Positions 1 to 64,000 of a DNA stretch of 64,000 bases are shown here, piece after piece. The stretch is from contig NZ_VANS01000005.1 of NCBI RefSeq assembly GCF_005887615.1, positions 1 through 64,000 on the forward strand. Reading direction: 5' to 3'. Source of the DNA: Sulfitobacter sabulilitoris. GTDB lineage: Bacteria; Pseudomonadota; Alphaproteobacteria; Rhodobacterales; Rhodobacteraceae. Under the pieces are notes generated by a model. That model was not told where the DNA came from and made no database searches. It worked only from the letters and a program-made list of their open reading frames with translations. The first letter of the stretch is position 1, and each line of letters starts with the position of its first letter. The position numbers and the translations under genes were made by a program.

Positions 1-707
1 TATGCCGAACAAAGCTGGCGCCACTCGGCGAGGGCGGCGGCGCGGTTCAGCTTGAAATCGTCACGTGTGTAGAGGTGGCGTTCCTGGTTGAAGTGGTTGC
101 AGACAAAAGCATGAACGGCGGCGAATTTCTGCAGACATCGCATCTGCCGGAAGCGGAGCATCGCGCGTTCCCGTCGTCGGAAAGGTAGATGCGAATTCTC
201 TGCCCGGTTGTTCTGCCAACGGCCTGTTTCCTGTCGACTGGAGTTGCCGATGACCTTCATCGCGGCACCATAGGAGCGGAGCTTATCGGTCACGATCACT
301 TCCGGATTGCCGTACCGCTTCATTGATTTCCTGAGGAATTTCAATGCGGCCTTACGATCCCGGCGCTTCGTGACGTAGCTCTCCAGCACCTCGCCCTCGT
401 GGTCGACGGCCCGCCACAAGTAATGCGTCTGGCCGTTGATCCTCACGAAAACCTCGTCCAGATGCCAACGCCAGTTCGAGTAACACCGCATCTTCTGGAC
501 ACGTTTGCGGCGGATTTCAGCGGCAAACATCGGGCCAAACTTATTCCACCAGAAACGGATGGTTTCGTGGCTCACATCGATGCCCCGTTCATGCAGCAGA
601 TCGTCGACATTTCGAAGTGACAACGGGAAACGAACGTAGAGCATCACTGCCAGGCGGATGATCTCAGGACTGGTTTTGAAGTAGCGAAATGCAGAGCGTT
701 TCGTCAT
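1..707 (-). CDS. IS6-family DDE transposase (copy a), stop codon at window edge
   Basis: Cut-and-copy transposase acting on its own IS ends. It reads from ATG at 707 for 235 codons without interruption and ends in TA at the window edge, so the stop is almost certainly TAA or TAG with its last base just outside. Conserved features: N-terminal helix-turn-helix (LYVRFPLSLRNVDDLL, RGIDVSHETIRFWW), first Asp in WHLDEVFV, second Asp in VIVTDKLRSYG, and the Glu block NNRAENSHLPFRRRERAM typical of IS6/IS26-type enzymes. Length matches the family (about 235 residues). It looks intact and aligns end to end with the 234-residue copy at 1616-2320, with one extra codon before WRWHLDEV. Confidence 0.88.
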   Translation of the reverse strand, partial: MTKRSAFRYFKTSPEIIRLAVMLYVRFPLSLRNVDDLLHERGIDVSHETIRFWWNKFGPMFAAEIRRKRVQKMRCYSNWRWHLDEVFVRINGQTHYLWRAVDHEGEVLESYVTKRRDRKAALKFLRKSMKRYGNPEVIVTDKLRSYGAAMKVIGNSSRQETGRWQNNRAENSHLPFRRRERAMLRFRQMRCLQKFAAVHAFVCNHFNQERHLYTRDDFKLNRAAALAEWRQLCSA

Positions 708-764
708 AAGCGGAGGCTACGGGACCGCCCTGCCCGTCTCAAGCCAGTTTCCTCTGATGGTGTG
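1..764 (-). mobile_element. IS6-family insertion sequence, copy a (left end off window)
   Basis: Copy a consists of a transposase gene plus about 57 bases of outer sequence. The outer end around 749-764 is alignable with the right end of copy b at 2362-2377 (shared ctcaagccagttt block followed by a diverged TCAGA-type terminal repeat), so the element boundary is placed near 764. The other end lies beyond base 1. Nucleotide divergence from copy b shows it is a different IS6-family member, not a recent duplicate. Confidence 0.75.
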
Positions 765-841
765 GACGGCTCCACCCGAACGGCATCGCAATGTGCCATG
801 CTGGTGCTGTTTGCAACCAACAGAAAGAAGGAGCCGACCAC

Positions 842-1417
842 ATGACTATTACAACACTCGGGATCGACATCGCCAAGTCCGTCTTTCAACTCCACGGGGT
901 TGATGCTGATGGCACGATTATTTTGCAAAAGAAGCTACGGCGTGGCGCCGTGCTCAGCTTTCTCGATCAGTTGGATCCCTGCTTGATCGGCATTGAGGCC
1001 TGTGCCACATCGCATCATTGGGCGCGTGAGATTGCGGCGCTTGGTCACGAAGTCCGGCTGATCCCTCCGGCGTACGTGAAACCATATGTGAAGCGGCAGA
1101 AGAACGATGCGTCCGACGCTGAGGCGATCTGCGAGGCTGTCACCCGGCCGAACATGCGGTTTGGTTCAGTGAAGACCAAGGAACAGCAGAGTGTCCTGGT
1201 CCTGCACCGGTCGCGCGATTTGCTGATGCGGCAGCGCACGATGATCCTGAATGCGATCCGGGCACACTTCGCGGAGTTCGGGATCACTGCGCCGCAGGGG
1301 CCACGCAAAGTGATCGAACTTGTCACTCGCCTTCGTGATGATGGCAATCTGGGACTGTCGGAGGTCGCCCAGTCGGCGCTCCTCGCCTTGGCGGGTCAAC
1401 TCGACAATCTGGCTGCC
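842..1417 (+). pseudogene. Truncated IS110-family transposase
   Basis: N-terminal part of an IS110/IS1111-type DEDD transposase. ATG at 842 follows a good ribosome binding site (aaggagccgacc). The RuvC-like N-terminal domain is visible: GIDIAKSVFQLHGVD with the first Asp, an IGIEAC block with the Glu, and NDASDAEAICEAV with the two later Asp residues. Coding similarity stops after about 191 codons, where the left end of an IS6 element begins (1418). The C-terminal Transposase_20 domain with its catalytic Ser is absent from the rest of the window. The reading frame runs on into IS6 DNA to a stop at 1534. This is a disrupted, probably inactive gene. Confidence 0.85.
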
Positions 1418-1562
1418 GGGTACTGTCAGACAAATGCGAACCAGTCTCTGTTCTTCAGCAACCTCAATCTGTCAGGCTGCGCAGAGGCCGCGCCACTCGG
1501 TAAGAGCAGCGACGCGGTTCAGCTTGAAAATTGATCGGCTGTAGAGATGGCGCTCCGCGTTG
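1418..1562 (-). mobile_element. IS6-family remnant (third copy, left end only)
   Basis: A 145-base fragment of another IS6 element. It starts with a terminal repeat GGTACTGTCAGACAAA, which matches the copy b right terminus at 12 of 16 positions, and contains on the minus strand the last 30 or so codons of an IS6 transposase (…ERHLYSRSIFKLNR…LTEWRGLCAA, stop at about 1477-1479). It is cut off at 1562 by copy b. The order shows an insertion into the IS110 gene followed by a second insertion into this element. Confidence 0.75.
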
Positions 1563-2377
1563 GGTGCTGCCAGACGAATTCGAACCAGTCTCCGAATGGA
1601 CAGTGACGCTGCCTCTTATTTTGCGCAGAGGCCGCGCCACTCGGCAAGAGCGGCGGCACGGTTGAGTTTGAAATTGGGTCGAGTTGAGAGGCTGCGCTCC
1701 TGATTAAAGTGATTGTAGACGGAAGCGTGAACGGCGGCGAATTTCTGTAAACTTCGCATGCGCCTGAAACGCAACATCGCCCTCTCCCGTCGTCGAAACG
1801 GCAGATGTGAATTCTCCGCCCGATTGTTCAGCCAGCGGCCGGTTTCTTGGCGGTGTTCCGCACCAATTTCCTTCAGCGCCGCTCCGTATGAACGCAGTCG
1901 GTCCGTGACGACAACCTCCGGCTGACCATGCTTACGCATTGCTTTCTTTAAGAATTTCAATGCGGCCTTCTTATCGCGCGTCTTTGTCACAAAGCTTTCC
2001 AGGACTTCGCCTTCATGATCGACCGCGCGCCATAGGTAGTGTCGCTCACCGTTAATTTTTACAAACACCTCGTCCAGGTGCCAGCGCCAGCGACTGGATT
2101 TCATGCTCGCAATTCGGCGCTTTCGGATCTCGGCAGCGAACAGCGGACCGAAACGATGCCACCAGTATCTCACAGCTTCATGGCTCACATCGATGCCGCG
2201 CTCATGAAGAAGATCCTCCACATTGCGAAGCGACAGCGGAAACCGCACGTACAGCATCACTGCCAGGCGGATTATCTCACGGCTCGTTTTGAAATAGCGA
2301 AATGGATCAGGTTTGGTCATCCATAGAAGCTACGAAACCACCCTGCCCGCCTCAAGCCAGTTTCTTCTGACAATGCC
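1563..2377 (-). mobile_element. IS6-family insertion sequence, copy b (complete)
   Basis: Complete 815-base element bounded by imperfect terminal inverted repeats: GGTGCTGCCAGACGAA at the left and, on the other strand, GGCATTGTCAGAAGAA at the right (11 of 16 positions shared). It carries a single transposase gene. Flanking octamers (ccgcgttg and gggaggcg) are not identical, so there is no 8-bp target duplication; this is expected after rearrangement or IS6-type cointegrate recombination. Confidence 0.8.
1616..2320 (-). CDS. IS6-family DDE transposase (copy b)
   Basis: 234-residue transposase that moves copy b. ATG at 2320. N-terminal HTH region, then the DDE core: Asp in WHLDEVFVKINGER, Asp in VVVTDRLRSYG, Glu in NNRAENSHLPFRRRERAM. 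The length and the block WRAVDHEGEVLESFVTK are typical of the IS6 group found in alphaproteobacteria. No frameshift or internal stop is present, so it may be active. It differs at many positions from copy a, mainly near the N-terminus and in the region before the first catalytic Asp. Confidence 0.93.
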   Translation of the reverse strand: MTKPDPFRYFKTSREIIRLAVMLYVRFPLSLRNVEDLLHERGIDVSHEAVRYWWHRFGPLFAAEIRKRRIASMKSSRWRWHLDEVFVKINGERHYLWRAVDHEGEVLESFVTKTRDKKAALKFLKKAMRKHGQPEVVVTDRLRSYGAALKEIGAEHRQETGRWLNNRAENSHLPFRRRERAMLRFRRMRSLQKFAAVHASVYNHFNQERSLSTRPNFKLNRAAALAEWRGLCAK

Positions 2378-2390
2378 GGGAGGCGCAGTA

Positions 2391-2519
2391 ATGAGCACCA
2401 AGCACACCACAGAGCCGTCAATGGCTGTACGTCGCATCATGCGCAAATATGGCATCGCAGAGCCCAGCGCACGCGCCTACGCCTTCCTAGTCTATGGGGA
2501 GGTCGCGCTGGATGGCTAG
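2391..2519 (+). CDS. Small hypothetical protein (42 aa), mobile-region gene
   Basis: Encodes 42 residues from ATG at 2391, just outside the right end of IS6 copy b. A short helix-rich stretch (MAVRRIMRKYGIAEPSARAY) is reminiscent of a helix-turn-helix arm, but no family is recognised. Its TAG stop overlaps the start of the next gene in the string ATGGCTAG, so the two are translationally coupled. The frame stays open upstream to 2313 inside the IS, but the internal ATG is preferred because the upstream part is IS sequence; the gene could be a 5'-truncated remnant. Confidence 0.45.
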   Translation: MSTKHTTEPSMAVRRIMRKYGIAEPSARAYAFLVYGEVALDG

Positions 2520-2982
2520 ACAAGGCAGCAATAAGGGCAAGCGACCGCAGGACGGGCAGTATATCCCCCTGCCCTACGCCCAACTCAAATCAGCAGCATG
2601 GCGGTCCCTTTCGGGGGCCGCTGTCAAAGTATGGCTGGAACTGCACACACGTTTCAATGGCAGCAACAATGGCAACGTGCGGCTATCCATGAATGAGGCA
2701 GTGTCGGCGCTGGGAATATCCAAGGGAACCGCCCAGCGAGCATTCATCGAACTTCAAGAAAAGGGATTCATTGCCATGCAAAATCCCGGCAACTGGTATC
2801 ATCGCCGCGCGCATGAATGGCGACTGACAACCAAGCGAATGCAGACCTCCAAGGGAATGCAGCCTGCCACAGACGATTGGCGGCACTGGCGCAAAAAAAC
2901 AAAAGACGGACCACCAGAGTACCCGTCGCCATCCCCCATGGGTCCATCAGAAAACCCAAGCCCTTTTGCTGGGTCCACATGA
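2512..2982 (+). CDS. Winged-helix DNA-binding protein of phage/plasmid type
   Basis: 156 residues from ATG at 2512, with GGGGAGG nine bases upstream. Residues about 10-95 look like a winged helix: YIPLPYAQLKSAAWRSLSGA, then VKVWLELHTRFNG, then a helix-turn-helix LSMNEAVSALGISKGTAQRA and a wing GFIAM. Such domains occur in replication-initiation or helix-turn-helix proteins of integrative elements and small plasmids. The C-terminal third is polar and low-complexity (WRHWRKKTKDGPPEYPSPSP). It probably binds element DNA; whether it initiates replication or regulates is unknown. Confidence 0.55.
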   Translation: MARQGSNKGKRPQDGQYIPLPYAQLKSAAWRSLSGAAVKVWLELHTRFNGSNNGNVRLSMNEAVSALGISKGTAQRAFIELQEKGFIAMQNPGNWYHRRAHEWRLTTKRMQTSKGMQPATDDWRHWRKKTKDGPPEYPSPSPMGPSENPSPFAGST

Positions 2983-3066
2983 GAACCCGTCAAAGCCGTT
3001 TCTACCAAGTCTCTGGGTACTCAGGTGGGACGCTAATACTTACCACTCCAATGAAGGGAATGACAC

Positions 3067-3588
3067 GTGACAGAACACATCACCCCAAAGTCGTCTGGCG
3101 TTGATTATCATAAATCCCGCCCAACATTTAAAACCACGGAGGAGGGCGTCGTCCAGATCGTGACCGATCACCCCAATACACTAATAGACCTGTTCAACCT
3201 ACAAACCTACGAGGCCGCCTCCGGGTTGATGGCGACGGCCTTGAGTGCTCTGGGCAGGAACGGCGAAAACCTCCGAGATCTAATGGCTGCAATGCAGGCA
3301 GAATTAAGTCCACGGGATGCAATTGAGGCCATGCTGATTACCCAGATGACGGCAACCCATGTGGCGATGACTTCGCTTTCTCACAAGATGATGGACGCCA
3401 CCAGTGGGCAAATTCGGGAAAGCTGCGAACGGTCAGTGACACGTCTCAGTCGCACCTATCTGGCTCAGATCGACGCATTCAAGAAGTACCGCGCCAAGGC
3501 CCAGCAGACCGTGCGCGTCGAGCGGGTAAACGTGGAGAGCGGCGCACAGGCTATTGTCGGCGATGTCAGCCATGGGGGGGAGAGTTGA
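3067..3588 (+). CDS. Phage-like hypothetical protein
   Basis: 173 residues, starting at GTG 3067 after AAGGGA. It is helical throughout with no membrane segment or recognised catalytic motif. A central stretch (MATALSALGRNGENLRDLMA, then PRDAIEAMLITQMTATHVAM) resembles uncharacterised proteins found next to HGGAP-motif genes in proteobacterial prophage and ICE remnants. Its TGA stop sits only two bases before the next ATG, so the pair is co-translated. Function not known. Confidence 0.55.
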   Translation: MTEHITPKSSGVDYHKSRPTFKTTEEGVVQIVTDHPNTLIDLFNLQTYEAASGLMATALSALGRNGENLRDLMAAMQAELSPRDAIEAMLITQMTATHVAMTSLSHKMMDATSGQIRESCERSVTRLSRTYLAQIDAFKKYRAKAQQTVRVERVNVESGAQAIVGDVSHGGES

Positions 3589-3590
3589 GC

Positions 3591-3857
3591 ATGAAATATG
3601 CCGCTAACCCCATGCAAAGCGCGCAGGCGTCCCCGCGATGCACTGCGCGGGCCAAGCGCACAGGCTTTCTATGCAAGAATCCTGCCGTTCGTGGCTGGCG
3701 CGTCTGTCGGATGCACGGCGCAGGTGGTGGCGCACCTTCTGGTGCATCACACCCGAATTTTGCTCACGGCCTCCGCACCGATTCACACACGGCTATGCGC
3801 AGGTCGGTCATGGAACTAATTCGGCAATTCGATGATGATCTAAACGCGCTTGATTGA
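3591..3857 (+). CDS. Small Cys/HGGAP-type phage-associated protein
   Basis: 88 residues from ATG at 3591 (a TTG at 3585 is possible but has worse context; a G-rich Shine-Dalgarno, ggggggagag, lies just upstream). It shows CTARAKRTGFLCKNPAV, CRMHGAGGGAPSGASHPNF: a Cys-X11-Cys and C-X3-H pattern that could bind zinc, then the HGGAPxG-like sequence seen in small proteins of phage packaging or transposition regions. It forms a tight pair with the preceding gene. Exact role unknown. Confidence 0.55.
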   Translation: MKYAANPMQSAQASPRCTARAKRTGFLCKNPAVRGWRVCRMHGAGGGAPSGASHPNFAHGLRTDSHTAMRRSVMELIRQFDDDLNALD

Positions 3858-4059
3858 TGGGGGCGGGTTGGATCTCTGGACGACCCGTTTTAGGACCGGC
3901 GGCGTTGGACAATTTTCTGCGCCGTCATTTCAAAACAAAAAAGTGCTCACCCCATTCCACACTGCGACAATCAACCCAAAGGCAGGAACGCGTCCAATAG
4001 ATTGCGGTGACGCTGGTTAGCTGCTTTAGATCATCTTGGAACAACAGAAACCGGGCGGC

Positions 4060-4332
4060 ATGACACCACAGGCATTCATCAAGAAATGGCGCAGCGTAGA
4101 ACTGAAGGAACGCACGGCGTCGGAGTCACATTTCAACGAACTGTGTCACCTTCTGGAAATCGACGACCCCATAACTGCTGACCCGAAGGGCGAATGGTTC
4201 TCGTTCGAAAAAGGCGCGTCCAAGACCAAGGGTGGCGACGACTGGCGCGCGGGCCTGGTGACAGAGGATGAAATCCTGTCGCGCCTGTTCAAGCTGAACC
4301 AAGAGCGCGCCGCCAAGGAGACGTCCGCATGA
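4060..4332 (+). pseudogene. Internally deleted MmeI-like DNA methyltransferase relic
   Basis: A 90-residue open frame that joins two ends of a roughly 900-residue protein. Residues 1-57 (MTPQAFIKKWRSVELKERTA, then HFNELCHLL, DPKGEWFSFEKGASKTKGG) match the N-terminal domain of MmeI-like class I DNA methyltransferase/restriction proteins. The last 30 residues (LVTEDEILSRLFKLNQERAA) match the extreme C-terminus of the same family. Everything between, including the SAM-binding and NPPF catalytic motifs, is missing. The junction is in frame. ATG at 4060 fits the family start; a TTG at 4036 is also open. It overlaps the following gene by ATGA. Confidence 0.7.
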
Positions 4333-5204
4333 CCAAGTTCACCCGGCCCAAGCGCATTTCGCTTCGGAACCATCCCGTCTATTCTGAGAACTGGGTGCAA
4401 GACATCATCGCAGAGGACCCCTCCATTCTTGGCCTAGGCGAACTTGTTCTGCGCGACCGCGAACGCATCCATCCGCGCGCGGGAAGACTGGACCTTTTGC
4501 TGCAGGACCCTAACACATACAAGCGTTATGAGGTGGAACTCCAACTAGGTGCCACGGATGAGACCCATATCATCCGGACCATCGAATACTGGGATATCGA
4601 GCGCAAACGCTATCCCCAGTATGAACACTGTGCCGTCATCGTGGCCGAGGACATCACAAGTCGTTTCCTGAATGTGGTGTCGCTGTTCAACGGCGCGTTG
4701 CCCATCATGGCGATACAGATGCAGTCATATCAGGTTGGGGAACACATTACCCTCGTCTTCACCAAGGTTCTGGACGAGGTGCAGCGCGGCCTCGTGGACG
4801 AGGACGAAGATGCAATCAGCGCTCCGACCGACCGCGCCTATTGGGAAAAAGACAAAGGCACGGACAAGACCGTTGCACTGATGGATCGCATGTTCGCGTT
4901 GGTCAAGGAAGGCGACCCCGACTGCGAACTGAAATACAACAAGTTTTATGTCGGCCTCATCAAAGACGGTCGCGCGAACAACTACGTCAGCTTTCGCCCA
5001 CAGAAAGCGTCGGTCCTGCTCGAACCCAAGATTCCACGCTCGGACGAAGTTGACGCCTTGCTGGAAGCAGCGGGCATCGAGACGTTGGAGTATGGCGTGC
5101 GTTGGGGAAACTATCGAATCCGTGTCACCGACAAAGACCTTAAGGCCCACGAAAACTTATTTCGCCGTCTGATTGAGGAAGCGAAAGAGCAAAGGGACGG
5201 CTAG
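4329..5204 (+). CDS. PD-(D/E)XK nuclease-like protein
   Basis: 291 residues; ATG overlaps the preceding stop (ATGA). The N-terminal half has a nuclease-like core: SENWVQDIIAEDPSILGLGE (helix with Glu), then GRLDLLLQDP giving the Asp, a short hairpin, and YEVELQLGATDETH giving E-x-Q in place of the usual E-x-K, followed by HIIRTIEYWDIERKRYP. The C-terminal half (about 205-285) with ELKYNKFYVGL and PRSDEVDALLEAAGIETLEY resembles a DUF5655-type module. It probably cleaves or binds DNA, and sits directly behind the methyltransferase relic, so it likely belonged to a defence locus. Appears intact. Confidence 0.6.
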   Translation: MTKFTRPKRISLRNHPVYSENWVQDIIAEDPSILGLGELVLRDRERIHPRAGRLDLLLQDPNTYKRYEVELQLGATDETHIIRTIEYWDIERKRYPQYEHCAVIVAEDITSRFLNVVSLFNGALPIMAIQMQSYQVGEHITLVFTKVLDEVQRGLVDEDEDAISAPTDRAYWEKDKGTDKTVALMDRMFALVKEGDPDCELKYNKFYVGLIKDGRANNYVSFRPQKASVLLEPKIPRSDEVDALLEAAGIETLEYGVRWGNYRIRVTDKDLKAHENLFRRLIEEAKEQRDG

Positions 5205-5208
5205 ACTT

Positions 5209-5658
5209 ATGCAAAATCTTCAGGATGCACTAGAGGACCTAAAAGAGACCATTTTGGCAGATGGATTTGAACCCATGTTAGTGGAAAAAATTGCGTTAGA
5301 ACATGGCCTAAATCCAATAATGCTTCGCAGAAAATTTATAGAAATGACCGAGCAAGAACCTGAAAGCTACTTCAGAGCAACAGATTTGCCGAGCGGAAAC
5401 GATATTCGGAACCAAATGAATGCTTTAGAGAATGCAAAACTAGAAGTTGCGAACGACTTGATCCGCAGAGATTTTAAGGAAAGAGGGATAACAAAAAAGC
5501 AGTTTGTAGATGAAAATGGCACAGATGCATACGATGCGCTTGTCCTAAAATACAAGCAGCATCCCAAGATGGAAGAACTCGCGAAAAATCACCTTGATGC
5601 AAAAGAACTCCACAACAAATCGCTAGAAGAATTGCTTGCAAAACTAGGCGACTTGTAG
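5209..5658 (+). CDS. AT-rich hypothetical protein
   Basis: 149 residues from ATG 5209 (frame open from 5173 but inside the previous gene). It is clearly lower in GC than the core genes, indicating foreign origin. The N-terminal part includes ILADGFEPMLVEKIALEHGL and PIMLRRKFIEMTEQEPESYF, which could form a helix-turn-helix; the rest is charged and helical. Located four bases after the nuclease-like gene, it is probably in the same transcript. No function can be assigned. Confidence 0.5.
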   Translation: MQNLQDALEDLKETILADGFEPMLVEKIALEHGLNPIMLRRKFIEMTEQEPESYFRATDLPSGNDIRNQMNALENAKLEVANDLIRRDFKERGITKKQFVDENGTDAYDALVLKYKQHPKMEELAKNHLDAKELHNKSLEELLAKLGDL

Positions 5659-5764
5659 GTTGACGGGCCCTTAGAATATGCCCATGGATGCGGCCCTGCT
5701 GAGCTTTTTTAAATGTCTGAAGTTCACCTATTCAGGAGGTGTTGAGCCGCAGAGTAGATAGCTT

Positions 5765-5899
5765 ATGCTTGAACAAACCGAAACGTTGTTGTTCTCGCAA
5801 GGCGTGACAAGCGTTGAAGTCCGGTGTTGGTCTTGCGGTCACACAACCGAATTGACGCCAGACATGCTAGCGAAGGGCATCACGAGGCACAGGCGATGA
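5765..5899 (+). CDS. Possible small C-x2-C protein (44 aa)
   Basis: Short open frame from ATG 5765 to TGA 5899 with VEVRCWSCGHTTELTPDML: a single CxxC knuckle with a following His, as found in tiny zinc-ribbon proteins. A potential SD (ggaggtg) lies about 27 bases upstream, which is too far, so translation is uncertain. It may be a real micro-protein or the tail of a decayed zinc-ribbon gene. Confidence 0.3.
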   Translation: MLEQTETLLFSQGVTSVEVRCWSCGHTTELTPDMLAKGITRHRR

Positions 5900-6009
5900 G
5901 AATTTAACCGTAGTCTCGTCATGGCTTTCCTAATGGCGGTCAAAATGGGGGGCGAGAGTTCAGATAATTCGTATAACTAACTGTTTATAAACAAATAATT
6001 CTAAAATTA

Positions 6010-6099
6010 TGGCGGAGGAGGTGGGATTCGAACCCACGGTACGCTTTCACGCACGCCGGTTTTCAAGACCGGTGCATTCGACCACTCTGCCACTCCTCC
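6010..6099 (-). tRNA. tRNA-Ser (anticodon UGA)
   Basis: 90-nt class II tRNA on the minus strand. The acceptor stem GGAGGAG pairs with CTCCTCC, followed by discriminator G and an encoded CCA (6012-6010). The anticodon loop reads GTCTTGAAAAC, giving UGA for Ser. The long variable arm and GTTCGAATC T-loop are present. Its 3' end faces the mobile region at 1-6000, as expected for an integration site. Confidence 0.95.
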
Positions 6100-6297
6100 G
6101 ACGCGGTCCATCTAAGGGGCTGCAATCGATTCTGGAACCGGCAAATCGTACCCTGCGCCCACGGGGAATCTTGCCGATGGTGCGCCTCGCGGCTTTTCAC
6201 CAAACAGATCGCAGGCTAGAGTGCCGCCAAAGACCCTTTCGAGAGGGCGATCAAGCGTGCCGGTTTACAGCGCGCAACAGGCAAGGACCACGGGATC

Positions 6298-7242
6298 ATG
6301 AGCAGCGCACGACATCATTCCATGCAGCACGGACATTGGCAGAGACGGGCACGGCGCGCCACCGGGGCGGTTCTGGTCCTGGGTCTTCTGGCCGCCTGCG
6401 ACGACAGCGGGCAATTCAACATCGCCGAGAGTTTCAAATCGAAGCCCGCGGCCGAGGCTGCGCCGCAGGCCGGCGCCACGACCAAGATGGTCGAGCGCGA
6501 CGTCGAAGCCCCGGAGGTGTTTTCGGTGACCGAGCCGGGACTGTGGGACGGGCGCCCGTCGCTTGGCGGTGTCTGGGTCGCGCATCCCGATGTGACCGAC
6601 CCCGAACGCGTCATCATCCGCAACACCGTCAACGGCAAGTTCGTCATCGGTGCGCTGTTCCGCCGCGAGCGCGACATTCCCGGCCCCAGGCTGCAGATCT
6701 CGTCGGATGCGGCGACGTCGCTTGGCGTTCTGGCCGGTGCGCCGGTGACGCTGAACGTGACCGCGCTGCGCCGCGAGCAGACGCCGGAGGCCCCCGCGGC
6801 GGAGGACCTGCCGGAGGACAGTGACGACGCGGATGTGCTCGAAGCGCCGGCAGAGATCACGGCGACCGCGCTGGACCCGATTGCCTCTGCCGCCGCGGCG
6901 ATCGAGGCAAGCCCGCCCGCACCCGCCGCGGCCCCCGAGGCCACCGAGGCCCCCGCAGCCACCGAGGCCACGGCCAAACCGGCCCCCCGGCCCGCGTCGG
7001 CACCGGGGCTGTCGAAACCCTTTATCCAGATCGGGATCTTCAGCGTCGAGGCCAACGCCGAACGCACCGCCAAGCAGATGCGCGGCGCGGGCATGGTGCC
7101 CACCGTCAAGCGGCAGGAAACCAACCGCAAGGCGTTCTGGCGCGTGCTCGTGGGGCCCGCGACCTCGGAGTCCGAGCGTACCGACCTTCTGACCAAGATC
7201 AAGGGCGAGGGCTTCTCCGACGCCTACGCCGTAACCAACTGA
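6298..7242 (+). CDS. SPOR-domain lipoprotein
   Basis: 314 residues. The N-terminus has a basic stretch, a hydrophobic core and a lipobox (GLLAAC, Cys 34), so it is a predicted lipoprotein. The C-terminal about 75 residues (PFIQIGIFSVEANAERTA, then RVLVGPATSE) form a SPOR domain that binds denuded septal peptidoglycan. The middle is an Ala/Pro/Glu-rich linker. It lies 26 bases ahead of a D,D-carboxypeptidase gene and likely acts in cell division and wall remodelling. RlpA-like enzymes have SPOR domains, but no RlpA double-psi barrel is obvious here. An alternative start is ATG 6322. Confidence 0.82.
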   Translation: MSSARHHSMQHGHWQRRARRATGAVLVLGLLAACDDSGQFNIAESFKSKPAAEAAPQAGATTKMVERDVEAPEVFSVTEPGLWDGRPSLGGVWVAHPDVTDPERVIIRNTVNGKFVIGALFRRERDIPGPRLQISSDAATSLGVLAGAPVTLNVTALRREQTPEAPAAEDLPEDSDDADVLEAPAEITATALDPIASAAAAIEASPPAPAAAPEATEAPAATEATAKPAPRPASAPGLSKPFIQIGIFSVEANAERTAKQMRGAGMVPTVKRQETNRKAFWRVLVGPATSESERTDLLTKIKGEGFSDAYAVTN

Positions 7243-7268
7243 TACCACCCAGAGGAGCATCCAGTCCC

Positions 7269-8438
7269 GTGATCCGCCTTTTCGCCGCCCTCATCGCACT
7301 GACCCTGTCCACCGTGACGGCCAGCGCCTTCGATACGAGGGCCGCAGCGGCCTATGTCGTCGATCAGACAACGGGAACGGTGCTGCTGACCAAGAACGCC
7401 GATCAGCCGCTGCCACCCGCGTCGATGTCCAAGCTGATGACGCTTTACATGGCGTTCGAGGCGATCCGGCGCGGCAAGGACGAAGGCGGTCTGAACCTGA
7501 CCGAAGAGTTGCTGGTGTCGGAAAAGGCGCAGTCCTATGGCGGGTCCAGCATGTTCCTGCGCGCCGGCGAACGGGTCAGCGTCGAGGATCTGCTGCGCGG
7601 GATCATCGTACTGTCGGGCAACGATGCCTGCGTGGTCATCGCCGAGGCGCTGTCGCCCGACGGCACCGAATACGGATTTGCGCGATTGATGACCCAGCGC
7701 GCGGTTCAGATGGGCATGACCAACTCCACCTTCGCCAATTCCAACGGCTGGCCACAGGCGGGGCACCGCATGTCGATGCGCGACCTGGCGCTGCTGGCGA
7801 ACCGGATCATCACCGATTTCCCGGAATTCTACCCGCTTTTCGCCGAAGAGGAATTCGAGTTTGACAACCGCGTGCCAAGCAACCGGTCCAACCGCAACCC
7901 GCTGCTGGGGCTGGGGATCGGGGCCGACGGGCTCAAGACCGGGCACACGGCCGAAGCGGGCTATGGGCTGGTTGGATCCGCCAAACAGGGCGACCGGCGC
8001 GTGATCTTTGTTCTCTCCGGCCTGGGCAGCGCAGCCGAACGGGCGCAGGAAAGCCAGGCCATCGTCAACTGGGCGTTTCGCCAGTTCGCGCAGCGCCCGC
8101 TGGCCAGCGCGGGCGAACAGATCGCCGAGGCCGAGGTCTGGATGGGCATGGAGCCCCGCGTCGGCCTTGTCGCCCCCGAGGATCTGTCGGTGCTGATGCC
8201 GGTGATGGCGGGCAGCGAAATCTCGGGCGAGGTCGTCTATACCGGGCCGCTGAACGCGCCCATCGCCAAGGGCGACAAACTGGCCGAACTGGTGCTGGCC
8301 CGCGACGGGCTGCCCGAAACGCGCCTGCCGCTGGTGGCGGACCGCGACGTGCCGCGCGGCGGCTTTGTCAGCCGGATCACGACGGCGGCGCAGTTGTTGC
8401 TCAAGCGTCTGAACCAGGGACCCGAGGGGGCGATGTGA
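7269..8438 (+). CDS. dacC: D-alanyl-D-alanine carboxypeptidase (PBP5/6 type)
   Basis: 389 residues. GTG start at 7269 with AGAGGAG 11 bases upstream. It has a signal peptide (LIALTLSTVTASA), then the S11-family motifs: S52-M-S-K55, S116-G-N118, and K223-T-G225. The C-terminal region (about 290-389) corresponds to the PBP5 C-terminal beta domain and an end helix. It trims the terminal D-Ala from peptidoglycan stem peptides in the periplasm. It follows the SPOR protein and overlaps tmk (GTGA). Confidence 0.93.
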   Translation: MIRLFAALIALTLSTVTASAFDTRAAAAYVVDQTTGTVLLTKNADQPLPPASMSKLMTLYMAFEAIRRGKDEGGLNLTEELLVSEKAQSYGGSSMFLRAGERVSVEDLLRGIIVLSGNDACVVIAEALSPDGTEYGFARLMTQRAVQMGMTNSTFANSNGWPQAGHRMSMRDLALLANRIITDFPEFYPLFAEEEFEFDNRVPSNRSNRNPLLGLGIGADGLKTGHTAEAGYGLVGSAKQGDRRVIFVLSGLGSAAERAQESQAIVNWAFRQFAQRPLASAGEQIAEAEVWMGMEPRVGLVAPEDLSVLMPVMAGSEISGEVVYTGPLNAPIAKGDKLAELVLARDGLPETRLPLVADRDVPRGGFVSRITTAAQLLLKRLNQGPEGAM

Positions 8439-9088
8439 CCCACGCCAAGACCGGCGCGACGGGCATGTTCATCACCTTTGAGGGCATCGACGGATCGGGC
8501 AAATCCACGCAGGCGCGCCTGTTGGCCGATCACCTGCGCGCAACCGGGCGCGAGGTGGTACTGACGCGTGAACCCGGCGGCAGCCCCGGCGCCGAGGAAA
8601 TTCGCGCGCTGGTGCTGCAGGGCGATCCCGACCGCTGGTCGGCGGAAACCGAAATCCTTTTGTTCACCGCCGCGCGCCGCGACCACCTGGAGCGCACGAT
8701 CGCCCCAGCGCTGGCGGCCGGCAAGATCGTGATCTGCGACCGCTTCGCGGACAGCACGCGGATGTACCAGGGATTGTCGCGGGGCGATCTGCGCCCGGTG
8801 GTCGACCAATTGCACGACCTGATGATCGGGCGCGACCCCGACCTTACGATCCTGATCGACATGGACCCCGCCACCGGCCTGTCACGCGCGCTGTCACGCC
8901 AGACCAAGGACGAGCGGTTCGAAGCCTTCGGCGAGGACCTGCAAGTGCAGATGCGGCAGGGCTTTCTGGCGCTGGCCGCCGAATTTCCGGCGCGGTTCCG
9001 GGTGATCGACGGCGGGCGCGATGTCGCCGCGGTGGCCGCCGATGTCGCCGCAACCGTGGACGACGCGCTGCAAAAGGCCCCGGCATGA
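8435..9088 (+). CDS. tmk: Thymidylate kinase
   Basis: Phosphorylates dTMP to dTDP with ATP. 217 residues from GTG 8435, which overlaps the dacC stop as GTGA; ATG 8465 (MFITFEGIDG) is an equally plausible start, as most homologues begin there. Motifs: P-loop FEGIDGSGKSTQ, the DRY-type DRFADSTRMYQG, and the LID region. Its stop overlaps the holB start (ATGA), so dacC-tmk-holB form a coupled operon. Confidence 0.95.
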   Translation: MTHAKTGATGMFITFEGIDGSGKSTQARLLADHLRATGREVVLTREPGGSPGAEEIRALVLQGDPDRWSAETEILLFTAARRDHLERTIAPALAAGKIVICDRFADSTRMYQGLSRGDLRPVVDQLHDLMIGRDPDLTILIDMDPATGLSRALSRQTKDERFEAFGEDLQVQMRQGFLALAAEFPARFRVIDGGRDVAAVAADVAATVDDALQKAPA

Positions 9089-10206
9089 GCCAGACCGACC
9101 ACCCTGCCCCCGACCAGATCGAAGGCGCCCCGCACCCGCGTGACACGCAGAAGGTATTTGGGCAGGCCGCGGCGGAGGCTGCGTTTCTGGAGGCCTATGC
9201 CGCCGGACGGTTGCATCATGCCTGGCTTTTGACCGGTCCGCGCGGCGTGGGCAAGGCGACGCTCGCCTGGTCCATCGCGCGGTTCCTGCTGGCCACTCCC
9301 GCGCCGCAGGATGATGGCATGTTCGGCGCGCCGCCACCGCCCGCGTCGCTTCGTATCGACCCCGAACACCCGGTCGCACGCCGCATCGCCGCGCGCTCCG
9401 AAGCCGGGCTGAAGTCCGTCACCCGCACGGTCAACATCAAGACCGACCGCATGCGCGATGTGATCGTGGTCGACGACATCCGCGCACTGGGACAATTCTT
9501 TCACATGTCCGCCACCGAAGGCGGCCGCCGCGTGGTGATCGTGGACGATGCCGACCTGATGAACACGCAAGCCGCCAATGCGCTGCTGAAAATGCTCGAG
9601 GAGCCGCCCGCCAACGCGACCCTGCTGCTGATCAGCCACCAGCCGTCCGGCCTTTTGCCGACGATCCGGTCACGCTGCCGGACGTTGCGCCTGGGGCCGC
9701 TGGGCCCCGAGGACATGCAGCGCGCGCTGGACCAGGCGGGTGTCGCGGTCGATGCCTCTGCCGCCGCCTTGGCCGAGGTGTCCGCCGGGTCGGTGGGTGC
9801 GGCGCTCAACCTCACGCTTCTGGGTGGCATACAGATCTACGCCGAACTGATCGCCATCCTCGGATCAATGCCGCAATTCGACCGGGCGCGGGGTCTCAAG
9901 CTGGCCGAAGCGGCGGCCACGCGCGGCGCCGAGGCGCGCCTCGATCTGCTGTTTGTCCTGCTGGATCTGGCCTTGTCGCGGCTGGCGCGCACCGGGGCCA
10001 CGGGCACGGCGCCTGCGGTCGAAATCGTCCCGAACGAAGCCGCGGTGCTGTCGCGTCTGGCCCCAAGCCCCACGCTTGGCCGCAGGTGGGCCGAGACCGC
10101 GCAAGAGATCGGCGCGCGGGCCCGCCATGGCCGCGCGGTGAACCTTGACCCTGCCGCACTCGTCCTAGATACCGTGTTCAAGATCCAGCAAACCGCCTCC
10201 GGCTGA
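9085..10206 (+). CDS. holB: DNA polymerase III subunit delta'
   Basis: 373 residues. Clamp-loader AAA+ subunit. The Walker A region is GPRGVGKATLAW (approx. residues 52-62) and the sensor/arginine region is preserved in IVDDADLMNTQAANALLKML and LLLISHQPSGLLPTIRSRC (SRC motif). The long C-terminal helical domain has about the family length. It directly follows tmk, a near-universal alphaproteobacterial order, and precedes tatD. Confidence 0.93.
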   Translation: MSQTDHPAPDQIEGAPHPRDTQKVFGQAAAEAAFLEAYAAGRLHHAWLLTGPRGVGKATLAWSIARFLLATPAPQDDGMFGAPPPPASLRIDPEHPVARRIAARSEAGLKSVTRTVNIKTDRMRDVIVVDDIRALGQFFHMSATEGGRRVVIVDDADLMNTQAANALLKMLEEPPANATLLLISHQPSGLLPTIRSRCRTLRLGPLGPEDMQRALDQAGVAVDASAAALAEVSAGSVGAALNLTLLGGIQIYAELIAILGSMPQFDRARGLKLAEAAATRGAEARLDLLFVLLDLALSRLARTGATGTAPAVEIVPNEAAVLSRLAPSPTLGRRWAETAQEIGARARHGRAVNLDPAALVLDTVFKIQQTASG

Positions 10207-10239
10207 CGATTTTTGGAGGCACCTCAGCATTGGGCATCC

Positions 10240-11049
10240 ATGACCGAGCAGACGCCGCATATCACCGACAGCCATTGCCATCTCGACTTTCCCGATTTCG
10301 AAGGACACCTGCCCCGGATCGTCGCGGATGCGGCAGCGGCGGGCGTGACGCGCATTGTCACGATCTGCACCAAGCTGAAAAACGAACCCGCCGTGCGCGC
10401 CATCGCCGACACGTTCGATCCGGTGTTCTATGCCGCGGGCACCCACCCGATGAGCGTCGCCACGGAACCGATGGCGACAGTCGATCAACTGACCGCCCTT
10501 GCGCGCCATCCGAAACTCGTCGGGATCGGCGAGACGGGGCTCGATTACCACTATACCTCCGAAAGCGCCGAGGCGCAGCAGCAGTCCCTGCGCATTCATA
10601 TCGCGGCGGCGCGGCAAACCGGTCTGCCGCTGATCATCCATTCGCGCGACGCGGATGACGACATGGCCCGCATCCTGACCGAGGAATACCGCAATGGTGC
10701 CTATTCTTGCGTGATGCATTGCTTTTCGTCGTCGGCGCCCCTGGCCCGCGCGGTGCTGGACCTGGGGTTCTACCTGTCGATGTCTGGCATCACCGCCTTT
10801 CCGAAATCGACCGCCTTGCGCGAGATTTTCGCCGCCGCCCCGCTGGACCGCATTCTGGTCGAAACCGACGCGCCCTACCTCGCGCCGCCCCCGCACCGCG
10901 GCAAGCGCAACGAACCCGCCTATACCGCCCATACGGCGCGCCGCGGGGCCGAGACCTTCGGCCTCGACTATGCCGAATTCGCCGCGCGCACGCAGGAAAA
11001 TTTCGACCGCCTGTTCACCAAGGCCGCCGCCTACCGGGCCGCCGCATGA
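10240..11049 (+). CDS. tatD: TatD family metal-dependent DNase
   Basis: 269 residues from ATG 10240 (frame open from TTG 10213). TIM-barrel amidohydrolase fold with metal-binding DSHCHLDF, the Glu in GIGETGLDYH, HSRDADDDM, MHCFSSS and ETDAPYLAPPPHRGKRNEP. Members are 3'-5' exonucleases or nucleic-acid hydrolases in the cytosol. It overlaps the MBL hydrolase gene by ATGA; a tatD-MBL pair downstream of holB is standard in this group. Confidence 0.93.
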   Translation: MTEQTPHITDSHCHLDFPDFEGHLPRIVADAAAAGVTRIVTICTKLKNEPAVRAIADTFDPVFYAAGTHPMSVATEPMATVDQLTALARHPKLVGIGETGLDYHYTSESAEAQQQSLRIHIAAARQTGLPLIIHSRDADDDMARILTEEYRNGAYSCVMHCFSSSAPLARAVLDLGFYLSMSGITAFPKSTALREIFAAAPLDRILVETDAPYLAPPPHRGKRNEPAYTAHTARRGAETFGLDYAEFAARTQENFDRLFTKAAAYRAAA

Positions 11050-11849
11050 GCGATGTCATGCGTTTCACCATCCTGGGGTGCGGGTCGTCGGGCGGCGTGC
11101 CGCGCCTTGGCGGGCACTGGGGTGCCTGCGATCCGTCGAACCCCAAGAACGCCCGCCTCCGGTGTTCCCTGCTGGTCGAACGGGTGGGACAGCACGGCAC
11201 GACCACCGTGCTGATCGACACCTCGCCCGACGTCCGCGCGCAGCTTCTCGATGCGGGTGTGGGCCGGCTCGATGCGGTGATCTATACCCACTCGCACGCC
11301 GACCACGTGCACGGCATCGACGATCTGCGCATGATCGTCTTCAACATGCGCGCCCGGCTGCCGGTCTGGGCCGACGTGCCCACCCGCGACGCCCTGCTGG
11401 AGCGGTTCAGCTATGTCTTCGTCCAACCCGAGGGATCGTCCTATCCGCCGATCCTCGAGATGAACCTGATCGATGGCGACGTGGTCATCGACGGTGCCGG
11501 CGGCCCGCTCACCTTCACGCCGTTCCTGGTCGGACATGGCGGGATGGACGCGCTTGGCTTTCGCATGGGCGATGTCGCCTACCTGCCGGATGTGGCCGAC
11601 ATACCGCCCGCCGGTTGGGATCACCTGCAAGACCTCGACTGCTGGATCGTGGATGCGTTGCGGCGCGATCCGCATCCCACCCACAGCCACCTTGCGCAGA
11701 CCCTCGACTGGATCGAGCGCGTGGCCCCGCGCGAGGCCGTGCTGACCAACATGCATATCGACCTCGACTACGATACGTTGATGGCAGAGACGCCGTCGCA
11801 TATCCGACCGGCCTTCGACGGGCTGACGCTGACCTTTCCGGCTGCCTGA
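11046..11849 (+). CDS. MBL-fold metallo-hydrolase (PhnP-like)
   Basis: 267 residues. Metallo-beta-lactamase fold with GCGSSGGVPRLGGHWGAC at the N-terminus and the metal motif THSHADHVHGIDDLR (HxHxDH). GHGGMDALGFRMG, DVAYLPDVADIP and later His residues complete the sites. Similar proteins are cyclic-phosphate phosphodiesterases (PhnP) or related hydrolases; no phosphonate genes are nearby, so its substrate here is not known. Overlaps the tatD stop by ATGA. The open frame upstream to 10707 is a shadow of tatD. Confidence 0.88.
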   Translation: MSDVMRFTILGCGSSGGVPRLGGHWGACDPSNPKNARLRCSLLVERVGQHGTTTVLIDTSPDVRAQLLDAGVGRLDAVIYTHSHADHVHGIDDLRMIVFNMRARLPVWADVPTRDALLERFSYVFVQPEGSSYPPILEMNLIDGDVVIDGAGGPLTFTPFLVGHGGMDALGFRMGDVAYLPDVADIPPAGWDHLQDLDCWIVDALRRDPHPTHSHLAQTLDWIERVAPREAVLTNMHIDLDYDTLMAETPSHIRPAFDGLTLTFPAA

Positions 11850-11917
11850 CCTTCAGCTTGCCACATACATTCCCGCCGGAGGCATCCGCCGCCGCACGAC
11901 AGACAGGCGGCCGATAA

Positions 11918-12847
11918 ATGCAAACCCTGCTCGACGTCATTCTGCCCGTCTTTCTGGTGATCGGCTTCGGCTATGTCGCGGTCTGGCGGGGGCTGTTTCC
12001 CGTCTCGGGCATCGACGGCGTGATGCGCTTCACCCAGAATTTCGCGATCCCCTGCCTGCTGTTTCAGGCCATCGCCAAGATGGATATTTCCGTCTCCTTC
12101 GATCCGGGGCTGCTGCTGAGCTTTTACGCCGGCGCCGCGATCTGCTTTTTCCTCGGGCTCATCGGGGCGCGGGTGCTGTTCAAACGCGACTGGGAGGATT
12201 GCGTCGCCATCGGCTTTTGCTGTCTGTTTTCCAACTCGGTGCTGCTGGGCCTGCCCATCACCGAACGCGCGTATGGCGCCGATGCGCTGACCGGCAACTT
12301 CGCCATCGTCGCGTTTCATTCGCCGTTCTGCTACGGCCTTGGGATCACGGTGATGGAGATCACCCGAAATCACGGCCAGCCGCCACTGACCATGGCGCGG
12401 TCCGTGGTGCGCGCGATGTTCCGCAACGCGCTGGTCCTTGCCATCGGGTTGGGGTTCATCGTGAACTTCACCGGGCTGCCGATCCCCGGCGTGGTCGATG
12501 ACGCGCTGGATCTGATCGTGCGCGCGGCGCTGCCCGCGGCGCTTTTCGCGCTGGGGGGCGTGTTGATCCAATACCGCCCCGAGGGCGACATGAAGACCAT
12601 CGCCATGGTCTGCGCCATCTCGCTGTTGCTGCATCCCGCATTGGTCTGGGCCTTCGGATCGGCCATGGCCGTGCCGCCCGACGCCTTCCGGTCGGGGGTG
12701 CTGACGTCGGCGATGGCGCCGGGGTTCAATGCCTATATCTTTGCCAACATGTACGGCAGGGCCAAGCGGGTCGCGGCCTCTTCGGTTCTAATCGCCACGG
12801 CAGGTTCGATCCTGACCGTCTGGGTCTGGCTTGAACTGCTCGGCTAG
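11918..12847 (+). CDS. AEC family transporter (auxin efflux carrier type)
   Basis: 309 residues with about ten hydrophobic segments; starts MQTLLDVILPVFLVIGFGYV. The break around FTQNFAIPCLLFQAI and SNSVLLGLPITERAYG are the typical AEC/PIN elements, the latter near the unwound helix. Members export or import carboxylates such as malonate or malate. It stands alone, ends eight bases before the convergent acyl-CoA dehydrogenase gene, and might serve that catabolic cluster. Confidence 0.85.
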   Translation: MQTLLDVILPVFLVIGFGYVAVWRGLFPVSGIDGVMRFTQNFAIPCLLFQAIAKMDISVSFDPGLLLSFYAGAAICFFLGLIGARVLFKRDWEDCVAIGFCCLFSNSVLLGLPITERAYGADALTGNFAIVAFHSPFCYGLGITVMEITRNHGQPPLTMARSVVRAMFRNALVLAIGLGFIVNFTGLPIPGVVDDALDLIVRAALPAALFALGGVLIQYRPEGDMKTIAMVCAISLLLHPALVWAFGSAMAVPPDAFRSGVLTSAMAPGFNAYIFANMYGRAKRVAASSVLIATAGSILTVWVWLELLG

Positions 12848-12855
12848 ATCGACGC

Positions 12856-14046
12856 TCAATAACTGCGCGGCAGGCCCAGAACATGCTGGCCCAGATACCC
12901 CAGGATCATGTTCTTGGAAATCGGCGCCGTCTGGTACAGCCGCGCCTCGCGCCATTTCCGTTCGATCCCGTATTCGCGCGCAAAGGCAAAGCCGCCGTAG
13001 ACCTGCATGCAGACCTCCGCCGCGTTCCACGACGCATCCGCCGCCAGCATCTTGGCCATGTTCGCCTCTGCCGCGGCCTTGTGGCCCGCGTCGAACATCG
13101 CGGCGGCCTTGCGCACCATCAATTCGGCGGCCTGCGCTTCGGCATAGGCGCGGGCGATAGGGAACTGGATGCCCTGGTTGGCCCCGATGGGCCCGCCGAA
13201 CACCTTTCTGTCGCCGGCATATTCGACCGCCTTGCGGATAAAGAACTTGGCGTCGCCGATGCATTCCGATGCGATCAGGATGCGCTCGGCGTTCATGCTG
13301 TCCACGATATAGCGAAATCCGCGCCCCTCCTCGCCGACCAGCGTGTCGGCCGGAATTTCGAGGTTGTCGAAGAACACTTCGCAGCTGTTGTGGTTGATCA
13401 TCGCGTCGATCTTGCGCAGATCAAGCCCGTTGCCCAGCGCCGCGCGCATGTCCAACAGGAAGGCCGAGATACCGTCGGACCGCTTGGTGACCTGCGCGGC
13501 GGGCGTGGTGCGCGCCAAAAGCAGCATCAGATCGGATTCCAGCGCCCGGCTGGTCCAGACCTTTTGCCCGTTGATCAGGTAATTGCCGTTCTCCAGCCGC
13601 TCCGCGCGGGTTTTCAGCTGCGTGGTATCGCTGCCTGTGGTCGGTTCGGTCACGCCAAAGGCCTGCAAGCGCAGCTCTCCGGTCGCGATGCCCGGCAGGT
13701 AGGCCTGCTTCTGCGCCTCGGAGCCGTATTTCAGCACCGTGCCCATCGTGTACATCTGCGCATGGCAAGCCGCCGCGTTGCAGCCCCGCTCGTGGATCGT
13801 CTCGAGCACCGCGCAAGCGGCGCCGAGCGGCAGGCCCGACCCGCCGTATTCCTCGGGAATGAGCGCGCCGAGAAAGCCCGATTGCGTCAGCGTCGTGACG
13901 AATTCCTTGGGATAGGCATCCGCCTTGTCGAGCTTCATCCAGTAGTCGTTGGGGAAATCGTCGCACAGACGGCCCACGGCCTCTCGGATGTCGGCCCAGT
14001 CCTCGGTCGCGGAGATGGAAATCTGGTCAAGGTCGATCTTTGTCAT
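12856..14046 (-). CDS. Acyl-CoA dehydrogenase
   Basis: 396 residues with ATG 14046 and AAGGAAAACGAC upstream. FAD-dependent alpha,beta-dehydrogenation of an acyl-CoA. Motifs: GGSGLPL, LQAFGVTEPTTGSDTTQLKT (FAD and substrate loop), YLINGQKVWTSRA, and GANQGIQFPIARAYAEAQAAEL (C-terminal four-helix domain). A Glu for catalysis in the usual position cannot be confirmed by eye. It is the last gene of the leftward operon, 15 bases after the CoA-transferase gene, so its substrate is probably the CoA ester made by that protein. Confidence 0.93.
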   Translation of the reverse strand: MTKIDLDQISISATEDWADIREAVGRLCDDFPNDYWMKLDKADAYPKEFVTTLTQSGFLGALIPEEYGGSGLPLGAACAVLETIHERGCNAAACHAQMYTMGTVLKYGSEAQKQAYLPGIATGELRLQAFGVTEPTTGSDTTQLKTRAERLENGNYLINGQKVWTSRALESDLMLLLARTTPAAQVTKRSDGISAFLLDMRAALGNGLDLRKIDAMINHNSCEVFFDNLEIPADTLVGEEGRGFRYIVDSMNAERILIASECIGDAKFFIRKAVEYAGDRKVFGGPIGANQGIQFPIARAYAEAQAAELMVRKAAAMFDAGHKAAAEANMAKMLAADASWNAAEVCMQVYGGFAFAREYGIERKWREARLYQTAPISKNMILGYLGQHVLGLPRSY

Positions 14047-14061
14047 GTCGTTTTCCTTTCG

Positions 14062-15252
14062 TCATAGGGCGCCCTGACGGCGAAGCTCTGCGATGCGGGC
14101 ATCGTCAAGGCCGAGGCCCTTAAGAATTTCGTCGGTGTCGGCCCCCGCGTCGGGCACCGAACTGACGATGGCCGCGGGCGTGCGCGACAGATCGACGGGC
14201 TGCCCCACCAGCGACACCTCGCCGCGCACCGGGTCCTGCACGCTTTGCGCGATGCCAAGGTGGCGCACCTGCGGGTCGTCGAACACCTCGTCCATCCGGT
14301 ATATCGGCCCTGCTGGTACACCATGCCGGTCCAGGATGTCGATCCATTCGGCGCTGGTTCTGACGGCAAAGATCGGGCGCAGGATATCCCAGATCTGGCC
14401 GCGATGGGCGGTGCGCCCGGCGCCCGTGGCAAAATCGCGGCGCGCTTTCAGGTCGGGCGCGTCCAGCGCGTCGCACAGGGCCTGCCACTGACCGTCGCCG
14501 CCGACGCCCAGGTTGATATGGCCGTCACGGGTGGCGATCACGCCCATCGGCGTCACGGTGGGGTGGTCGTTGCCCGCCTGCTCCGGCACCTCGCGATCCA
14601 CCAGATAGCGCGCGGCCTGGAAATCCATCATCGCGATCTGCGATTGCAGCAGCGAGGTCTGCACCCATTGCCCCCGCCCGGACCTGGCCCGTTCGGTCAG
14701 CGCCAGTAGGATGCCGGTGGCCGCATAGACGCCCGAGGACAGATCGGCCACGGCGGTGCCCGCGCGCATCGGCGCCTCGCCCGGAAAGCCGGTGACGCCC
14801 ATCAACCCGCCCATTCCCTGCGCGATCTGGTCGAACCCGGCGCGCCCCGCGTAGGGCCCCGTCTGCCCGAACCCCGAGATCGAGGCGAGGATGATCCGCG
14901 GGTTCACCGCATCCAGCGCGGCATAGTCCAGCCCCAGGCGGGTTTTCACGTCTGGGCGAAAGTTTTCGACCACGATGTCCGCGCCCCTGGCCATATCGAG
15001 AAACAGATCCCGCCCGGCGTCCGATTTCAGGTTCAGCGTCATCGAGCGCTTGTTGCGGTGCAGGTTCAGCATGTCATAGCCATGCCGCGCACCGCTGACG
15101 CCGGCGTTCTTGTCCAGCCCTTCGGGCGCGTCGATCTTGATCACGTCCGCCCCGAAATCCGCGAGGATGCGACAACAGGCCGGTCCGGCCCGTACGCGCG
15201 TCAGGTCCAGCACCCGCAGACCGGCCAGCGCGGCAGAGCGTTGCGCGGTCAT
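14062..15252 (-). CDS. Class III (CaiB/BaiF) CoA-transferase
   Basis: 396 residues. Moves CoA between acyl-CoA and a free carboxylate through an aspartyl-CoA thioester. Family signatures: LRVLDLTRVRAGPACCRILADFGADVIKI at the N-terminus (first 20 of these include the glycyl contact region), LNLKSDAGRDLFLDMARGAD, and GFDQIAQGMGGLMGVTG, which contains the catalytic Asp. The C-terminal helix region is complete. ATG overlaps the deacetylase stop (ATGA). Candidate acids range from mesaconate/itaconate-like to carnitine-like compounds; context leaves the choice open. Confidence 0.93.
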   Translation of the reverse strand: MTAQRSAALAGLRVLDLTRVRAGPACCRILADFGADVIKIDAPEGLDKNAGVSGARHGYDMLNLHRNKRSMTLNLKSDAGRDLFLDMARGADIVVENFRPDVKTRLGLDYAALDAVNPRIILASISGFGQTGPYAGRAGFDQIAQGMGGLMGVTGFPGEAPMRAGTAVADLSSGVYAATGILLALTERARSGRGQWVQTSLLQSQIAMMDFQAARYLVDREVPEQAGNDHPTVTPMGVIATRDGHINLGVGGDGQWQALCDALDAPDLKARRDFATGAGRTAHRGQIWDILRPIFAVRTSAEWIDILDRHGVPAGPIYRMDEVFDDPQVRHLGIAQSVQDPVRGEVSLVGQPVDLSRTPAAIVSSVPDAGADTDEILKGLGLDDARIAELRRQGAL

Positions 15253-16166
15253 GCCGGCGGCCCATCGTTGTAGTCCGCGACTTCGGCACCGTTCGTGCCA
15301 TCGGCGGCGACGAACCAGTCGCCCATCACGCTGGAGGTCACGAACACCGTATCGTCGCGCGCCATCAACAGGTCCAGCGCGGTTTCGAAGTAATGCGCGA
15401 CATGCGGCACCCCGATGATATGTGGATGCAGCGCCAGCGTCAGCACGCGGGGATTATGCTCCAGTTCGCGTTCATAGACCGCCACCGTGGCTTTCAACCG
15501 TTTGAGGAACTCGTCGCTCGATCCGTTCTGGATCGTGTAGATCGGCACATCGTTCAGCTCGAACGTATAAGGCAGCCCGACCATCGGCCCCTGGGTGGTG
15601 CGCAGCCAGACGGGCAAGTCGTCCAGCGCCCAATCGTGCAGGAATTCGACCCCCTCGCGCCTGAGGATATCGACCGTGTCATAGGTTTCGGCCAGCCCCG
15701 GACCCAGCCAGGCCCGCGTGGTTCGACCGCTTTCGCGCGCCAGCCGCGCAAGGCTCTTGCGGATCACCTCGCCCTCGTCCTCGGCCTGTTTCAGCGATTG
15801 CTGGAACCAGCCGTGCCCGACCAGTTCCCAGCCCGCGTCGATGACCGCGCGCGTGAGCGTCGGATACACGTCGGCCACCTGCGCATTCATGAAGGCCGAC
15901 GCCGGGATGCCGCGTTGGACCAGCATGTTCAGGATGCGCGGCAGGCCCGCGCGCATGCCGTATTCGACCCAGGCATAGTTGGGAACATCCGGGGGGGCCG
16001 CCTGGGCCCCGTGCGGCGCGGGGATGATCCCGCGCGGCATCGGCCGGTCAAAGGGCCAGTATTCGATGTTCATCACCACATGCACCATCAGCGGCTTGCC
16101 GTCCAAAGGCTCAAGCCGGGGACGGTCGGTCGACAGACGGAAGGGAACGCGGGGGTTTGACCACAT
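15249..16166 (-). CDS. Polysaccharide deacetylase-family hydrolase (PuuE-like)
   Basis: 305 residues. NodB-like fold with NIEYWPFD (acidic metal ligand), PNYAWVEYGMRAGLPRIL, GWELVGHGWFQQSL and WLGPGLAETYDTVDILRREG, VEFLHDWALDDLPVWL, a pattern close to the PuuE-type allantoinase branch rather than to chitin or peptidoglycan deacetylases. No signal peptide, so cytosolic. It opens cyclic amides or removes acyl groups from a small molecule. It sits between a polyamine-type ABC transporter and a CoA-transferase, suggesting it hydrolyses the imported compound before CoA activation. Confidence 0.78.
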   Translation of the reverse strand: MWSNPRVPFRLSTDRPRLEPLDGKPLMVHVVMNIEYWPFDRPMPRGIIPAPHGAQAAPPDVPNYAWVEYGMRAGLPRILNMLVQRGIPASAFMNAQVADVYPTLTRAVIDAGWELVGHGWFQQSLKQAEDEGEVIRKSLARLARESGRTTRAWLGPGLAETYDTVDILRREGVEFLHDWALDDLPVWLRTTQGPMVGLPYTFELNDVPIYTIQNGSSDEFLKRLKATVAVYERELEHNPRVLTLALHPHIIGVPHVAHYFETALDLLMARDDTVFVTSSVMGDWFVAADGTNGAEVADYNDGPPA

Positions 16167-16192
16167 TGCTCGAAGTCTCCTTTCGATGCCGA

Positions 16193-17311
16193 TCAGGAAG
16201 TGTGCAGCCGCAGGTCGCCCGGCGCCCAGTACACCCGGACGGGCGCGCCATGTGCCGGCAGATCGTCCAGATCGTCCACCACGCGCGACGTGACCTCGCA
16301 GCCCGGCGCCACCGAAATCAGGTGCGACGTGGTCAGGCCCAGATACACGGCCTCGTTATAGGTGCCCATCAGGGCGTGACCGGGCCGTGCGTCATCGGTA
16401 TCGCCCAGCGACATCCTGACCAGTTCGGAGCGGACCGACATCGACACCTCCTGCCCCGTCGTCACATCCAGCCCCCGGCGATCCACCTTGATCGCCTCGC
16501 CGGCCACATCGACCGTCACCTCCGATCCCGACACTGCCGTGACCTTGCCGGTCAGCAGATTGTTTTCGCCCACGAAACTGGCCGTAAAGCGCTTGTCGGG
16601 TGCACGGTAGACCTCGCGGGCGGGGCCGACCTCGATCAGATCGCCATCGGCGATCAGCGCGATGCGGTCGGCGACGGTCATCGCCTCTTCCTGGTTGTGG
16701 GTGACGTGGATAAAGGTGATGCCCACCTTTTCCTGCAAATGCTTCAGCTCCAGGCACATGTCCTTGCGCAATTGCGCGTCAAGCGCCGCCAGCGGCTCGT
16801 CGAGCAGCAGGATATCGCGGTCCAGCACCATCGCGCGGGCCAGTTGCACGCGCTGCTGCTGCCCGCCGGATAATTCGTGCGGCTTGCGGTCGGCAAAGCC
16901 CTGAAGGCCCACCATGTCCAGCGCGGCGGCGCTTTTGTCACGACGGCTGGCCTTGTCCAGCCCGGCGATCTTGAGGCCGTAGCCGACGTTCTGCATCACC
17001 GTCATATGCGGAAACAGCGCATAGGATTGAAACACCATCGAGGTCGGTCGCTTGTCGGGCGGCAGGTGCCCCACCTCGCGACCATGCAGCAGCACCTCGC
17101 CATGGGTGGCGCGGTGAAAGCCGCCGATGGTGCGCAACAGCGTGGTCTTGCCCCCGCCCGACGGCCCCAGCAGCACGAAATATTCGCCCGCCGCGATGGT
17201 CAGGTCCACGTCCTTCAACGCCACGACAGAGCCGTAGTGCTTGGCGAGGCCGCGCACTTCGACGGCGGCTGGTTTTGTACGGGTCATGGGTATCATTCCT
17301 GGGGCGTTCAT
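16193..17311 (-). CDS. ABC transporter ATP-binding protein (PotA/FbpC type)
   Basis: 372 residues. ATG 17311 overlaps the permease stop (ATGA); ATG 17287 (MTRTKP) is an alternative. Walker A GPSGGGKTTLL (49-59), signature LSGGQQQRVQLARAM, Walker B ILLLDEPLAALD, and switch HVTHNQEEAM. The C-terminal TOBE domain (about 290-370) is typical of PotA and FbpC subfamilies that import polyamines, iron or organic cations. Couples ATP hydrolysis to the two permeases encoded upstream. Confidence 0.95.
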   Translation of the reverse strand: MNAPGMIPMTRTKPAAVEVRGLAKHYGSVVALKDVDLTIAAGEYFVLLGPSGGGKTTLLRTIGGFHRATHGEVLLHGREVGHLPPDKRPTSMVFQSYALFPHMTVMQNVGYGLKIAGLDKASRRDKSAAALDMVGLQGFADRKPHELSGGQQQRVQLARAMVLDRDILLLDEPLAALDAQLRKDMCLELKHLQEKVGITFIHVTHNQEEAMTVADRIALIADGDLIEVGPAREVYRAPDKRFTASFVGENNLLTGKVTAVSGSEVTVDVAGEAIKVDRRGLDVTTGQEVSMSVRSELVRMSLGDTDDARPGHALMGTYNEAVYLGLTTSHLISVAPGCEVTSRVVDDLDDLPAHGAPVRVYWAPGDLRLHTS

Positions 17312-18195
17312 GTGGACATCACCGGGGCCGACTTGGCCCGGGCCTCTTTCGACAGGATCTCGGCGCGGACCAGCGTGTAGACGATGATGCCGCCGATGAC
17401 GGCGATGGCGATGAAGCTGACAAAGCTCGACATGGCATAGGATTGCTCGGACATGCCGGTGTTGAGCATCTGGCTGACCAGCACCGTGGTGAAGGTGTCG
17501 AATCCGCCCTTGAGCAGGCTAGTGCGGGTATATTCGTTGAAGCACAAGATCACGGTAAAGGCCGCCGCGCTGAAGATGCCGGCCCGGATCTGCGGGAATT
17601 CGATGTCCCAGAATGCGCGCCAGCCATTCGCCCCGCAGGCCCGTGCGGCTTCGGTCTGTTCGCTGCGGTAGCGGCCCATCGTGATCAGGATCACCACAAA
17701 GGAATAGGGGATCGTGTAGATGATGAGCCCCACCAGCGATGTCGCGAACCCAAGGTCGAACCAGCCGTCGAAAAGACCGGTGCCCAGCGCGTCGCCCAGT
17801 GTCACCATGGTGCCGTTGAGGTTCTTGAAAAACACCAGCAGCGCCGAGCCGAGGATGTCGGGCGCCACGAACAGGGGCGCCAGCATCAGAAAGACCGGCA
17901 GCAGCTTGTTCTGCGCCGCCTTGTAGTATTTCGCCGCCAAAAGCGCCATCGGCACCGCGATCAGCGTGGTCGTGACCGACAGGGCCATGGTCCATCCCAA
18001 CGCGCCCATCAAGAGCTTGTCGGAAAAGATCAATCCGTACCATTCGAGGGTGAATACGTACTCGTTCGCGCCAAATCCGTTCTGATTGAACGAGATATAC
18101 ATGACATAGAACACCGGGCTCATCAGGGTCAGCACCACCAGCAGCAGGTAGGCCCACTTCAGGCGGTGCAGCAAAGGGTTGGCGTAATCGTCCAC
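17308..18195 (-). CDS. ABC transporter permease (PotC type)
   Basis: 295 residues, GTG start at 18195 (VDDYANPLL). About six transmembrane helices; the EAA loop near EAARACGANGWRAFWDIEFP contacts the ATPase. Inner-membrane importer component paired with the PotB-type permease 14 bases upstream in the operon. Confidence 0.93.
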   Translation of the reverse strand: MDDYANPLLHRLKWAYLLLVVLTLMSPVFYVMYISFNQNGFGANEYVFTLEWYGLIFSDKLLMGALGWTMALSVTTTLIAVPMALLAAKYYKAAQNKLLPVFLMLAPLFVAPDILGSALLVFFKNLNGTMVTLGDALGTGLFDGWFDLGFATSLVGLIIYTIPYSFVVILITMGRYRSEQTEAARACGANGWRAFWDIEFPQIRAGIFSAAAFTVILCFNEYTRTSLLKGGFDTFTTVLVSQMLNTGMSEQSYAMSSFVSFIAIAVIGGIIVYTLVRAEILSKEARAKSAPVMST

Positions 18196-18209
18196 GGGTG
18201 CGCGGCCTT

Positions 18210-19121
18210 TCAGTTGATGGGTGACAGAATTTTGGTCAGGTCGAACAGCCGGTGTCCGATGTAGAGCAGCGTCATGAGCGTCGTCATCATGATCGCGCTC
18301 ACCGCCATGGCCAGCGGAAAGTCGAGCGCGGCAATCGCCTGCGTCGCGATCAGGCCGGCGTTGACGGCCCCCGCCCCGCCCAGGATGTTGGGCAGCAGGG
18401 CGACACCCAGCCCATTGACGAAGATGAACACGCAGCCCGCGAAAATGCCGGGGGCGGCCAGCGGCAGGATCACATCAACGAAGCGGCGCACCGGTCCCGC
18501 GCCCAGGTCGTCGCAGACCTCGAAGATGTATTTCGGCACCGCCTCCATCGCCAGGAAGCCCGAAAAGACGATGAACGGCAGGAACGACATCACCTCGCCG
18601 ATGATAACGCCGGTATGGGTATAAAGCAGCGCGGTGATCGGCTCGTCGATCAGGCCGAGGTTCTGCAGCGTCGTATTCACCAGCCCATTGCGTTGCAGCA
18701 CAGGGCGCAGGGCAAAGACACGAATGATCTCGGACACCATGAAGGGCAGGATGAACAGCAGCACCACCCGGTGCTGCGCCACCTGCGGCACGGATTTGCG
18801 CAGGAATACGGCGATGGGAAAGCCCAGCACGAAACAGATCGCGACCGAGATCAGCGAATAATACATCGACGACAGGAAATTCGTCAGCCGCGCCGAAAAG
18901 ATGAAATTCTCGTAGGCAAAGAGAGTAAAGCCGGGCTCCATCCAGAACATTGTCCGCTCGAACACGCTGAACACGACCGTCAGAGCCATGGGCAGCGCAA
19001 AGAACAGCATCATGAACACGATGGGCAGATAGAAGACGCCCTTTGACAGCCGATCCATCATGCTGGCACGGTGTGTGCCGACGGGGGGACCGTCGGCACG
19101 TCGGGGTGTGTGCGGTGCCAT
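18210..19121 (-). CDS. ABC transporter permease (PotB type)
   Basis: 303 residues from ATG 19121 (MAPHTPRRADGPPVG); the longer frame to 19301 runs into the binding-protein gene and is not used. Six membrane helices with the EAA loop in YIFEVCDDLGAGPVRRFVDV. Channel half of the polyamine-type importer. Confidence 0.93.
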   Translation of the reverse strand: MAPHTPRRADGPPVGTHRASMMDRLSKGVFYLPIVFMMLFFALPMALTVVFSVFERTMFWMEPGFTLFAYENFIFSARLTNFLSSMYYSLISVAICFVLGFPIAVFLRKSVPQVAQHRVVLLFILPFMVSEIIRVFALRPVLQRNGLVNTTLQNLGLIDEPITALLYTHTGVIIGEVMSFLPFIVFSGFLAMEAVPKYIFEVCDDLGAGPVRRFVDVILPLAAPGIFAGCVFIFVNGLGVALLPNILGGAGAVNAGLIATQAIAALDFPLAMAVSAIMMTTLMTLLYIGHRLFDLTKILSPIN

Positions 19122-19137
19122 GGCGGGCGCGCCTCGC

Positions 19138-20301
19138 TCAGGCCGCCTGCACCCGGGCCCACCAATCCTGATAGGCGCGAATGTTGGTGGGGAACACGTT
19201 CTGCCATGAATTGCCGGGCGTGTCGGCGCGCTCTTGCTTGCGGGCCAGTCGGTCGGCCAGCAGCGCCTTGGTCTCGGCATCGAAGTCGTCGGGATGCGCA
19301 TCGATATAGTCGCTCACGCCAACCATCTGCGGGGTAAAACCCAGACCGGCAAGCGTGCGCGCGCCGAACCACGGCGACAGGTACACGTTGGCCAGCGCAT
19401 AAAAGGCGTCCTCCATGCCGCGCTCCTGCCCGCCCTTGGTCAGCATCACGACGTTGTTCCACGACTGGTGGCCTTCCTTCATGGTGCCATAGCGGATGTC
19501 CTGCCCGTTCTTGCGGGCGGCGAAAATCTGGATCACCTCCCAGCACGACGACACCAGCACCTCTTCGGACGACAACAGGTCGGAGCCGTTCTGCACCCCG
19601 TCCCAGAAGGTGCGGAAATGGCCCTTTTTCTTGAGGTCGATCAGGAACTGGCAGACGCCTTTCACTTCCGCCTCGCTCATGTCGGAGGGGTTTTCGATAT
19701 CCTGCTTGCCCGACTGCTTGAGGTAGATCGCCGTGTTGGTCAGCGTCGGCCCGAAATCGTTCTGCATGGCCGCACGCCCGCGGAACTGGCTGTCGAACAG
19801 CGCCTCCCACGAGGTCAGCTCCTCGCCGATGACGCCGTGGTTGAAGGCGAGGCTGTCGGCGTTCGAGATATAGGGGATCGCCACCAGATCGCCGTTGTGG
19901 CGGATCGTGTCGGCGGCCGGGCCGCCATCTTTGTAATCCGCGAGGATCCCGGACCAGTTGGCGATCCTGGCGGGGTCCAGCGTGGCAATCGCGCCCTGCG
20001 AGGCCAGCGCGTCCTCCATACCGCCGCCATTGTCGGTCATCGCGTCATAGAGCTTGTTTCCGTCGCCCACGACCATCTTCTGAATGCTTTCGTCGGCGCG
20101 TGCGCTCTTGGCGATGGCGGCAATGGGCACGCCGGCCTGCGCCTCCATGGCGGCCCAGTCACTGCCGCCCACCTTGGCGATGCCCGGCGCCCAAAGCTTG
20201 AGCGCTTCGGCGGCGAAGGATTGCGTCGGCAGGCCCGCCACGGCGGCGGCCGACCCGATGAGCGCCAGCATCTGGCGGCGGTTGAAGTCTGTCTGGTTCA
20301 T
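19138..20301 (-). CDS. Extracellular solute-binding protein (PotD type), Tat-exported
   Basis: 387 residues from ATG 20301 (MNQTDFNRRQML), chosen over the upstream ATG 20325 because it gives a clean signal. The motif NRRQML with hydrophobic stretch and AxA site marks a twin-arginine signal. Mature part has the family 1-like lobes (WDGVQNGSDLLSSEEVLVSS, WEVIQIFAARKNGQDI). First gene of the leftward operon; it delivers the ligand to the PotBC-type permeases. Ligand not inferable from sequence; polyamine, betaine and N-heterocyclic compounds are possible. Confidence 0.93.
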   Translation of the reverse strand: MNQTDFNRRQMLALIGSAAAVAGLPTQSFAAEALKLWAPGIAKVGGSDWAAMEAQAGVPIAAIAKSARADESIQKMVVGDGNKLYDAMTDNGGGMEDALASQGAIATLDPARIANWSGILADYKDGGPAADTIRHNGDLVAIPYISNADSLAFNHGVIGEELTSWEALFDSQFRGRAAMQNDFGPTLTNTAIYLKQSGKQDIENPSDMSEAEVKGVCQFLIDLKKKGHFRTFWDGVQNGSDLLSSEEVLVSSCWEVIQIFAARKNGQDIRYGTMKEGHQSWNNVVMLTKGGQERGMEDAFYALANVYLSPWFGARTLAGLGFTPQMVGVSDYIDAHPDDFDAETKALLADRLARKQERADTPGNSWQNVFPTNIRAYQDWWARVQAA

Positions 20302-20657
20302 GGTCTTCCTCACTCCGTTGAACACGGTCGCTGCGCGCCGCTGTGGTCGTCAGGCCGGGATCGCTCGGTCGAGCGAACGCCGACGGGTCAGGGCGTTGTT
20401 TTCCGCCTTTGAAGCTCGCGAGGCTGACGCCGGGTCACAGGGTCCGTGGCTCGGCGGTGCCTTCCTGACCACGACGATAGTTCTGTGTACGAAAATTGGA
20501 AGGAAAACATTTACCTTTCGACCGCAACTCTTGGCATCGACAGCAATCAGAGCGGGAATTATGCACTTATCTAATTGTTATTATTTATCTTTGCTTCACT
20601 AAACCTTCGCATACCAAATACCGCCTAAATTTCAGGCGCTGATTATTCACTGGATTT
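20302..20657 (+). promoter_or_regulatory. Divergent control region of the catabolic cluster
   Basis: 356 bases between the divergent binding-protein and MmgE/PrpD genes. The right half (about 20480-20600) is AT-rich compared with neighbours (ttgttattatttatctttgc), as expected for promoters. No clear operator palindrome, riboswitch fold or terminator is visible. Both operons are likely driven from here, perhaps by the GntR protein encoded at 28800-29474. Confidence 0.45.
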
Positions 20658-22169
20658 ATGGACACGAAATTGTCGATAATGTATCCAAATCCAACACCAA
20701 AGATTCGGAGCCGCGCCCTGGCACATCGCCCAAATCAAGGTCTGCGCCCTAATGCGGCATCGCCGCACGCGGGTTCGCGTGCAGCGCCCGAAAGCCTGAG
20801 CGGGGGGCTGGCCGATCTGTGCCTGCGCGCCATCGACACCGGGGACCGCACCCATGCCGCGACGCTCTTGCTGGATTGGCTGGGCTGCGCGCTGGCCGCG
20901 ACAGGCCAGTCGCAGCATCGGGCGCTGGTGCGGTGGGCGCGCGATGCGCCTCAATCGGGGCGCTCCACCGCATTCGGACTGGGCCAGAGCAGCGCGGAGC
21001 AGGCCGCCTTCGTCAACGGCGGTCTGGGCAATATCCTCGAGATGGACGATCTGCACAGGGCGTCGATCCTGCACGCGGGCGACGTGATCCTGCCCGCCGC
21101 TCTGGCCCAGGCGCAGGCCGCGGACGTCACCGGCACGGCCCTGCTCGACGCGATCGTCTCGGGTTACGACGTGGCGCTCAGGCTGGGACGCGCCGCCGCC
21201 GTGGGCGGCTACTCCGCGTGGTACAATTCCGCCGTCTGCGGCGTGTTCGGGGCCGCGATGGCCTGTGCACGGCTGCGCGGCGCATCGCGCGACCAGATGC
21301 TCGACGCGCTGGGGCAGGCCGGGATGCAGGCCGCCGGTGTCTGGCAATGCCGGCTGGAGCAGACCGACAGCAAACAGGTCGCAACGGCGCAGGCCGCGCG
21401 GGCCGGCGTGACCTCTGCCGCGCTGGCGCTGGCGGGGCTTCGGGGCGCGCGCCACATCCTTGACGGGCCTCTGGGGATCTTTGCCACCTATTATCCCGAC
21501 GCCGACCAAGGCCGGGTGCTGTCCGACCCCGACGGCCCGTGGTTGCTGCACGAGGTCAGCTTGAAACCCTGGCCCGCATGCCGCCACACTCACGCCGCGA
21601 TTCACCTCGCGCTCGGCCTGCGCGACCGGATCGATCCGGCAAAGGTCACGCGGATCGAGATCGGCACATATGCCGCCGGAGTGTCGTTCTGCACCGATCC
21701 CGCGCCCGACACCGATCATCGGGCGCGGTTCAGCTTCGAGCACTGCGTCGCCGTGGCCTTGGAGCGCGGCGCGCCCGGTCTGGCGGATTTCGGTGCCGCC
21801 GCGCGCGACGATGCCGAGATCAGGCGCTTGCGCGGCCTGACCACGGTGCAGGAGAGTCCCGCCCTGAGCGCCGCCTTTCCCGGTGCGATGGGGGCGCGGC
21901 TTTCGGTGCGCCAGACCGGTGCGGCGGCCCTGATGCGCAGCACCCGACATGCCCCCGGCGACCCGGAATTGCCCCTGGGCCTCGATGCGGTCCAGGCCAA
22001 GTTCCGCACCAACACCGGCCACGCCGGGCTGCGCACCGCCGCTGCCGGGGCCTTGATCAACTCGGTGTCGGACCTGCCCGGCGCGGCCTCGCTCGCGGCC
22101 TTGAACACCGCGCTCGCCGGTCTCGGGCCGGACGTGGAGCAGACAGAAAAGGGACCATGTCATGCGTGA
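20658..22169 (+). CDS. MmgE/PrpD family protein
   Basis: 503 residues. The family includes 2-methylcitrate dehydratase, cis-aconitate decarboxylase and uncharacterised isomerases. Motifs: LLDWLGCALAATG, GLGNILEMDDLHRASILHAGD, VSGYDVALRLGRA, SLKPWPACRHTHAAI and a C-terminal hydrophobic region. Start at 20658 is uncertain: there is no clear SD, and the first 45 residues (ending near PESLSGG) are unlike the family; a later start is possible. First gene of the rightward operon; its stop overlaps the cupin start by eight bases. Confidence 0.85.
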   Translation: MDTKLSIMYPNPTPKIRSRALAHRPNQGLRPNAASPHAGSRAAPESLSGGLADLCLRAIDTGDRTHAATLLLDWLGCALAATGQSQHRALVRWARDAPQSGRSTAFGLGQSSAEQAAFVNGGLGNILEMDDLHRASILHAGDVILPAALAQAQAADVTGTALLDAIVSGYDVALRLGRAAAVGGYSAWYNSAVCGVFGAAMACARLRGASRDQMLDALGQAGMQAAGVWQCRLEQTDSKQVATAQAARAGVTSAALALAGLRGARHILDGPLGIFATYYPDADQGRVLSDPDGPWLLHEVSLKPWPACRHTHAAIHLALGLRDRIDPAKVTRIEIGTYAAGVSFCTDPAPDTDHRARFSFEHCVAVALERGAPGLADFGAAARDDAEIRRLRGLTTVQESPALSAAFPGAMGARLSVRQTGAAALMRSTRHAPGDPELPLGLDAVQAKFRTNTGHAGLRTAAAGALINSVSDLPGAASLAALNTALAGLGPDVEQTEKGPCHA

Positions 22170-22524
22170 TATATCTGACCTCAAGACCGCCGTCGCGTTC
22201 GGCGGCGTGGATGCCGACACGGGATGGGAGCAGGTGCCCGGCGGCGCGCCCGGTGTGCAGCAAAAGATGCTGTCGGGCGCGCTGGACGAAGCTGCCGGGC
22301 GCGGAGTGCGCACACGGCTCATCCGGTTTTTGCCCGGCACGGTCGCGCCGGATGTATTCGTGCATGACTACTGGGAGGAAGTGTATCTGATCGACGGCGA
22401 TCTGACCGCCGCCGGGCAGGACCACGGCGCGCCGTCCTATGCCTGCCGCCCGCCCGGCACGCCGCACGGGCCATTTGCCTCCCTCGGGGGGTGTCTCTTT
22501 TTCGAAATACAGTATTACGTCTGA
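22162..22524 (+). CDS. Cupin-domain protein (DUF4437/small cupin type)
   Basis: 120 residues. Cupin barrel: RFLPGTVAPDVFVHDYWEEV supplies the HxH/E-like motif (HDYWEE with Glu), and PPGTPHGPFASLGGCLFF the second His. Single-domain cupins in catabolic operons often act as isomerases, lactonases or dioxygenase helpers. It is co-translated with the MmgE/PrpD gene (eight-base overlap) and precedes the SDR gene by about 60 bases. Confidence 0.78.
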   Translation: MRDISDLKTAVAFGGVDADTGWEQVPGGAPGVQQKMLSGALDEAAGRGVRTRLIRFLPGTVAPDVFVHDYWEEVYLIDGDLTAAGQDHGAPSYACRPPGTPHGPFASLGGCLFFEIQYYV

Positions 22525-22586
22525 CAACCATCACGTCTGACAGCCGCGCAGGGGCGGCCTTTGCAAACCAACGGGACCGACAGATC

Positions 22587-23366
22587 ATGGATTTGAAATT
22601 GAACGGAAAACACGTCGTCGTGACAGGCGCGTCCAAGGGCATCGGGCTGGCCACGGCACGCGCCTTTGCCGCCGAGGGGGCGCGTGTCACGCTGGTCGCC
22701 CGGACGGCCGACGCGCTGGAGGCTGCGCGCGCCGAGATCGCGGCGGCGGGCGCCAGCGGCACCGGGACGCTTGCAGCCGACCTGTCCACCGATGCGGGCC
22801 GTGACGCGATGTTCGCCGCCCTGCCGGATGTGGACGTGCTGGTCAACAACGCGGGCGCGATCCAGCCCGGTCGACTTTCCGATCTGTCGATGGATGACTG
22901 GCGCACCGGATGGGATCTCAAGGTGTTCGGCTACATTCACCTGTGCAAGCTCTACGCCCCGACGATGACGGCGCGGGGGCATGGCACGATCATCAACATC
23001 ATTGGCATGGGCGGGCGCGCGGTCCGGTCGAACTATATCTGCGGCGCGGCGGGAAACGCGGCGCTGATCGGGTTCACCCATGCGCTGGGGGCCGAGACAC
23101 CCAGGCACGGCGTGCGTGTCTTTGGCATCAACCCCTCGCCCACGCTGACCGACCGCATGACGACGATGTTCGCCAAGCGCGCCGCCGAAGAACTGGGTGA
23201 CGCCGATCGCTGGCCCGAGTTGATCGACCCCGACGCCTTTCCCTTCGGTCGCCCCAAACATCCCGAGGAGGTGGCGGACCTTGCCACGATGCTGGCCTCG
23301 CCGAGGGTTGAATACCTGTCGGGTACGGTGATCGACATGGATGGCGGCGGACAGTGGGCGTCGTGA
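22587..23366 (+). CDS. SDR-fold oxidoreductase with altered active site
   Basis: 259 residues from ATG 22587. Rossmann fold: TGASKGIG (13-20) for NAD(P) binding, NNAG (87-90). The usual Ser-Tyr-Lys triad is not kept: Tyr150 is present in RSNYICGAAG, but position 154 is Ala instead of Lys and the Ser position (about 138-140) is IIG. It may be a divergent dehydrogenase or a non-oxidoreductase SDR. It belongs to the rightward operon ahead of the crotonase gene. Confidence 0.82.
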   Translation: MDLKLNGKHVVVTGASKGIGLATARAFAAEGARVTLVARTADALEAARAEIAAAGASGTGTLAADLSTDAGRDAMFAALPDVDVLVNNAGAIQPGRLSDLSMDDWRTGWDLKVFGYIHLCKLYAPTMTARGHGTIINIIGMGGRAVRSNYICGAAGNAALIGFTHALGAETPRHGVRVFGINPSPTLTDRMTTMFAKRAAEELGDADRWPELIDPDAFPFGRPKHPEEVADLATMLASPRVEYLSGTVIDMDGGGQWAS

Positions 23367-23405
23367 GGCGCGCGCGCCTGCCCCGCATGAGCAAGGAGTG
23401 ACGCC

Positions 23406-24218
23406 ATGACAGCGCGAGAGACCACGCAATTCGCCGAAGGCAGGCTTCTGGTGCAGTCACAAGACGGCATCGGACGCATCACCTTCAACAACCCCGCCCG
23501 GATGAACGCCATGTCGCTGGCGATGTGGGACGGGCTGCGCGCCGCGCTCGACACGTTCGAGGCCGACGACACGATCCGTGTCGTCGTGTTGAACGGTGCG
23601 GGCGACAAGGCGTTCGTATCGGGGGCCGACATCTCGGAATTCGACAGGATGCGCGCCACGCCGGCCGGTGTGCGGGATTACAACGCGCGGTCCGAGGCGG
23701 CGGATCTGGCGCTCTATACATTTCCAAAGCCCACCATCGCCGAAATCAAGGGCTTTTGCATCGGCGGCGGCATGGGGTTGGCCATCGCCTGCGATCTGCG
23801 CATCTGTGCCGAGGATACGCGCATGGGGATCACGGCGGGCAAGTTGGGTCTGGGGTACGGCTATGACGGGGTGCGCAAGCTGACCGAGGTCGCCGGACCG
23901 TCGGTCGCCGCCGAGGTGCTCTATTCCGCACAGCTTTTCACCGCGCAGGAGGCCAAGGGCATGGGGCTGGTCAACCGGGTGGTGCCGCGTGACGGTCTGG
24001 AGGAAGCGGTGACCGAACTTGCGCGGCGCATCGCCGCCAACGCCCCACTGACGGTCGAGGCGGCCAAGGCGGCGATCCGCGCCGTCACGCGCCCCGACGC
24101 GGGCGTCGGCAAGGCACAGATCGACGCGCTGACCAAGGCCTGTTTCGCCAGCGAGGATTACGCCGAAGGCCGCCGCGCCTTTGCCGAAAAGCGCAAACCC
24201 AGTTTCACGCGGAGGTGA
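23406..24218 (+). CDS. Enoyl-CoA hydratase/isomerase-fold protein
   Basis: 270 residues, ATG 23406 with AAGGAG upstream. Crotonase fold with oxyanion hole KAFVSGADISEF (68-80) and IGGGMGLAIACDLRIC (119-134). Both glutamates used by classic hydratases are replaced: Gly124 and Ala144 in the aligned positions. Thus the chemistry may be isomerisation, decarboxylation, hydrolysis or a retro-Claisen step rather than hydration. Its end overlaps the hydratase start region in the operon. Confidence 0.87.
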   Translation: MTARETTQFAEGRLLVQSQDGIGRITFNNPARMNAMSLAMWDGLRAALDTFEADDTIRVVVLNGAGDKAFVSGADISEFDRMRATPAGVRDYNARSEAADLALYTFPKPTIAEIKGFCIGGGMGLAIACDLRICAEDTRMGITAGKLGLGYGYDGVRKLTEVAGPSVAAEVLYSAQLFTAQEAKGMGLVNRVVPRDGLEEAVTELARRIAANAPLTVEAAKAAIRAVTRPDAGVGKAQIDALTKACFASEDYAEGRRAFAEKRKPSFTRR

Positions 24219-24223
24219 GCGGC

Positions 24224-25111
24224 ATGGACAACGCCCCCCTGCCGCCCCTGACGCGGGATATGGACCGTCTGCGCGACTGGATCGGCCGGAGCGAGACGGT
24301 GACCGACACGCTCGATCCCCGGCAGGCCCGCCTGATGCAGGTCACGCTCGACCGGGAGGCGCGTTTCAGGCCCGGCGACGCGCTGCCGCCCTTCTGGCAC
24401 TACATCTACTTCAACCCCGAACTGCCCGCGTCGCGGCTCAAGGCGGACGGGCACGAACGATTGGGCCGCTTCCTGCCGCCTGTCGATCTGCCGCGCCGGA
24501 TGTGGGCCGGGGGCCGGGTCGAGATCGCGCAGCCCCTGCGCATCGGGCAGCGGGTCACCAAGACATCCACCATCCGTGACATCGAGATGAAGCAGGGGCG
24601 CAGCGGGCCATTGTGCTTTGTCACCGTCGATCATCGGTTCGAGGTGGACGGCGTTCTGCACCTGACGGAGACGCAAGACATCGTGTACCGCGAGATGCCC
24701 GCCCCCGGCACCCCGCAGCCCGCAGGACGACCCGCGCCCGACACCGCCCTGCCCGGCCGGGTCGTCACGCCTGATCCGGTGCTCCTGTTCCGGTATTCCG
24801 CGCTGATCTTCTATGGCCACCGCATCCATTACGACGCCGACTACACCCGCGACGTCGAAGGTTATCCGGGGCTGGTGGTGCATGGGCCGCTGACTGTTTC
24901 GCTTCTGGCGGACTTCGGTGTCGAACAGGCTCCCGGCCGCCGCCTGCGCGCGCTGGACATACGCGCGCACAGCCCGCTGTTCTGCCCCGATCCCATTCAC
25001 CTTGAACTGGCCCGCGACCGGGACCGTTCGCAGGTCTGGGCGCGCCGCGAGGACGGAACGCTGGCCATGGCCGTAACGCTTCATTTCGATCCTGAGCGAA
25101 AGGACGACTGA
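24224..25111 (+). CDS. MaoC/HTD2-type hot-dog dehydratase (mesaconyl-C4-CoA hydratase-like)
   Basis: 295 residues from ATG 24224 with GGAGG nine bases upstream (GTG 24215 is possible). A double hot-dog protein: N-terminal FAS1_DH-like half and C-terminal half with FYGHRIHYDADYTRDVEGYPGLVVHGPL (catalytic His/Asp-containing segment; first 20 residues give it). Homologues include mesaconyl-C4-CoA hydratase and itaconyl-CoA hydratase-like enzymes. With the CaiB-type CoA-transferase and CitE-type lyase in the cluster it fits a citramalyl-CoA-like route. Confidence 0.78.
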   Translation: MDNAPLPPLTRDMDRLRDWIGRSETVTDTLDPRQARLMQVTLDREARFRPGDALPPFWHYIYFNPELPASRLKADGHERLGRFLPPVDLPRRMWAGGRVEIAQPLRIGQRVTKTSTIRDIEMKQGRSGPLCFVTVDHRFEVDGVLHLTETQDIVYREMPAPGTPQPAGRPAPDTALPGRVVTPDPVLLFRYSALIFYGHRIHYDADYTRDVEGYPGLVVHGPLTVSLLADFGVEQAPGRRLRALDIRAHSPLFCPDPIHLELARDRDRSQVWARREDGTLAMAVTLHFDPERKDD

Positions 25112-25112
25112 C

Positions 25113-26642
25113 ATGGCGAACCCCCTCTACGATGCGCTGCTTGCCCCGATCCGGCAGGACGACACGCCCTTCCTGGATTTTCCACAGGGCGGCAGCCTGA
25201 GCTACCGCGCCTTTCACGACGCCGTCGCGCGGGCGGCGCAGGTGCTGGCGGCCCAGGGGCTCGGCCCCGGCGACCGGCTTGCGCTGCAGGTCGAAAAATC
25301 GCCGCAGGCGCTGGCGATCTACGGGGCCTGCCTGATGGCGGGGGTGATATTCGTGCCGCTCAACACGGCCTATACCGCCGCCGAGATCGACTATTTCCTG
25401 ACCGATGCCACGCCGGCGCTTTTCGTCTGCGATCCGCGGGTGGCGGCGGCGCTGGCCCCGGTTGCGGCGGCGGCGGGGGCCGCCTGCCTGACGGCAGGGC
25501 CGGATGGCGCGGGCAGTTTCGCCGATCTCGCGGCGTCGATGCCCGCCGAGTTCGCCGCCGCCGGCCGGGCGCCCGATGACGTCGCCGCCCTGCTCTATAC
25601 CTCCGGGACGACGGGGCGCTCCAAGGGGGCGATGCTGACCCATGGCAATCTGTTGTCGAACGCCGGGGCGCTGTGCGATCTGTGGCGCATCACATCGGAC
25701 GACAGGCTGCTGCACGCCTTGCCGATCTTTCACGCGCACGGGTTGTTCGTGGCGGTCAACACGACGCTTCTGGCGCGGGCCGGCATGATCTTCCTGCCCG
25801 GCTTCGACAGGGACGCGGTGCTGGCGGCGCTGCCGCGTGCGACGCTGATGATGGGGGTGCCCACCTTTTACACGCGCCTGATGGACGATCCGCGTTTCAC
25901 CGCCGATGCCACCGCCAACATGCGGTTGTTCATCTCCGGCAGCGCGCCGCTTCTGGCCGAAACCCACGCGGCGTTCGAGGCGCGCACCGGGCACCGCATC
26001 CTGGAACGCTACGGAATGACGGAGACAAGCATGAACACCTCCAACCCCCATGACGGCGAGCGCCGCGCGGGGACCGTGGGCTTTGCGCTGCCGGGGGTTG
26101 AACTGCGGATCACCGATGGCGCCGGGGGACAAGACGTGCCCCCTGGCGACATCGGCATGATCGAGGTGCGCGGGCCCAACGTGTTCAAGGGCTACTGGAA
26201 CATGCCCGAAAAGACCGCCGAGGAATTGCGCCCGGACGGCTTTCTGATCACCGGCGATCTGGGCCGGATCGACGCGGATGGCTATCTGCACATCGTCGGA
26301 CGCAGCAAGGACCTGGTGATTTCGGGCGGCTACAACGTCTATCCCAAGGAGGTCGAGATGGTGCTGGACGATGCGCCCTGGGTACGCGAATCCGCGGTCT
26401 TCGGCGTGGCGCATCCCGATTTCGGCGAGGCCGTGATCGCCGTCGTCACCGCAAACGACACCGCCGCGCAGGACGTGGACGGGCTGGCCCCCCTGCTGGC
26501 GCGGCTGGCCGGATACAAACGGCCCAAGCGCATCTTCGTCATCGACGACCTGCCCCGCAACACGATGGGCAAGGTGCAAAAGAACCTGCTGCGCGATCGC
26601 TACGCGGATCTGTTCACGCCGCCCGCGACCCGCGCCGGATAG
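25113..26642 (+). CDS. matB: Malonyl-CoA synthetase-like acid:CoA ligase
   Basis: 509 residues. AMP-forming acyl-CoA synthetase: ALLYTSGTTGRSKGAML P-loop, YGMTETSMNT, the GERRAGTVG motif that in MatB binds the second carboxylate of malonate, ISGGYNVYPKEVE hinge, and the catalytic Lys in NTMGKVQKNLLR. Makes malonyl- or methylmalonyl-CoA from the acid, CoA and ATP. Last gene of the rightward operon, starting two bases after the hydratase stop. Substrate may be another dicarboxylate. Confidence 0.85.
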   Translation: MANPLYDALLAPIRQDDTPFLDFPQGGSLSYRAFHDAVARAAQVLAAQGLGPGDRLALQVEKSPQALAIYGACLMAGVIFVPLNTAYTAAEIDYFLTDATPALFVCDPRVAAALAPVAAAAGAACLTAGPDGAGSFADLAASMPAEFAAAGRAPDDVAALLYTSGTTGRSKGAMLTHGNLLSNAGALCDLWRITSDDRLLHALPIFHAHGLFVAVNTTLLARAGMIFLPGFDRDAVLAALPRATLMMGVPTFYTRLMDDPRFTADATANMRLFISGSAPLLAETHAAFEARTGHRILERYGMTETSMNTSNPHDGERRAGTVGFALPGVELRITDGAGGQDVPPGDIGMIEVRGPNVFKGYWNMPEKTAEELRPDGFLITGDLGRIDADGYLHIVGRSKDLVISGGYNVYPKEVEMVLDDAPWVRESAVFGVAHPDFGEAVIAVVTANDTAAQDVDGLAPLLARLAGYKRPKRIFVIDDLPRNTMGKVQKNLLRDRYADLFTPPATRAG

Positions 26643-26646
26643 GGGA

Positions 26647-27909
26647 TCAGCGGCGCCCGATCAGCGCCGCCTCGAGCGACACCGCCTGCGCGATCAGCGC
26701 CGCTTCGGACCAGGCGCGCCCGGTCAGTTGCACGGACGCGGGCCGTGTGTCGCCCGGCACCTGCACCGGAACCGCGATCGCCGGGACGCCCGCCGCGTTG
26801 GCCAGCGCCGTGAAATCCGCCTGATTGGCGGGTGCGGCGTCTTGGGCCCGGATCGCGCGCTGCGGGGTTGTCGGGGTGACGATGGCGTCCACCTGCTCGA
26901 ACGTAACGCGCAGACCCATCGCGGCGCGCCGCACTTCGCCGACCGCCGCGGCCAGCTTGCGCGCGGGCAGATCGCGGCCAAAGTTCAGCAAACCGCGCAC
27001 GCCTTGCGAAAACCCGTCGCCGCGCGCCAGATCGTCGGCGAGCGCGGTCGCACCTTCATGCTCGGTCAGAATAAAGGCCGCGCGCCGCAAGGCGGACGGA
27101 TCCCACCCCGGCACATGCACCGGCACCACCTCTGCACCGGTGGCGCGCAGGGCCGCGATGGCCGAGTGCAACGCGGCGCGCACCTGTGGTTCGACGTCGA
27201 CGCCGTCGGTCGCATCGGGCAGGCCGATCCGCATCGGGCGCTCGTCCCTGTGCGCCCAGCCAGCCGGGGTCGGCACACTGTCGGGGTCGTCGGGGTCATG
27301 GCCCGCAAGGCTGGCGATCAGCGGCCACAGATCGGCGCAGGACGCGGCCATCGGCCCCACCGCGTCAAGGCTGGGCGACAGCGGTACGATTCCGCCGCGC
27401 CCGACAAGGCCGGCGGTGGGCTTTAGCCCGGCCACCCCGCAATAGGACGCGGGGATCCGGATCGAGCCCAGGGTATCGGTGCCCAGCGCCGCATCCATCA
27501 CCCCCGCCGCGACCGCCGCCGCCGCCCCGCCCGAACTGCCCCCGGCGCTGTGGCCCGGCGCGCGCGGGTTGTCGGTGCGTCCGAAATGCGGGTTGTCGGT
27601 CACACCGCCCAGCGCCGCTTCGTCCATGTTGAGCCCCGGCAGAAGCCGCGCGCCCGCCAGCCGCAAGAGCCGCGTCACATGCGCGTCACACGCGGCGACC
27701 CGCTGCGCGCGCTGCGCCATGCCCGCCGCCTGGATCGCCCCTTGCAGCGCGATATTGTCTTTCAGCCCGATGACTTTCCCGCTCAGTCGGCCGCGGGGGG
27801 CCGGCGCGGTCAGGTGACGGTGCATGGCGGTGCGGTCAAACCGCGCGAAGATCGCATAGGCCGCCTGCGCCCGCGCCAGTTCGTCGACGGTGATCGCCGC
27901 GACCGTCAT
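26647..27909 (-). CDS. Amidase signature-family enzyme
   Basis: 420 residues from ATG 27909 (overlapping the CitE-like stop as ATGA). The Ser-cisSer-Lys triad is visible: Lys in GLKDNIALQGA, GHSAGGSSGGAAAAVAAG, and the nucleophile Ser in DTLGSIRIPASYCG. Hydrolyses amides to acids and ammonia in the cytosol. It converges on the matB-like gene with only four bases between the stops. An amide or imide as the imported compound would give this enzyme a natural role. Confidence 0.9.
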   Translation of the reverse strand: MTVAAITVDELARAQAAYAIFARFDRTAMHRHLTAPAPRGRLSGKVIGLKDNIALQGAIQAAGMAQRAQRVAACDAHVTRLLRLAGARLLPGLNMDEAALGGVTDNPHFGRTDNPRAPGHSAGGSSGGAAAAVAAGVMDAALGTDTLGSIRIPASYCGVAGLKPTAGLVGRGGIVPLSPSLDAVGPMAASCADLWPLIASLAGHDPDDPDSVPTPAGWAHRDERPMRIGLPDATDGVDVEPQVRAALHSAIAALRATGAEVVPVHVPGWDPSALRRAAFILTEHEGATALADDLARGDGFSQGVRGLLNFGRDLPARKLAAAVGEVRRAAMGLRVTFEQVDAIVTPTTPQRAIRAQDAAPANQADFTALANAAGVPAIAVPVQVPGDTRPASVQLTGRAWSEAALIAQAVSLEAALIGRR

Positions 27910-28760
27910 TCGTCGCACTCCACGCCCGCGCGGTCGGCCACGGCCAGCAGTTTTTCCATCGCCTTGATCACCGGCGCCTCGATCAGTTGCCCGTCAAGCA
28001 CCGCCAGGCCGTTCGGTGCGGCCCGGAACGCCGCGATCACCGCACGGGCGCGGGCCACCTCTGTCGCGTCGGGGGTGAAGGCGGCGTTGATCGCCTCCAG
28101 TGTGACGGGGTGGATCGACGCCTTGCCGGTGAACCCCTGCGCCCGCGCGGCCGAGGCGGCAGCCGCCACCGCTTGCGTATTGCGGAAATCCAGCGACGGC
28201 ACGTCCATGACGTCAAGCCCGTGGCGCCGTCCCGCCTGTACGATGCGGCCGCGCGGATAGGCCAGTGCCGCGTCGGACAGGTCGGAGCCCATTTCCGCGC
28301 TGAGATCGACGGCGCCGAACACCAGCATCCTGAGCCGCCCCGAGGCGGCGGCGATGGCGCCTGCGTTCTCCAGGCCTTCCATGGTTTCGATCAGGGCGTA
28401 AATCTCGACCGGGCTGCCCGCCTCGGACAGGAGCGCATCGACGCGGCGGATCTCTTCGGCATGGCCGACCTTGGGCAGCAGCAGGCCGCCGTGTCGCGGC
28501 GCCGCATCGAGCACCGCAAGCAGATCGACATGACCCGCGCGCGTCCCCAATCCGTTGATGCGCAACGCCCGCTGCGCGGTCGCGTGCTCCGGTCCCGTCA
28601 GAAAGGCGACGGCGGGCGTGCGCGCAGCCTCCTTTTGATCGGGCGGCACTGAATCCTCCAGATCGACACAGACGATATCGGCGCCGCTGTGCATGGATTT
28701 CGCAAAGGATTGCGCGCGGGTGGCGGGCGTGAACAGCAGGGATCGGCGCGGGCGTTCGAT
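27906..28760 (-). CDS. HpcH/HpaI aldolase / CitE-like lyase (start codon ATC?)
   Basis: CitE-type TIM barrel that cleaves or forms malyl-, citramalyl- or related CoA thioesters using Mg. From the internal Met at 28694 it has 262 residues, beginning in SMHSGADIVCVDLEDSV (metal Asp/Glu), with RINGLGTRAG, LPKVGHAEEI, ALIETMEGLENAG. The 22 codons before that Met encode IERPRRSLLFTPATRAQS, the expected first strand, and AAAGGAG sits seven bases before an ATC at 28760 that takes the place of the normal ATG. So the full protein (284 aa) needs a non-canonical ATC start, or the gene is translated from 28694 without its first strand. Confidence 0.78.
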   Translation of the reverse strand: MERPRRSLLFTPATRAQSFAKSMHSGADIVCVDLEDSVPPDQKEAARTPAVAFLTGPEHATAQRALRINGLGTRAGHVDLLAVLDAAPRHGGLLLPKVGHAEEIRRVDALLSEAGSPVEIYALIETMEGLENAGAIAAASGRLRMLVFGAVDLSAEMGSDLSDAALAYPRGRIVQAGRRHGLDVMDVPSLDFRNTQAVAAAASAARAQGFTGKASIHPVTLEAINAAFTPDATEVARARAVIAAFRAAPNGLAVLDGQLIEAPVIKAMEKLLAVADRAGVECDE

Positions 28761-28799
28761 ACGATGTCTCCTTTGGACGGGGATACAGGTGATCGGGTG

Positions 28800-29474
28800 T
28801 CAGGGCTTGGCGGCAGCATCGCTCTTGCCGGCCGCCGACTGCGCGGCACGGATATGGGTGCGCATCGCCGCCCCGGCCCAATCCGGCGACCGGGCCGCGA
28901 TGGCTTCGGCGATCTCGCGGTGGTGGCCTGCGCTGCGCTCCAACTCTCGCGTGCTGTAGCGGCGATAGGTGCGCACGACCATGCCGACGTCAAACGCCAT
29001 CGACATCAGCGCCGTCAGGCGCGGCGACCGGGCCGCCTCCACGATCCGGCGGTGAAAGGCCTCGTTCGCTTCGGAGATCCGGGTGAAATCCTCGGGCGTC
29101 GTCGGCGGAGTGTGGGACCATATGACATCGCTCAACCGCTTCAGTTCCGCGATGTCCTCGGCGCTGGCCATCTTTGCGGCGCGTTCGCTGGCGTACCCTT
29201 CCAGCAATTGCCGGATGTCGAAGACCTGTGTCATCTCGTCTTCGGGAAAGCGGGCGACGCGGGTGGTGTACCCGCTTTGGCGAACGATGAACCCTTCGTG
29301 GGTCAAACGGCGGATGGCGTCGCGCACGGGCGTCCGGCTGACCCCCAAATCCTGCGAAAGACGCTCTTCGGTCAGCCGCTCGCCTTCGGCCAGCGCCCCG
29401 CTGATGATATCCGCGCGGATCGAGCGGTAGGCCTGCTCGGCGGCGGCGAGCTTGGTGGTTTGTGGCTCTGGCAT
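28800..29474 (-). CDS. GntR-family regulator (FCD subfamily)
   Basis: 224 residues from ATG 29474. N-terminal winged helix: AYRSIRADIISGALAEGERL, LSQDLGVSRTPVRDAI. C-terminal FCD ligand domain with helix bundle and metal-binding Asp/His pattern (EANEAFHRRIVEAARS, DWAGAAMRTHIRAA). Probably represses the catabolic operons and is released by a carboxylate effector. It is followed by the CitE-like gene and separated from it by 39 bases. Confidence 0.9.
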   Translation of the reverse strand: MPEPQTTKLAAAEQAYRSIRADIISGALAEGERLTEERLSQDLGVSRTPVRDAIRRLTHEGFIVRQSGYTTRVARFPEDEMTQVFDIRQLLEGYASERAAKMASAEDIAELKRLSDVIWSHTPPTTPEDFTRISEANEAFHRRIVEAARSPRLTALMSMAFDVGMVVRTYRRYSTRELERSAGHHREIAEAIAARSPDWAGAAMRTHIRAAQSAAGKSDAAAKP

Positions 29475-29520
29475 GGCTGCTCCTGGGTGGCGCGCGCGCA
29501 AGGTCCGCCTTCAGCGGTAC

Positions 29521-29886
29521 TCACGTCTGAAATATGTATCCCAAATTTGCAGGTCGCGATCCAGAAAATTCTGACACAGCTTTGATGAAGCGTTTATTTT
29601 TCCAATATTGGATCGGGGTCATCGCGCAGAATATCAATATCTGTATCCGAAAACTGGGCCAACAGGGTGCGTCCATCAGGATCGACAGGCCACCGGTCAG
29701 CACGAAGTATGGCAGCAGTATCACCCGTTGCACAGGCGGCGCGAGGCTCGTGGCGACCGCCCGGATCATCCAGCCGCGGTGCGCAGCGATGTCGCGGCGC
29801 TGGCACGTCCGGCGCACGCAAGCACGCGCCCCGACCCGCAGGGCCAGCGCGTTGAACAGCCCGCCGCCGACAATGCGGATCGGCAC
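29521..29886 (-). pseudogene. Possible DUF2306-like membrane protein remnant
   Basis: An open frame without start context that contains RRDIAAHRGWMIRAVATSLA and RVILLPYFVLTGG, a pattern seen in DUF2306 membrane proteins around HRxWMIR. The rest is not in the family pattern, there is no visible SD, and the gene is short. It probably is a decayed copy. This covers most of the 483-base gap 29475-29958, in which I see nothing else. Confidence 0.35.
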
Positions 29887-29958
29887 CGGGATCCGCGCAG
29901 TGACGCGATCGGCAACCCGCGGTGGACCGGTCGTTTTGCAGGTGTGGCGTTGAAATTA

Positions 29959-31083
29959 TCACGCCAGGCTGGCGCGCATCGGCCCCAGATCCGCCACCCC
30001 GATGTCCGAAGCGGCGAAATCGTCCGGCAGGCCATCCTTGAAGCACAGCGACGCCACCGCCCGTGCCAGGCCGGGCGCCATCATGATTCCGTATCCGCCC
30101 TGCCCGGCGGACCAGACGAAATCGGCGACTGCGCCATCGTATCCCACAACCGGGCTTTCATCGCGCACAAAAGTCCGAAGTCCGGCCCAGCTATGCTCGA
30201 TCCGCCGGACGGGGATAAGCGTTTCGCGGACGATCCAATCGGCCAGAACGGCGATGTCCATCTCGTCGGGCTGGACATCCTGCGGCACATCCGGCGTTGC
30301 GTCGCCCGGCGACGCCATCAGCTTGCCGGCTTCGGGCTTGATATAGGCGTCGTTGCCCGCGAAATCGACGCAGGGCAGATCCGGCACGGTCACTCCGGGC
30401 GGCGGCGCCACGATGATCGCGGTGCGCCGTTTGGCGATCAGGCCGACCGCGGCGGCCCCGGCCATGGCACCGATCTGATCCGCCCATGCTCCGGCAGCGT
30501 TGACGATGGTTTTGCCGTGCAGAGTCTCATTGCCGGCGCTGACCGTCCACGTGCCGTTGCGCCGAGACAGCGCGGTGACCGGCGCACGCAGCGCGGTGAC
30601 CCCGCCGCGTCGCTTGAACCCCTTCAGGTAGGACGCCAGCAGCACCGACACTTCGATATCGGTCACGCCGGCCTCGTACACGGCGCGGGCCGTTCTGTCG
30701 GGCCGCAGGAAGGGAACCCGGTCAAGCGCGTCGGAGGACGGGATCTCGACCACCGGTTCGGTGACGGTCGATGCGGCAAGCACCGGGTCCAGCAGATGTT
30801 CCTCGCCCGGGGCCGCGACGGCCATCGCGCCGCGCGGATGCAGCAGCGGCAGATCGGTGAACCCGTCGGGGGGCATTCGGAAAAACGGCTCGCTCAGCGC
30901 ATTGATGCGGCGGACAATCGGCGTGCCGTAGTTGCGCGTGAAAAGCGCCGCCGACCTGCCCGTACTGTGATAGCCGGGCTGCGCTTCGGCCTCGATCAAC
31001 AGGACGGTGGCCTCCGCCGCGAGTTCGAAGGCCGCAGAGGCGCCCGCCATGCCCGCGCCGATTACGATGAAGTCATAGATCAC
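29959..31083 (-). CDS. FAD-dependent D-amino-acid oxidase-type enzyme
   Basis: 374 residues from GTG 31083 (VIYDFIVIGAGMAGASAA gives the dinucleotide fold). DAO superfamily: EAQPGYHSTGRSAALFTRNYG for FAD contact, and FVRDESPVVGYDGAVADF near the C-terminus. Oxidises an amine or secondary amino acid to imine plus reduced FAD. It lies divergent from the RpiR regulator and the peptide transporter; a role in processing the D-amino or N-alkyl amino acids released from peptides fits but is unproven. Confidence 0.88.
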   Translation of the reverse strand: MIYDFIVIGAGMAGASAAFELAAEATVLLIEAEAQPGYHSTGRSAALFTRNYGTPIVRRINALSEPFFRMPPDGFTDLPLLHPRGAMAVAAPGEEHLLDPVLAASTVTEPVVEIPSSDALDRVPFLRPDRTARAVYEAGVTDIEVSVLLASYLKGFKRRGGVTALRAPVTALSRRNGTWTVSAGNETLHGKTIVNAAGAWADQIGAMAGAAAVGLIAKRRTAIIVAPPPGVTVPDLPCVDFAGNDAYIKPEAGKLMASPGDATPDVPQDVQPDEMDIAVLADWIVRETLIPVRRIEHSWAGLRTFVRDESPVVGYDGAVADFVWSAGQGGYGIMMAPGLARAVASLCFKDGLPDDFAASDIGVADLGPMRASLA

Positions 31084-31235
31084 GGGCGATTGCCCCTTTC
31101 TGGGTTCACATACGCCGGGCGCGCACATGCCTGATCACATGACACCCCGACCTGCCTTTTTGCAAGATAAATTAAAAAGATTGACTCAATGAAAGTTTTA
31201 TTACTTACTCGGATCACAGTTGCTGGGAGAACCTG
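31084..31235 (+). promoter_or_regulatory. Divergent promoter region, RpiR regulator side
   Basis: AT-rich segment between the DAO-type gene and the RpiR gene. A TTGACT hexamer at 31181 is followed by only short-spaced -10-like sequences, so no promoter is asserted firmly. No perfect inverted repeat for an RpiR site was found. Confidence 0.3.
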
Positions 31236-32132
31236 ATGACAAGATCGCTGCGGCAAAGACTGACCGACGCCAGTGCGTCCGCATCGAAAGCGGATCGGGC
31301 GCTTGCCAGCTACATGCTGGCCGAGCTTGCGACCGTCCCCTTCGAAACCGCCGCCAGCCTGGCCGAAAAGGTCTCTGTGAGCGAACCCACCGTGGGACGG
31401 TTCTGCCGGACGCTGGGCTACAGCAGTTTCAAGGATCTCAAGGCGCATCTGCGCAAGGACATGAGCGATCAGCCCTGGCTGATCGGCGACCGCCTTGCCG
31501 ATCTTCAGGCCCGCCACAACGCGGGCGAAGACCAGCTTGTCCGCGGGCTGGAGCTTGAGATGGCGGCCCTGGTCGCGGTCTACGAGATCGCGCATTCCCC
31601 CGCATGGGCGGTGGTCGTGCGGCGTCTGGCCACGGCCAAGGCGGTCTTTGCCACCGGGTTCCAGACCGAACGCGGCATGGCGCAGATTTTCGTCAACCAG
31701 TTGCAATACCTGCGCGACGGTGTCGAACTGCTTGATCTTGCGGGCGGAAATTTCGCGCAGGTTCTGGCACGCGACGACACCGATGCCGCCCTCGTCATTT
31801 TCGAGGCCCGGCGGTATTCGCGGCTGGCGCGCGATCTGGCGGCGGCGGCCAAGGCGGTCGGCGTGCCCGTGACGCTGATCACCGACCCCTATTGCGACTG
31901 GGGCCATGACGTGGCCGACGAGATTTTCGTCGTGCCGACCGAATTCAACCTGTTCTGGGAATCCACGGCACAGATGGCGAGCCTCGCCAATCTGCTGGTC
32001 AACGGGGTTTTCATGGAACTGGGCCCCGAGGTCGAAGACCGGATGAACCGCATTGCGGAGCTTTATGGCCAATTCACCGGCCACGTCGGCAGCGCGGCCA
32101 CGCGACGCCACCGGAACAAGACAAATACCTGA
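31236..32132 (+). CDS. MurR/RpiR-family regulator
   Basis: 298 residues from ATG 31236. N-terminal HTH_6 domain (about 1-75; LAEKVSVSEPTVGRFCRTLG is the recognition helix region) and a C-terminal SIS sugar-phosphate-like domain (about 125-265). Controls the downstream transporter and the divergent oxidase; the ligand could be a sugar phosphate or another small metabolite, since many members bind non-sugars. It is followed 32 bases later by the dppA-type gene. Confidence 0.92.
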   Translation: MTRSLRQRLTDASASASKADRALASYMLAELATVPFETAASLAEKVSVSEPTVGRFCRTLGYSSFKDLKAHLRKDMSDQPWLIGDRLADLQARHNAGEDQLVRGLELEMAALVAVYEIAHSPAWAVVVRRLATAKAVFATGFQTERGMAQIFVNQLQYLRDGVELLDLAGGNFAQVLARDDTDAALVIFEARRYSRLARDLAAAAKAVGVPVTLITDPYCDWGHDVADEIFVVPTEFNLFWESTAQMASLANLLVNGVFMELGPEVEDRMNRIAELYGQFTGHVGSAATRRHRNKTNT

Positions 32133-32164
32133 AAAAACATCTTTCCAACATAGGGACGAAACCA

Positions 32165-33742
32165 ATGCGCTTTGCCACCAAGACGAAACTTCTGTCAGGA
32201 ACGGCGCTCATCACGCTCGGGTTCCTGTCCACCGCGGCCCTCGCCCAGGAGGCGTCGATTGCCTTTGCCTCGGGCGAGCTCGGGGCGACCTCCTACAACC
32301 CCGTCACGTCGAGCAACCTCAATTCGGCGACGTCGCTGATCTATGACCGGCTGGTCGAACAGGACGCGGACCAATCCTATCATCCGCATCTGGCGACCTC
32401 CTGGGAGGAAGCCGCCGACGGCATGTCGTGGACATTCAAACTCAAGGACGGTGTCACGTTTCATGACGGCACCGCGTTCAACGCGCAATCCGTGGCCGAC
32501 TGGATCCCCGATTTCGCCGAGACCGAAAACGCCTATCTCGTCGGCGCGGTCGCCTCGGTCGAGGTGATCGACGATCTGACGGTCAAGTTCGTGATGTCGC
32601 GGCCCGAACCGAACCTGCTCTACAACCTTGCCTCGTCCTTCATGGGCGTGCCGGGGGCTGCCGCCTATGACAGCATGGGCGAGGATTTCGGCGTCACCGG
32701 GGCCGTGGGCACCGGCCCCTTCAAGCTCGAAAGCTTTTCCATCGGGCTTGAGACCGTCCTGGTGCGCAACGACGATTACGCCTGGGCGTCGGACCTGTCC
32801 GAAAACCAGGGCGCCGCGCATCTTGAGCGTGTCACCTTTCGCGAGATCCCCGATCAGTCCACCGCGTTTCTGGAACTCAAGACCGGCGGCATCGACGTGC
32901 TGCTGGGCGTGCCCACGGATTTCCTGCAGATCCTCAAGGCCGAAAGCAACGTGACGGTGATCCAGATGCCCGGCACAGGCATCAACTACATGCCGATCAA
33001 CGTGACGGCCGCGCCCTTCGACGACATCAAGGTGCGCGAGGCCACGGGTCTTGCCATCAACCAGGAAGCCATCGTCGCCTCGATCTACAACGGTGTCGGC
33101 GCGCCTGCGCACAACTTCCTGATCGCATCGCTGCCGGAGGCTGAGGTCGATCCGTCGCTCAATGTCAGCCACGACCTCGACCGGGCCAATGCCCTGCTGG
33201 AGGACGCGGGTTGGGTCATGGGCGACGATGGTGTGCGGATCAAGGACGGCGCGCCGCTGTCGGTCAAGCTGTTCACGCAGAACGGCACCGAATTCACCTC
33301 GCTGACGCAGGTGGTTCAGGCGCAGTTGGCCGATATCGGGATGCAGGCCGAGATCACGGTCTTCGACAGTTCCACGATCCGCGACGAATACAAGAACAAC
33401 CGCCACCAACTGGCGGTGCGCGGCTATGACTGGAACAACTCCGACATCCTGGACTGGTTCTTTTCCGGCGAGCGCCTGGGCTATCCCAACGTGTCGATGT
33501 GGAAAGACGAGGAAGGCCAGCGCCTGAACGACGTCGCGATGAAGGACAGCAAGAATTCGGCCGAGCGGATCGCCAATTTCAAGGCTTACCACGAATACGT
33601 CCTGTCGCAGCATCTGTTCGTGCCGATCTACCAGCCGACCACGAACATCGCCTACAATTCGGAGCGGGTGAACGTGCCTGACCCGGTGCGCGGGACGCGG
33701 TTCCGCTCGCAGACCGTGCTTGACATGACGGTCGTCGAATAG
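32165..33742 (+). CDS. Peptide ABC transporter substrate-binding protein (family 5)
   Basis: 525 residues with a signal peptide (LITLGFLSTAALA). SBP family 5 features: ASIAFASGELGATSYNPV, then LATSWEEAADGMSWTFKLKD and DGVTFHDGTAFNAQSV, YAWASDLSENQGAAHLERVT. Binds peptides or oligomers in the periplasm. Homologues with an MlrC gene nearby are frequent in roseobacters. A stem-loop follows its stop. Confidence 0.92.
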   Translation: MRFATKTKLLSGTALITLGFLSTAALAQEASIAFASGELGATSYNPVTSSNLNSATSLIYDRLVEQDADQSYHPHLATSWEEAADGMSWTFKLKDGVTFHDGTAFNAQSVADWIPDFAETENAYLVGAVASVEVIDDLTVKFVMSRPEPNLLYNLASSFMGVPGAAAYDSMGEDFGVTGAVGTGPFKLESFSIGLETVLVRNDDYAWASDLSENQGAAHLERVTFREIPDQSTAFLELKTGGIDVLLGVPTDFLQILKAESNVTVIQMPGTGINYMPINVTAAPFDDIKVREATGLAINQEAIVASIYNGVGAPAHNFLIASLPEAEVDPSLNVSHDLDRANALLEDAGWVMGDDGVRIKDGAPLSVKLFTQNGTEFTSLTQVVQAQLADIGMQAEITVFDSSTIRDEYKNNRHQLAVRGYDWNNSDILDWFFSGERLGYPNVSMWKDEEGQRLNDVAMKDSKNSAERIANFKAYHEYVLSQHLFVPIYQPTTNIAYNSERVNVPDPVRGTRFRSQTVLDMTVVE

Positions 33743-33758
33743 ATCGCAACCGCGCCCC

Positions 33759-33788
33759 ACACCCATCCCTGATCCCGGGGGTGGGTGT
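33759..33788 (+). promoter_or_regulatory. Intercistronic stem-loop
   Basis: ACACCCATCCC at 33759-33769 pairs with GGGG(G)TGGGTGT ending at 33788, about 11 bp with a small loop and no T tract. Placed between the binding-protein and permease genes, it likely protects the upstream message so the binding protein is made in excess. Confidence 0.55.
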
Positions 33789-33814
33789 TCCGCACCCCTA
33801 CGAAGGGCCGACCG

Positions 33815-34744
33815 ATGCTGCTGCGATACATCTTCTTTCGGGCGCTGATGCTGATCCCGGTGTCGATCTCGATCTCGGTCGTCATCTTCATGATCGTGCA
33901 CCTGCTGCCAGGCGATCCCATCGACAACCTGATCCGCGTCGGGTCCTCCCCGGATGATCGCGCGGCGCTGATCACCAAGTACGGGCTCGATCAACCGCTG
34001 GTGGTCCAGTATTTCAAATGGATCGGCGCGATGTTCCAGGGCGATTTCGGCGAGGCCATCGTGCTGCGCCGCCCCGTCGCCGACCTGATCGCGCAGAACC
34101 TGCCCTACAGCCTGACCCTGGGCGGTCTGGCCTTTGCCTTCTCCAGCATCGTCGGGATCATCCTCGGCACCATCTCGGCCACGACCCGTTCGACCCTCGT
34201 CGAGCAGGTCGTGCGCGGCTTCATTCTGCTGGGCTCGACCGTGCCGGGGTTCTGGCTGGCGCTGCTGATGATCCTGTTCTTCGCGGTGCAACTGCAATGG
34301 TTTCCCGTTTCGGGCGCCAAGGGTTGGGACAGTCTGGTGCTGCCGGTTCTGACCATCGGCTTCGGCGGGGTCGCACTGGTCGCGCGGGTCACGCGCGTGG
34401 CGCTGCTGGATGCGCGGCGCGAGGATTTCGTGACACTGCTGCACGCCAAGGGCCTGCCCGCGCGCGCCATCCTGACCGGTCACCTGATGCCGCACGCGAT
34501 GTTGCCGGTCGTCACCATCCTGGCGCTGCGCATCGGCTGGATCCTGGGCGGTGCGGTCACGGTGGAATTCGTCTTTGGCCGCCCCGGATTGGGATCGCTG
34601 CTGATCCGCGCGCTGGGGCAGCGCGACTATCCGGTCGTGCAGGGCTGTCTGCTGATGCTGGCGCTGGCAGTCATGCTGGGCACGCTGATCGGCGACGTGG
34701 CGCAGGCCGCAATGGATCCACGCATCAGAGAGGCAAAGAAATGA
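33815..34744 (+). CDS. Peptide ABC transporter permease (DppB type)
   Basis: 309 residues from ATG 33815. Six membrane helices; IIFMIVHLLPGDPIDNLI and the EAA-like loop DFVTLLHAKGLPARAILTGH. Inner-membrane channel half. Stop overlaps the DppC start by ATGA. Confidence 0.94.
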   Translation: MLLRYIFFRALMLIPVSISISVVIFMIVHLLPGDPIDNLIRVGSSPDDRAALITKYGLDQPLVVQYFKWIGAMFQGDFGEAIVLRRPVADLIAQNLPYSLTLGGLAFAFSSIVGIILGTISATTRSTLVEQVVRGFILLGSTVPGFWLALLMILFFAVQLQWFPVSGAKGWDSLVLPVLTIGFGGVALVARVTRVALLDARREDFVTLLHAKGLPARAILTGHLMPHAMLPVVTILALRIGWILGGAVTVEFVFGRPGLGSLLIRALGQRDYPVVQGCLLMLALAVMLGTLIGDVAQAAMDPRIREAKK

Positions 34745-35625
34745 CGTCAATGACAGGCACCGCCGCCCGCGCCATGGCCGGGTTCGGAAACACCTCGCTG
34801 GGGCGCGCCTTTGGCTCGTGGCTGGGCAAGATCGCCGGCGGGTTCTTGATCCTGCTGGTTCTGGTGGCCATCTTCGCGCCCTGGATCACCCCCTTCGACT
34901 ATGCCGCGCAGGACCTGATGAACGGCAACGCCCCGCCGGGCTGGCCGCATCTTCTGGGCACCGACCAGTTCGGCCGCGACGTGCTGAGCCGCGTCATCTA
35001 CGGCGCGCGCACGTCGCTGTCGGTCAGCGCCACGGCAATCGCCATTTCCATCGCCGTGGGCATGACGCTGGGGGCCGCCGCGGGATATTTCGGCGGCCTG
35101 TTCGAACGCGCCGTGATGACGGTGGTGGATCTGACGTGGTCCTTCCCCGACATCCTGATCGCGCTGATCTTCGTCGCCATCATCGGGCCGGGCCTGACCT
35201 CGACGACATTCGCCATCGCGATTGCCTATCTCGCGCAATTCACCCGTCTGACGCGGGCCCAGATCGTGCGCCTCAAGCGCGAGACGTTTATCGAGGCGAC
35301 CATCAACCTCGGGGCCAAACCCCGGCACATCCTGCAATATCACCTGCTGCCCAACGCCATCGCCCCGGTCATCGTGGTGGGGATGCTGGCCATCGGCGAC
35401 GGTATCGTTCTCGAGGCGACGCTGGGCTTTTTCGGCCTTGGCGCGCAGCCCCCGACGCCGAGCTGGGGCGCGATGATGTCGAGCGGCACGGCGCAATTGT
35501 TCCTCAGCCCCTGGGTCATCATCTTTCCCGGCGTGGTCGTCGCCGTCACGGTGATCGCCGTGAACCTCTTTGGCGATGAGTTGATCCGCGCGCTGGACAT
35601 CCGCGACCGGATCAGGGGGGCCTGA
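34741..35625 (+). CDS. Peptide ABC transporter permease (DppC type)
   Basis: 294 residues from ATG 34741 (ATGA overlap with DppB). N-terminal OppC region with AIFAPWITPFDYAAQDL and GTDQFGRDVLSRVIYGART, EAA loop IEATINLGAKPRHILQYHLL. Second channel half of the importer. Confidence 0.94.
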   Translation: MTSMTGTAARAMAGFGNTSLGRAFGSWLGKIAGGFLILLVLVAIFAPWITPFDYAAQDLMNGNAPPGWPHLLGTDQFGRDVLSRVIYGARTSLSVSATAIAISIAVGMTLGAAAGYFGGLFERAVMTVVDLTWSFPDILIALIFVAIIGPGLTSTTFAIAIAYLAQFTRLTRAQIVRLKRETFIEATINLGAKPRHILQYHLLPNAIAPVIVVGMLAIGDGIVLEATLGFFGLGAQPPTPSWGAMMSSGTAQLFLSPWVIIFPGVVVAVTVIAVNLFGDELIRALDIRDRIRGA

Positions 35626-35628
35626 GCG

Positions 35629-36579
35629 ATGCTGGAAGTCAGCAATCTGGAGGTCGCCTTCGGCCCCGTGGCACCGCTCTCGGGTGTCAGCTTCGCGCTC
35701 GACAAGGGCGAGACGCTGGGCATCGTCGGGGAAAGCGGATCGGGCAAATCCCTGACCGCGATGAGCGTGATGGGCCTGTTGCCGCTGTCGGGCGGGCGGA
35801 TCACCGCAGGCTCCATCGTCTTTGACGGACAGGAGCTGACCACCCTGTCGGAACCGGCCTATCGCCGGCTGCGCGGCGGGCGCATCGGCCTCATTACCCA
35901 GAACCCGATGACCTCGCTCGATCCGCTGCAAAAGATCGGGCCGCAGGTCGACAAGGTGGCGGTGCTGCATCTGGGGATGACCGCCCGCGAGGCGCGGGCC
36001 CGCACGGTCGAGATCCTGGGCACGCTGCGCATCCCCGAACCCGCGCTGATCTGCGAGCGTTATCCGCACCAGATGTCGGGCGGCATGAAACAGCGGATCG
36101 TCATCGCGATGGCGCTGGCGGCGGACCCCGACGTGCTGGTCGCGGATGAGCCGACGACCGCGCTGGATGTGACGGTGCAGGCGCAGATCATCCGCCTGCT
36201 CGACGATCTGGTCAAGGAACGCGATCTGTCGCTGGTGCTGATCACCCACGACATGAGCGTGGTGGCCCAGACCTGCGACAAGGTCGTGGTGATGTACGCC
36301 GGGCGCGCCATCGAACACGGGCCGGTCGGGGCGATCTTCGGCGCGCCCCAGCACCCCTATACGCAGGCGCTGATCGGCTGCATTCCCAAGGGGCTTGGGC
36401 AGGACGAACAGTTGACCGGCATCCCCGGCACGGTGCCCACGGTGCTGAATTACCCCAAGGGCTGCCCGTTTCACCCGCGCTGCCCCCGTGCGCAGGGCAT
36501 CTGCGCCACCGACCGCCCGGCGCATGTCACCCAAGGCGACAGCGCCGTCGCCTGCCATTTCCCCGGAGAGCGCGCATGA
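35629..36579 (+). CDS. Peptide ABC transporter ATPase (DppD type)
   Basis: 316 residues. Walker A VGESGSGKSLTAMSVMG, signature MSGGMKQRIVIAMALA, Walker B VLVADEPTTALD, and the C-terminal FeS-like CPFHPRCPRAQGIC region typical of DppD/OppD. Its stop overlaps dppF-type start. Confidence 0.94.
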   Translation: MLEVSNLEVAFGPVAPLSGVSFALDKGETLGIVGESGSGKSLTAMSVMGLLPLSGGRITAGSIVFDGQELTTLSEPAYRRLRGGRIGLITQNPMTSLDPLQKIGPQVDKVAVLHLGMTAREARARTVEILGTLRIPEPALICERYPHQMSGGMKQRIVIAMALAADPDVLVADEPTTALDVTVQAQIIRLLDDLVKERDLSLVLITHDMSVVAQTCDKVVVMYAGRAIEHGPVGAIFGAPQHPYTQALIGCIPKGLGQDEQLTGIPGTVPTVLNYPKGCPFHPRCPRAQGICATDRPAHVTQGDSAVACHFPGERA

Positions 36580-37529
36580 CCCACCAGCTTGAAGTGCGCA
36601 ACCTGTCCAAGCAGTTCTCCAGCCCCGGCGGGCCGTTCCGCCGCGCGCGGGTGATGCATGCGGTCAACGACGTGTCTTTCGATCTGCCCAAGGGGCGGGT
36701 GATCGGCGTGGTGGGCGAAAGCGGCTGCGGCAAGTCCACGCTGGCCCGGCTGATCCTGCGGCTGATCGAACCGACGACCGGCACGCTGCATTTCGAAGGC
36801 CAGGATCTGCGCGCCAAATCCGCCGCCGAGATGCGCCGCCTGCGCGCCGATATGCAGATGGTGTTTCAAGACCCCTACTCGGCCATCGATCCGCGCTACA
36901 CCGTCGCCCGCGCGGTGATGGAGCCCTTCGAGGTGCAGGGCCGCAAGCCGCAGGGCAGCGCCGCCGAAGAGGTGGACAAACTGCTGAGCATGGTCGGCCT
37001 CAACCCCGGTCTGGCGGGCAGCTATCCGCACCAGATTTCCGGCGGGCAGAAGCAGCGCGTCGGCATTGCCCGCGCGCTGGCGTTGCGCCCATCGCTGCTG
37101 GTGCTGGACGAGCCGACCGCATCGCTGGACGTGTCGGTGCAGGCGCAGATCATCAGCCTGCTGGAACAGCTGCGCGACGACCTCGGCCTGACCTATCTTT
37201 TCATCAGCCACGATCTGAGCCTCGTGCGGTATTTCTGCGACGAAATCCTGGTGATGTACCTGGGCCGCGTGGTCGAAGCCCTGCCCGATACCGGGCTTGC
37301 CGCGCGCCACCCCTACACCAAGACGCTGATGGACAGCACCTTTGCCCCGGACCCGGCACAGCGCCGGGTGATCGCGCCGCTGGAGGGCGAGGTACCCAGC
37401 CCCTTCAACCTGCCGCCCGGCTGCGCCTTTGCCGACCGGTGTCCGCAGGCGAGCGATCTGTGCCGGACCCAAACTCCTGAACTCGCGGCGCGGGACGGTC
37501 ACGCCGTCGCCTGCCATCACCCCCTCTGA
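36576..37529 (+). CDS. Peptide ABC transporter ATPase (DppF type)
   Basis: 317 residues. Walker A VGESGCGKSTLARLIL, signature ISGGQKQRVGIARALA, Walker B LLVLDEPTASLD, and C-terminal cysteines in GCAFADRCPQASDLC. Partner of the preceding DppD subunit. Starts four bases inside the end of dppD-type gene (ATGA). Confidence 0.94.
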   Translation: MTHQLEVRNLSKQFSSPGGPFRRARVMHAVNDVSFDLPKGRVIGVVGESGCGKSTLARLILRLIEPTTGTLHFEGQDLRAKSAAEMRRLRADMQMVFQDPYSAIDPRYTVARAVMEPFEVQGRKPQGSAAEEVDKLLSMVGLNPGLAGSYPHQISGGQKQRVGIARALALRPSLLVLDEPTASLDVSVQAQIISLLEQLRDDLGLTYLFISHDLSLVRYFCDEILVMYLGRVVEALPDTGLAARHPYTKTLMDSTFAPDPAQRRVIAPLEGEVPSPFNLPPGCAFADRCPQASDLCRTQTPELAARDGHAVACHHPL

Positions 37530-37541
37530 AGGACCGATCCC

Positions 37542-39029
37542 TTGCCCGCTCGCATTCTGACTGCCGAAATTTCGCACGAAACCAATACGTTCAATATCCG
37601 TCCGACAGACATTGCGGCGTTTCAGGACCGGTTTCTGCTGGATGGTCCGGCGGCGATTGCCGCACGGGGGGCCAGCAACACCGAACTTGCCGGGGTGCTT
37701 GAAACCGCGCGGCGGCACGGATGGGACATGACCCACGTGATCAGCGCCGGCGCGGGACCGGGCGGTCGGGTGACCGACGATGCCTTTGACCAGATCTGCG
37801 CGCCGCTGATGCAGGCGGCGGACAAGGGTGGATGGGACGGCATCCTTTTGATGTTGCACGGCGCCATGGTCACGGCATCGCATGACGACGGCGAAGGCGA
37901 GATCCTGCGGCGGCTCCGCCGGATCGTCGGGCCTGACCTTCCGATCGCGGTCACGCTTGATCCGCATGCGAATGTCAGCACCGCCATGTGCGAGCTTGCG
38001 CAGATCCTCGTCTCCTTTACCACGTATCCGCATGTGGATGTCCGCGCCACCGGGCAGCGCGTGGCCGAACTGCTGCACCGCACCATCGGCGGCGACATCA
38101 CCCCACGCACCCTGCGCGCCCACCGCCCCATGCTGGAAGAGGCGAACGGCGGGCGCACCGATATCGGCCCGATGATCGAACGCCACGCCCTCGCGCGCGC
38201 GTTCGAGGCGCGCAAGGGCGTCTATGCCGTCAGCATCAACGGCGCCTTTCCCTGCGCCGACATCGCCGAGGTCGGACCCACCGTTCTGGTCACCGCCGAG
38301 GCCGGACTGGCGGGGGCGCAGGACATGGGCGAAGAGATCGCCGACGACATCTGGCTGCGCCGCGACGAGGCGCTGAATTCCTACCTGAGCGTGACGCAGG
38401 CCGCCGCGATCGCCGCGACATGGAAACCGGGCAGCGGCCCGCTGATCATTGCCGACTATGCCGACAACCCCGGATCGGGGGCCTACGGCGATGCCACGGC
38501 ATTGCTGGGCGCGTTGCTGGACGCCGGGGTCGGCGATGCCTGTTTCGGCCCGCTGATCGATGCCGAGGCGGCGGCGATGCTTCAGACCGGGGACGTCGGA
38601 TCGACCCGGACATTGCGCCTGGGCGGCAGGACCGCGCCGCAGTTCGGCGGTGGCCCGTTGGAGGTCACCGGAACCCTGATGTGGCGCGGCGATGGCCGGG
38701 TGACGGGCAGCGGCCCCATCCTGGGCGGCCTGCAACGGAGCTTCGGACCAACGGCCGTCATGCGGGTCGATGGCGTCGATATCCTCATTGTCACCATTGC
38801 GCATCAGATGCTGGATCTGCGCCAGTTCGAGACCTTCGGCATCAATCCGTCCGCGCTGCGCGTGGTCGCATTGAAATCGATGCAGCATTTCCGGGCGGCC
38901 TTTGCGCCGATTGCCGGACGGATCATCGTGTGCGACAGCGGCGCGTTGTGCACGGTCGACTACGCGCAGATGCCATATGGGACGGTGCCGCGCCCGATAT
39001 ATCCGCTGGACCGCGGCGAAGGCGGCTGA
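37542..39029 (+). CDS. mlrC: M81-family metallopeptidase (MlrC-like)
   Basis: 495 residues from TTG 37542 (AAGGA nine bases upstream; LPARILTAEISHETNTF fits the family N-terminus). MlrC proteins degrade small peptides; the type member finishes breakdown of the cyanotoxin microcystin. Motifs: EISHETNTF, LHGAMVTASHDDGEGEILR, VTLDPHANVS, TYPHVDVRATGQRVAE, and PGSGAYGDATALLGALLDAG. A Zn enzyme in the cytosol acting on products brought in by the DppBCDF-type importer. Confidence 0.88.
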   Translation: MPARILTAEISHETNTFNIRPTDIAAFQDRFLLDGPAAIAARGASNTELAGVLETARRHGWDMTHVISAGAGPGGRVTDDAFDQICAPLMQAADKGGWDGILLMLHGAMVTASHDDGEGEILRRLRRIVGPDLPIAVTLDPHANVSTAMCELAQILVSFTTYPHVDVRATGQRVAELLHRTIGGDITPRTLRAHRPMLEEANGGRTDIGPMIERHALARAFEARKGVYAVSINGAFPCADIAEVGPTVLVTAEAGLAGAQDMGEEIADDIWLRRDEALNSYLSVTQAAAIAATWKPGSGPLIIADYADNPGSGAYGDATALLGALLDAGVGDACFGPLIDAEAAAMLQTGDVGSTRTLRLGGRTAPQFGGGPLEVTGTLMWRGDGRVTGSGPILGGLQRSFGPTAVMRVDGVDILIVTIAHQMLDLRQFETFGINPSALRVVALKSMQHFRAAFAPIAGRIIVCDSGALCTVDYAQMPYGTVPRPIYPLDRGEGG

Positions 39030-39080
39030 CACCGGCATCGCAGGTCCGCGGGCACGTGACGACGGCGCGCCACCCTCGGG

Positions 39081-40922
39081 TCAGGCCCGTTGCTGGCGGC
39101 CCCCATCACCTTCGGGCACCAGATCCTTTTTGTAGGCCACGAGATCGGCGTCGGTCAGGGTCTCGCGGTCCAGCAAGTCGCGGGCCGACCGCTCCAGCAG
39201 ATCGCGATTGGCCTCGAGAAGCGCGAACACCCTGTCGTAGACGGTGTTGATCGTGGTGCGCACGGACGCGTCGATAAGCGCGGCGGTGGCGTCGCTATAG
39301 GCGGCCTCCGCCCTGGCGTTGCGGTACTGATCCAGAAAGTCGCGCTTGGCCTCTTCGTAGCTGACAAAGCCCAGATCCTCGTTCATGCCGTAGCGCGTGG
39401 CCATCGACCTTGCGATATCCGTCGCCTTCGCCAGATCGTCCGATGCGCCGGTGGACAGATGCCCAAAGACCAGCCCCTCGGCGGCGCGTCCGCCCAGCAG
39501 GACGGCGATCTTGTTCTCCAACTCTTCGCGGGTCATCACGAAGCGGTCTTCGGTGGGGCGCTGGATGGTGTAGCCAAGCGCCCCGACCCCACGCGGGATG
39601 ATAGAGACCTTGTGCACCTCGTCGACGCCCGGCAACGCCATGGCCGTCAGGGCGTGCCCCATCTCGTGATACGCGACGATTTCCCGTTCGCGCGGATTCA
39701 AGAGCCGGTTGCGCTTTTCAAGCCCCGCCACGATGCGCTCTATCGCGTTGGTGAAATCGACCATGCCGACCCGGTCCGCCCGCCGCCGCGTGGCCAAAAG
39801 CGCCGCTTCGTTCACCAGGTTGGCAAGGTCGGCCCCCGAGAAGCCGGTTGTCAGGGCGGCGATCTGTTCGGGCTTCACGTCCGACGCGACCCTGATCTTC
39901 TTCATGTGCACATTGAGGATCGCGACCCGGCCCGCGCGATCGGGGCGGTCCACCAGGATTTGCCGGTCGAACCGGCCCGCGCGCAGCAGCGCCGGGTCGA
40001 GGATTTCGGGGCGGTTGGTGGCCGCCAGAAGGACCAGTCCGCCGGAAGGATCGAAGCCGTCCATCTCGGTCAGAAGCTGGTTCAGCGTCTGCTCACGCTC
40101 GTCGTGCCCGCCAAGGCCCGGCATGCTGCCACGGGCACGGCCCAGCGCGTCGAGTTCGTCGACGAAAATGATCGCCGGCGCCTTCGATCGCGCCTGCTCG
40201 AACAGATCGCGAACCCGCGCCGCGCCGACCCCTACGAACATTTCGACGAATTCCGATCCCGAGATGGAAAAGAACGGCACCTCCGCCTCGCCGGCGACGG
40301 CGCGCGCCAGCATCGTCTTGCCGGTGCCGGGCGGCCCCACCAGCAGGACCCCCTTGGGCATGCGCGCGCCCAAAGCGCCATAGCCGTCGGGATCTTTCAG
40401 GAATTCCACGATCTCCTGAAGTTCGGTCTTCGCCTCGTCCACACCGGCCACATCGTCGAACTGGATCTTTGTGTCGGTCTCGACGTAGATCTTCGCGCGG
40501 CTCTTGCCGATCGACATGAAGCCGCCAAAGCCCTGATTTTCGGCGAACTTGCGGATCAGCAAGACCCACAGTCCGAAAAACACGAGCGCGGGCACGACCC
40601 AGGACAAAAGCGCGCCAAGCCATGTGTTCTCCGCGGCTCCGGTATAGGTGATATTCCGGTCGCGCAGCATATCGGACAGCCCCGGCGCGACCGGTGTCGT
40701 GACAAAATCCGTCTTGCCGTTCTGCGGGCTCGTGAAAGTCCCCCTGATCGTATCCGAGCCGATCACGACAGTGTCGACCAGCCCGTCCTCGACATATTGC
40801 TCGAACCGGCTGAAGGGGATCGCCTCGATGGCCTGCGACCGCATCCACAGATCCTGAAGCAGCAAGACGCCCAGGAACGCCAGAATGAAATACCACAGAT
40901 TGATCTTGCTCTTCTGGTCCAT
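39081..40922 (-). CDS. ftsH: Accessory ATP-dependent zinc protease FtsH
   Basis: 613 residues from ATG 40922 ([10 protein letters not shown]); the longer frame to 41060 reads through the promoter. Two membrane segments (8-24, 101-123) flank a periplasmic domain. AAA+: Walker A GPPGTGKT (196-203), Walker [11 protein letters not shown] (251-260), [21 protein letters not shown], then Zn motif HEMGH (419-423; the usual sequence is HEAGH) and the third ligand in [10 protein letters not shown]. Degrades damaged membrane and regulatory proteins. Next to the sHSP genes it looks like a stress paralogue, not the housekeeping copy. Confidence 0.9.
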
Positions 40923-41280
40923 GTCCCACCTCCTCGCGGACCTCGGTTCATTCGACTCCCGATGTGGGCATCGTCGGGTTTTTTTCCAGAGCGGGCTTGA
41001 CAACCGATAACCCGGTTTCCACATCAATTTTGTTTGGGGATGCCGATGGCGGGTCTCCACGTAACGTGCAGCAGGCGATTGGCGTTTAGTGATCGCGGCC
41101 CTGCCCGTCCCGACGATTTGGCGCGGGTTTTCGCACCACGTCTTTCATGTTGCCTGTTTGTTGCAACCCGCCTCATCGACCTCTCCAACACGTGCCGGTC
41201 CCGGTCTGCCATTTCCATGGTCGACGCAAACCCGTGGCCCGTGGGTCGGCTTGGTTCAAGCAATGGAAAGGAGGACGACA
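40923..41280 (+). promoter_or_regulatory. Divergent stress-gene control region
   Basis: 358 bases between ftsH and the first hsp20 gene. It includes CTTGAC at 40996-41001 and CCACATCA about 18 bases on, a weak RpoH-like arrangement, and a short GCTTG/CAAGC hairpin (about 41249-41262) just before the hsp20 SD. No convincing ROSE-type thermometer was folded by eye. Confidence 0.35.
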
Positions 41281-41721
41281 ATGCTTCACACTCGTTTCGG
41301 CCCCTTCGGCGCGGGCGATCCGTTCGCCGACATGCGCCGCGTTCAGGGCGAAATGAACAGGCTGTTCGACGGTCTGGGCACATCCCGGCGCACGTCGGTC
41401 TACCCGCCGGTGAATTTCTGGATCGGGGAAGACAGCATCGTGATGACCACCGAACTGCCGGGGCTTTCGGAAAGCGACATCGACCTGGTGGTCCAGGACA
41501 CGGTGGTTTCGATCCGGGGCGAATTCACCGATCGCGACACCGACGAGGAGATCGCCTGGCACCGTCGCGAGCGGCCCAAGGGGAAATTCTCCCGGTCGGT
41601 CGAACTGCCGTTCCGCATCGACGCCGAACAGGTCGATGCCCGGTTCGAGCACGGCGTTCTGACGGTCGAAATGCAGCGACCCGAGGATGAAAAGCCCAAG
41701 CGTATCCAGATCAAATCGTAA
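41281..41721 (+). CDS. Small heat-shock protein Hsp20 (1)
   Basis: 146 residues from ATG 41281, SD GGAGGACGA. Alpha-crystallin domain (about 45-140): SIVMTTELPGLSESDIDLVV, SIRGEFTDRD and the C-terminal FEHGVLTVEMQRPEDEKPKR with IQI-type tail. Holdase chaperone that keeps unfolding proteins soluble. First of three tandem paralogues. Confidence 0.93.
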   Translation: MLHTRFGPFGAGDPFADMRRVQGEMNRLFDGLGTSRRTSVYPPVNFWIGEDSIVMTTELPGLSESDIDLVVQDTVVSIRGEFTDRDTDEEIAWHRRERPKGKFSRSVELPFRIDAEQVDARFEHGVLTVEMQRPEDEKPKRIQIKS

Positions 41722-41746
41722 ACCCGCCAAAGAAAGGAGGACGAAA

Positions 41747-42148
41747 ATGGCACAGGAACTGACACCCGAAGGCGGCCGCGACATGGCCGCGCAAACTGCG
41801 GCTGGCACCCCGATGGACGCAACCTTCACCCCGGCGGTGGACATCTTCGAGAAGGGCGACACGACGGTGATCCTCGCGGATATGCCCGGCGTCGCGCCCG
41901 ACGATGTGGACGTCACGCTCGAGCGCCAGGTGCTGACCCTGACGGGACGCGTCAAGCGTCACGTGCCCGAGGGCTACCGCCGCCTGTCGTCGGAATATCG
42001 CGAAGGCGACTACAGCCGGGTCTTTACGCTGTCGGATGCGGTTGATCAGGACCAGATCAAGGCCGATTTCAGGAATGGCGTTCTGCGGCTGGAACTGCCT
42101 CGGGCGGCCGAAGCGAAGCCGAAGAAAATCACCGTCAAAGCAGCCTGA
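41747..42148 (+). CDS. Small heat-shock protein Hsp20 (2)
   Basis: 133 residues from ATG 41747 (SD aaaggaggacg; the longer frame from 41687 is in the preceding gene). Alpha-crystallin domain with TTVILADMPGVAPDDVDVTL, LTLTGRVKRH and FRNGVLRLELPRAAEAKPKK. Somewhat different from the first copy, so the two likely form mixed oligomers. Confidence 0.92.
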   Translation: MAQELTPEGGRDMAAQTAAGTPMDATFTPAVDIFEKGDTTVILADMPGVAPDDVDVTLERQVLTLTGRVKRHVPEGYRRLSSEYREGDYSRVFTLSDAVDQDQIKADFRNGVLRLELPRAAEAKPKKITVKAA

Positions 42149-42175
42149 CCGAACCAGGGAAAGGAGGATGACATC

Positions 42176-42685
42176 ATGCAGATCGGCGATCTTATCCCCT
42201 GGGGGCGTGACAAGGACAAGCCCCCCGCCAACGACGACCTGAGCCCGAACACTCCGCTGGCCACCTTGCAGCGCGACATCAACACCGTGTTCGAGGAGTT
42301 CTGGCAGCGCGTCGAGAAAGGGTGGAGCGGTCGAACCGGCGCTATCGGACCGTTCGGCCCCAGCACCGACGTCGCGGAGACCGACGACAGCGTCGAGGTC
42401 GCGGTCGAATTGCCGGGCATGGCCGAGGACGACATCGAAATCCTTCTGTCCGGCGACGCGATGACGATCCGAGGCGAAAAGAAGGTGGCGAGCGAGGAAA
42501 AACGCAAGGGCGTCTATATGTCCGAGCGGTCCTACGGAAGCTTTTATCGCACCATACCGCTGCCACCGGGCGTCGACACCGACAAGGCGCAGGCGCGGTT
42601 CAAGCGCGGTGTCCTGACGGTCACGCTGCCGAAGTCGGCCGAAGCCCAGGCGCGGGTCAAGCGAATCCCGGTAAAAGCGGCCTGA
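42176..42685 (+). CDS. Small heat-shock protein Hsp20 (3)
   Basis: 169 residues from ATG 42176, SD AAAGGAGGATG. Longer N-terminal arm (GDLIPWGRDKDKPPA, then NTVFEEFWQRVEKGW), alpha-crystallin core DDSVEVAVELPGMAEDDIEI, FKRGVLTVTLPKSAEA. Third member of the cluster; followed by a strong GC hairpin. Confidence 0.92.
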   Translation: MQIGDLIPWGRDKDKPPANDDLSPNTPLATLQRDINTVFEEFWQRVEKGWSGRTGAIGPFGPSTDVAETDDSVEVAVELPGMAEDDIEILLSGDAMTIRGEKKVASEEKRKGVYMSERSYGSFYRTIPLPPGVDTDKAQARFKRGVLTVTLPKSAEAQARVKRIPVKAA

Positions 42686-42994
42686 ACAACCGGGCGGCCG
42701 GCATTGCCCGGCCGCCCGACCGACGCAGAAAGGAACGACGTCATTGCCGCGATCCGGCGCATCGACACCGGCAATCGGCATGGTCGCCCTGGCCCCTGTC
42801 CCGACTGAATCGACCCTCCTTGCCGATGCCACCCCCACCAGGCACCGGCAGGGCATTGAGAGGGTCAGGGGTCGATTTTTCGCGATCGGGCCCTGATTGC
42901 GAGGGGCCGAAAACCGTCTGACGTCAGCCCCTTTGGGGGCGGGTGGCCGCGAAACGGTCCGGTCACCGCGTCCGCCCGTTCAAGGAGACACAGG
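42686..42994 (+). other. Intergenic region before degP-type gene
   Basis: 309 bases without a gene. It begins with a GC-rich hairpin and otherwise shows no protein-coding pattern; a weak GTCAGGGGTCGA-type stretch and gaggggccgaaa occur near 42863-42910. It probably carries the promoter for the protease gene. Confidence 0.35.
42691..42718 (+). terminator. Strong GC hairpin after hsp20 genes
   Basis: CGGGCGGCCGG (42691-42701) pairs with CCGGCCGCCCG (42708-42718) around a short loop. No T tract follows, so it may be a transcription attenuator or an mRNA end stabiliser, not a classic terminator. Confidence 0.55.
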
Positions 42995-44398
42995 ATGCCC
43001 GACACAGTGACTGGATTTGGCCGCATGGTGGCGGCGCTGATCATCCTCGCACTTGCCTTTGTCGCACCCGGGAATGCGCAGACGGCCGATGCCCCGTTCC
43101 TGCGCAACGACACCGGCCTGCCGACGCTGGCGCCGCTCTTGGCAGAAATAACGCCGGCGGTCGTGAACATTTCCGTCGAAAGCCGACGAACGGCAGAGAT
43201 GAACCCGCTCTTCAACGATCCGTTCTTCCGGCGGTTCTTTGACCTGCCGCCGATGCCGCAGCAACCCGCGCCCCGCCAACAGATGAGCGCGGGGTCGGGT
43301 GTGATCGTCGATGCCGGGCAAGGATACGTGCTGACCAACCACCACGTCGTCGAGAACGGCGACCGGATCATCGTGACGCTCAAGGATCGCCGGCAATTCG
43401 ATGCGGACCTGATCGGCAGCGATGCCGGAACGGATATCGCGTTGCTCCGCATCGACGCCGAAGACATTTCCGCGCTTGACCTCGGCGACAGCGACCAGCT
43501 TCGGGTCGGCGACTATGTCCTGGCCATCGGAAACCCCTTCGGCCTCGGTCAGACGGTCACCTCCGGTATCGTCAGCGCCCTCGGGCGCAGCGGGCTCAAT
43601 GTCGATGGGTACGAGGATTTCATCCAGACGGATGCGTCGATCAACCCCGGCAACTCCGGCGGCGCACTGGTCACGCTCGATGGTCGTCTGGTCGGGATCA
43701 ACACCGCGATCATCGCCCCGTCCGGCGGCAATGTCGGCATCGGGTTTTCGGTGCCTTCGAACATGGCGCAGGCGGTCATGGATCAGCTCATCGAATACGG
43801 CGAGGTCCGCCGCGGGCAGCTTGGGGTGACGATCCAGGATTTCACACCCGACCTGGCAGAGGCGCTTGGGATCGAAGCCGGCGTCGGCGCGGTCGTCACT
43901 CAGGTCGAGCCGGACAGCGCCGCACAGGCGGCCGGGATCGAACCCGGCGACCTGATCGTTGCCGTCGATGGCCGCCCCGTCGCGGGCTCCGCCGATCTGC
44001 GCAGTCAGATCGGGTTGAAGCGGATCGACAGCACCGTTGAGCTGGACATCATCCGCGATGGCGCGGCGATGACCCTGCAAGCGACCCTGCGCGAGGCCGG
44101 GGTGTCGGCCGCCGCGACCGGGGACCGGGCCCTCGATCGGCTCGCCGGCGCGGAGTTGCGCGACCTGCAACCGGGCGATCCGTTCCACGGCGATCTTGAC
44201 GGCGTCGTGGTCGCCCGGCTCGATCCCGGCAGCCGGGCCGCGCGATCGGGGCTGCAGGCGGGCGACATCATCCTGGCGGTCAACCGCATGCCGGTCGCAT
44301 CGCTGACTGACCTGCGCCGACAGGTGTCCCGCGTCGAAGGGGCGCTTGCCCTGACCATCCAACGCGGCGCGGCGCGGATTTTCCTGGTCATGCGGTAA
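42995..44398 (+). CDS. degP: DegP/HtrA-type serine protease (Do family)
   Basis: 467 residues from ATG 42995. Signal peptide (ALIILALAFVAPGNA), trypsin-like domain with His117 in TNHHVVENG, Asp147 in GTDIALLRI and Ser221 in NPGNSGGALV, then two PDZ domains (about 260-345 and 375-460, each with GLQAG/GIEPGD). Acts in the periplasm on misfolded proteins, complementing the FtsH and sHSP proteins encoded next to it. A long disordered stretch (PMPQQPAPRQQM) precedes the protease core. Confidence 0.93.
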   Translation: MPDTVTGFGRMVAALIILALAFVAPGNAQTADAPFLRNDTGLPTLAPLLAEITPAVVNISVESRRTAEMNPLFNDPFFRRFFDLPPMPQQPAPRQQMSAGSGVIVDAGQGYVLTNHHVVENGDRIIVTLKDRRQFDADLIGSDAGTDIALLRIDAEDISALDLGDSDQLRVGDYVLAIGNPFGLGQTVTSGIVSALGRSGLNVDGYEDFIQTDASINPGNSGGALVTLDGRLVGINTAIIAPSGGNVGIGFSVPSNMAQAVMDQLIEYGEVRRGQLGVTIQDFTPDLAEALGIEAGVGAVVTQVEPDSAAQAAGIEPGDLIVAVDGRPVAGSADLRSQIGLKRIDSTVELDIIRDGAAMTLQATLREAGVSAAATGDRALDRLAGAELRDLQPGDPFHGDLDGVVVARLDPGSRAARSGLQAGDIILAVNRMPVASLTDLRRQVSRVEGALALTIQRGAARIFLVMR

Positions 44399-44576
44399 CG
44401 TCGGGCACGACAGACGCGTGGCCGCCAGAGGCCAAGGCCACGGGCGGACGGGATCAAGAAGACTTGGATGCGCGCCGTGCCTGATACGGAGATCATGCAT
44501 ACGGTCGACATGTGAATGGCCACCCGGGTCGCTCGGAGAAAACCCAGTGTCAAATCGTTTGATAATACCGGAAATT

Positions 44577-44662
44577 TGGTGCGGTCGGAGAGACTCGAAC
44601 TCTCACGGGTGTTACCCCACAGCGACCTCAACGCTGCGCGTCTACCATTCCGCCACGACCGC
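44577..44662 (-). tRNA. tRNA-Leu (anticodon GAG)
   Basis: 86-nt class II tRNA on the minus strand, acceptor GCGGTCG/CGACCGC, discriminator A and encoded CCA (44579-44577). Anticodon loop reads CGTTGAGGTC, giving GAG. T-loop GTTCGAGTC is standard. Confidence 0.94.
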
Positions 44663-44825
44663 ACGCCATGGATGGTGTGGCGTCTTTAGCGAAGCGCGGC
44701 GACCTTGTGAAGGACAATTTCGCGATCCCACGCGAATTTTCTGCGCGACCCGCCTGCCCTTGCAATTGCGCAGCCGCGCGCCGATCTTGTGACCCGGCAT
44801 GACATCACCCGAAAGGAGCCAACGC

Positions 44826-45506
44826 ATGACCGACGAACAGACAGTGGCGGAGGATCAAGGCCCCGTCGTGCAGATCGATATCGTGTCTGACGTGATGTGC
44901 CCGTGGTGCATCGTCGGGTTCAGGCAGCTAGAACAGGCGCTGGGCATGACCGGCATGGGCGCGCGCATTCGCTGGCATCCCTTTGAGCTGAACCCCCAGA
45001 TGCCGCCCGAGGGGCAGAACCTGGCCGAACATATCGCCGAAAAATACGGTGCATCGCCCGAGCAGAGCGCGCAGAACCGCAAGCATCTCACGGATCTTGG
45101 CGCCGATCTGGGCATCGCGTTCAATTTTTCCGACGACAGCCGCATCGTCAACACCTTTGCCGCGCATCAATTGCTGGACTGGGCAGAGGCGCAGAACCAG
45201 CAGCACCCGCTCAAGATCGCGCTGTTCGACGCACATTTCACCCAGGGGCACGATGTGTCGGACGCCGGGGTTCTGGCCGATGTGGCCGCCGGGATCGGCC
45301 TGGACCGTGCGGCCGCCGCCGCGGCCCTTGCATCGGGCGCACATGCGGCTTCGGTGCGCGAAAAGCAGCAGTTCTGGACCTCGCGCGGCATATCGGGCGT
45401 GCCGGCGATGGTCTTTGGCGGTCGCTACCTGCTGACCGGTGCGCAGGGCGCGCAGACCTATGCCGACATGCTGCGCCGGACATATGCCGAGGATCAGGCC
45501 GCCTGA
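44826..45506 (+). CDS. DsbA-family oxidoreductase (FrnE-like)
   Basis: 226 residues from ATG 44826 with GAAAGGAGCC upstream. Thioredoxin-like fold with insert; active-site CPWC in SDVMCPWCIVGFRQLE, ISGVPAMVFGGRYLLTGAQG with cis-Pro. No signal peptide, hence cytosolic. FrnE-type proteins act in disulfide isomerisation or as DsbA-like stress reductases. Stands alone between tRNA-Leu and lipB. Confidence 0.9.
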   Translation: MTDEQTVAEDQGPVVQIDIVSDVMCPWCIVGFRQLEQALGMTGMGARIRWHPFELNPQMPPEGQNLAEHIAEKYGASPEQSAQNRKHLTDLGADLGIAFNFSDDSRIVNTFAAHQLLDWAEAQNQQHPLKIALFDAHFTQGHDVSDAGVLADVAAGIGLDRAAAAAALASGAHAASVREKQQFWTSRGISGVPAMVFGGRYLLTGAQGAQTYADMLRRTYAEDQAA

Positions 45507-45568
45507 GACACTTGCGAAAATCTCGCCGCGGCCTTTTCGCGGGCGCCGATCGCGGCTAGACCCACGCC

Positions 45569-46243
45569 ATGGTAGACTGGATCATCACCGACGGCTTGAC
45601 GGATTACCGCGCCGCCGAAGCCTGGATGGAAGCGCGCGCAGCGGCCGTGGCCGAGGGAGAGGCGCGCGAATGCGTCTGGCTGGTCGAGCATCCCCCGCTC
45701 TATACCGCCGGCACCAGCGCCAAGCGCGAGGACCTGACCGATCCCGCCCGGTTTCCGGTCTATGACACCCGGCGCGGCGGGCAGTACACCTATCACGGTC
45801 CGGGACAGCGTGTGGCCTATACCATCCTGAACGTGGGCCGGCGCGGGCGCGACGTGCGCCGGTTCGTTCAGGATCTCGAGCATTGGGTGATCGCGGCGCT
45901 GGACACCTTCAACGTGACCGGTGAAATCCGCGAGGGGCGCGTGGGCGTCTGGGTCGCGCGCCCGGACAAGCCGCTGACCGCCGCGGGCGCCGTAGCCGAG
46001 GACAAGATCGCGGCGATCGGGATCCGGCTGCGAAAATGGGTCAGCTTTCACGGCATTTCCATCAACGTCGAACCCGACCTGAGCCATTTTTCCGGCATCG
46101 TTCCTTGCGGCATCTCCGAGCATGGGGTGACCAGCCTTGTGGACCTTGGCCTGCCGGTCACGATGGATGATGTGGACATCGCCCTGCGCGACAGCTTTGC
46201 CCGCGTGTTCGGCGACAGCCCCTCGACCGGACAGGCACCCTAA
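45569..46243 (+). CDS. lipB: Octanoyl-ACP:protein octanoyltransferase
   Basis: 224 residues. Transfers octanoate from ACP to lipoyl domains. Signature [15 protein letters not shown] near residue 70, and the catalytic Cys in SGIVPCGI with the Lys in [15 protein letters not shown]. Complete length. The stop is four bases past the convergent response-regulator stop (46240), so the genes overlap slightly. Confidence 0.95.
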
Positions 46244-46746
46244 CCTTCGGTCGGTGCGGTGCCATCGCGGACCATCAGGTATTCCGATACAAAGCTGGCC
46301 ACGTCCGCCTCCCGAATGGGTTTGTTGGCAAATCGGTGCACGTTCTTGTCCGCCTCCGCCCTGTCCTGATCGGATTGCAGCAGCGATGTCGACAGCATGA
46401 TGATGATCTGCTGCGTCTGCTCGGGCACCGGAAGATCGGCATAGGCGTCGAGGAATTCGAAACCGTTCATCCGTGGCATGTTGATATCGAGCAGTATGAG
46501 CTCCGGCTGGGCCGGGCCCCTGTTCGCGGGATCGCACAGGTAATCAAGTGCCGCGATCCCGTCGGTGGCCACGTCGATCGTGTCGACAAGGCCGGTGCGC
46601 GTGATGACGCGGCGGTGCATCATGTTGGTCACCGTATCGTCATCGACCAGCAGCACCTTGCGCAATCGCCCCCGGTGGACCAACTCCGGCGGAGCGGCCA
46701 GGGGGCCGGGCCCGGTCGGTGCGGTCGCATGTCTCAGTGGCGGCAT
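46240..46746 (-). CDS. Response regulator (single receiver domain)
   Basis: 168 residues. Receiver domain with acidic cluster [12 protein letters not shown] and phosphate-accepting Asp87 in [13 protein letters not shown]; switch IIMLSTSL and Lys in [10 protein letters not shown]. No output domain, like Rcp1 or CheY-type regulators. Its start is within the end of the kinase gene (13-base overlap), so it is the kinase partner. Confidence 0.9.
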
Positions 46747-48053
46747 TCGCTGTCCTCCTGCGGTGATGAAAATATCTGGCCCTTGACCGGAAACCGGAGG
46801 GTAAAGACCGCACCCTGATCCGGCGCGCCGTCGACATCGATCCGGCCGCCGATGCGCTGCATCAGACGCGAGATCGCATGCAGCGCGACGCCCGAGCCTT
46901 CGGGGGCGGCATGGGCGCGCTTGAACAGGCCGAACACCTTGTCCCGGTCCCGAGGCAGGTCAAGGCCGGTGCCGTTGTCGCGCACCGCGAGGCAATCCAT
47001 GCCGTCCTGCGACCACGAGGCCAGATGAATGACGGGCGGACGGGCGGGATCGGCGTATTTCAGGGCGTTGCTCAGCAGGTTTTCCACGATATTGGCCATC
47101 TCCGCGCGGGCGAAATGGACAGTCGGCGCCGCGCTGAAATCACAGGTCACCCGCGCGTCGGACCGTGCGATCAGCGGCTGGAGCGCGGTCTTCGCGGCGG
47201 CCAAAATGTCGTCCAGCGCCACAGGCCCGAATGGCGGCAACCGGTTCGATTGCACCTGCGCCACGCTGACCAGCGCTTCGAGCTTGTCGCGCGCCTGGTT
47301 GCAGACATTCTGCATCCACGACAGCGTTTCACGGTGTTCGTGTGTCATGTCATCCGCCGTGTCGTTCAGCATCGACGAGAGGCTGCACATGTTGTTGATC
47401 GGCACCTTGAGGTCGTGGGTCGCGACATAGGTGAGCTGTTCAAGCTCTCGCACCGAATCGCTCAGTTCCAGCGTGCGCCGCGCGACGCGCGCCTCAAGCT
47501 CCCTGTTGAGGATGTTGAGCTGATCCGTGCGCGCCGCGACCCGCGCCTCAAGCTCGGCGTTCAGTTCCATCAGGCGCTGCTCGGCCTGCTTTTGGCGCGT
47601 GATGTCAGAGGCAAGCCCGATATGGCGCAGCACCGATCCGTCGGCGGCCCGGTCGAACACCGTATCGACGGAATACAGCCAGACATCCTTGCCGGATTTC
47701 GCGCGGGCGCGGTATTCATACGTGTCCTGCTCGCCCGGCGCCAGCCGGCGGAGCCCCGCGAAATAGGCGCCAAGACCGGCGATGTCGTCGGGGTGGATCA
47801 CCTTTTCCAGCACCGTATCGCCCATTTGCCTGATTTCTTCGGGGCTGAAGCCGATCAGATCGGCGATCGAGCGATTGGAGTATTCGTTGCTCTGCGTCTG
47901 ATGGTTGAAGACATAGATGATGCCGGGCACGAGGACCGACATCCGGCTCAGGAACGCGTGGCTGTTCCATTCGTCGTCAACGACGCCCTCCGCCGGCACA
48001 TCGGGCGACGGATCCTGCACCAGTCGTGCCTTGGCGAGGGATGGGTTTTGCAT
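46734..48053 (-). CDS. PAS-domain histidine kinase
   Basis: 439 residues from ATG 48053. PAS domain (25-150: GIIYVFNHQTQSNEYSN), coiled coil (155-205), phosphorylation site His213 in YVATHDLKVPIN, HATPase domain (290-430) with NLLSNALKYADPARP and DNGTGLDL. No membrane segment, so a soluble sensor of light, redox or small ligand. It may be a phytochrome-like or cytosolic stress kinase with no known stimulus. It is divergent from the ctaD gene. Confidence 0.88.
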   Translation of the reverse strand: MQNPSLAKARLVQDPSPDVPAEGVVDDEWNSHAFLSRMSVLVPGIIYVFNHQTQSNEYSNRSIADLIGFSPEEIRQMGDTVLEKVIHPDDIAGLGAYFAGLRRLAPGEQDTYEYRARAKSGKDVWLYSVDTVFDRAADGSVLRHIGLASDITRQKQAEQRLMELNAELEARVAARTDQLNILNRELEARVARRTLELSDSVRELEQLTYVATHDLKVPINNMCSLSSMLNDTADDMTHEHRETLSWMQNVCNQARDKLEALVSVAQVQSNRLPPFGPVALDDILAAAKTALQPLIARSDARVTCDFSAAPTVHFARAEMANIVENLLSNALKYADPARPPVIHLASWSQDGMDCLAVRDNGTGLDLPRDRDKVFGLFKRAHAAPEGSGVALHAISRLMQRIGGRIDVDGAPDQGAVFTLRFPVKGQIFSSPQEDSECRH

Positions 48054-48366
48054 CGAAAACTCCGGACATCGGGGCGGCGGACGCGCTGCGCCCGAGTGAC
48101 GCGGTCGGGATCCAGATCCTGCCGCGATCGCCAAAATGCCCGCCGCGCGTTAAAAGACGGTAAACAAGTTCCGCTCCCTGCAGACAATTTCGCCGTGGAC
48201 CGTTTGGCGGATCTGCGTTCTGTGCCGCGCCTGCCCGCGTCAATTTATCTTGGTCTGCGGCAAATACGATCATTGCCCCGCTGCCCAAGTCATTCTAAAA
48301 CCCCTCAGACTCTGTAGCGCGAAGTGGAAACTGCGTGCTGCATCACATTAATTCAGGAGGCACCGC
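48054..48366 (+). other. Region between kinase and ctaD
   Basis: 313 bases without a gene. It contains the CtrA-like site at 48150 (towards the kinase) and the leader of ctaD, ending with attcaggaggcaccgc before ATG. No clear promoter boxes for ctaD were identified. Confidence 0.35.
48150..48165 (-). promoter_or_regulatory. CtrA-like box, one mismatch
   Basis: On the minus strand TTTACCGTCTTTTAAC fits the CtrA pattern TTAA-N7-TTAAC with one change (TTTA). It lies about 97 bases upstream of the kinase start, facing it. Short and degenerate motifs arise by chance, so the call is tentative. Confidence 0.35.
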
Positions 48367-50040
48367 ATGGCAGACGCAGCCATTCACGGGCACGACCATG
48401 TAGACGAGCGCGGCTTTTTCACCCGCTGGTTCATGTCCACAAACCATAAAGATATCGGGATTCTATACCTGATCACGGCGGCCCTCGCGGGCTTTGTCTC
48501 TGTCGCATTCACGGTTTACATGCGGCTTGAGCTGATGAACCCCGGCGTGCAGTACATGTGCATGGAAGGCGCGCGGATGTTCGCCGATTCCGCCGCGACC
48601 TGTACGCCCAACGGCCACCTCTGGAACGTTCTGATCACTGCCCACGGCATTCTGATGATGTTCTTCGTGGTCATTCCGGCGCTGTTCGGCGGGTTCGGCA
48701 ACTATTTCATGCCGCTGCAGATCGGCGCGCCCGACATGGCGTTCCCGCGGATGAACAACCTCAGCTACTGGCTCTATGTCGCGGGCACCACGCTGGCGGT
48801 CTGCTCCGTCCTGTCGCCCGGTGGCAACGATCAGCTCGGCTCGGGCGTGGGCTGGGTGCTCTATCCGCCTCTGTCGGTAAACGAAGGCGGCTGGTCGATG
48901 GACCTCGCGATTTTCGCCGTGCACGTCTCGGGCGCGTCGTCGATCCTGGGCGCGATCAACATGATCACCACCTTCCTGAACATGCGTGCCCCCGGCATGA
49001 CCCTGTTCAAGGTGCCGCTGTTCTCGTGGTCGATCTTCGTGACAAGCTGGCTCATCCTGCTGTCGCTGCCGGTTCTGGCCGGTGCGATCACCATGCTCCT
49101 GATGGACCGTAACTTCGGCTTTGCCTTCTTCGATCCGGCCGGCGGCGGTGATCCGGTGCTCTACCAGCACATCCTGTGGTTCTTCGGCCACCCCGAAGTC
49201 TACATCATCATCCTGCCCGGTTTCGGCATCATCAGCCACGTCATCGCAACGTTCAGCCGCAAGCCCGTCTTCGGCTACCTGCCGATGGTCTGGGCGATCA
49301 TCGCGATCGGCGCACTGGGCTTTGTCGTGTGGGCGCACCACATGTACACGGTCGGCATGTCGCTGAACCAGCAGGCCTATTTCATGCTGGCCACGATGGT
49401 CATCGCGGTGCCGACAGGCGTCAAGGTGTTCAGCTGGATCGCCACCATGTGGGGCGGATCGGTCGAGTTCAAGACACCGATGCTCTGGGCCTTCGGCTTC
49501 CTGTTCCTGTTCACCGTGGGCGGCGTGACCGGCATCGTGCTGAGCCAGGCGGCCGTGGACCGCTACTATCACGACACATATTACGTCGTGGCGCACTTCC
49601 ACTACGTGATGAGCCTGGGTGCCGTGTTCGCGATCTTTGCGGGGGTGTACTTCTACCTGCCGAAGATGACCGGCCGCATGTATCCCGAATGGGCCGGCAA
49701 GCTGCACTTCTGGGCGATGTTCATCGGGGCGAACCTGACGTTCTTCCCGCAGCACTTCCTGGGCCGTCAGGGCATGCCGCGTCGCTACATCGACTACCCC
49801 GACGCGTTCCAGTACTGGAACCAGTGGTCGAGCTGGGGTGCGTTCCTGAGCTTTGCGTCCTTCCTGTTCTTCTTCGGGGTGATCGCCTACACGCTGCTGA
49901 AAGGCCGCAAGGTCACGGAAAACAACCCGTGGAACGAGTATGCGGACACGCTGGAATGGACCCTGCCCAGCCCGCCGCCCGAGCACACGTTCGAGCAGCT
50001 TCCAAAGCAGGAAGACTGGGACAAGCAGCCGGCGCACTAA
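48367..50040 (+). CDS. ctaD: Cytochrome c oxidase subunit I
   Basis: 557 residues with twelve predicted membrane helices. Haem-copper oxidase core: [11 protein letters not shown] at the N-terminus, [13 protein letters not shown] (His-Tyr crosslink and the D-channel Glu), [16 protein letters not shown], and [17 protein letters not shown] with the haem ligands. It reduces oxygen and pumps protons in the inner membrane. aa3-type. Subunit II genes are not in the window. A strong hairpin terminator follows. Confidence 0.96.
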
Positions 50041-50065
50041 GCTCTGCTTTCAGACCAGGACACGA

Positions 50066-50095
50066 AAGGCTCCAACGGCGGTTGGGGCCTTTTTT
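50066..50095 (+). terminator. Rho-independent terminator of ctaD
   Basis: AAGGCTCCAAC/GTTGGGGCCTT 11-bp stem (one G-T) with a ggcg loop, ending in six T residues (50090-50095). Confidence 0.9.
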
Positions 50096-50260
50096 CGTTG
50101 CGCGGGCCACCATCGGCACCCCCGCCCGAAACCGCACTGACGCAGGTGCGCGCCCTTCTCGATTGCCGCCGACCGCCTTCGGCCTGCCCCGGCGGCACGC
50201 GAAATCCGTAGGGATCCCCGTGATTTCCTGTAGGATGACGTCATTGCCGAGGAGGCCGCC

Positions 50261-50731
50261 ATGAAGAACACGATCATGTCAGTGATGGGCGCGGCGCTGC
50301 TTGCGACCGGGGCCGCGCATGCCGATCAACCCATAGAGCTGAACAATGTCTATCCCTTGAACCAGGAGTATTTCCAGCTCTCCGAGAGCATCTACTACAC
50401 CCAGGACAACCGCGGATACTTCGAGGTCGTCGAAGGCCCGTTCGAGGAAGGCCCAGCACGCTGCGTGGGCTCCGGTTTCGGCTTTCGGGACGGCACCAAT
50501 TCAATCGACGGGATATGCATTTTCGGCGAAGGCGAGGACACCTTTACCATGCGTTGGAAATCCGGCGAAAAAGGCGAGGCGAACACCTGGAGCATCGTTG
50601 CCGGAACGGGCCGCTACGACGGCATGACCGGCGAGGGGATCGCGACCACGGCGGTCGAGGTCATGTACAAGGCGATGCCGCTGCGGCAGTCGCATATCCT
50701 GGGCCGGGTCGACATTCCCAAGACCCAGTAG
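50261..50731 (+). CDS. Secreted hypothetical protein
   Basis: 156 residues from ATG 50261 (GAGGAGGCCGCC upstream). Signal peptide MKNTIMSVMGAALLATGAAHA. The mature part has an unpaired-looking Cys pair (ARCVGSGFGFRDG and DGICIFGEGEDTF) that could form a disulfide, then WKSGEKGEANTWSIVAGTGR. Resembles periplasmic allene-oxide-cyclase-like or other beta-barrel secreted proteins, but no family is assigned. Confidence 0.7.
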   Translation: MKNTIMSVMGAALLATGAAHADQPIELNNVYPLNQEYFQLSESIYYTQDNRGYFEVVEGPFEEGPARCVGSGFGFRDGTNSIDGICIFGEGEDTFTMRWKSGEKGEANTWSIVAGTGRYDGMTGEGIATTAVEVMYKAMPLRQSHILGRVDIPKTQ

Positions 50732-50891
50732 CGTCAGAAAGGCCGCGGCGCCGCATCGCATGGCTGCCACCGCAGATCGGCCAAGGGTCGATGCGCTGTC
50801 CACACGGGCACCGCCGGCAATGCCCCCACCGGCGCGCGGGTGCCCAAAGCGGATCTCGTGTCGCATTGCCGCGCGCGACAGACGGGCTAAA

Positions 50892-51404
50892 ATGGCGATC
50901 ATCGCAATCAACGGTGCCGCCATGCCCTATCAATGGATCACGAAACCCGACGAAACACCTCAGACGCTGCGGCTCTGGCCGCATGAATCGCTGCCCGCGC
51001 GCGGCATGGCGGCCTTCGTGCTCACCACCTTCACGCTGATCATGATCCCGGTGCTGCCGCTGTTGGGCTCTCCGATCCTGTGGGGGCTGCTGCCGTTCTT
51101 GCTGCTTGCGGTCTGGGGGGTGTATTTCGCGCTGCAACGCAACCACCGCGCCCGACAGATCGTCGAGGTGCTGACCCTCGATACCGACGCGGCGCAACTT
51201 GTACGCACCGAACCGTCGGGCGCGGTCAAGGAATGGGATTGCAACCGCTACTGGGCGACTGTCACCAAGTACGAAAAGGATGGCCCCGTGCCGCAGTACG
51301 TCACGCTGAAGGGCATGGGCCGCGAAGTCGAAATCGGCGCCTTCCTGTCTGAGGAGGAACGGGTCGCGCTGTATGACGAGTTGCAACGCGCCTGGCGGCG
51401 GTGA
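50892..51404 (+). CDS. DUF2244-domain membrane protein
   Basis: 170 residues from ATG 50892 (or 160 from ATG 50922, MPYQWITKPD, the commoner family start). Two hydrophobic segments around LTTFTLIMIPVLPLLGSPIL and LPFLLLAVWGVYFAL, then a cytosolic domain with CNRYWATVTKYEKDGPVPQY and KGMGREVEIGAFLSEEERV. Frequently found near cytochrome oxidase genes in alphaproteobacteria; role not established. Confidence 0.82.
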   Translation: MAIIAINGAAMPYQWITKPDETPQTLRLWPHESLPARGMAAFVLTTFTLIMIPVLPLLGSPILWGLLPFLLLAVWGVYFALQRNHRARQIVEVLTLDTDAAQLVRTEPSGAVKEWDCNRYWATVTKYEKDGPVPQYVTLKGMGREVEIGAFLSEEERVALYDELQRAWRR

Positions 51405-51431
51405 CGCAACCGCCGGCCCGCACCGACGGTG

Positions 51432-51890
51432 TCAGCTCAGGCGGTTCTTGACCATCGGACCGACGGCGCCGAAATCCATTTGCCCGGTGTATTTCCCCTT
51501 GAGCAGCGCCATCACCTTGCCCATGTCGCGGATGCTGTCCGCGCCGATTTCCGCGATCGCCGCATCCACCGCCTCTGTCTGCTCCTCCTCGGAAAGCTGA
51601 CGCGGCAGGAATTCCTCGATCACCTTGATCTCGTCGCGCTCGCGGTCGGCCAGGTCCAGCCGGCCGCCTTCCTCGTAGGCACGCGCGCTTTCGGTGCGCT
51701 GCTTGGACATCTTGCCAAGGATGGCCAGCACATCGTCCTCGCCCACCCCGTCGTCGTTGCCTTCGGCCCGCACCGCGATATCGCGGTCCTTGATGGCGGC
51801 ATTGATCAGCCGCAGCGTCGACAGCCGATCAGCCGCCTTGTCCTTCATCGCCTGTTTCAATGCCTGTGAAACGCGTGCGCGCAATTCCAT
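51432..51890 (-). CDS. GatB/YqeY-domain protein
   Basis: 152 residues. YqeY family: MELRARVSQALKQAMKDKA, DRLSTLRLINAAIKDRDIA and a C-terminal helical region with EEQTEAVDAAIAEIGADSI. Function not fully known, related to the tRNA-binding tail of GatB. It is divergent from carA, an order conserved in Rhodobacterales. Confidence 0.93.
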   Translation of the reverse strand: MELRARVSQALKQAMKDKAADRLSTLRLINAAIKDRDIAVRAEGNDDGVGEDDVLAILGKMSKQRTESARAYEEGGRLDLADRERDEIKVIEEFLPRQLSEEEQTEAVDAAIAEIGADSIRDMGKVMALLKGKYTGQMDFGAVGPMVKNRLS

Positions 51891-52118
51891 GTCAGCGTCC
51901 TGTTCTGTCCAGTTGGGTGCCCGGCCTCGTCCGGGCCTTGAACCTTACCCAAACCGCGCCACTGCCGCAACCGTTGCTTGCGCAGGGTTTCGCGTGCGAG
52001 AACCTTGTTATTATGGCGGCAAAAAGACCGCGTGCGGCCCTTGACCCGCCTCTGCCCCACGACTAGTTTCCGGCAGATTTTGCCCCCGAACACGCCCGCT
52101 CCCGAAAGGTGACGCCAC

Positions 52119-53276
52119 ATGACCTTTACGCCCGATCGCCCCACCGCCTGCCTTGCCCTGGCCGATGGCACGTTGTTCTACGGCATCGGTTTCGGCGCCA
52201 CCGGACAGACGGTGGCGGAGTTGTGCTTCAACACCGCGATGACCGGCTACCAGGAAATCATGACCGACCCGTCCTATGCCGGTCAGGTCGTCACCTTCAC
52301 CTTCCCCCACATCGGCAACGTCGGCGTGAACCCCGATGACGACGAAACAGCGGAGCCGGTCGCGGCGGGCATGGTGGTGAAATGGATGCCCACCGACCCC
52401 AGTAACTGGCGCAGCGTTCAGGGGCTGGACACATGGCTGGCCGCGCGCGGGCGCATCGCCATCGGCGGCGTGGACACCCGGCGGCTGACCCGGGCGATAC
52501 GGCAATCGGGTGCGCCGCATGTCGCGCTGGCGCATGATCCCGAGGGCGATTTCGACACCGATGCGCTGATCGCGGCGGCGCGCGAATTCGTCGGGCTCGA
52601 GGGGCTGGACCTCGCCCGCGACGTGACCTGTGCGCAGTCCTACCGCTGGAACGAGATGCGCTGGGCCTGGCCCGACGGGCACCAGCCCCAGACCGATCCG
52701 CAACACAAGGTCGTCGCCATCGATTACGGCGCCAAGCGCAATATCTTGCGCTGTCTGGCCAGCGCGGGCTGCGATGTGACCGTCCTGCCCGCCACGGCCA
52801 GCTATGACGACATCATGGCGCATGATCCCGATGGCGTTTTCCTGTCCAACGGTCCGGGCGATCCGGCGGCGACCGGCGTCTATGCGGTGCCGATGATCCG
52901 CGACATCATGGACAAGACCGATCTGCCGATGTTCGGGATCTGTCTTGGCCACCAGATGCTGGCGCTCGCGCTGGGGGCGCGCACCGTCAAGATGAACCAC
53001 GGCCACCACGGCGCGAACCACCCGGTCAAGGACCATGACACCGGCAAGGTTGAAATCACCTCGATGAACCATGGCTTCGCGGTCGATGGCCAAAGCCTGC
53101 CCAACGGCGTCGTCGAGACGCATACGTCGCTCTTTGACGGGTCGAACTGCGGCATCCGGCTCGATGGTCGTCCGGTCTATTCGGTGCAACACCACCCCGA
53201 AGCCTCGCCCGGGCCGCAAGACAGCTTTTACCTGTTCGAACGCTTTGCCAAGGCGATGGCCGATCGCCGCGTCTGA
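52119..53276 (+). CDS. carA: Carbamoyl-phosphate synthase small subunit
   Basis: 385 residues. N-terminal CPSase_sm domain (ADGTLFYGIGFGATGQTVAE, LCFNTAMTGYQEIMTDPSYA) and C-terminal class I glutamine amidotransferase: catalytic Cys in MFGICLGHQMLALALGA, His and Glu in YSVQHHPEASPGPQD. Supplies ammonia to CarB for arginine and pyrimidines. carB is not next to it in this window. Confidence 0.96.
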   Translation: MTFTPDRPTACLALADGTLFYGIGFGATGQTVAELCFNTAMTGYQEIMTDPSYAGQVVTFTFPHIGNVGVNPDDDETAEPVAAGMVVKWMPTDPSNWRSVQGLDTWLAARGRIAIGGVDTRRLTRAIRQSGAPHVALAHDPEGDFDTDALIAAAREFVGLEGLDLARDVTCAQSYRWNEMRWAWPDGHQPQTDPQHKVVAIDYGAKRNILRCLASAGCDVTVLPATASYDDIMAHDPDGVFLSNGPGDPAATGVYAVPMIRDIMDKTDLPMFGICLGHQMLALALGARTVKMNHGHHGANHPVKDHDTGKVEITSMNHGFAVDGQSLPNGVVETHTSLFDGSNCGIRLDGRPVYSVQHHPEASPGPQDSFYLFERFAKAMADRRV

Positions 53277-53324
53277 CAGGTGTCGCAGGCCCGTGCAGGC
53301 CCCGCCGCGCATGAAGTTTGCCTC

Positions 53325-53340
53325 TTAACACTCTGTTAAC
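53325..53340 (+). promoter_or_regulatory. CtrA-type box (TTAA-N7-TTAAC)
   Basis: TTAACACTCTGTTAAC is a full match to the CtrA consensus TTAA-N7-TTAAC, with a seven-base spacer. It lies 50 bases before the ATG of the glycosyltransferase gene. CtrA is the cell-cycle/motility master regulator of alphaproteobacteria. Confidence 0.7.
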
Positions 53341-53390
53341 CTTGGCCTGTCACCCTGCGCTGCGTAAGTGTACGAGTAGGGCGGACCCTG

Positions 53391-55280
53391 ATGAGCGATC
53401 TGCGCCTGGATTGGCCAGTTTCTCCGGCGATCAGCGCGGACGGGCCGCCCGTGCCGATCGGTCGTCATCTGGTCAGAAAAGGCCTCATCGCCCCGCAGTA
53501 CCTTGTCCATGCCCTCGAGTTGCAACGCCATATCGATGCTCCGCTGGGCGAGATCATGGTCTCCGAAGGGCTGGTCAGCCGCGACGATGTACTGGATGCG
53601 CTCTCCGATCAGGCCAATGCGCAGCGTGTCGACCTGACTGAATCCCCACCCGCGGCCGAGATGTGCGATGCCCTGCCCGCCGCGATCTGCATTGCGCATA
53701 ATGTCGTCCCGTGGATGTATGTCGGGCGCACACTGTTGGTGGCCACAAATGACCCCGGCAAATTCGATCACCTGCGCGCCTGCCTTGGGGCGCGGGCGGC
53801 GTATCTGGTGCCGGTGATCAGCGACAGCGTGCAGATCGCGCACCATCAAAGCCGGCTTTACGGCGCCGAACTCGCAGCGAAGGCCTCGGTTCGGGTGCCC
53901 GCGATCGAAAGCTGCCGCAACTGGGGCGCACGCACCGGCACCCGCCGTTGGATCGCGTTCTGCGCCTTGGGGCTGAGCGCGGCAGCATTGATCGTGTCGC
54001 CGATCTGGACGATCACGATCGCGATGATCTATGCCTCCCTGACGCTGCTTCTGACCGCCGGGATGAAGGCGGCGGCCTTCTGGGCGCAGATCACGCATGG
54101 CCTGCACGATCGGCCTGCGGCTTTCACGCTCGACAAGATGCCGTTCCGCCTGCCGCGTGTCTCCGTGCTCGTTCCCTTGTTGCATGAAAAGGAAATCGCC
54201 AGCGCGCTGATCAAGCGCCTGTCGCAACTGACCTATCCCAAATCCCTGCTCGACGTGATCCTCGTGCTCGAGGCCAGCGACGACGTCACCCGCGAGACCA
54301 TCGCGCGGACCGATCTGCCGAACTGGATGTCGGTGATCGAGGTGCCGGACGAAGGCGGGCTGCTGACCAAGCCTCGGGCGCTGAACTATGCGCTCGATTT
54401 TTGCCGCGGCACCGTGATCGGCGTCTGGGATGCCGAGGACTGGCCCGAACCCGACCAGATCGAACGGGTGGTCACGCGGTTTCACGACGCGCCCGACAAC
54501 GTGGCCTGTCTTCAGGGCATTCTCGACTATTACAATTCGCGCACCAACTGGATGTCGCGGTGCTTTACCATCGAATATGCGACGTGGTGGCGCGTCGTCC
54601 TGCCGGGCATGGCCAAGCTGGGGCTGGTCATTCCACTGGGCGGCACCACGCTGTTCTTCCGCCGCGACATCCTGGAGCGCCTGGGCGGATGGGACGCGCA
54701 TAACGTCACCGAAGACGCCGACCTGGGCGTGCGCCTGGCGCGGCACGGCTATGTCACCGAACTGTTGCCGACCGTGACCTTCGAAGAGGCGAACTGCCGC
54801 CCCTGGCCCTGGGTCCGGCAACGCTCGCGTTGGCTCAAGGGGTTCATGATCACCTACCTCGTTCATATGCGCTCCCCACGAAAGCTTTTGCGCGAACTGG
54901 GCTTCGTCAGGTTTATGGGGCTTCAGTCGATTTTCCTCGCCACGTTTTCGCAGTTCGCCTGCGCGCCTTTGCTGTGGTCGTTCTGGCTTGCGCTGGCGGG
55001 GGTCACGCATCCGGTAAGCCATAGTCTTGGCGCCACTGCCGCCTGGGCGATGGCGGCGCTGTTTCTGATCACGGAACTGCTGAACCTGGGGATGAGCCTG
55101 GTCGCCGTCTCAGGCCGGGGGCGCCGGCACCTGCTGATCTGGGTCGTCACCATGCCGCTGTATTTCACGCTTGGCGCAGTGGCTAGCTACAAGGCGCTCT
55201 ACGAGATGATCGCGCAGCCGTTTTTCTGGGACAAGACGCAGCACGGGGTCGCGGCGCAGACCGATCACCCCTCGTCCTGA
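53391..55280 (+). CDS. NfrB-like processive glycosyltransferase with MshEN domain
   Basis: 629 residues. The N-terminal MshEN (T2SSE_N) domain has two 24-residue motifs, 22-45 (GRHLVRKGLIA…ALELQ) and 51-74 (LGEIMVSEGLVS…LSDQ), spaced by exactly five residues, the layout of the c-di-GMP-binding version. Then hydrophobic segments, a GT2 domain with SVLVPLLHEKEI, DAEDWPEP, TEDADLGVRL and QRSRWLKG (D, DxD, TED, QxxRW) and further membrane helices. It likely polymerises or exports a surface polysaccharide under c-di-GMP control, like NfrB. The stop region overlaps the convergent GntR gene by 16 bases. Confidence 0.82.
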   Translation: MSDLRLDWPVSPAISADGPPVPIGRHLVRKGLIAPQYLVHALELQRHIDAPLGEIMVSEGLVSRDDVLDALSDQANAQRVDLTESPPAAEMCDALPAAICIAHNVVPWMYVGRTLLVATNDPGKFDHLRACLGARAAYLVPVISDSVQIAHHQSRLYGAELAAKASVRVPAIESCRNWGARTGTRRWIAFCALGLSAAALIVSPIWTITIAMIYASLTLLLTAGMKAAAFWAQITHGLHDRPAAFTLDKMPFRLPRVSVLVPLLHEKEIASALIKRLSQLTYPKSLLDVILVLEASDDVTRETIARTDLPNWMSVIEVPDEGGLLTKPRALNYALDFCRGTVIGVWDAEDWPEPDQIERVVTRFHDAPDNVACLQGILDYYNSRTNWMSRCFTIEYATWWRVVLPGMAKLGLVIPLGGTTLFFRRDILERLGGWDAHNVTEDADLGVRLARHGYVTELLPTVTFEEANCRPWPWVRQRSRWLKGFMITYLVHMRSPRKLLRELGFVRFMGLQSIFLATFSQFACAPLLWSFWLALAGVTHPVSHSLGATAAWAMAALFLITELLNLGMSLVAVSGRGRRHLLIWVVTMPLYFTLGAVASYKALYEMIAQPFFWDKTQHGVAAQTDHPSS

Positions 55281-55918
55281 CGCCGCGCCGCATCCTGTTT
55301 CAGGCGGGTCATGAATGCGACCGAGATGTGCTCGCGCAGGGCGGCATCGGCCGCGGCCTCGTCGCGCGCGGCAATGGCGCGCACGATGGCATCGTGTTCG
55401 GATTGCGCAATCGCGCCGCGACCCTGCGCGGCCAGCGACGTGGTCGCCATCAACGCCATCGTGCGGTGCACCAGATCCAGTTGCTGGACCAGATACCGGT
55501 TGTGCGACGCAAGGTGAATCTGCTTGTGAAACCGCCGGTTGGCTCTCGAAAGCGCGCGTGGATTGTCCTTCAGCGCGTTGTCCTCCTCGACCATGTCGCG
55601 CAGGATCCGCACCTCTTCCTCGGTCGCGTGGCGCGCGGCCAGCCGGGCAGCCAGACCCTCAAGTTCCCGGCGCACCACGTAAAGTTCGGCCATCTGGTTG
55701 TGATCGAGCGACGCCACGATCAGGCTGCGCCCGTCGCGTGCCAGCAGGCTTTGCGTCTCGAGCCGCTGCAACGCTTCGCGGATCGGCGTGCGCGACACCC
55801 CGAACCGTTCGGCCAGTTCGCTTTCCACCAGCCGGTCGCCGGGGCGGTAGACGCCCACGTCGATCGCCTCGAGGATCATGGAATAGGCATCGGTCAGTTG
55901 CGGTTTCTGCAGGGACAT
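55265..55918 (-). CDS. GntR-family regulator (FCD subfamily)
   Basis: 217 residues from ATG 55918 (MSLQKPQLTD). Winged helix with ELAERFGVSRTPIREALQRL, FCD domain with RRFHKQIHLASHNRYL and QSEHDAIVRAIAARDEA. Nothing catabolic is next to it, so its target is unclear; neighbours on the right are the HAD phosphatase and the UbiH-type gene. Confidence 0.9.
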   Translation of the reverse strand: MSLQKPQLTDAYSMILEAIDVGVYRPGDRLVESELAERFGVSRTPIREALQRLETQSLLARDGRSLIVASLDHNQMAELYVVRRELEGLAARLAARHATEEEVRILRDMVEEDNALKDNPRALSRANRRFHKQIHLASHNRYLVQQLDLVHRTMALMATTSLAAQGRGAIAQSEHDAIVRAIAARDEAAADAALREHISVAFMTRLKQDAARRQDEG

Positions 55919-56049
55919 CGAACGGGCCTTTTCTAGGAGTGGCACCAGTTAACGTCGCGGCCGACCACCGCGCAACCCTCGGAGCGCCCAGCGTGATGCC
56001 CCAGTGAAGAAACCTTGCATCGCATCGCGCGCCCGCCTACCTAGGCGCC

Positions 56050-56697
56050 ATGCCGCACACCGATTTCACGCATGTCACCACCTGGGTCTTCGACCTGGAC
56101 AACACGCTCTACCCCCCTTCCGCACGGCTTTTCGATCACATCGAAGTGCGCATGACCGCCTTCGTGATGGAGGCGCTGGGCGTGGAGCGTGCCGAGGCCC
56201 ATCGCCTGCGGGTCGAATACTGGCGCACGCATGGCACCACGCTGGCCGGACTGATGCGGGTTCATGATGTGGACCCGGCGCCCTATCTGACGCATGTGCA
56301 TGACATTCCGATGGACAGCCTGACACCCGATCCGGTGCTGGCCGCGCGGCTGCGCGACCTGCCGGGGCGGCGCATCATCTACACCAACGGCACCGCACCC
56401 TATGCCGAACGGGTGCTGGACGCGCGCGGCCTGGGAGGGCTGTTCGATGCGGTCTACGGCGTTGAACACGCAGGGTTCCATCCCAAGCCGGACCGCGTCG
56501 CATTCGAAACGGTCTTTGACGCCGACGGGCTGATCCGCGACCGCGCGGCGATGTTCGAGGATGACGCCCGCAACCTTGAGGTGCCGCATCAGATGGGGCT
56601 GCGCACCGTGCATGTGGCCGAGACGCCCGGCACGGGCGATCACATCCATCACCACACCGACGACCTGAGCGGTTTTCTGGCCCGGATCACGGCCTAG
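56050..56697 (+). CDS. HAD-family pyrimidine 5'-nucleotidase
   Basis: 215 residues. HAD motifs: VFDLDNTLYPPSARLFDHIE (nucleophile Asp), IIYTNGTAPYAERVL, PKPDRVAFETVF and FEDDARNLEVPHQMG. Resembles the SDT1/pyrimidine 5'-nucleotidase branch that dephosphorylates UMP or CMP-like substrates. Stands alone. Confidence 0.9.
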   Translation: MPHTDFTHVTTWVFDLDNTLYPPSARLFDHIEVRMTAFVMEALGVERAEAHRLRVEYWRTHGTTLAGLMRVHDVDPAPYLTHVHDIPMDSLTPDPVLAARLRDLPGRRIIYTNGTAPYAERVLDARGLGGLFDAVYGVEHAGFHPKPDRVAFETVFDADGLIRDRAAMFEDDARNLEVPHQMGLRTVHVAETPGTGDHIHHHTDDLSGFLARITA

Positions 56698-56762
56698 GAC
56701 GGTTTGACGCTTGGACAGCGGGGCCCCCTGCCCCTACATCACTGTCAAAGGCGAGGTGAGAG

Positions 56763-57962
56763 ATGAGCGATCAAACCTGTGATATCCTGATTTCGGGCGG
56801 CGGCATTGCCGGGCTGACGGCGGCGGCGGCCTTTGGCACGGCGGGCTTTCGCGTGATCTGTGTCGATCCCGCCTCCCCCATCACGGACCGCGATGTGGAC
56901 GGCTCCGACATGCGCTCGACCGCGATGCTGCAACCGGCGCGCGCGGTGCTTGAGGCCGCCGGTCTGTGGGACCGCCTGGCGCCCCACGCCGCGCCGTTGC
57001 AGGTGATGCGCATCGTGGACGCGGGCGGCGAAGTTGCCGAGCCGCGGCTGACACGCGATTTCAACGCCGCCGACATCTCGGACCTGCCGTTTGGCTGGAA
57101 CCTGCCGAACTGGCTCTTGCGGCGCGAAATGGTGGCGCGTCTGGGCGATCTGCCCACGGTCGATTTCCGCCCCGGCACCGGCACAAGGTCGCTGTTCACC
57201 CGCGAGGCGGAGGCACGCGTCGGGCTGAGCGACGGCAGCCGCGTCAGTGCGAGGTTGGTCATCGCCGCCGACGGGCGCGCATCGCCGATGCGGCAGGCCG
57301 CAGGGATCGGCGTGCAGACGCGGCGCTATGGGCAAAAGGCGCTGGCCTTTGCCGTGACGCATCCCATTCCGCATGACAATATCTCGACCGAAGTTCACCG
57401 CACCGGCGGGCCGTTCACGCTTGTGCCGCTGCCCGATCACGACGGGCTGCCGTCCTCCGCCGTGGTGTGGATGGACGACGGCCCCAAGGCGCAAGCCCGC
57501 CACGACTTGGACGTGGCGGCCTTCGAGGCAGAGATGTCGGAGCGCAGTTGCCATCTCTTCGGCCCGCTCACGCTGGCCTCGCGGCGCACGATCTGGCCCA
57601 TCATCAGCCAGAAGGCCGACCGGTTGTCGGGCGAACGGATCGCATTGATCGCCGAGGCCGCGCATGTCGTACCGCCCATCGGCGCGCAGGGCCTGAACAT
57701 GAGCCTTGCCGACACCGCCACCCTGCTGGATCTGGCCACCGCGCAGCCAGAGGATCTGGGCAGTCGGACGATGCTCGACGCCTATCACCGCGCGCGTCAC
57801 AGCGACATTGCGCTGCGCGTCAGGGGCATCGACATGCTCAATCGCGCCAGCCAGGTGCGCGCACCGCTGCTGCGCGACGCGCGGGCCACGGCGCTCTCTG
57901 CGCTGTATGCGATGGGACCGGTGCGCAAGACGCTGATGCAGATGGGCCTGGGCGTCAAATAA
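56763..57962 (+). CDS. ubiH: UbiH/UbiF-family FAD hydroxylase
   Basis: 399 residues. FAD-binding fold SGGGIAGLTAAAAFG, DGRASPMRQAAG (DG motif) and GAQGLNMSLADTATLLDLA (GD/FAD C-terminal motif). Adds a hydroxyl to the ubiquinone ring; a specific position (C5, C6 or C1) cannot be told from sequence, so the symbol is provisional. SD not strong, start at 56763. Confidence 0.85.
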   Translation: MSDQTCDILISGGGIAGLTAAAAFGTAGFRVICVDPASPITDRDVDGSDMRSTAMLQPARAVLEAAGLWDRLAPHAAPLQVMRIVDAGGEVAEPRLTRDFNAADISDLPFGWNLPNWLLRREMVARLGDLPTVDFRPGTGTRSLFTREAEARVGLSDGSRVSARLVIAADGRASPMRQAAGIGVQTRRYGQKALAFAVTHPIPHDNISTEVHRTGGPFTLVPLPDHDGLPSSAVVWMDDGPKAQARHDLDVAAFEAEMSERSCHLFGPLTLASRRTIWPIISQKADRLSGERIALIAEAAHVVPPIGAQGLNMSLADTATLLDLATAQPEDLGSRTMLDAYHRARHSDIALRVRGIDMLNRASQVRAPLLRDARATALSALYAMGPVRKTLMQMGLGVK

Positions 57963-58032
57963 CGCAACGCCCAAGCCGCGTGGTGGCGGAAGTGTCAAAA
58001 AACCCCGGCCCGTTTTCTTTGCAAGACACCGG

Positions 58033-59160
58033 TTACAGTACCTTGTCGATCACCCGGGCCAACCGCGACAGCGTGCCGTCGACGTCATAAAGCTTGTCGA
58101 GCCCGAACAACCCCAGCCGGAACGTCCGGAAATCCGCGGGCTCGTCGCATTGCAGGGGCACCCCGGCCGCGATCTGCATGCCTTCGGCCATGAATTTCTT
58201 GCCGTTCTGGATATCCGGGTCATCGGTATAAGCCACCACGACGCCCGGCGCGCCGAAACCATCCGCCGCCACCGACTGCACGCCCCTGTCTTTCAGCATC
58301 GCGCGCACACCGTCGCCCAGCCGCCACTGCGCCATCTTGAGCCGCTCGAACCCATATTCCCGGGTCTCGAGCATCGTATCGCGGAAATCGCGCAGCGCGT
58401 CGGTCGGCATGGTCGCATGATAGGCATGCCCGCCGTCCTCGTAGGCCTTCATGATGCTGCGCCACTTGCCCAGGTCGATGGCGAAACTGTCCGATCGGGT
58501 CTCCGCCAGCCGCGCCTCGGCGCGTTCCGACAGCATCACGAGCCCCGCGCAGGGCGAGGCCGACCACCCCTTTTGCGGGGCCGAGATCAGAACATCGACG
58601 CCCGTCGCCTTCATGTCGACCCACGCGCAGCCCGACGCGATGCAATCGAGCACCATCAGCGCGCCCACCTCATGCGCGGCACTGGCCAGCGACACCAGGT
58701 AGTCGTCCGGCAGGATGACGCCAGCACTTGTTTCCACGTGCGGGGCAAAAACGACATCGGGTTTCTGGGTGCGGATCGCCTCCACCACCTCCTCGATCGG
58801 GGCGGGCGCAAAGGGCGACGGGCTGGCGTTGCCGGTCTGACGCGCCTTAAGAACGGTGGTGTTTCCGGTCAGGCCGCCGGTCTCGAAGATCTGCGACCAA
58901 CGGTAGGAAAACCAGCCGTTGCGCACCACCAGCACCTCTGCCCCGCGCCCGAACTGGCGCGCGACAGCTTCCATGCCAAAGGTGCCGCCGCCCGGGATGA
59001 TCGTCACGGCATCCGCGGCGTAGACCTCTTTCAGCATGGCCGAGATGTCGGTCATCACCGTCTGAAATGCAGCACTCATGGAATTGAGCGACCGGTCGGT
59101 GAAGACCACCGAAAATTCTTCCAATCCATTCGGATCAACAGTGTCGAGCAAGGCGGCCAT
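58033..59160 (-). CDS. Class V aminotransferase (Ala-glyoxylate type)
   Basis: 375 residues from ATG 59160. PLP-fold type I with VTIIPGGGTFGMEAVARQFG, DVVFAPHVETSAGVIL, DCIASGCAWVDMKATGVDVL, and the Lys in SAPQKGWSASPCAG that binds PLP. Family members deaminate alanine/glyoxylate, serine/pyruvate or isocitrate lyase-linked substrates. Transcribed against ubiH-type gene; no obvious partner. Confidence 0.9.
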   Translation of the reverse strand: MAALLDTVDPNGLEEFSVVFTDRSLNSMSAAFQTVMTDISAMLKEVYAADAVTIIPGGGTFGMEAVARQFGRGAEVLVVRNGWFSYRWSQIFETGGLTGNTTVLKARQTGNASPSPFAPAPIEEVVEAIRTQKPDVVFAPHVETSAGVILPDDYLVSLASAAHEVGALMVLDCIASGCAWVDMKATGVDVLISAPQKGWSASPCAGLVMLSERAEARLAETRSDSFAIDLGKWRSIMKAYEDGGHAYHATMPTDALRDFRDTMLETREYGFERLKMAQWRLGDGVRAMLKDRGVQSVAADGFGAPGVVVAYTDDPDIQNGKKFMAEGMQIAAGVPLQCDEPADFRTFRLGLFGLDKLYDVDGTLSRLARVIDKVL

Positions 59161-59358
59161 AGGACTCTCCCAAAAGGTTCGCGCGATAGATAGCGCGTCT
59201 GCACGAGGCTGGCAAAGCCTCTGTGCCCGTGGCGGCAGGGTGGCCAAAGCGCCACGCACGCAGCGGGTTCGCGCAGGGTCTCTATCATTTGGCGAAAAAT
59301 CGTCATAGCTTTGACATATTGAAGCAATGACGGGGACAACCCCGCACAGCGAGCAGAC

Positions 59359-60459
59359 ATGGCACAAACGACCCTGTTGCTGAACGGGTTCAGCATCATT
59401 GGCGATCCACAGACCAATTCCAACGCCGCAAACGGCGGAAATCTGTTCGTGCACAACGGCACCGCCGTGTTCGAAGCCGATGATATCATCGTCTTCACTG
59501 TCGAAGGCGCAACCGTCGATGGCGTCTTGACCGACGACAGCGTCATCACCGGCATCACCGTCTATGACAACGCCAGCGATTATTTCTACGACAGTCCGCT
59601 CTACACCTATACCGCGCTGCCCGACCTTGAGGTCGACATCGATTACGGCCGCAACACGATGGGCGACCGCTATCTGGAATTCGACGCGACGACACTGGTC
59701 TCGACCGATGCAGGCGCGCCTGTGCTTGGTGAAATGGCGCTGGTCGCGGGGGTCGACATCCTTGGCACACTGGCCACGACGACCGGCCCGCTGCGTGTTC
59801 CGACGACAGAGGCGATCGATATCGACGGCGACGGGGTGATCACCGCCGACGAGCAAGGCGACGCCTCCTTTTCAAGCGATCTGAATATCTTTGCGGTGAT
59901 CTGCTTTGCCGCGGGCAGCCTGATCGAGACGCCGCAAGGGCCCCAGTTCATCGAGACGCTGGCGGTGGGCGATCTGGTCAATACGCTGGACGACGGCCCG
60001 CAACCGATCCGCTGGATCGGCGCGCAACGCGTGGCCGGACAGGGGCCCATGGCCCCGGTGGTGATCGCGCCCGGCGCACTGGGCAATATCCGGCAGTTGG
60101 TCGTGTCGCAAAACCACAGGATGCTGGTGACGGGTGCGCGGGCCGAGTTGCTATTCGGTCAGCGCGAAGTGCTGGTCGCGGCCAAGCACTTGGTGGACGG
60201 CGAAAAAATCCGAATCGAAGCCCGCGCGCAGGTGACGTATTACCACTTCCTTCTGGATGCCCACCAGATCGTCTTTGCCGAAGGCTGCCCGGCCGAAAGC
60301 CTGCTGGCGGGCGCGCAGACACTGGCCACCCTGCCCCCGGAGGACCGCGACGAAATTCTGGCGGTGTTCCCCGACCTGACGCATGACGCCGCCCCGATGG
60401 ACGCCTCGCGGTATGCCCTGCGCCAGTTCGAGGCCATGGCGCTGCGCCGCATCGCCTAA
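59359..60459 (+). CDS. Hint-domain secreted protein
   Basis: 366 residues. N-terminal about 150 residues of beta-rich type, an EF-hand-like calcium loop DIDGDGVITADE (154-165), then a Hint (Hedgehog/intein) module beginning at Cys182 (CFAAGSLIETPQGPQFIETL) with His253 in SQNHRMLVTG. No classical signal; roseobacters carry many such proteins, thought to leave by a type I system. Hint could self-cleave at Cys182. Function of the N-terminal part unknown. Confidence 0.82.
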   Translation: MAQTTLLLNGFSIIGDPQTNSNAANGGNLFVHNGTAVFEADDIIVFTVEGATVDGVLTDDSVITGITVYDNASDYFYDSPLYTYTALPDLEVDIDYGRNTMGDRYLEFDATTLVSTDAGAPVLGEMALVAGVDILGTLATTTGPLRVPTTEAIDIDGDGVITADEQGDASFSSDLNIFAVICFAAGSLIETPQGPQFIETLAVGDLVNTLDDGPQPIRWIGAQRVAGQGPMAPVVIAPGALGNIRQLVVSQNHRMLVTGARAELLFGQREVLVAAKHLVDGEKIRIEARAQVTYYHFLLDAHQIVFAEGCPAESLLAGAQTLATLPPEDRDEILAVFPDLTHDAAPMDASRYALRQFEAMALRRIA

Positions 60460-60911
60460 AGCGGGCCGGGGCGGCGTTCCTCGCTCAGCACCACGTTGGC
60501 CTCCACCTCGCCCGCGCCGGGCAACGTCATGATGCGCCGCCGCAGAACGCGTTCGAAATCGGGGATGTCGCGCGCCACGACCCGCAACCGGTAATCGTAA
60601 AGCCCAAGGATATGCTCCACCCTCTGCACTTCTGGAATGGCGCTGACCGCGCGCTCGAAATCCTCGAGGCTGACGCGGCCCTTGGTGGCCAGTTTCACAC
60701 CCAGAAAGACGGTCACCCCGAACCCCAGCGCCTCTGCGTTCAGGCGTAGGCGCCGACCCTTGATCGCGCCCGCCTCCTCCAGCCGCCGGATCCTGCGCCA
60801 GGTCGCGGGCTGCGACAGGCCAAGACGACGGCCCAACGCACTGGCGCTCTGGCTCGCGTCCACCGCCAGTGCGCGCAGCAGGGCGCGGTCGGTCGCATCG
60901 AGGTCAATCAC
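60456..60911 (-). CDS. Lrp/AsnC-family regulator (2)
   Basis: 151 residues. HTH (RRLGLSQPATWRRIRRLEEA) and RAM ligand-binding domain (VTVFLGVKLATKGRVSLEDF, YDYRLRVVARDIPDFERVL). Its ATG overlaps the stop of the upstream Lrp gene (ATGA). Its stop overlaps the convergent Hint gene's end by four bases. Probably senses an amino acid and acts with its partner on ilvC or itself. Confidence 0.92.
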   Translation of the reverse strand: MIDLDATDRALLRALAVDASQSASALGRRLGLSQPATWRRIRRLEEAGAIKGRRLRLNAEALGFGVTVFLGVKLATKGRVSLEDFERAVSAIPEVQRVEHILGLYDYRLRVVARDIPDFERVLRRRIMTLPGAGEVEANVVLSEERRPGPL

Positions 60912-61363
60912 AGCGGCAACGCCTCCACCGCCTTGATCTGCGCGATCTGCATCAACGCCTCCACCTCCGCGATATGCGGCAATGTCAGGATGCGGTCGCG
61001 GTAAATCGACTGATAATCGCCCATGTCGCGTGCGATGATGCTCAGCCGCACGTCGACCCGGCCCAGAAAGGTCTGGATTTCCGTCACCTCCGGCACCTCG
61101 CGCGCGGCGGCCAGAAACTCGTCAAAGGCGCGCGCCACGGTCTTGTCCAGCGTGACCCGCAACGACACCTCGACGCTGTACCCCAAGGCGGCCCAGTCGA
61201 TCACCGCGCTCACCCCCTGCACGATCCCCGCCTCCTGCATCCGGGCGATGCGGCGCGCGGCCTTGCCCGCCGATATCGCACACAGATCCGCCAATTCGCC
61301 CGGGCTGAGGGTCGCATCGGCCTGCCAGTGACGCAATAGACGCCGATCCAGATCGTCAAGCAT
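60908..61363 (-). CDS. Lrp/AsnC-family regulator (1)
   Basis: 151 residues from ATG 61363. HTH (ADLCAISAGKAARRIARMQE) and RAM domain (VEVSLRVTLDKTVARAFDEF, VDVRLSIIARDMGDYQSIYR). Divergent from ilvC with 134 bases between starts, so a likely local regulator of the branched-chain pathway and of itself. The two paralogues differ considerably, suggesting a heteromer. Confidence 0.92.
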   Translation of the reverse strand: MLDDLDRRLLRHWQADATLSPGELADLCAISAGKAARRIARMQEAGIVQGVSAVIDWAALGYSVEVSLRVTLDKTVARAFDEFLAAAREVPEVTEIQTFLGRVDVRLSIIARDMGDYQSIYRDRILTLPHIAEVEALMQIAQIKAVEALPL

Positions 61364-61464
61364 GATAAATCCAACTTTTTGCCATTTGGCGAATGATTAT
61401 CTTCTTTAGGCGTCAAATACTCAAAGATCAACAATAGCCCTTCGCGGACCAGCCCGTATGGTGA

Positions 61465-62520
<1,056 letters not shown>

Positions 62521-62550
62521 GACCTGAAACTGCGCCCCGAGCATTCGCCG

Positions 62551-62581
62551 ACGGCCCTGCATATGTTGCGGGGCCGTTTTT
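62551..62581 (+). terminator. Rho-independent terminator of ilvC
   Basis: ACGGCCC (62551-62557) pairs with GGGCCGT (62571-62577), followed by five T residues. It lies 30 bases after the ilvC stop. Confidence 0.85.
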
Positions 62582-62650
62582 CGTCATGAGGTCACGCCAG
62601 CGTCACGCGGGTGCCGCTGCGTGACGGGGCGTGGGCCGGAGCCCGTGCGG

Positions 62651-62821
62651 TTACACGTCGGCCGGCTTGCCATCGTCCTTCTTGTCGCTGGCCAGCGTCG
62701 ATTTCGGTGCGTCGGAACTGCGCAGCCTGTCCTCGATCCGCTTTTTCCCGACCAAAGCGAAGATGGTGAAGCCAAGCAGGCTCAGCAGGGCGAGGATTAC
62801 GATAATATACGTGCCGTCCAT
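62651..62821 (-). CDS. Small single-pass membrane protein
   Basis: 56 residues from ATG 62821 (minus-strand GGGAGAAAG upstream). One hydrophobic helix, YIIVILALLSLLGFTIFALV, followed by a polar charged tail (KKRIEDRLRSSDAPKSTLA). No family recognised. It is divergent from the EamA-type gene. Confidence 0.55.
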   Translation of the reverse strand: MDGTYIIVILALLSLLGFTIFALVGKKRIEDRLRSSDAPKSTLASDKKDDGKPADV

Positions 62822-62903
62822 TGTCTTTCTCCCAAGCGTGATACATTCAAACCCCTGTCGCCGGGTGTCGGTTCCCGTCTCGGCACCGCAACAGGGTCCT
62901 CTC

Positions 62904-63854
62904 ATGGATAGCACACCACGGATCACCGCGGCCAGTTGGCTGATGATCGCCGTTCTTGGCCTGACCTGGGGCGGCACCTTCATGGTGACCGAAGTGGCGC
63001 TGACCGGCATCACGCCGTTCTGGCTGGCGGGGGCGCGGATCGGCTTTGCCGCCGCGCTGATGACGCTGATCTGGGGCCTGCGCGGTTTCGCCCTGTTCGA
63101 ACGCCGCCCCACGCGCGGCGACTGGAGCGCGGCGATTGCCATCGGCGCGCTCAGTTCGGCCATACCCTTCATGCTGCTCGCCTGGGGCCAGCAATACGTG
63201 ACCTCGGGGTTCGCGGGGGTGTCGATGGCCGCCGTGGCGTTGATCGTCCTGCCGCTGGCACATTTCCTGGTCCCCGGCGAGGCGCTGAACCTGCGCAAGA
63301 CCATCGGCTTTTTCATCGGCTTCGCCGGGGTGGTCGTGCTGATCGGGGCGCAGGCGTTCGAAAGCACCGGCACCGCGCTGGAAACGCCCGGCCGCATCGC
63401 CTGCGTGTCGGCGGCGTGCTGTTATGCCACCAGTTCGATTCTCATGCGCCGTTTGCCGCCGGTGGATACCATCGGGTTGTCGACGCTGTTGCTGATCATC
63501 GCGACGGCCATCGTGGTGCCGGTGGCGCTGGTGGTCGAAGGGCTGCCGCCCCTGCCTTCGGGCACGATATTGATGGTGCTCGCGTTCCTGGGGCTTGTGC
63601 CCACGGCGGCGGCCAACCTCTTGCGGGTTTCGGTGGTGCGCACGGCGGGGCCGGTGTTCATGTCGCTGGTGAATTACCAGGTGCCCGTGTGGTCCGTGGT
63701 TCTGGGGGCGCTGATCCTCGGCGAGCCGCTGCCGCCCGCACTGATGCTGGCGATGGCGCTGATCCTGACGGGCGTCGGGCTAAGCCAGTATGGCGCGCTG
63801 ACGCGGCTTTTCGCGGCCCGCCGCACCGCGCGCGCAGCCGCTACGCCCCGCTGA
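62904..63854 (+). CDS. EamA-family transporter (DMT superfamily)
   Basis: 316 residues from ATG 62904; the longer frame from 62631 is not expected to be translated. Ten predicted helices in two EamA repeats ([20 protein letters not shown]; then [20 protein letters not shown]). Probably exports a metabolite. Its end overlaps the convergent folP end by 14 bases. Confidence 0.9.
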
Positions 63855-64000
63855 CACAGGCCTGCCACAGGGTCAGCGCCTGGCGCGTGTCGGCCACGTC
63901 ATGCACGCGCAGGATCTGGATGCCCTGCGCCACCGCCGCCAGCGCCACCGCCACCGATCCCGGCGCACGGCCCGCGCCATCGCCCCCGCCGCCCAGGGTG
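63841..64000 (-). CDS. folP: Dihydropteroate synthase, C-terminal end (partial)
   Basis: Last 52 codons of a gene running off the right edge, stop TAG at 63841. The reading contains [20 protein letters not shown] followed by [12 protein letters not shown], the end of a dihydropteroate synthase TIM barrel (RVHDVxxTRQA motif, the pABA/pterin site Arg-His). Makes dihydropteroate in folate biosynthesis. Confidence 0.8.

Follow-up and report, generated by a model that had tools for sequence, protein, structure and literature searches.

A carA-linked MshEN glycosyltransferase of Rhodobacteraceae: a conserved CtrA-type box and repeated loss of the predicted c-di-GMP-binding half-domain

The 64 000 nucleotides of Sulfitobacter sabulilitoris DNA analysed here (the whole stretch, hereafter the window) contain a gene at 53391–55280 on the + strand that places a domain of the c-di-GMP-binding MshEN type in front of a membrane glycosyltransferase (GT), and the locus raises the question of what such an enzyme makes and how its use is controlled. 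An earlier note on this DNA had seen in the gene an NfrB-like GT with an ‘exact’ MshEN double motif, and had suggested a stand-alone, c-di-GMP-controlled enzyme of surface polysaccharide. The coordinates, frame and length (629 aa) given there are correct, and the frame is open throughout. What survives is an MshEN-bearing GT2 in a roseobacter, with no adjoining polysaccharide partner; the likeness to NfrB does not. To this we add a CtrA box, a wide carA-linked distribution and repeated loss of the motif in relatives. We favour the reading, with a probability of roughly 0.58, that the carA-linked GT is a CtrA-transcribed, c-di-GMP-activated polysaccharide synthase that has repeatedly been released from direct c-di-GMP control.

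The gene was characterized from its ORF, from domain models and alignments, and from an AlphaFold2 model built from 52 sequences (mean pLDDT 88.1, pTM 0.88) that was compared with solved structures; all features that follow are on the + strand. At the N-terminus, residues 22–74 (53454–53612) carry the two 24-residue c-di-GMP motifs of an MshEN_N subdomain, a four-helix bundle in the model, and residues 79–162 (53625–53876) form an MshEN_C subdomain that exceeds the cut-off of PF05157. Two long hydrophobic helices, probably transmembrane (residues 179–236; 53925–54098), precede the GT2 catalytic domain (residues 255–484; 54153–54842), which is recognized by PF13641, PF13632 and PF00535, with Pfam GT2 models over cut-off within residues 255–534. 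The C-terminal helices (residues 505–608; 54903–55214) are probably also transmembrane and are spanned by VIA-align alignments to BcsA and hyaluronan synthases. The model and the hydrophobic sequence suggest a topology of cytosolic MshEN, two membrane helices, cytosolic GT and further membrane helices. No match to a sigma-70-type promoter or a terminator was found around the GT start.

Homologs of the GT (E ≤ 1e-40) are present in 358 of 394 Rhodobacteraceae genomes, sampled as one genome per genus, and in 45/385 genomes of the class, five of these again from Rhodobacteraceae; some of the absences in the family are contig-edge cases (G122, G216 and G166). The S. sabulilitoris genome has a single copy. 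Roseobacters, for example Roseobacter, Sulfitobacter, Tateyamaria and Ruegeria, make up the named relatives among the best 80 of at least 590 matches, the nearest of them (66–67% identical) belonging to Ascidiaceihabitans, Roseobacter and Sulfitobacter. Directly upstream lies carA, encoding the small chain of carbamoyl-phosphate synthase (52119–53276, + strand; Pfam GATase and CPSase_sm_chain), and this arrangement recurs in 56/60 family loci, with a median gap of 89.5 bp to the first start codon; in other families carA adjoins the GT in none of 22 loci. The recurring neighbours in the window and 80 named loci, again the best 80 of at least 590 matches, are YqeY, carA, a HAD hydrolase, a UbiH-like protein, an aminotransferase and ilvC, as grouped in clusters of length-picked ORFs, some of which are antisense shadows. 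YqeY, the HAD protein and the aminotransferase were identified by Pfam in the window, and two further neighbours we take to be UbiH-like and ilvC. Those flanking genes that were identified have housekeeping or regulatory roles. No export partner was found next to the GT in these 80 loci (best 80 of at least 590) or in the window, and no exporter or BcsB-like partner was linked to it in the Rhodobacteraceae loci examined. Searches of the open-licence PMC literature, judged by titles and the openings of abstracts, brought up no paper on the carA-linked gene, and a link to the Rhodobacter capsulatus capsule genes rcc01081 and rcc01932 found no backing in such passages.

The gap between carA and the GT contains the sequence TTAACACTCTGTTAAC (53325–53340, + strand), with 51 bp between its last TTAA and the GT start codon, an ATG. 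This box matches exactly the CtrA motif of Dinoroseobacter shibae, TTAAC-N5-GTTAAC, as given in passages of PMC7232146; the related pattern TTAA-N7-TTAAC has been used to predict D. shibae CtrA sites (excerpts of PMC4046655). TTAA-N7-TTAA occurs only once in the 64 kb of the window, upstream of the GT, and stands before the GT in 71/79 named loci and 113/140 genus loci, where each other TTAA spacing from 0 to 15 is represented in 0–3 loci. A first-order Markov model predicts 0.285 of 140 loci, with a maximum of 2 in 200 draws. Outside the GT upstream region the pattern was found eight times in the 1514 kb of the 79 named loci, and in other families it precedes the GT in none of 22 loci. Because the sites share ancestry, these counts speak for conservation and not for independent gains. 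The genome encodes CtrA (NF045991, 430.6 bits, cut-off 350), and TTAACN6TTAAC occurs at six places in it (seven rows, as one palindrome is read on both strands) vs two control hits; one of the six lies upstream of ctrA itself, as autoregulation would predict. None of the three GGDEF loci of the genome has a CtrA box. We infer from the conserved, exactly matching box that transcription of the GT would be under CtrA, the sign of this control being presumed.

We then considered whether the GT is likely to bind c-di-GMP. The two 24-residue motifs at residues 22–45 and 51–74, with a linker of five residues, which the earlier note had pointed out, are not a chance resemblance: the NCBIfam model NF053729 (c-di-GMP_motif) gives residues 22–74 a score of 47.5 bits, above its curated cut-off of 38. 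Judged by these models, the two repeats make up the motif pair of MshEN_N, next to which the Pfam match at 79–162 represents the MshEN_C half. The comparison with MshE that had been proposed as a check also agrees, in that VIA-align superimposes residues 20–157 of the AlphaFold2 model on MshE with bound c-di-GMP (5htl_B; Z 17.8, rmsd 1.8 Å, 137 residues aligned), placing the N-terminus in the MshEN fold. The GT thus has in common with the MshE N-terminal domain (5htl) its fold and its 24+5+24 motif pair; the domain sits on an ATPase in MshE and on a glycosyltransferase here, and Arg9 and Arg38 of MshE are Pro in the GT.

To call the motif exact was nevertheless too strong. When counted by hand against the consensus RLGxx(LVI)(LVI)xxG(LVI)(LVI)xxxxLxxxLxxQ (quoted from passages of PMC5013675), 17 of 22 positions fit, 9/11 in motif I and 8/11 in motif II. 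The departures are Pro22 and Pro51, at the positions of Arg9 and Arg38, and a Met at one hydrophobic core position, together with the conservative changes of Leu10 to Ile (I23) and of Leu54 to Val (V67); the ligand residues G24, G53, L38, L42, L52, L71, Q45 and Q74 are kept. The Arg and Leu binding residues have fared differently, the Leu-type positions being retained, with two conservative changes, and both Arg being replaced by Pro. Among 62 family members with an intact motif, Pro occupies the first Arg position in 46 and the second in 29, and Arg itself is kept in 3 and 17, respectively. The equivalents of Gly11 and Gly40 are Gly in 58/62 and 49/62, and those of Gln32 and Gln61 are Gln in 51/62 and 52/62, although this conservation is partly built in because the rows were selected by motif score. 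According to the passages of PMC5013675 available, changes of hydrophobic residues in MshE cost more than 10-fold in affinity and changes of charged residues, Arg9 included, apparently at most fivefold; its discussion nevertheless rates Arg9 and Gln32 as important. Since the charged changes are cheap in MshE and the hydrophobic ligands are mostly kept here, the GT is likely to bind c-di-GMP, perhaps with lowered affinity.

The motif is not present in all relatives. The motif model matched at E ≤ 0.01 in 241/394 family genomes (162 over cut-off), and 119 of the 358 GT-bearing genomes lack it at this threshold, so c-di-GMP control is presumably not needed everywhere. Reading 140 family GTs at the DNA level gave 62 with an intact motif, 13 weak (L131 among them, at 27.3 bits), 36 degenerate, 24 deleted (L173 and L155 are of this type) and five unclear. 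These 140 are a non-random set, comprising the 30 best family matches, 61 motif-less genomes and 49 hand-picked matches; for the motif-less part, 65 of the 119 genomes were searched, and four with split or truncated genes were left out. In loci with full flanks, the box is present in 53/62 intact, 11/12 weak, 28/31 degenerate and 15/22 deleted cases, the last figure including L158 (genome G123), which has an in-frame TGA and not a deletion. The Ruegeria pomeroyi locus (L069) combines a strong motif, at 95.0 bits, with the box. The distance from the box to the equivalent of residue 181 has a median of 138 codons in 18 deleted loci with a box vs 198 in intact ones, and in deleted loci with a box the latter is 6–51 nt from the first start codon. 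MshEN_C scores at least 8 bits in 22/24 deleted GTs; L200 and L206 are without MshEN_C too. By these distances, the deletion removes about 59 codons, the ligand-binding half-domain, and leaves the promoter in place.

With the family’s own motif model, eight of 22 relatives from outside Rhodobacteraceae score at least 40 bits, six score 20–40, and eight score lower or have no match. Because the motif is common to several families, though not universal, the c-di-GMP half-domain is probably ancestral to the GT. On a GT-domain tree, obtained by a quick search, with many open forks and with nine outside-family members that are mostly motif-bearing, the fewest changes required were 16 when intact or weak motifs were set against lost ones and 14 when deleted were set against all others. 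Eight deep branches of the family have deleted, degenerate or unclear motifs; an early loss with later regain is nonetheless less likely. Read in this way, the sequences indicate that the c-di-GMP half-domain has been lost repeatedly from a GT that itself persists, usually together with its box.

These losses bear on the strongest alternative, that MshEN is a structural relic on a synthase that is active without c-di-GMP and is regulated by CtrA transcription only. Both the replacement of the two Arg by Pro and the many relatives in which a degenerate or deleted motif leaves GT and box in place (the 28/31 and 15/22 above) would be accommodated by it. We consider it unlikely, because the Gly, Gln and Leu-type positions are kept in the 62 intact members, though these rows are motif-selected, because relatives as distant as the eight outside-family ones at 40 bits or more carry a motif that the family’s own model recognizes, and because in MshE changes of charged residues, Arg9 among them, cost at most fivefold in affinity, as opposed to more than 10-fold for hydrophobic ones (passages of PMC5013675).

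The argument that the carA-linked GT is a c-di-GMP-activated polysaccharide synthase depends also on its catalytic half. The motifs of processive GT2 enzymes are all present: DAED, of DxD type (residues 347–350; 54429–54440), TED (residues 440–442; 54708–54716) and QRSRW, a QxxRW motif (residues 477–481; 54819–54833), each invariant in alignments of 18 and of 52 sequences. For residues ∼200–625 of the AlphaFold2 model, the top match in VIA-align was the mannosyltransferase PcManGT (Z 28.1), followed by BcsA with c-di-GMP (4p00; Z 23.8, rmsd 3.7, 393 residues aligned), 8sne (Z 23.2 over 372 residues) and hyaluronan synthases (Z about 20–23). The modelled fold is that common to solved processive synthases, flanking helices included. 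We conclude from the motifs and the model that the core is a processive-type GT2 with the BcsA/hyaluronan-synthase fold, and that it would form a polymer.

Homologs from other families offer a view of a possibly older setting. In 18 longer stretches of such DNA the GT was located in 16, and in four of these (L330, L331, L332 and L346) a BcsB-like protein is encoded directly upstream on the same strand. These neighbours are 713–752 aa long as picked and have, by our own reading, a signal-like stretch at the N-terminus and an anchor-like stretch at the C-terminus. Each of the three that were scanned has a Pfam BcsB match at E ≤ 1, the best at 8.6e-9, with 27.3 bits for L346, over the cut-off of 21, and 14.6 bits for L330, below it; the L332 neighbour was grouped with them by BLAST cluster only. 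When the BcsB-like neighbours were combined into a three-row profile, no solved structure matched it at E ≤ 0.1. In L330 a GH113 protein is also encoded, on the opposite strand. This arrangement supports, without proving, an older setting of polymer synthesis with a periplasmic partner. A small protein that we read as beta-barrel-like is encoded near the GT in L331, L336, L343 and L346; the three scanned have no Pfam match.

The GT might instead decorate a lipid or lipopolysaccharide with a single sugar or a few, with MshEN timing a surface modification. There is no exporter nearby, the carA context is silent on export, and PcManGT ranks ahead of the polymer synthases, all of which would suit such an enzyme. 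We regard it as rather improbable, since TED and QRSRW together are a processive-GT2 signature, BcsA and hyaluronan synthases align with the GT through the flanking helices as well, and four homologs outside the family have the BcsB-like protein directly upstream, one of them also with GH113 on the other strand.

For the polysaccharide synthase that we favour, known families provide partial likenesses. BcsA has the processive GT2 fold with flanking membrane helices and a c-di-GMP input, as we presume for the GT, and some outside-family homologs have a BcsB-like neighbour; however, PilZ is C-terminal in BcsA whereas MshEN is N-terminal here, and no bcs genes adjoin the GT. The GT is not a BcsA cellulose synthase, as it scores 36.5 bits with TIGR03030 (cut-off 699.1) and the genome has no PilZ at E ≤ 0.1, and it is not PgaC or IcaA, as it scores 59.6 bits with TIGR03937 (cut-off 422.3). 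BgsA of Sinorhizobium meliloti binds c-di-GMP through its own C-terminal region and not, as predicted for the carA-linked GT, through MshEN. In the literature passages available, BgsA is a c-di-GMP-activated synthase of mixed-linkage beta-glucan in which no c-di-GMP domain of the PilZ kind can be predicted; like the GT, it is an alphaproteobacterial glycosyltransferase that would respond to c-di-GMP without PilZ.

NfrB of Escherichia coli, a c-di-GMP-activated GT2 of the phage N4 receptor system, resembles the GT in having a membrane-bound DxD/TED/QxxRW GT2 and MshEN on one chain. In NfrB the GT stands ahead of a terminal MshEN, and the operon also encodes NfrA and YbcH (passages of PMC8669469); here MshEN (residues 22–162) precedes the GT (255–484), a CtrA box lies upstream, and NfrA_C (PF13283) has no match in the whole genome at E ≤ 1. 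The earlier note was therefore right that no NfrA-like partner stands beside the GT, and the label ‘NfrB-like’ has to be given up. That the GT is an NfrB orthologue that lost NfrA is highly improbable, because, for all that the two have MshEN and GT2 in common and NfrB-type models match the MshEN part, the domain order is reversed, the NfrB equivalog NF008411 gives 40.1 bits vs a cut-off of 1170 in a single stretch (residues 12–121) on that part, and NfrA_C is not found.

As to the c-di-GMP setting, GGDEF matches three times in the S. sabulilitoris genome, PilZ has no match at E ≤ 0.1, and no protein other than the GT exceeds the cut-off for either MshEN or PilZ, the next MshEN match (18 bits) being read as a GspE ATPase. 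PilZ was found in 70/275 family genomes (E ≤ 0.01), which we take to be G000–G274 of our numbering. GGDEF is present in 259 of the 275; 189 of these 259 have no PilZ match, among them 131 with the MshEN motif. PilZ is rarer in motif-bearing genomes (38/167 vs 31/81, p 0.015, kinship ignored), and the number of GGDEF genes did not differ with motif state (p 0.34, 179 genomes, with counts saturating near nine). The GT is absent in 20/22 GGDEF-less genomes vs 16/372 with GGDEF (Fisher 7.6e-22, kinship ignored). We also placed 66 of 78 chosen genomes, those with carA, on a carA tree, 18 of the 22 GGDEF-less among them; it contained three supported independent GGDEF/GT pairs, of which about 1.5 agree and none oppose, which is not significant. 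For three GGDEF-less genomes, G027 (99/95 support) and, with weak support, G116 and G011, the sister on this tree is already without the motif. Because the carA tree resolves too few independent events, co-loss of GGDEF and GT is a hint only. In the passages seen of PMC6473078, no PilZ-domain gene could be identified in D. shibae, and c-di-GMP is reported or proposed, in passages of PMC5429656 and PMC6473078, to steer roseobacter lifestyle and gene-transfer-agent biology. Other types of c-di-GMP receptor may exist besides the GT in PilZ-less genomes.

Taken as the CtrA-transcribed, c-di-GMP-activated synthase that we favour, the GT would work as follows. An inner-membrane processive GT2 of BcsA/hyaluronan-synthase type would make, and presumably export, a surface polysaccharide, with a cytosolic N-terminal MshEN as its c-di-GMP switch in place of a C-terminal PilZ. 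On binding c-di-GMP across both 24-residue motifs, MshEN would shift its position on the synthase, opening the active site. CtrA at the box 51 bp upstream would set the timing of transcription. If CtrA sets expression and c-di-GMP sets activity, output would therefore need both. An ancestral form may have had a BcsB-like protein as its periplasmic partner; the Rhodobacteraceae version sits next to carA and is preceded by the CtrA box, with no BcsB-like partner adjoining. Many lineages are without the c-di-GMP half-domain yet retain the synthase, which has presumably become independent of direct c-di-GMP control.

As a more tentative proposal, which we think possible but hold with some doubt, the GT may be the principal c-di-GMP effector that is still missing in Rhodobacteraceae without PilZ. 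It would be a core polysaccharide synthase, inherited vertically, that acts as a coincidence gate, with CtrA governing expression and c-di-GMP governing activity, and on many occasions its c-di-GMP module would have been excised or worn away. If this is so, roseobacters gain a c-di-GMP target, which has so far been hard to find, and through a conserved carA-side enzyme that has a CtrA box, the direct target of c-di-GMP would come within reach of experiment. The family would also offer c-di-GMP-gated and ungated forms of a single enzyme, already paired for comparison: by repeatedly shedding no more than the ligand-binding half-domain, its lineages would have run a natural experiment in how a synthase comes free of its second messenger.

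In the window, the MshEN glycosyltransferase converges with a GntR/FCD regulator gene (55265-55945, minus strand), and the two reading frames share 16 bp. Also encoded there are a PAS histidine kinase and, just after it in an overlapping frame, a stand-alone response-regulator receiver (46240-48134, minus strand), as well as a 366-residue Hint-domain protein (59359-60456, plus strand; PF13403 at residues 181-318, 173 bits). Elsewhere in the same genome, strict CtrA-type boxes precede ctrA (L323; contig C1:546545) and a glycine-rich repeat protein (L324 near 1500; contig C12:72400), which we take to resemble RTX. An ATPase on contig C13 (L002; 310562-313786), presumably GspE-like, matches MshEN at 18 bits only, and its MshEN domain is apparently degenerate.

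Among the 81 loci read for recurring neighbours, 43 carry, about 8 kb downstream of the glycosyltransferase, a gene like the one at 19509-20889 (minus strand) of locus L038, which we assume encodes a GlmM-like phosphoglucosamine mutase. At E<=1e-10, a GGDEF match was absent from Rhodobacteraceae genomes G014, G029, G033, G059, G090, G102, G109, G136, G157, G164, G167, G172, G201, G209, G224, G227, G280, G313, G378 and G392, some of them larger than 4.5 Mb, and every one likewise lacked a glycosyltransferase match at E<=1e-40.

In other alphaproteobacterial families, a BcsB-like protein is encoded immediately upstream of the MshEN glycosyltransferase homolog at four loci (L330, L331, L332 and L346), the motif being weak in the L346 homolog. 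A small beta-barrel-like protein lies near the homolog in L331 and L346, and one of the four loci has a GH113 glycoside hydrolase on the opposite strand. These loci possibly represent an uncharacterised MshEN-regulated BcsA/B-like synthase operon.
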